Below are positions 1-13,780 of a stretch of 13,780 nt of DNA, one piece after another. Every line of letters begins with the position of its first letter. The first letter of the stretch is position 1. The stretch is from Candidatus Beckwithbacteria bacterium CG23_combo_of_CG06-09_8_20_14_all_47_9 (GTDB taxonomy: Bacteria; Patescibacteriota; Microgenomatia; UBA1400; CG1-02-47-37). The stretch lies in contig PCSQ01000133.1 of assembly GCA_002772455.1 (NCBI GenBank), forward strand, positions 1 to 13,780. Reading direction: 5' to 3'. The notes under the pieces are model-generated. The model saw only the letters and a program-made list of their open reading frames with translations. It was not told where the DNA came from and did no database searches. Both the position numbers and the translations under genes were made by a program.

Positions 1-420
1 CAACCAATTACCTGTTTTGACACCTGTAGTTCCGACGCCGAATGCGAAGCCGATTTACGCTGTCAAAGTGTTTCCGGCACCAAACGCTGCGTTAACCCCA
101 GCTGCAGTGAGGATGCCGACTGCAGCTGCGCTGTAGCTAAAAAGGCCTGTTGGGATAAGTGCCAAAACAACAATGACTGCGAATCGCCCTGGGCCTGTCA
201 GACAATTCCCGGTACCAATGATAAACGCTGTGTCAATTCCAGTTGTGTCGGGGAAAGCGACTGCAGCTGCGCTGTAGCCGAGGTCGCCCACCCATCACCT
301 TTGGCTAGTTTACCCAAAGCCTCGCCTCCGGCCCTGCCGCAGGCCGGTGTCAATACCCCGATGGTCCTGGGAGTTTCCGTCGGAATCTTAATGATGCTCG
401 TTGGTTTGCTGGCACTGTAG
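1..420 (+). CDS. Cysteine-rich repeat surface protein with C-terminal membrane anchor (partial, 5' end outside window)
   Basis: The frame is open from the first base to a TAG at 418-420 and gives 139 residues without a start codon, so the N-terminus lies upstream of the window. Two tandem units of about 45 residues are visible (about 5-46 and 50-93). Each has eight cysteines in the order C-x3-C-x5-C-x5-C-x8/10-C-x4-C-x5-C-x-C, and each ends in DCSCAVA. The shared 20-bp DNA at 118-137 and 259-278 lies 141 bp (47 codons) apart, so the units look like a tandem duplication. A Pro/Ala-rich linker (about 98-117) leads to a hydrophobic C-terminal segment (about 121-139) that ends at the stop, which suggests a single anchor. 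The cysteines are probably disulfide-paired outside the membrane. I do not recognise the family; the spacing resembles eukaryote-like cysteine-rich modules only in general. The stop lies 1 bp from the end of the convergent PMT gene. Function is unknown; being a target of the neighbouring glycosyltransferase is only a guess. Confidence 0.72.
   Translation, partial: QPITCFDTCSSDAECEADLRCQSVSGTKRCVNPSCSEDADCSCAVAKKACWDKCQNNNDCESPWACQTIPGTNDKRCVNSSCVGESDCSCAVAEVAHPSPLASLPKASPPALPQAGVNTPMVLGVSVGILMMLVGLLAL
118..278 (+). repeat. Tandem duplication inside the Cys-rich gene
   Basis: An identical 20-bp stretch beginning gactgcagctgc occurs at 118-137 and again at 259-278, a period of 141 bp or 47 codons. 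It encodes the end of each eight-cysteine unit (DCSCAVA). The rest of the two units is similar in protein (for example KRCVNPSC against KRCVNSSC) but diverged in DNA. Confidence 0.7.
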
Positions 421-421
421 C

Positions 422-1612
422 TTAACGCCAACTGGGCAACCAAAACCAATACTTTAACCACTGACTCGATAACGGTATAGCCGTATTGATCGGATAGAAA
501 AAAAGAAAACTAATAGTAATCAGTAATAAGTAAATCGTAATTAGTGGTTTGTTTTTAGTTTGCCAAAGACCCTGGGCCAAAATAACGGTCAAAACCGAAA
601 GCGCCGGCAAATAATGGTGCAAAAACATAATCCGGGGCGAGGCCAAAAACGGCAGCCAGAGGCCCAGGTAAGAAACCAGAAGATACCGGTAAGGACTCTC
701 CTTGAAAGCCTTCGAGGAGAGTCCTTGAAGGAGGGCCAAAATCCCACCCCAAAATATCACTGGGTTGCCCAAGTTATAAATGTTGGCAATTTTATCCGGC
801 AGGTACTGAACGTAAAACCAAACCGGCCGGATTAATAGCGGCCACTGCCAAGCCGCCGATTGATAACCATGGGTGGCAGTTAAGTGGATCTGATAATAAT
901 AAATTTGTTTATGCAGCTCGACAAATTGCTGCCAGATATGGCCTTGGAACCAAAACTGGAAAAAAGAAAGCAGATAGATTAATGGCGGAATAAAAACAAA
1001 ATACCAATAGGGACTCTCCCTGAAGGCCTTCAGGGAGAGTCCCTGAAGGAAAACTTGAAGGCCAAAAATCGGAAATAATAACACCGCCGAATGCTTGGTG
1101 GAAATGGCAAGTCCGGTAAAAACCGCACTCCAAAACCAACTCTTTTTATAGAAAAAAGCCAGCGCAAATAAAATAAACGTGGTGACAAAAATATCGTTCA
1201 TGGCAATCCGGGACATGGTCAGCTGCAAATTATCCAAACTGAACAGCAGGCCCGCCAGTAAAGCAATGTTGGTTTTTTTTGTTACTACCAAAGCTAAATA
1301 ATAAACCGCCGCCACGGCCAGCGTGCCGAATACCGCGGCGGGAAACCGCCAACCAAAACTGTTATCCCCAAAGACCAGCACCGAACCGGCTTGGAATAAC
1401 TTTGCCAAAGGCGGGTGCAGCCAATCATAGGCGGTATTCGGCTCCGGCGCCTGGGCGTAAACGTCAAACGCTTCCGGATTATTTTGGGAAAATGCCCGCA
1501 GAGACGGAACGTGATAAACTTCATCAAAGATATAACTTGACGGTATACCCAAACGCCAAAGCCTAAATCCAAAACTTATTATCAGCAGTAAAATCAGGTA
1601 GAATCTTTGCAT
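422..1612 (-). CDS. PMT-family (GT39) phospholipid-carrier-dependent glycosyltransferase
   Basis: This is a polytopic membrane protein of 396 residues. The N-terminal transmembrane segment is followed by the FDE motif (D30, E31), which matches the catalytic Asp-Glu pair in the first outer loop of protein O-mannosyltransferases. The family signature DWLHPPLAK (63-71) follows, then SPRIMFLHHYLP (325-336), and the protein ends in WLPSWR as bacterial PMTs often do. In this family a sugar, usually mannose, is moved from a polyprenyl-phosphate carrier to secreted proteins at the outer face of the membrane. The protein is complete but shorter than actinobacterial PMTs (roughly 500 residues). Residues 189-202 and 295-308 are two copies of an inserted peptide, LQGLSxKAFxESPY, encoded by a palindromic DNA repeat. 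The ATG is the complement of 1610-1612 and directly abuts the ATG of the divergent gene. No Shine-Dalgarno is visible. Acceptor and sugar are unknown. Confidence 0.88.
   Translation of the reverse strand: MQRFYLILLLIISFGFRLWRLGIPSSYIFDEVYHVPSLRAFSQNNPEAFDVYAQAPEPNTAYDWLHPPLAKLFQAGSVLVFGDNSFGWRFPAAVFGTLAVAAVYYLALVVTKKTNIALLAGLLFSLDNLQLTMSRIAMNDIFVTTFILFALAFFYKKSWFWSAVFTGLAISTKHSAVLLFPIFGLQVFLQGLSLKAFRESPYWYFVFIPPLIYLLSFFQFWFQGHIWQQFVELHKQIYYYQIHLTATHGYQSAAWQWPLLIRPVWFYVQYLPDKIANIYNLGNPVIFWGGILALLQGLSSKAFKESPYRYLLVSYLGLWLPFLASPRIMFLHHYLPALSVLTVILAQGLWQTKNKPLITIYLLLITISFLFFYPINTAIPLSSQWLKYWFWLPSWR
691..732. repeat. Palindromic coding repeat, copy A (in PMT gene)
   Basis: The core at 691-726 is a near-perfect 36-bp palindrome. 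Its 12-bp arms (691-702 AAGGACTCTCCT and 715-726 AGGAGAGTCCTT) match exactly, and two inner pairs are imperfect (703/714 and 707/710). Similarity to copy B continues to 732. On the minus strand it is read in frame as QGLSSKAFKESPY. It matches copy B at 36 of 42 positions. Four of the six differences form two compensatory pairs (692 with 725, 702 with 715). Confidence 0.85.
1009..1050. repeat. Palindromic coding repeat, copy B (in PMT gene)
   Basis: Positions 1009-1044 are a perfect 36-bp palindrome (half-site AGGGACTCTCCCTGAAGG), and similarity to copy A extends to 1050. On the minus strand it is read in frame as QGLSLKAFRESPY. It lies in the same gene and the same reading frame as copy A, 318 bp away. 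I saw no third copy in the window. Confidence 0.88.
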
Positions 1613-1626
1613 ATGTCTATATTATC
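1599..1626. promoter_or_regulatory. Divergent start region with zero spacing (CATATG) and paired -10-like hexamers
   Basis: CAT (1610-1612, start of the minus gene) and ATG (1613-1615, start of the plus gene) form the palindrome CATATG, so no intergenic base exists. A TAGAAT at 1599-1604 precedes the plus ATG by 8 bp. A GATAAT (complement of 1621-1626) precedes the minus ATG by 8 bp. Each hexamer therefore lies inside the opposite gene. No clear -35 boxes were found. The placement suits leaderless transcripts; this is inference from hexamers only. Confidence 0.42.
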
Positions 1627-3472
1627 AGTCGGATATTTTTTCGCTACCGCCGGATTTCTAGGCATCACCGTAATTCAAATTCTCAAACTAAAGCTGGGCC
1701 CTTTAATGAAACTGACAGCCGGTCTTATTATTGGCATCATCAGTCTTACTCAAATAATTTTTTGGCAATCCTGGCTCATTCCTTTTAATCAAGCCTCGAT
1801 TATGGCTACCACCGGGGCCATAATTCTAGGCAGCGGCTGGTGGTGGTGGAAAAACATCAGGCAAATGAAAATTAAATTCAACCGGTTGGCGGTCAGTCAA
1901 TGGTCTTTCTGGTTAGCCGGATGGATATTTTTATGGGGGTTTATTTGGCAATATATGCTCACCCTGGAAACAGACGGCCTATACGCCGGCTGGGTAAATA
2001 TCTGGGGAGATTGGGCCGCTCATTTAAGCTATACCACCAGTTTTGCTTTCGGCCAAAATTTCCCGGTGCAAATGCCTATTCTGATCGGCGCCAAATTTTC
2101 CTATCCTTTTTTAGCCGACTTTTTGTCGGCAATCCTGATTAAATTGGGCAGTGATTTACTGCCGGCCATGCTTTTTCCCAGTGTCATTTTGTCAACGCTT
2201 TTAGTGGCAGTTATTACCAAACTGGGCTCGGAAATAAATAAAAATTTTCGCGCCGGGAAGCTAACCGCACTTTTATTTTTATTTAACGGTGGCTTTGGGT
2301 GGTGGTGGTGGATAAAAGACATTCAGGTTAACGGCCTAAGCCGGGTGATGCAAAACTTGCCCCGCGAATATACCCACTTGGAAAAACTTTTTAACATCGA
2401 GTGGATCAATATTATTACTTCCCAAGTCATTCCCCAGCGCGGGTTTCTTTTGGGGTTTCCGGCCGCCGTCCTGATTTATTTTTTCCTCTGGAAATATTGG
2501 CAAAACAAACAGAGCCGGAACTTGCTGGCCGCCGGCATCATTATCAGCCTGCTACCCTTGGTTCACGCCCATTCAGTGGCGATTGCCGGCGCGGTCGGAG
2601 CTACCTTAGCGGCCATTGAATTAGTGCAAAATCGGTTTAAAGCCTCGGTAATTAAAAACTGGTTTTGGTTTGCCGGACCGCTGCTCATTATCGGCCTGCC
2701 TCAATTGTTGTATTTCTTCAGCGATTCTGTCACTAACAGCACTTTTATTAAATGGTTCCCCGGTTGGCTGGCAACCTCAAGGGGTGATAACTTCGGCTGG
2801 TTTTGGTTAAAAAATTTAGGCTTAATGGCTATACTTCCTCTGGTTGGCCTAATACCGGCCGACAAAAAATTTAGATTATTCAGCCTGCCTTTCTGGTTAA
2901 TTTTGGCCGCCGCTAACCTATGGTTATTCCAACCCTGGGAGTGGGACAACACAAAATTCTTTGTCCACTGGTATTTAATCGCCTGTGTTTTAGCTGGTGG
3001 TACCCTGGCAAAAATGCCTAAAATTATTACCATCATTCTGTTAACCATTACTATCTGGGCAGGAGGGTTGGATGTTCTGCGCTTAACCCAATATCCTTAT
3101 AGAAAAATCAGGTTTTGGACCAACGAGCAGCTGCAATTAGCCGATTGGGTCAAACAAAACACTGCCCCTGGGGATAATTTTTTAACGGCAGACAATCACG
3201 ATCATTGGCTGCCGACCCTAACCGGAAGAAAAACGCTTTTAGGCTTCAGAGGTTGGCTATGGACCTACGGCATCAATTACCGCCGCCAGGAACAGGCAAC
3301 CCAAACAATTTTTCAGGGTTTGCCTGCCGCCCGGGAAAAAATTAAAGAATTCAGCTTAGATTATGCGGTTATCGGGCCAATGGAGCAAACAGCTAACCAA
3401 GACTGGTTTGAAGAAAACTTTCCCCTGGTTTATCAGCTGGGACCAACCCGAATTTATCATCTCTATCCCTGA
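1613..3472 (+). CDS. Large polytopic membrane protein, GT-C glycosyltransferase-like
   Basis: The protein has 619 residues and many hydrophobic segments up to about residue 485, then a soluble C-terminal domain (about 500-619). The first large outer loop holds an acidic stretch (E119, D121) and WGDWAAH (131-137), placed where GT-C enzymes carry catalytic acids. The C-terminal domain starts with a pattern seen in bacterial GT-C-like proteins: LADWVKQNTAPGDNFLT, then DNHDHW (527-532) and GFRGWLWTYG (544-553). A glycosyltransferase using a lipid-linked sugar is the best guess, but family and substrate are not proven. GWWWW occurs twice (75-79 and 229-233). The ATG at 1613 was chosen; a TTG at 1607 would overlap the divergent gene. 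The 3' end overlaps the convergent LCP gene by 10 bp. Its pairing with the PMT gene suggests joint work on envelope glycans. Confidence 0.7.
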   Translation: MSILSVGYFFATAGFLGITVIQILKLKLGPLMKLTAGLIIGIISLTQIIFWQSWLIPFNQASIMATTGAIILGSGWWWWKNIRQMKIKFNRLAVSQWSFWLAGWIFLWGFIWQYMLTLETDGLYAGWVNIWGDWAAHLSYTTSFAFGQNFPVQMPILIGAKFSYPFLADFLSAILIKLGSDLLPAMLFPSVILSTLLVAVITKLGSEINKNFRAGKLTALLFLFNGGFGWWWWIKDIQVNGLSRVMQNLPREYTHLEKLFNIEWINIITSQVIPQRGFLLGFPAAVLIYFFLWKYWQNKQSRNLLAAGIIISLLPLVHAHSVAIAGAVGATLAAIELVQNRFKASVIKNWFWFAGPLLIIGLPQLLYFFSDSVTNSTFIKWFPGWLATSRGDNFGWFWLKNLGLMAILPLVGLIPADKKFRLFSLPFWLILAAANLWLFQPWEWDNTKFFVHWYLIACVLAGGTLAKMPKIITIILLTITIWAGGLDVLRLTQYPYRKIRFWTNEQLQLADWVKQNTAPGDNFLTADNHDHWLPTLTGRKTLLGFRGWLWTYGINYRRQEQATQTIFQGLPAAREKIKEFSLDYAVIGPMEQTANQDWFEENFPLVYQLGPTRIYHLYP

Positions 3473-4500
3473 TTCTGATACAAAATTTCGTCAATGTATT
3501 GGAAGACGACATTCCAATCATCACCGGCGGGCAGCAGCACCCATTGGCCGTAGCGGCTGACCGGCGGGTTATAAAGCAGGGCGGGAATGTCTTCCGATTG
3601 ACTGCCCTGGTCTAAAACGCCGGTGCGCAACTGCTCCCGATCAAGCTTTAAGCCGAGCTTAATCATGTCCGCATAAACTTCCGGCTTAATGTCCGTCTCC
3701 ACGCTATCTGCAGCAATCTGTTTTAACTGTTTAATTTTGCCGAAATTCAATAAGGTTTTGGCTTTCAGTAATTTATCCCTGAACGCCAAAATGACCCGCT
3801 GCTGCCGCTGCGCCCGGCTGTAATCGGTGCCCTCTTCGCCGTCGGCATGCCGGGAACGGACATATTTAAGGGCCGTCACGCCGTCAAAAGTCTGCCGGCC
3901 GGATTTAAACTCCACGGTTTCGTACCGGGCCGCTTCCGGCTCGGCGTCTTCTTTGCCGGGAATCGGGTACTGCCGGTCCGCAAACCCCCGCGGCACCTCC
4001 ACCTCAATGCCGCCTAAAACATCAATTGCCCGCTCAAAACCGGAAAAGTCCACTACTGCCCCGTAATGCACCGGCTGGTTCATCACCTCGCCCACGGCCG
4101 CTTTGGCCAAAATCAAACCGCCACCCTCTTGCTTGGTCTCGCCGTAATGATAGGCGGTGTTTAGTTTGGCGGCTAAAGAAACCACCCAAATATCTCTCGG
4201 TAGCGAAACAAGCACAACATCTCCTGAAGTCAGGTCTGCAGAAAGCAGAATGATACTGTCAGTTAAATCGCCGGCCTCGTGGCCTTCACCGCCGACACCC
4301 AAAAGCAAAATATTAGTCCGGCCGCGGAATGACTGAAGCCGGTTAATCGTCGGATTAATCAGCTTAAGCCCGATCTTGGCTTTTGGCGCCAATCCCCGAA
4401 CCAAACCAATCACCAGTGCCAGTCCCGCCGCCAACACCAGCCATCGCCCCAGCCAGGCATATTTAATTAAACGGCGCTTAATCTTGGCGATTTCCGGCAT
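3463..4500 (-). CDS. LytR-CpsA-Psr (LCP) family cell-wall polymer transferase
   Basis: The protein has 345 residues, with a short basic cytoplasmic tail, one transmembrane segment (about 16-36) and an outer LCP domain (about 61-245). Conserved LCP features include TNILLLGVGG (62-71), GDLTDSI (77-83), SLPRD (99-103), KLNTAY (112-117), the GGIEVEVP stretch (163-170) and YVRSRH...DYSRAQRQQ (213-234), which supplies the arginines and aspartate that bind the polyprenyl pyrophosphate. LCP enzymes attach glycopolymers from lipid carriers to peptidoglycan or to proteins. About 100 C-terminal residues after the core are not assigned. The start lies 14 bp from the ATG of the divergent helicase gene. 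The 3' end overlaps the convergent membrane protein gene by 10 bp. No Shine-Dalgarno precedes the ATG; a TAAAAT hexamer sits 6 bp upstream. Confidence 0.93.
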   Translation of the reverse strand: MPEIAKIKRRLIKYAWLGRWLVLAAGLALVIGLVRGLAPKAKIGLKLINPTINRLQSFRGRTNILLLGVGGEGHEAGDLTDSIILLSADLTSGDVVLVSLPRDIWVVSLAAKLNTAYHYGETKQEGGGLILAKAAVGEVMNQPVHYGAVVDFSGFERAIDVLGGIEVEVPRGFADRQYPIPGKEDAEPEAARYETVEFKSGRQTFDGVTALKYVRSRHADGEEGTDYSRAQRQQRVILAFRDKLLKAKTLLNFGKIKQLKQIAADSVETDIKPEVYADMIKLGLKLDREQLRTGVLDQGSQSEDIPALLYNPPVSRYGQWVLLPAGDDWNVVFQYIDEILYQNQG

Positions 4501-4514
4501 GCTATGATTTTAGC
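4501..4514. promoter_or_regulatory. Overlapping divergent -10-like elements between LCP and helicase genes
   Basis: The 14-bp gap holds TATGAT on the plus strand (4503-4508) and TAAAAT on the minus strand (complement of 4507-4512), sharing two bases. Each ends exactly 6 bp before its ATG. There is no room for a leader with a ribosome binding site. A bidirectional leaderless promoter is a reasonable reading, but no convincing -35 boxes were seen. Confidence 0.42.
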
Positions 4515-6293
4515 ATGGTTAAATCTTTCCTCGATGACTTAAACGAGCCTCAACGCCGGGCGGTAACTTTCGGCAACGGTCCTTTATTAATTTTAGCCGG
4601 GGCCGGTTCGGGCAAAACCCGGGCGTTAACTTTCCGGGCGGCCTATTTGATCCGGGAAAAAGGCATCAATCCCCACCGGGTACTGCTGGTTACTTTTACC
4701 AATAAAGCGGCTAAAGAAATGAAACAGCGCTTATCGTTCCTGCTGGACGATTCGGCTTTGCCGTTCTGCGGCACCTTCCATTCTTTTTGCGTTAAACTGC
4801 TTAAAACTAAACAGGATTTTGCCATTTATGACGAGGATGACTCTTTGGAAGTCATCAAAAAAGCGGTCAAAAATCTGGAACTCGATATCAAACCCTACAA
4901 ACCTCAAAGCTTAAAAGCGGCCATTTCCGCCTCAAAAAACGAATTGATTTCCAGCCTGGAATATTCCGGTTTCAGCCGCGGCCGGTACCAGGAATTGGCG
5001 GCTCAAGTCTACCGCGAGTACGACCGGCTGTTAAAACTTTACGGCGCCATGGACTTCGACGATCTGCTCCTAAATGCCGTCAAATGGCTGCGCCATGACC
5101 AGGAAACCTTAAATAAATACCGCCAGCAGTTTGAATACATCCTGGTCGATGAATACCAGGACACCAACAAAGCCCAGTACGAATTGACCCGCTTGCTTTC
5201 TTCCCGCTGGCGCAACCTGACGGCCGTCGGCGATTTTTCCCAATCGATTTACAGTTTTCGCGGCGCCGATTGGCGCAACTTAACGCGGCTGAAGGAAAAC
5301 TTTCCCGATTTAACGATTATTAATTTAGAGCAAAACTACCGCTCCACCCAAAACATTTTAACCGCCGCCAACCAGGTTATCGGCAAAAATACCCAGCATC
5401 CGGTGTTAAAGTTATGGACCGAAGCCTGCCAAGGCAGCAAGTTAGCTATTTATGAAGCCAGGGATGAAAAAGACGAAGCCAACTTTATTGTGAATACAAT
5501 AAAGAAATCCCAAACTCTAAATCCTAAATTCCAATATAACAATTTCGCGGTTTTATACCGCACTAACGCCCAATCGCGGAATATTGAAGAAGCCTTAATC
5601 AATCAGGCTATTCCTTATCTTTTAGTCGGCGGCACCCGGTTTTATTCCCGCAAAGAAATTAAAGACTGCTTGGCATATTTGCGATTTTTGGTTAATCCCA
5701 AAGACACGATCAGTTACGAACGTCTGGCCAAAATCGGCCAGCGTCAGCTGCAGCGATTTTTAGACTGGAAAGAAGCCAACCAAACGGAATTAATGACGCT
5801 GACTACCACCCAAGTTCTTGATCGGGTCTTAAAAGTCACCAATTATTTGGAACGGTTTGATCCCAAAGATGAACAGGATTTAGCCCGCCTGGAAAACATC
5901 AGGGAATTAACTTCTGTTGGCCGCCAGTGGCCGAAACTGCCGGAGTTTTTGGAACAGGTGGCGTTGGTCGAACAAACCGATTCAATCAAAACCAACGGCA
6001 ACGCCGTCACCTTAATGACCCTGCACGCTTCCAAAGGCCTGGAGTTTAACACCGTCTTTTTAATCGGCATGGAGGAGGGTCTGTTCCCCCATTCCCGTTC
6101 GCTGTTATCGAAAGACGGGCTCGAAGAAGAACGGCGCTTGTGCTATGTCGGCATTACCCGGGCCAAAGCCCAGGTTTATTTTTCCTACGCCTGGCGGCGG
6201 CTGTACTTCGGCCAATACTCCAGCAACCCCGTCAGCCGGTTTTTGGCAGACATTGATACTAATTTGTTAGAATTAACCCATGCTCATTCGTGA
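4515..6293 (+). CDS. UvrD/PcrA-like superfamily 1A DNA helicase
   Basis: The protein has 592 residues and the full set of SF1A helicase motifs. These are a Q-motif region (LNEPQRRAV, 9-17), Walker A GAGSGKT (29-35), motif Ia VTFTNKAAKEM (59-69), GTFHSFC (86-92), Walker B VDEYQD (211-216), motif III VGDFSQSIYSFRGA (238-251), motif IV QNYRS (273-277), motif V LHASKGLEF (503-511) and motif VI EEERRLCYVGITRAK (537-551). Such enzymes unwind DNA 3' to 5' in excision repair, replication restart and removal of recombinase filaments. It is shorter than PcrA/UvrD (about 700-740): the 2B region between motifs IV and V looks reduced and the C-terminal extension is missing. The ATG at 4515 has no Shine-Dalgarno and a TATGAT 6 bp upstream. 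Its stop overlaps the FemAB start by 14 bp. Which subfamily (UvrD, PcrA or Rep) it belongs to is not clear. Confidence 0.93.
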   Translation: MVKSFLDDLNEPQRRAVTFGNGPLLILAGAGSGKTRALTFRAAYLIREKGINPHRVLLVTFTNKAAKEMKQRLSFLLDDSALPFCGTFHSFCVKLLKTKQDFAIYDEDDSLEVIKKAVKNLELDIKPYKPQSLKAAISASKNELISSLEYSGFSRGRYQELAAQVYREYDRLLKLYGAMDFDDLLLNAVKWLRHDQETLNKYRQQFEYILVDEYQDTNKAQYELTRLLSSRWRNLTAVGDFSQSIYSFRGADWRNLTRLKENFPDLTIINLEQNYRSTQNILTAANQVIGKNTQHPVLKLWTEACQGSKLAIYEARDEKDEANFIVNTIKKSQTLNPKFQYNNFAVLYRTNAQSRNIEEALINQAIPYLLVGGTRFYSRKEIKDCLAYLRFLVNPKDTISYERLAKIGQRQLQRFLDWKEANQTELMTLTTTQVLDRVLKVTNYLERFDPKDEQDLARLENIRELTSVGRQWPKLPEFLEQVALVEQTDSIKTNGNAVTLMTLHASKGLEFNTVFLIGMEEGLFPHSRSLLSKDGLEEERRLCYVGITRAKAQVYFSYAWRRLYFGQYSSNPVSRFLADIDTNLLELTHAHS

Positions 6294-7329
6294 CCTGGTT
6301 GACAATGACCGCTCGACTCTTAACCAAATCGTTTCCCACCCCTTGCAAAGTTATGAGTGGGGCGAGTTTCGGCGCTTGACCGGCAACCCGGTAATCCGAA
6401 AAGGGGTATTTGAAAAAAATAAACTGGTCCAGTCGCTCCAGGTGACTTTGCACCAGGTGCCTAAATTCAACTGGCAGATCGGCTACTTTCCCAAGGGCCA
6501 ATTGCCGGACGAGGCCCAAATGAAAGTCTTACAGCAAATCGGCCGCGAAAATAACCTGGTGATGATCAAGCTGGAACCAAACGTCAGCCGCACGGTTAAC
6601 GATCAACCCAATCATGGCTGGAACACCATCGATTCTTTTTTAAAACAGCACGGCTGCCGGCCGGGAAGAAGCCTCTTTACCCAATACAGCTTCCAACTGG
6701 ATTTAAAGCCAGGCGAGGCCGATCTGCTGGCTAAAATGCATCCCAAAACCCGCTATAATCTGCGCTTGGCCGAAAAAAAGGGCGTCCGGGTTATGGTGGA
6801 TGATTCACCGGCCAGCTTTGCTTGGTTTTTAAAATTATTATTTGAAGAAACGGTCGTCCGCCAGGGGTTTTTCGCCCACACCAGAGAGTATTTTCAAAAA
6901 CTCTGGCAAACCTTAAATCCCGCCGGTATTGCCCATCTCCTGCGCGCTTATACCGGCGATCAGACCCTGGCGGTCTTTATGGTCTTTGTTTTTAACCAAA
7001 CCCTCTACTATCCCTACGGTGCCTCTACTAGGCAGTCTAAAGAAGTCATGGCCCCAAACTTACTCATGTGGGAAACTATCCGCTTCGGCAAAAAGTCAGG
7101 CTGCACTAATTTTGACATGTGGGGGGCACTGGGGCCAAGCCCGGACCCCAACGATCCCTGGTATGGCTTTCATCGGTTCAAGGCCGGTTACGGCGGCCGG
7201 CTGGTTGAATTTTTGGGTACCTACGATTTAGTTTTCAATACTCCGCGCTATTTGCTTTTCCGGCAACTGGATAATCTCAGGCCGCTGGGCTTAAAAATTA
7301 AAGCGAATTTAAGACGGTGGCTAAAATGA
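6280..7329 (+). CDS. FemAB-family aminoacyltransferase (peptidoglycan bridge formation)
   Basis: The protein has 349 residues and is soluble, with the two-half GNAT-like layout of the Fem family. Visible family features are the N-terminal QSYEWGEFRR (23-32), the central LLAKMHPKTRYNLRLAEKKGV with its basic patch (about 149-169), a TREYFQKLW segment (about 196-204), YYPYGAST (about 244-251) and the C-terminal FDMWGALG...FHRFKAGYGG (about 278-307). Fem enzymes add amino acids from aminoacyl-tRNA to the lysine or equivalent of lipid II stem peptides and so build the peptide bridge. The amino acid used cannot be read from the sequence. The ATG at 6280 lies within the end of the helicase gene in another frame (14-bp overlap) and no Shine-Dalgarno is seen. 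The stop overlaps the next ATG (ATGA). Translation is probably coupled along this run. Confidence 0.92.
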   Translation: MLIRDLVDNDRSTLNQIVSHPLQSYEWGEFRRLTGNPVIRKGVFEKNKLVQSLQVTLHQVPKFNWQIGYFPKGQLPDEAQMKVLQQIGRENNLVMIKLEPNVSRTVNDQPNHGWNTIDSFLKQHGCRPGRSLFTQYSFQLDLKPGEADLLAKMHPKTRYNLRLAEKKGVRVMVDDSPASFAWFLKLLFEETVVRQGFFAHTREYFQKLWQTLNPAGIAHLLRAYTGDQTLAVFMVFVFNQTLYYPYGASTRQSKEVMAPNLLMWETIRFGKKSGCTNFDMWGALGPSPDPNDPWYGFHRFKAGYGGRLVEFLGTYDLVFNTPRYLLFRQLDNLRPLGLKIKANLRRWLK

Positions 7330-7427
7330 CCAAAATTACTTCCCAACCAAACCGCACTCATGAAGTCAAAAATAAACCTTGGTGCGACGGCACCCATAAA
7401 ACCAACGGCTTCAAATCGGATAAGTAA
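7326..7427 (+). CDS. Very short CDGSH-type iron-sulfur protein, apparently reduced
   Basis: The ORF has 33 codons, starts in an ATGA overlap with the FemAB stop and ends with TAA at 7425-7427. The C-terminal half, NKPWCDGTHKTNGF, is a textbook CDGSH signature with the last cysteine and the histidine ligand of a 2Fe-2S cluster. The usual C-x-C pair that supplies the other two cysteines about ten residues earlier is missing: the part before it reads NRTHEVK. Most CDGSH proteins have about 60 or more residues, so this looks like an internal in-frame deletion that joined the N-terminal start to the CDGTH half, or a decayed gene. As written it could bind a cluster only by sharing ligands in a dimer or with another protein. 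Whether it is expressed is unknown. Confidence 0.6.
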   Translation: MTKITSQPNRTHEVKNKPWCDGTHKTNGFKSDK

Positions 7428-7435
7428 TTTTAGAC

Positions 7436-7475
7436 TTGACAGTCATTTACCAACATGTTATGGTGTATACACTAT
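7436..7475 (+). promoter_or_regulatory. Promoter and likely operator of the toxin-antitoxin pair
   Basis: TTGACA (7436-7441) is a perfect -35 box. A 17-bp spacer leads to TATGGT (7459-7464) as the -10. Overlapping the -10 and the expected transcription start is the perfect palindrome GTGTATACAC (7463-7472), which extends to 7460-7475 with one mismatched pair. A further TACAC half-site lies at 7480-7484. Ribbon-helix-helix antitoxins bind such short inverted repeats and repress their own operon. This is the best-formed promoter in the window. The distance from -10 to the ATG at 7474 is 9 bp. Confidence 0.7.
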
Positions 7476-7740
7476 GAATTACACAATGGCGCGTGTTCAA
7501 GTTTATCTCGATCCCCAGGATGTGGATATTCTGGACACCATTGCCGAAAAAGTCAGAATTAAACGCTCCCAGATAATCCGTGATCTGACCAAAACAGTTG
7601 CCCTGCGTTATTCCCAAGTGGCCCAATTATTAACCGCTAAAAAATCCTTAAAAAATCCTTTACTGGAACTGGGCGGAATTGAAGTCAGCAAAACCGGCCG
7701 GGCCAGTATCAATGTTGATGAGATCTACTCCCAGACTTAG
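7474..7740 (+). CDS. Ribbon-helix-helix antitoxin (VapB-like)
   Basis: The protein has 88 residues from the ATG at 7474, or 84 from the ATG at 7486, which gives the family-typical MARVQVYL start. The N-terminal part fits a ribbon-helix-helix fold: a beta strand RVQVYL (7-12), helix A (about 15-26), a turn with VRIKRSQ, and helix B (about 32-46). Two such chains pair and put the strands into the DNA major groove. The C-terminal tail (about 55-88) is the likely toxin-binding part. Its gene overlaps the PIN toxin gene by 23 bp and follows a strong promoter with a palindrome, the usual autoregulated layout. An in-frame ATG at 7360 exists but lies upstream of the promoter and inside the CDGSH ORF, so it was rejected. 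No Shine-Dalgarno is visible. Confidence 0.85.
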   Translation: MNYTMARVQVYLDPQDVDILDTIAEKVRIKRSQIIRDLTKTVALRYSQVAQLLTAKKSLKNPLLELGGIEVSKTGRASINVDEIYSQT

Positions 7741-8164
7741 ACATAAGCGTATTTTTATCGACTCCAGTGCCTGGATTGCTTACATGCTAAAAGGTGAGCC
7801 TAATCATCAAGCAGTCTTTGATTATCTGACCGGTGAAATCCGTCTTAAAAGCAAACTTTTCACCAGCGATTATGTGCTAGACGAGACCTTCACCAGGTTA
7901 TTAAATACCCAAGGAATAACCACGGTAAAAAATTTTAAAACTCATTTGTCGCTGACAGAAAAACAGGGTCAATTATTGGTGTTTTGGACTGATGAAACAT
8001 TATTCACTCGATCTTGGCCATTGTTCCAAAAATTTGCCGGGCACAAACTATCTTTTACCGATGTCACAATTTTTACTTTAGTCAAAGATTTCAAGCTTGA
8101 CGAGGTTTTATCCTTAGACCAGGGCTTTAAAAAAGTCGGCCTCACCGTCCGGCCGCTACTGTGA
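7718..8164 (+). CDS. PIN-domain ribonuclease toxin (VapC-like)
   Basis: The protein has 148 residues with a complete PIN domain. The four acidic residues that bind the metal are present: D15 in IFIDSS, E56 in VLDETF, D115 in SFTDVTIF and D134 in LSLDQGF. PIN toxins cut RNA, often tRNA or rRNA, when the partner antitoxin is lost. The start is taken at the ATG at 7718, inside the end of the antitoxin gene in another frame; an ATG at 7712 is the alternative. The 23-bp overlap points to coupled translation. The RNA target cannot be predicted. An intact active site suggests a working toxin rather than a decayed one. Confidence 0.88.
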   Translation: MRSTPRLRHKRIFIDSSAWIAYMLKGEPNHQAVFDYLTGEIRLKSKLFTSDYVLDETFTRLLNTQGITTVKNFKTHLSLTEKQGQLLVFWTDETLFTRSWPLFQKFAGHKLSFTDVTIFTLVKDFKLDEVLSLDQGFKKVGLTVRPLL

Positions 8165-8234
8165 TTGTCGCCTTGGGAGCTGAAAAAAATCTTGCCCAAC
8201 GGTCGCCGCCTGTGCCGGAGAGGTGGAAAGTTAT

Positions 8235-11207
8235 CTAAACCAATTTCAATTGTTCGGTTTTGAGTTGGGGCAGACCTTCAGGCCAGCAGTGGTGCAGATA
8301 TTCACAATCAACGCATTTCCGGTAATCGGTGGTGCGGTTAAAGTTTAACGATCTAATTTCTTTCATGATCGACCGGATGGTTTCTTTAAGCTCACCCACC
8401 TCATCGTCGCTGATTAAAAACTTTTCCTGCCTAAACTTGCCGGTCTTTTTGTTGGGCTCGACAAAATCGAGCATGGTTTCCCTAACTTTTAAGGGAAAAC
8501 TTTTATCCAAGCTGGCCAGTAACTTATAAAAAACCAATTGCCGGAAATAATCTAAATTCGCTTCTTTGGTCTTGCCCAAAATCTGATTTCTGGTTTTAGA
8601 TTGCCCGGTTTTATAATCCACCACCCGGACGGTTTTATCGCCTTGGTCGATTAACTCAATCTTATCCATTTTGCCGGTTAGGGGAATATCTTCTAAAAAC
8701 ACTTTGCTCCAGCCGTAGCCGAAAAACCGCTCGACAAACAACGGCTTTTTAAACTCATCCTGATAATTATCATAGTAGGCCGACAAAATCTGCCGGCCTT
8801 GTTTCAAACGGATGGCCAATTCTGTTTCGGTTAAAACCTCTTTTTTAATGGCAATCTCAAATTGTTCCAGTAAATAACTTTTCCCCGGATGTTGATCGTT
8901 TTTAATAAAGCTTTTATGGAATAATTCCAAGGCTTTATGGACGGCCGAACCGAACGAAAAATAAGCGGCTTTAGCCCGGGGGACCCGGACTAACACATTT
9001 AATTTAAATTTGTAAGCGCAGGTTAAATAAGTATTGAGCGCCGTCGCCGACAGCCGGAAATTATTCACCAGTGACTTCAACCAGTCGTTTTCGGCAATCG
9101 TCGGCTGGAGCAGCTTCGCCGGCTCGAGCCACTGCCGTAAAACCGTTTTGGCCTCGCCGGCTAAACGCGGCTCCTCAAATTGCTGGTATTTTTTGGGGAT
9201 CTCGGTTAAAAACATGCTTGGCACCGCTTCTTTCAAGTAATCGCCCGCTAAATACCGTTCGCTGTAAGTTAAATACACCTGGTTTTTAGCCCGGGTTAAA
9301 ACCACATAAAACAAACGCCGTTCGTCCTCGTTTTTTTCTTTCTTGGCCGAATCGGTATTGGCCAAAATCCCCGACGGCAGTTTGATCATCTCCCGGGTCG
9401 GATTATTGCCCCACTTGCCATCGACTGCTTTAACAATAAAAACGTATTCCCATTCCCGGCCTTTAGCTTTATGGGCGGTCGACAAGCTCACCGCCTGAGC
9501 TTTAATATCCAAATCCTGTTCGCTGATAATCAACCGGTTGCCAACCATCAGCTCCAGCGCGTTTAAAAACTTCGGCAAATTCAGTTGGTGGTCGGCAGCG
9601 TTTAATTTTTTAATTTCACTAAACAAGGAGTTAAGCCGGTTTAACAAACTGACGCTGTCATCCCGGCTGATAATCCAATCCAAAAACCCGGATTCTTTGA
9701 CCAACTTTTCAAACCACTGGGAAAAACTCAACCGGCTGTCAGCTTGCTGCCACCGGGCCAACTGATTAATAAATTGGATAAATGGTTCATCCGCTTTGCC
9801 GTCCAAAATTAAATCCGCCATGGATTTTTTTGCGTTGCTGGCCGAACGGGCCAGTTTTAAAATTGCCAGCGCATCCAGCTTAAACCAGGCATAATGCATC
9901 AAGGTAAACAGCTCCATGTCTTCCAGGTTGCGGGCAGATAAACCGATGACTTTTAACAGCACGATTAATTGGTTAATCACCGGATCGGCTAAAACATTGG
10001 CGCCGCCTTCGATTTCTACCGGAATATCCAGTTTGACCAGCATATCGGCAAACACTTTGGCATCAGCATTATGGCGGTATAGCACGGCGATATTTTCCGG
10101 CTTGGTGCCGGCCTTGATTAAATCTTTTATTTTCCGGCCCACCCAGTAAGCTTCGACTGTTTCTGACGGTAACTTCACCACAACAAGCTTGGTTGATTTC
10201 AATCCCGGCTGGGCTTTTAATTTAGCTTTGGCCGTAGCCACCACGTCCTCGATCTTTAACTTATTTTTAGCAATCAGTTCCCGGCTGGCATCAAGAATCA
10301 GCTGATGTGACCGGTAGTTCTGATCCAGAGTAATCACCTTAGCCGCCGGGTAAGTTTTAATAAATTGGATGGCGTTTTCCAAAGATGCGCCCTGAAATCT
10401 GTAAATTGATTGGTTAACGTCTCCAACCACAAACACGTTCGCCTCTTTGCCCCAATATTCTGCCAACAAATTAATCACCTGGTTTTGGGCCGAGTTAGTA
10501 TCCTGGTACTCGTCGATTAAAAAATAATGCAGCCGCTCCTGGAAGGTCCGGCGCAAATCCTGATCACGCGTAAACTCTCCCGCGACAAAATTAATCATGT
10601 CTTCAAAATCATACCGGCCTCTTTCGGTTAAAGCTTTTTGGTAGAGCGAGTAAGTTTTCAACAGCTCCTGATTTTTATTGTTTTGGTAAATTTCCTCTTT
10701 GGTTTTATTGGACGACCCGGCTAAAATTGGTTTTAATTTTTCCGGGGTCACCGCTTCGCGTTTTAAATCCTGAATCGCTTTAATTAAAAACCCGGTGTAA
10801 TAATACGGGGAGTTAGCCGGCTTTAAATAATTAAAGTCATGGTTTTTTAAAATTGCTTCAAAAATTTCCACCCGTTCCAAGTCGGCCAGCGGCTCGGTGG
10901 TGGCCGAAATCGCAAACCGGTCCGGAAACTCCTGGATCACTTGGGAACAAAAAGCGTGGAAGGTGGCAATATTGACGTAATAGGCCGCTTCGCCGATCGT
11001 CGCGATCAACCGCTCCCGCATGGCTTTAGCGCCGGACTCGGTAAAGGTCAGGGCTAAAACTGCACCGGGGTCAGTATCGGTCTTTTTTAAAATAGCGGCA
11101 ATCCGCTCGGCAATAATCTGGGTTTTGCCCGTTCCCGGCCCGGCAATCACCATCACCGGTCCCTCGATGGTCTCCACCGCCAATTGTTGGGCTTGATTTA
11201 ATTTCAT
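8235..11207 (-). CDS. UvrD/AddA-like helicase fused to a RecB-type Fe-S nuclease
   Basis: The protein has 990 residues with two parts. Residues 1 to about 670 are an SF1 helicase: Walker A AGPGTGKT (22-29), ATFHAFC (81-87), Walker B LIDEYQD (230-236), motif III VGDVNQSIYRFQGA (261-274), QNYRS (296-300), motif V STAHKAKGREWEYVF (576-590) and motif VI DERRLFYVVLTRAK (628-641). Residues about 715-980 are a PD-(D/E)XK nuclease: GSAVHKALE (753-761), GKMDKIEL (845-852), VVDYKTG (862-868) and RQLVFYKLL (889-897). Cysteines 730, 965, 968 and 974 (C...C-x2-C-x5-C) match the 4Fe-4S cluster of AddB-type nucleases. The set resembles one AdnA/AdnB subunit or a fused mini-AddAB and probably resects double-strand breaks. 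The ATG overlaps the GNAT stop (ATGA), so the two form an operon. H757, D848, D864 and K866 are intact. Confidence 0.92.
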   Translation of the reverse strand: MKLNQAQQLAVETIEGPVMVIAGPGTGKTQIIAERIAAILKKTDTDPGAVLALTFTESGAKAMRERLIATIGEAAYYVNIATFHAFCSQVIQEFPDRFAISATTEPLADLERVEIFEAILKNHDFNYLKPANSPYYYTGFLIKAIQDLKREAVTPEKLKPILAGSSNKTKEEIYQNNKNQELLKTYSLYQKALTERGRYDFEDMINFVAGEFTRDQDLRRTFQERLHYFLIDEYQDTNSAQNQVINLLAEYWGKEANVFVVGDVNQSIYRFQGASLENAIQFIKTYPAAKVITLDQNYRSHQLILDASRELIAKNKLKIEDVVATAKAKLKAQPGLKSTKLVVVKLPSETVEAYWVGRKIKDLIKAGTKPENIAVLYRHNADAKVFADMLVKLDIPVEIEGGANVLADPVINQLIVLLKVIGLSARNLEDMELFTLMHYAWFKLDALAILKLARSASNAKKSMADLILDGKADEPFIQFINQLARWQQADSRLSFSQWFEKLVKESGFLDWIISRDDSVSLLNRLNSLFSEIKKLNAADHQLNLPKFLNALELMVGNRLIISEQDLDIKAQAVSLSTAHKAKGREWEYVFIVKAVDGKWGNNPTREMIKLPSGILANTDSAKKEKNEDERRLFYVVLTRAKNQVYLTYSERYLAGDYLKEAVPSMFLTEIPKKYQQFEEPRLAGEAKTVLRQWLEPAKLLQPTIAENDWLKSLVNNFRLSATALNTYLTCAYKFKLNVLVRVPRAKAAYFSFGSAVHKALELFHKSFIKNDQHPGKSYLLEQFEIAIKKEVLTETELAIRLKQGRQILSAYYDNYQDEFKKPLFVERFFGYGWSKVFLEDIPLTGKMDKIELIDQGDKTVRVVDYKTGQSKTRNQILGKTKEANLDYFRQLVFYKLLASLDKSFPLKVRETMLDFVEPNKKTGKFRQEKFLISDDEVGELKETIRSIMKEIRSLNFNRTTDYRKCVDCEYLHHCWPEGLPQLKTEQLKLV

Positions 11208-11743
11208 CGCAAATCTTTATAAAACCAAATAGTGTCGATATACTTGCCTCGATAAAATACAGATCGTGGATCACGACAGTTTTGTTTAAACCCGAGTTTA
11301 TTGTAAAAATTAATCCCGGCTTTATTATTGGCAAAACAGTTTAAAACCACTTGTTTAATTCCCATCTTTTCTTTGGCCAGTTTAATCGTTTCTTTGGCTA
11401 ATTTAAAACCGATACCCTGACCGCGGCATTCTTTAGACAAAACTATGCCGAAAAGGCCAACATGCCCCTGCCTCTTCCCCTGTTTTTCAATATCGCAGCT
11501 GCCCAAATATTTCTCTTCGTCAAACACGCCGATTTTAACCAACTTCTTTTGTCTGATTTTTTTAGGCAATTCTTTAAAATACTGCTTTTCCTCTTTCAAA
11601 GAAACCGGCTCGGCGGCATTCAGCATTATAAAGGTATCTTCTTTTTCAATTGATTTTACCCAACGGTAAACCTTTTTAAAATCCACCGACTTCAACTGCC
11701 GGAAAACAATTTTTCTACCTGATTTTAACTTAATTACTTGCAT
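11204..11743 (-). CDS. GNAT-family N-acetyltransferase
   Basis: The protein has 179 residues with one GNAT domain. The acetyl-CoA pyrophosphate-binding loop is CRGQGIG (106-112, the R/Q-x-x-G-x-G/A pattern), preceded by the strand GLFGIVLS (96-103). The later motif N-NKAGINFYNKLGF (140-152) is the usual region that packs on the cofactor. The overall order resembles RimJ/RimL-type or small-molecule acetyltransferases; the acceptor cannot be named. It is strongly lysine-rich. The gene ends in an ATGA overlap with the helicase-nuclease, so both are read from one transcript, though a functional link is not obvious. A 50-bp gap with an inverted repeat separates it from rmuC upstream. Confidence 0.85.
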   Translation of the reverse strand: MQVIKLKSGRKIVFRQLKSVDFKKVYRWVKSIEKEDTFIMLNAAEPVSLKEEKQYFKELPKKIRQKKLVKIGVFDEEKYLGSCDIEKQGKRQGHVGLFGIVLSKECRGQGIGFKLAKETIKLAKEKMGIKQVVLNCFANNKAGINFYNKLGFKQNCRDPRSVFYRGKYIDTIWFYKDLR

Positions 11744-11749
11744 AGGTTA

Positions 11750-11785
11750 TTACACTTTTTGCCGCACGTACGTCATGAAGTGTAA
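11750..11785. repeat. Inverted repeat upstream of the GNAT gene
   Basis: The arms TTACACTT (11750-11757) and AAGTGTAA (11778-11785) are perfect complements around a 20-bp spacer. The spacer contains the palindrome ACGTACGT (11766-11773). The repeat fills most of the gap between the rmuC stop and the GNAT start. It may be an operator for the GNAT/helicase operon. A terminator for rmuC is less likely because the arms are short and AT-rich and no clean T tract follows. A weak promoter could overlap it on the minus strand (ATGACG, 18 bp, TAATAA). Confidence 0.4.
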
Positions 11786-11793
11786 CATTATTA

Positions 11794-12723
11794 TTAATCA
11801 TTTTTTGGTGATTTCTCTGTCAGCTCCAGTTGACGCGACGAATCCAGTTTTTGGCCCAAAAGCGAGAAACTTTTGGCGGCGCTGGAAAACGAATTATAAG
11901 CGTTATTAATATGCCTGCCTAAAACGTCAAACGCGCTGCCGGTTTTGGCATAATCTTTTTGCACCGCCCGCAGCAGCCGGAAAATCTCCCGGGTTTTAGT
12001 CTCGATTTTTTGGCCCTCAAACGACAGCAGTAGACTTTGCAAGACCAAATATAAGGTGTTGGGCGACACCGGGTAAATCCGCTGGGCTTTGGCAAATTCT
12101 AAAAGTTCCGGCGTTCCGGCAATCTCGTGATAAACCGACTCGGACGGAATATACATAATTGCCAAATCCAGCGTCCCTTCTTCCGGCAAAATGTATTTTT
12201 TGGAAATTGCCTCAATGTGCTTTTTGACATCCCGGCTAAACTCTCTTTTAGCCTGTGCCCGTTCTAACTTGCTGTCCGCCGTAGTCATTTTTCGGAAATT
12301 TTCCAAAGGGAATTTGGAATCGATCGGCAGAATGCCGGCACTGGTAATTATGGCCGCGTCAACTTTGTCGCCGGATTTAAACGAATACTGCAAATGAAAA
12401 CTTCCCCGGGGAAATGATTGAGCAATTAAGTCTTTTAACACCTGCTCGCCGATATTGCCGCGGAGCTTGGGCGACTGTAGAAATACCTGGAGATCGCGCA
12501 TCGACCGGCCTAACTCGTTCATTTGGCCAACTTCCCTGGCCACCTGGGCAATATACCGGGAAGAATTATCCAGGCGCTCGTTTAAGTTCGGTGACAGTTT
12601 TTGCAAACTATCAATGATTTTGACTAAATTATCATCGGGTTTCAAACGCCATCCCAGCCACCAAATTGATCCTAAAAAAACGATTACCGCCGCGATTGCC
12701 AATAAATAAAACTCTGGAGTCAT
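11794..12723 (-). CDS. rmuC: RmuC family DNA recombination protein
   Basis: The protein has 309 residues. An N-terminal transmembrane segment (about 5-24) is followed by a short helical linker (about 32-80) and the RmuC core (about 86-290). Family hallmarks are LRGNIGEQVLKDLI (87-100), YSFKSGDKVDAAI (113-125), LPIDSKFPLENF (132-143), DVKKHIEAISKKYI (165-178) and LDLAIMYIPSESVYHEI (185-201). RmuC is a predicted nuclease with a restriction-enzyme-like fold; D122, D135 and K137 fit the D...DxK pattern. In Escherichia coli it limits inversions at short repeats. It is shorter than the E. coli protein (about 475), mainly in the N-terminal coiled-coil part. It is divergent from the next gene with 26 bp between start codons. 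TACAAT lies 10 bp before the ATG and no Shine-Dalgarno is seen. Confidence 0.93.
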   Translation of the reverse strand: MTPEFYLLAIAAVIVFLGSIWWLGWRLKPDDNLVKIIDSLQKLSPNLNERLDNSSRYIAQVAREVGQMNELGRSMRDLQVFLQSPKLRGNIGEQVLKDLIAQSFPRGSFHLQYSFKSGDKVDAAIITSAGILPIDSKFPLENFRKMTTADSKLERAQAKREFSRDVKKHIEAISKKYILPEEGTLDLAIMYIPSESVYHEIAGTPELLEFAKAQRIYPVSPNTLYLVLQSLLLSFEGQKIETKTREIFRLLRAVQKDYAKTGSAFDVLGRHINNAYNSFSSAAKSFSLLGQKLDSSRQLELTEKSPKND

Positions 12724-12749
12724 AGGTAAATAAATTGTAACATAAAGCT
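12724..12749. promoter_or_regulatory. Short divergent promoter region between rmuC and the small membrane protein gene
   Basis: The 26-bp AT-rich gap carries TAACAT on the plus strand (12738-12743), 6 bp before the ATG at 12750, and TACAAT on the minus strand (complement of 12734-12739), 10 bp before the rmuC ATG. The two hexamers overlap by two bases. No clear -35 boxes or Shine-Dalgarno sequences were found. The geometry copies the other divergent start regions in this window. Confidence 0.4.
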
Positions 12750-13073
12750 ATGCGTCCAAGGCGAAAAAATTACCTCCCTACTTTAATCTTAATTGTAATT
12801 TTGTGGAGCCTTTTAGGCCTGATGCTTTTCTTTGTCGAACCGGAGCTCGTAAAAAACATTCTCTTGCCCGGGCTTTATTTGCCGTTTTTTCTGCTGTTCT
12901 TCCCGGCCGGTTTTTTTAGCCTGGCGGTAATTTTAGGCAATACCCGCCGCGGCCTGCTGGTAACCATCGGCCTGACTTGCTGGTTAATCTTGCGCCTCTA
13001 CCAGTTAGATAACGGCTTGAATTTACTGTTAATTTTAGGTATTCTGATCGTGGCGGATCGTTACTTTAATTAA
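12750..13073 (+). CDS. Small membrane protein of unknown function
   Basis: The protein has 107 residues. A short basic N-terminus (MRPRRKN) precedes three or four predicted transmembrane segments: about 9-27, 37-60 (possibly starting at 34) and 67-83 with 88-101. The positive-inside rule puts the N-terminus and the RR at about 66-67 in the cytoplasm. No catalytic motif is visible and I do not recognise the family. It lies 7 bp ahead of the TrpR/YerC-like gene on the same strand and its stop codon is inside a 20-bp palindrome, so the pair probably forms an operon. The start ATG lies 26 bp from the divergent rmuC start. Confidence 0.75.
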   Translation: MRPRRKNYLPTLILIVILWSLLGLMLFFVEPELVKNILLPGLYLPFFLLFFPAGFFSLAVILGNTRRGLLVTIGLTCWLILRLYQLDNGLNLLLILGILIVADRYFN

Positions 13074-13081
13074 TTAAAGTA
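13062..13081. promoter_or_regulatory. Perfect 20-bp palindrome at the start of the TrpR/YerC-like gene
   Basis: The half-site TACTTTAATT is followed by its exact complement, AATTAAAGTA. It covers the stop codon of the upstream gene and the first base of the regulator's ATG. Like the E. coli trp operator it is centred on TT/AA, but the half-sites otherwise match only in part. An autoregulatory operator is plausible. It could also be an AT-rich hairpin in the mRNA that hides the start codon. Confidence 0.45.
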
Positions 13082-13449
13082 TGCAATTATCTAAACACGG
13101 CGTCAGCCGACCAATCGAAAAAAAGATTTATAAATCTCTCTACCGGGTTTTGGCGGATATTAAACAACCGCGGTCAGTCGAAATATTTTTTACCGGCATT
13201 TTAACCGAAACCGAGAGAGTGGCTTTAGCCAAACGCCTGGCCATCGCTGTTTATCTTAAAAAAAATAAATCGTACCAAGTGATTAAAAATGAACTCAAAG
13301 TCTCTTCGGCCACCATCGCCACGGTTCAAAACTTAATGATCGAAAATAATGAGGGCTTAAATAACGCCCTAAAAGCTATCGAGGCCGACGAGTGGGCGAG
13401 TAAATTAACCCGAAAAATTTCAACCGTGGTCAAGGGTTGGTTTAACTAA
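13081..13449 (+). CDS. TrpR/YerC-YecD family transcriptional regulator
   Basis: The protein has 122 residues, all helical by appearance. The region FFTGILTETERVALAKRLAIAVYLKKNKSYQVIKNELKVSSATI (about 36-79, written here only as a landmark: F36, TETER 42-46, LAKRLAIA 49-56, SYQVIKNELKVSSATIATVQ 64-83) matches the Trp-repressor-like fold of YerC/YecD proteins. A helix-turn-helix lies at about 64-86. Such proteins bind DNA as dimers. The ligand, if any, is unknown, and tryptophan should not be assumed. The ATG at 13081 is 7 bp after the small membrane protein gene and inside the edge of a perfect palindrome. The 3' end overlaps the convergent DUF3096-like gene by 8 bp. Confidence 0.87.
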   Translation: MQLSKHGVSRPIEKKIYKSLYRVLADIKQPRSVEIFFTGILTETERVALAKRLAIAVYLKKNKSYQVIKNELKVSSATIATVQNLMIENNEGLNNALKAIEADEWASKLTRKISTVVKGWFN

Positions 13450-13585
13450 TAAAGCCTAACCCCAGCAGTCCAACAATAATCAAGTAGGCCGCGATCAGAT
13501 AATTTAGAAACCTCGGGAACATCAGAATCAGTATTCCAAAAACTAAAGATGCCAAAGGGCTCAAGTTTGTAAAAGAAAGACTCAT
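13442..13585 (-). CDS. DUF3096-like small membrane protein
   Basis: The ORF has 47 codons. The product has the form of DUF3096 proteins: a short polar start, a first hydrophobic segment SLVFGILILMFP (13-24), a Pro-Arg turn PRFLNYLIAAY (24-34) and a second hydrophobic segment LIIVGLLGLGF (35-45). This is a two-helix membrane hairpin with no known biochemical function. The start is well supported: a strong Shine-Dalgarno, GGAGGTGAG (complement of 13591-13599), lies 5 bp before the ATG. It follows the GlsB/YeaQ-like gene by 35 bp on the same strand, so the two form an operon of small membrane proteins. Its stop overlaps the convergent regulator gene. Confidence 0.8.
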   Translation of the reverse strand: MSLSFTNLSPLASLVFGILILMFPRFLNYLIAAYLIIVGLLGLGFIS

Positions 13586-13590
13586 GTCTT

Positions 13591-13599
13591 CTCACCTCC
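13591..13599 (-). promoter_or_regulatory. Strong Shine-Dalgarno of the DUF3096-like gene
   Basis: On the minus strand GGAGGTGAG is followed by AAGAC and ATG. This is the only strong anti-16S-like sequence I found before a start in the window. It shows the organism does use Shine-Dalgarno initiation for some genes. Confidence 0.8.
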
Positions 13600-13620
13600 A
13601 TTCAAATAATCATATTCGCT

Positions 13621-13780
13621 CTATCTGTTTTGCATCTTCCGGCCAAGATAAATAACAACGACGGCACCAATCACGCCCATCAGGAAACCACCGACGACAG
13701 CGCCAACGATTCCCAAAACCACATCCATCATCGTCCCTTGACCGGAATTGGTCTTCATCAACACCGAGGCCATCCATCCG
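13621..13780 (-). CDS. GlsB/YeaQ/YmgE-family (transglycosylase-associated) membrane protein, partial
   Basis: The frame is open from the window edge to a TAG (complement of 13621-13623) and gives 52 residues without the N-terminus. The visible part has the family pattern: GWMASVLMKTNSGQG (1-15), then the glycine-rich helix DVVLGIVGAVVGGFLMG (19-35) and a last helix VIGAVVVIYLGRK (36-48) with a short basic tail. These are small stress-linked inner membrane proteins of unknown mechanism. Compared with usual members, the stretch between GGFL and the last VIGAVV is short, so the loop or helix there appears reduced. It heads the minus-strand operon with the DUF3096-like gene. Confidence 0.8.
   Translation of the reverse strand, partial: GWMASVLMKTNSGQGTMMDVVLGIVGAVVGGFLMGVIGAVVVIYLGRKMQNR

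Follow-up and report, generated by a model that had tools for sequence, protein, structure and literature searches.

The window, i.e. the whole stretch of 13,780 nucleotides that was analysed, is one contig of a Candidatus Beckwithbacteria genome, and contains a gene for a PMT-fold glycosyltransferase whose open frame is twice occupied by a short palindromic segment. Read with the results given below, the features of this gene are:

422..1612, minus strand: open reading frame of the PMT-fold glycosyltransferase, 396 aa, with Pfam matches PF02366, PF16192 and PF13231
691-732, minus strand: copy A, a REP dimer in frame within the PMT open reading frame
709..731, minus strand: copy A unit 1, REP unit CCTTCAAGG-ACTCT-CCTCGAAGG with one mispair, peptide LQGLSSK
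691..708, minus strand: copy A unit 2, inverted REP unit without its last 5 bp, peptide AFKESPY
1009-1050, minus strand: copy B, a REP dimer in frame within the PMT open reading frame
1027..1049, minus strand: copy B unit 1, complete REP unit CCTTCAGGG-ACTCT-CCCTGAAGG, peptide LQGLSLK
1009..1026, minus strand: copy B unit 2, inverted REP unit without its last 5 bp (GAAGG), peptide AFRESPY including the next base pair of codons

Elsewhere in the window, positions 1-420 hold a cysteine-rich open frame with an internal 56-bp repeat (82-137 and 223-278, 77% identity), and, as judged by eye, two UvrD-like helicase frames share the same 13.8-kb contig (4515-6293 and 8235-11207), of which the second looks nuclease-like in its C-terminal part, while overlapping small frames at 7360-8164 resemble a toxin-antitoxin-like pair of a ribbon-helix-helix and a PIN-domain protein.

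An earlier note on this DNA had described two 42-bp segments, 318 bp apart and identical at 36 of 42 positions, with a 36-bp palindromic core and a shared minus-strand frame, and recomputation bears out each of these points. The core of copy B (1009-1044) is a perfect 36-bp palindrome, that of copy A (691-726) is a palindrome with two mispairs (703/714 and 707/710), and both are read through in the 396-aa PMT frame. Four of the six differences between the copies do form two compensatory pairs that keep the stems (692/725 and 702/715 versus 1010/1043 and 1020/1033), and folding of the 53-nt RNAs of the two copies, which had been proposed as a check, returned strong hairpins (-23.6 and -33.2 kcal/mol; z -4.5 and -5.4). 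Palindromes of this kind (score >= 13, centre <= 8) arose in 1 of 300 Markov-shuffled windows, and chance is no explanation for the two; at the gathering score, Rfam had zero matches within the window.

Each segment is a head-to-head pair of a 23-bp REP unit, CCTTCAGGG-AGAGT-CCCTGAAGG, i.e. a REP dimer of the REPIN/BIME-like type, which is here coding. The inverted half of each copy is cut after CCTTCAGGG-AGAGT-CCCT, giving a dimer of 41 bp in all, and in both window copies the inverted pair forms one hairpin, as in a REPIN. The repeat had thus been rightly recognized as palindromic, but its size is neither 36 nor 42 bp: it consists of a 23-bp unit plus an inverted unit minus 5 bp. Translation of the unit in all frames places a TGA in a complete second unit read in the frame of copy B.

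In the protein, copy B encodes LQGLSLKAFRESPY (PMT residues 189-202) and copy A encodes LQGLSSKAFKESPY (residues 295-308). An AF2 model of PMT (mean pLDDT 92), with best PDB fold matches in Foldseek to Pmt4 and Pmt1-Pmt2, places both peptides between long helices, that of copy B in the order H174-189, 194-199, H203-215, and that of copy A in the order H284-297, 300-304, H308-323. We aligned 120 of 1037 PMT homologues found, comparing loop A in rows P0001 to about P0077, loop B in rows from about P0003 to P0120, and both loops together for most of P0001-P0031; the two loops are highly variable among these rows. Relatives at 70-82% identity have loops with LQGLSxKAFxESPY, QGRSLFTDKVRPFQ, KRSVLAKQGRT, GLSFANAKVSPY or GPFLRSKAGPY, or short loops, and the other loop peptides of the closest relatives are REP-like as judged from the peptides alone. 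The suggestion that the segments add peptide to loops therefore stands insofar as the peptides are in frame and in loops; how much they add is perhaps less than supposed, since in some relatives the loops differ by fewer than 14 residues. PMT homologues free of both peptides do exist, as the note had asked, and the PMT orthologues of two family members (G003 and G002 below; 60 and 57% identity) had zero REP-like palindromes at a score of at least 11. The same-genus genome G001 contributes the first part of PMT alone, at a contig end.

Dispersal was followed in four genomes of the family, the window's own (G000, 885 kb) and G001-G003. With up to three mismatches, the pattern CTTCARGGAGAGTCCYTGAAG matched the own genome 18 times forward and 18 times in reverse (0 for the reversed control), and was matched in all four family genomes, the own included; with each place counted once, there are 79 unit places (29, 22, 16 and 12), 20 places in the own genome holding AGAGT-centred units. 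The AGAGT unit is thus a short palindrome (20-50 nt) dispersed in many copies, as REPs are, and a dispersed palindromic family in this lineage, which the note had thought possible, is indeed present. The dimer GGACTCTCC-N14-GGAGAGTCC (fixed core, up to three mismatches) yielded nothing in the own genome besides the two window copies and was found in one of four family genomes and, allowing up to one mismatch, in one of 373 class genomes, each time the own; the dispersed unit is therefore the 23-bp monomer. A private duplication of the dimer had been our first reading, and was overturned once the dimer was split into dispersed monomers. A refutation by internal duplication fails as well, because there are both peptide-free PMT homologues and other genomic copies of the unit. 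Across 36 distinct units, 250 of 288 stem cells are Watson-Crick pairs (shuffle mean 232.8, maximum 247 in 2000), which is supporting but non-independent evidence for conserved pairing, because the matches were chosen for their likeness to a palindrome. Around 70 unit contexts, no position beyond the 25-bp unit exceeded 0.18 bits and no GTAG-like guide motif was found; the unpaired tetranucleotide that stands beside the stem in the GTAG and CGTC superfamilies is lacking. In a collection of 84,980 species, from which records near the own genome were possibly excluded, the exact unit occurred in three contigs, named Ca. Beckwithbacteria, Collierbacteria and Roizmanbacteria, all of which we take to lie within Microgenomates.

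Most of these units are coding. Open frames that run for at least 80 codons contain 17 of the 20 AGAGT-centred units found in the own genome (three in the window, three within RAYT genes), and the other three flank RAYT genes, so that the extragenic location of a REP in the literal sense does not apply to them. Some of these frames are perhaps not genes; those bearing a domain are PMT, RAYT, MutM, a PheT-like B3/4-B5 fragment, an NTP transferase and a metallo-hydrolase. Two phases of the unit are open (LQGESLK and PSGRVPE) and the third is closed by TGA (FRESP*). The use of open phases by intragenic units follows from the search itself, which looked within stop-free frames, and the phase bias, at first taken as evidence, was for this reason dropped as support. 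The closed phase is used by the second unit in PMT, which ends just before the TGA, and by a unit following one RAYT gene (RAYT b below), where it terminates the neighboring frame. Palindromes of other families lie in RadA, TsaD, a MiaA-like IPP transferase, and a fragment with a tRNA-ligase anticodon-binding domain. In samples of 80 to 400 kb or less per genome, intragenic palindromes per 100 kb numbered 12.8, 10.7, 3.2 and 5.8 in G000 to G003, and 4.9, 1.2 and 0 in three RAYT-free genomes; the density tends to follow RAYT presence, with overlapping ranges. When all DNA is counted, RAYT-bearing and RAYT-free genomes are not told apart by palindrome density, as the latter have hairpins between genes, presumably terminators.

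The own genome has seven genes with a Y1_Tnp domain (PF01797) above the Pfam cut-off, and PF01797 matches were found in 27 of the 37 genomes searched, the own included. For one of these RAYTs, the best Foldseek match of the AF2 model (mean pLDDT 82) was 4er8, a REP-associated tyrosine transposase bound to a REP hairpin, and a PDB sequence search with one RAYT returned nothing at E 0.1. The HUH motif, PNHxH, is invariant in all 16 aligned RAYTs, so that the motif and, in the modelled protein, the fold of TnpA-REP are both present. REP_Tyr_transpos was the sole NCBIfam match in 8 of 8 RAYTs, with scores of 34-44 bits where the cut-off is 80, and on account of these low scores we regard them as a divergent group.

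The RAYT genes usually carry the unit, or its counterpart in another REP family, both beside and inside their frames. G000 to G003 have 22 such genes (7, 7, 2 and 6), most of which have a palindrome a few bases ahead of the start and another at the stop, i.e. their cognate REPs. The gene that ties the window to this system is RAYT b:

G000, contig C149, 15212-15871: RAYT b, with the exact window unit inside at 15361-15383 (LQGESLK)

A further exact window unit follows directly past its stop, at 15873-15893; on its upstream side a REP was sought and not found. In 17 of the 22 genes, the frame contains an in-frame copy within 2 of 19 bases of the gene's own flanking REP, and the best internal match in the other five has 5 to 10 mismatches; reversed controls had 6 to 9 mismatches in all 22, and flanks of foreign families reached at best 4 to 6. 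The internal copies lie at two places, near residue 51 (e.g. LQGESLK) and right after the YIHxNP motif (e.g. TSSRVLEV, MEGSDPSI, MTRCDLVT), and these sites stay constant although the REP sequence changes from RAYT to RAYT. The sole outside control, E. coli K-12 rayT, has no internal copy of its own REP. A survey of 30 RAYT loci found an HUH frame in 20, of which 16 are from other families, and in 5 of these 16 (L122, L126, L128, L132, L142) an internal palindrome is, by eye, similar to the flanking one. Separately, three RAYT genes (L064, at 2412-2444; L154; L161) have their upstream REP between TTGAC and an ATAAT-like hexamer, and this operator-like position suggests that these RAYTs may control themselves.

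Orthologous sites in the four genomes were found occupied, empty, and occupied by something else. RadA site 1 holds GGAAGGGTCGGACCCTTCC in G000, CACCTCCGAGGTG-N11-CACCTCGGAGGTG in G002 and no palindrome in G003, and site 2 holds three different palindromes in these three genomes, so that, at the DNA level, one RadA site holds different palindrome families in different genera. The metallo-hydrolase has AGAGT-family units in G000 and G001 and none in G002 and G003; with RadA, it provides the occupied and empty orthologous sites that mark a mobile element. In MutM, G000 has an AGAGT unit, G001 and G003 share an element of 38 bp, and G002 is free of palindromes. The length change at such sites is often small (none between G000 and G003 at RadA site 1, two residues in the metallo-hydrolase), and the units therefore replaced host codons or underwent later trimming, which disfavors plain insertion and is our reason for keeping in-place copying as a bolder, less than even possibility. 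Aligned to solved structures, the REP-coded stretches of RadA and MutM align poorly, with no clean gap. Two further observations concern these genes. The 38-bp stretch, coding LTAFAKASAVEA, is identical at one MutM site in two genera (L243, in G001, and L244, in G003), whose MutM proteins share 79% and 62% identity with the G000 protein, and may be a further mobile repeat that is coding. A spacer of 11 bases separates the halves of other inverted dimers, CACCTCCGAGGTG-N11-CACCTCGGAGGTG and CACTCC/CACACC variants (L071, L045, L236, L077), which encode TSEV...TSEV or TPGV...TPGV in RadA, TsaD and other frames.

We conclude with considerable confidence that the two PMT segments are REP dimers, translated in frame in two loops of the protein, that originate from the RAYT/REP system of this Ca. 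Beckwithbacteria genome. How the second copy arose is a separate matter. The claim that the element was inserted twice is not established: the same 5 bp are missing at the same end in both copies, and this shared truncation suggests that one was copied from the other. A single truncated dimer may thus have entered one loop and reached the other by gene conversion or duplication, a course compatible with a REP origin and, in our estimate, only slightly short of an even bet. It would also account for the likeness of the copies over some 11 bp beyond the 42 bp (53 bp at 83%), and a single peptide family at both loops recurs in P0004, P0007, P0013 and P0014; against it, P0005, P0006, P0010 and P0011 have unlike families at the two loops, and selection for an open frame could favor the same truncation independently, because an intact second unit gives TGA. 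Strong stems and compensatory changes would also be expected if the hairpin were maintained because it serves the PMT mRNA or protein, e.g. in translation control or as a useful loop, but near PMT relatives have other sequences or none at these loops, the same AGAGT unit lies within unrelated genes, and its stems covary family-wide, so that we consider such a function improbable. An independent palindromic family like the Rickettsia RPEs, with no RAYT link, would likewise be peptide-coding, in frame and intragenic (PMC10969869), and the note had likened the segments to RPEs, as a kind that it did not know; such a family is very unlikely, as the window unit is identical to the REP inside and beside a RAYT gene that shares the genome, and measures 23 bp, or 41 bp as a dimer, against about 150 bp for an RPE. 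Mitochondrial byp elements are hairpins in open frames that the ribosome skips or that are removed, and the location of the present hairpins within open frames is all that recalls them: both window copies are free of stops in this frame, and the second unit breaks off just ahead of its own TGA, which would be needless under bypassing, and we give this reading next to no credence.

Returning to a RAYT/REP origin, we observe a unit that is dispersed, associated with RAYT genes and coding, with turnover of palindrome families at one protein site; the most natural account is that of a selfish palindrome, probably spread by its own hairpin-binding transposase. In such a scheme, the RAYT would process the REP unit as a single-stranded hairpin, as its HUH fold and the REP hairpin bound by its solved relative would suggest, and would paste or copy it elsewhere in the DNA. 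With about 85% of the sampled DNA in open frames, most landings would fall within genes, selection would retain those in loops and open phases, and the second unit in PMT, in the closed phase, would survive by stopping short of the TGA; the account requires no benefit to PMT. Counting against RAYT-driven spread are that the dimer is known from the PMT gene alone, that a guide motif was sought and not found, that the NCBIfam scores are below the cut-off, and that overall palindrome density does not track RAYT presence. As a tentative extension, which we hold to be possible rather than probable, the fixed loops of host proteins and the two places in the RAYT frame could be docking sites, where the present REP family replaces its predecessor, probably through single-strand copying rather than simple insertion; the transposase gene would then carry its recognition site as coding sequence, with site and enzyme changing together.

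The system shares with the known REP, BIME and REPIN elements and their RAYT/TnpA-REP genes, as described in PMC2817692, PMC3116915 and PMC8266576, short palindromes, inverted dimers, RAYT genes bordered by inverted REPs, an HUH transposase, and a REP and RAYT that diverge together. Flanking by two inverted REPs is given as the rule in PMC2817692, REPINs are described in PMC3116915, and E. coli TnpA-REP is reported to act on single-stranded REP hairpins in vitro (PMC8266576). Unlike these, the units here lack a GTAG tag, have a perfect or near-perfect stem with a 5-base centre, dimerize without a spacer and are mostly intragenic, at a copy number far below the hundreds of REPs in E. coli, and the RAYT frame contains its own REP, unlike that of E. 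coli K-12 rayT. Intragenic GTAG/CGTC REPs and dimers, peptide-coding and sometimes two per gene, have already been published, as have two Xanthomonas recB genes that differ in the REP found at roughly one site, and REPs overlapping transposase gene ends (PMC3733652). The REPs of that paper are mostly intergenic and tagged, and its sections 15 and 16 mention none in the interior of a RAYT open frame; it also equates RPE-4 and RPE-6 with intragenic CGTC repeats. Rickettsia RPEs, which we compared by description and not by sequence, are alike in being in-frame coding palindromes in genes, and differ in their size of about 150 bp, the description in PMC10969869 giving no RAYT link. Among the matches listed in a literature search, no paper was on REP/RAYT in Patescibacteria by its title and abstract. 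The features that appear to be new are the mostly intragenic location of the REPs, the presence of a RAYT's own REP within its coding sequence, and the turnover of families at fixed sites.

REPs are familiar as repeats outside genes, and to our knowledge the mechanism by which they spread is unsolved. In this small genome of a candidate phylum, they are mainly coding, genes for DNA repair and translation are among their hosts, and the gene for the transposase contains a REP of its own. With sites that are occupied, empty or re-occupied among orthologous proteins, the way in which REPs land can be tested directly, and REP landings are one route by which short peptides enter conserved proteins.
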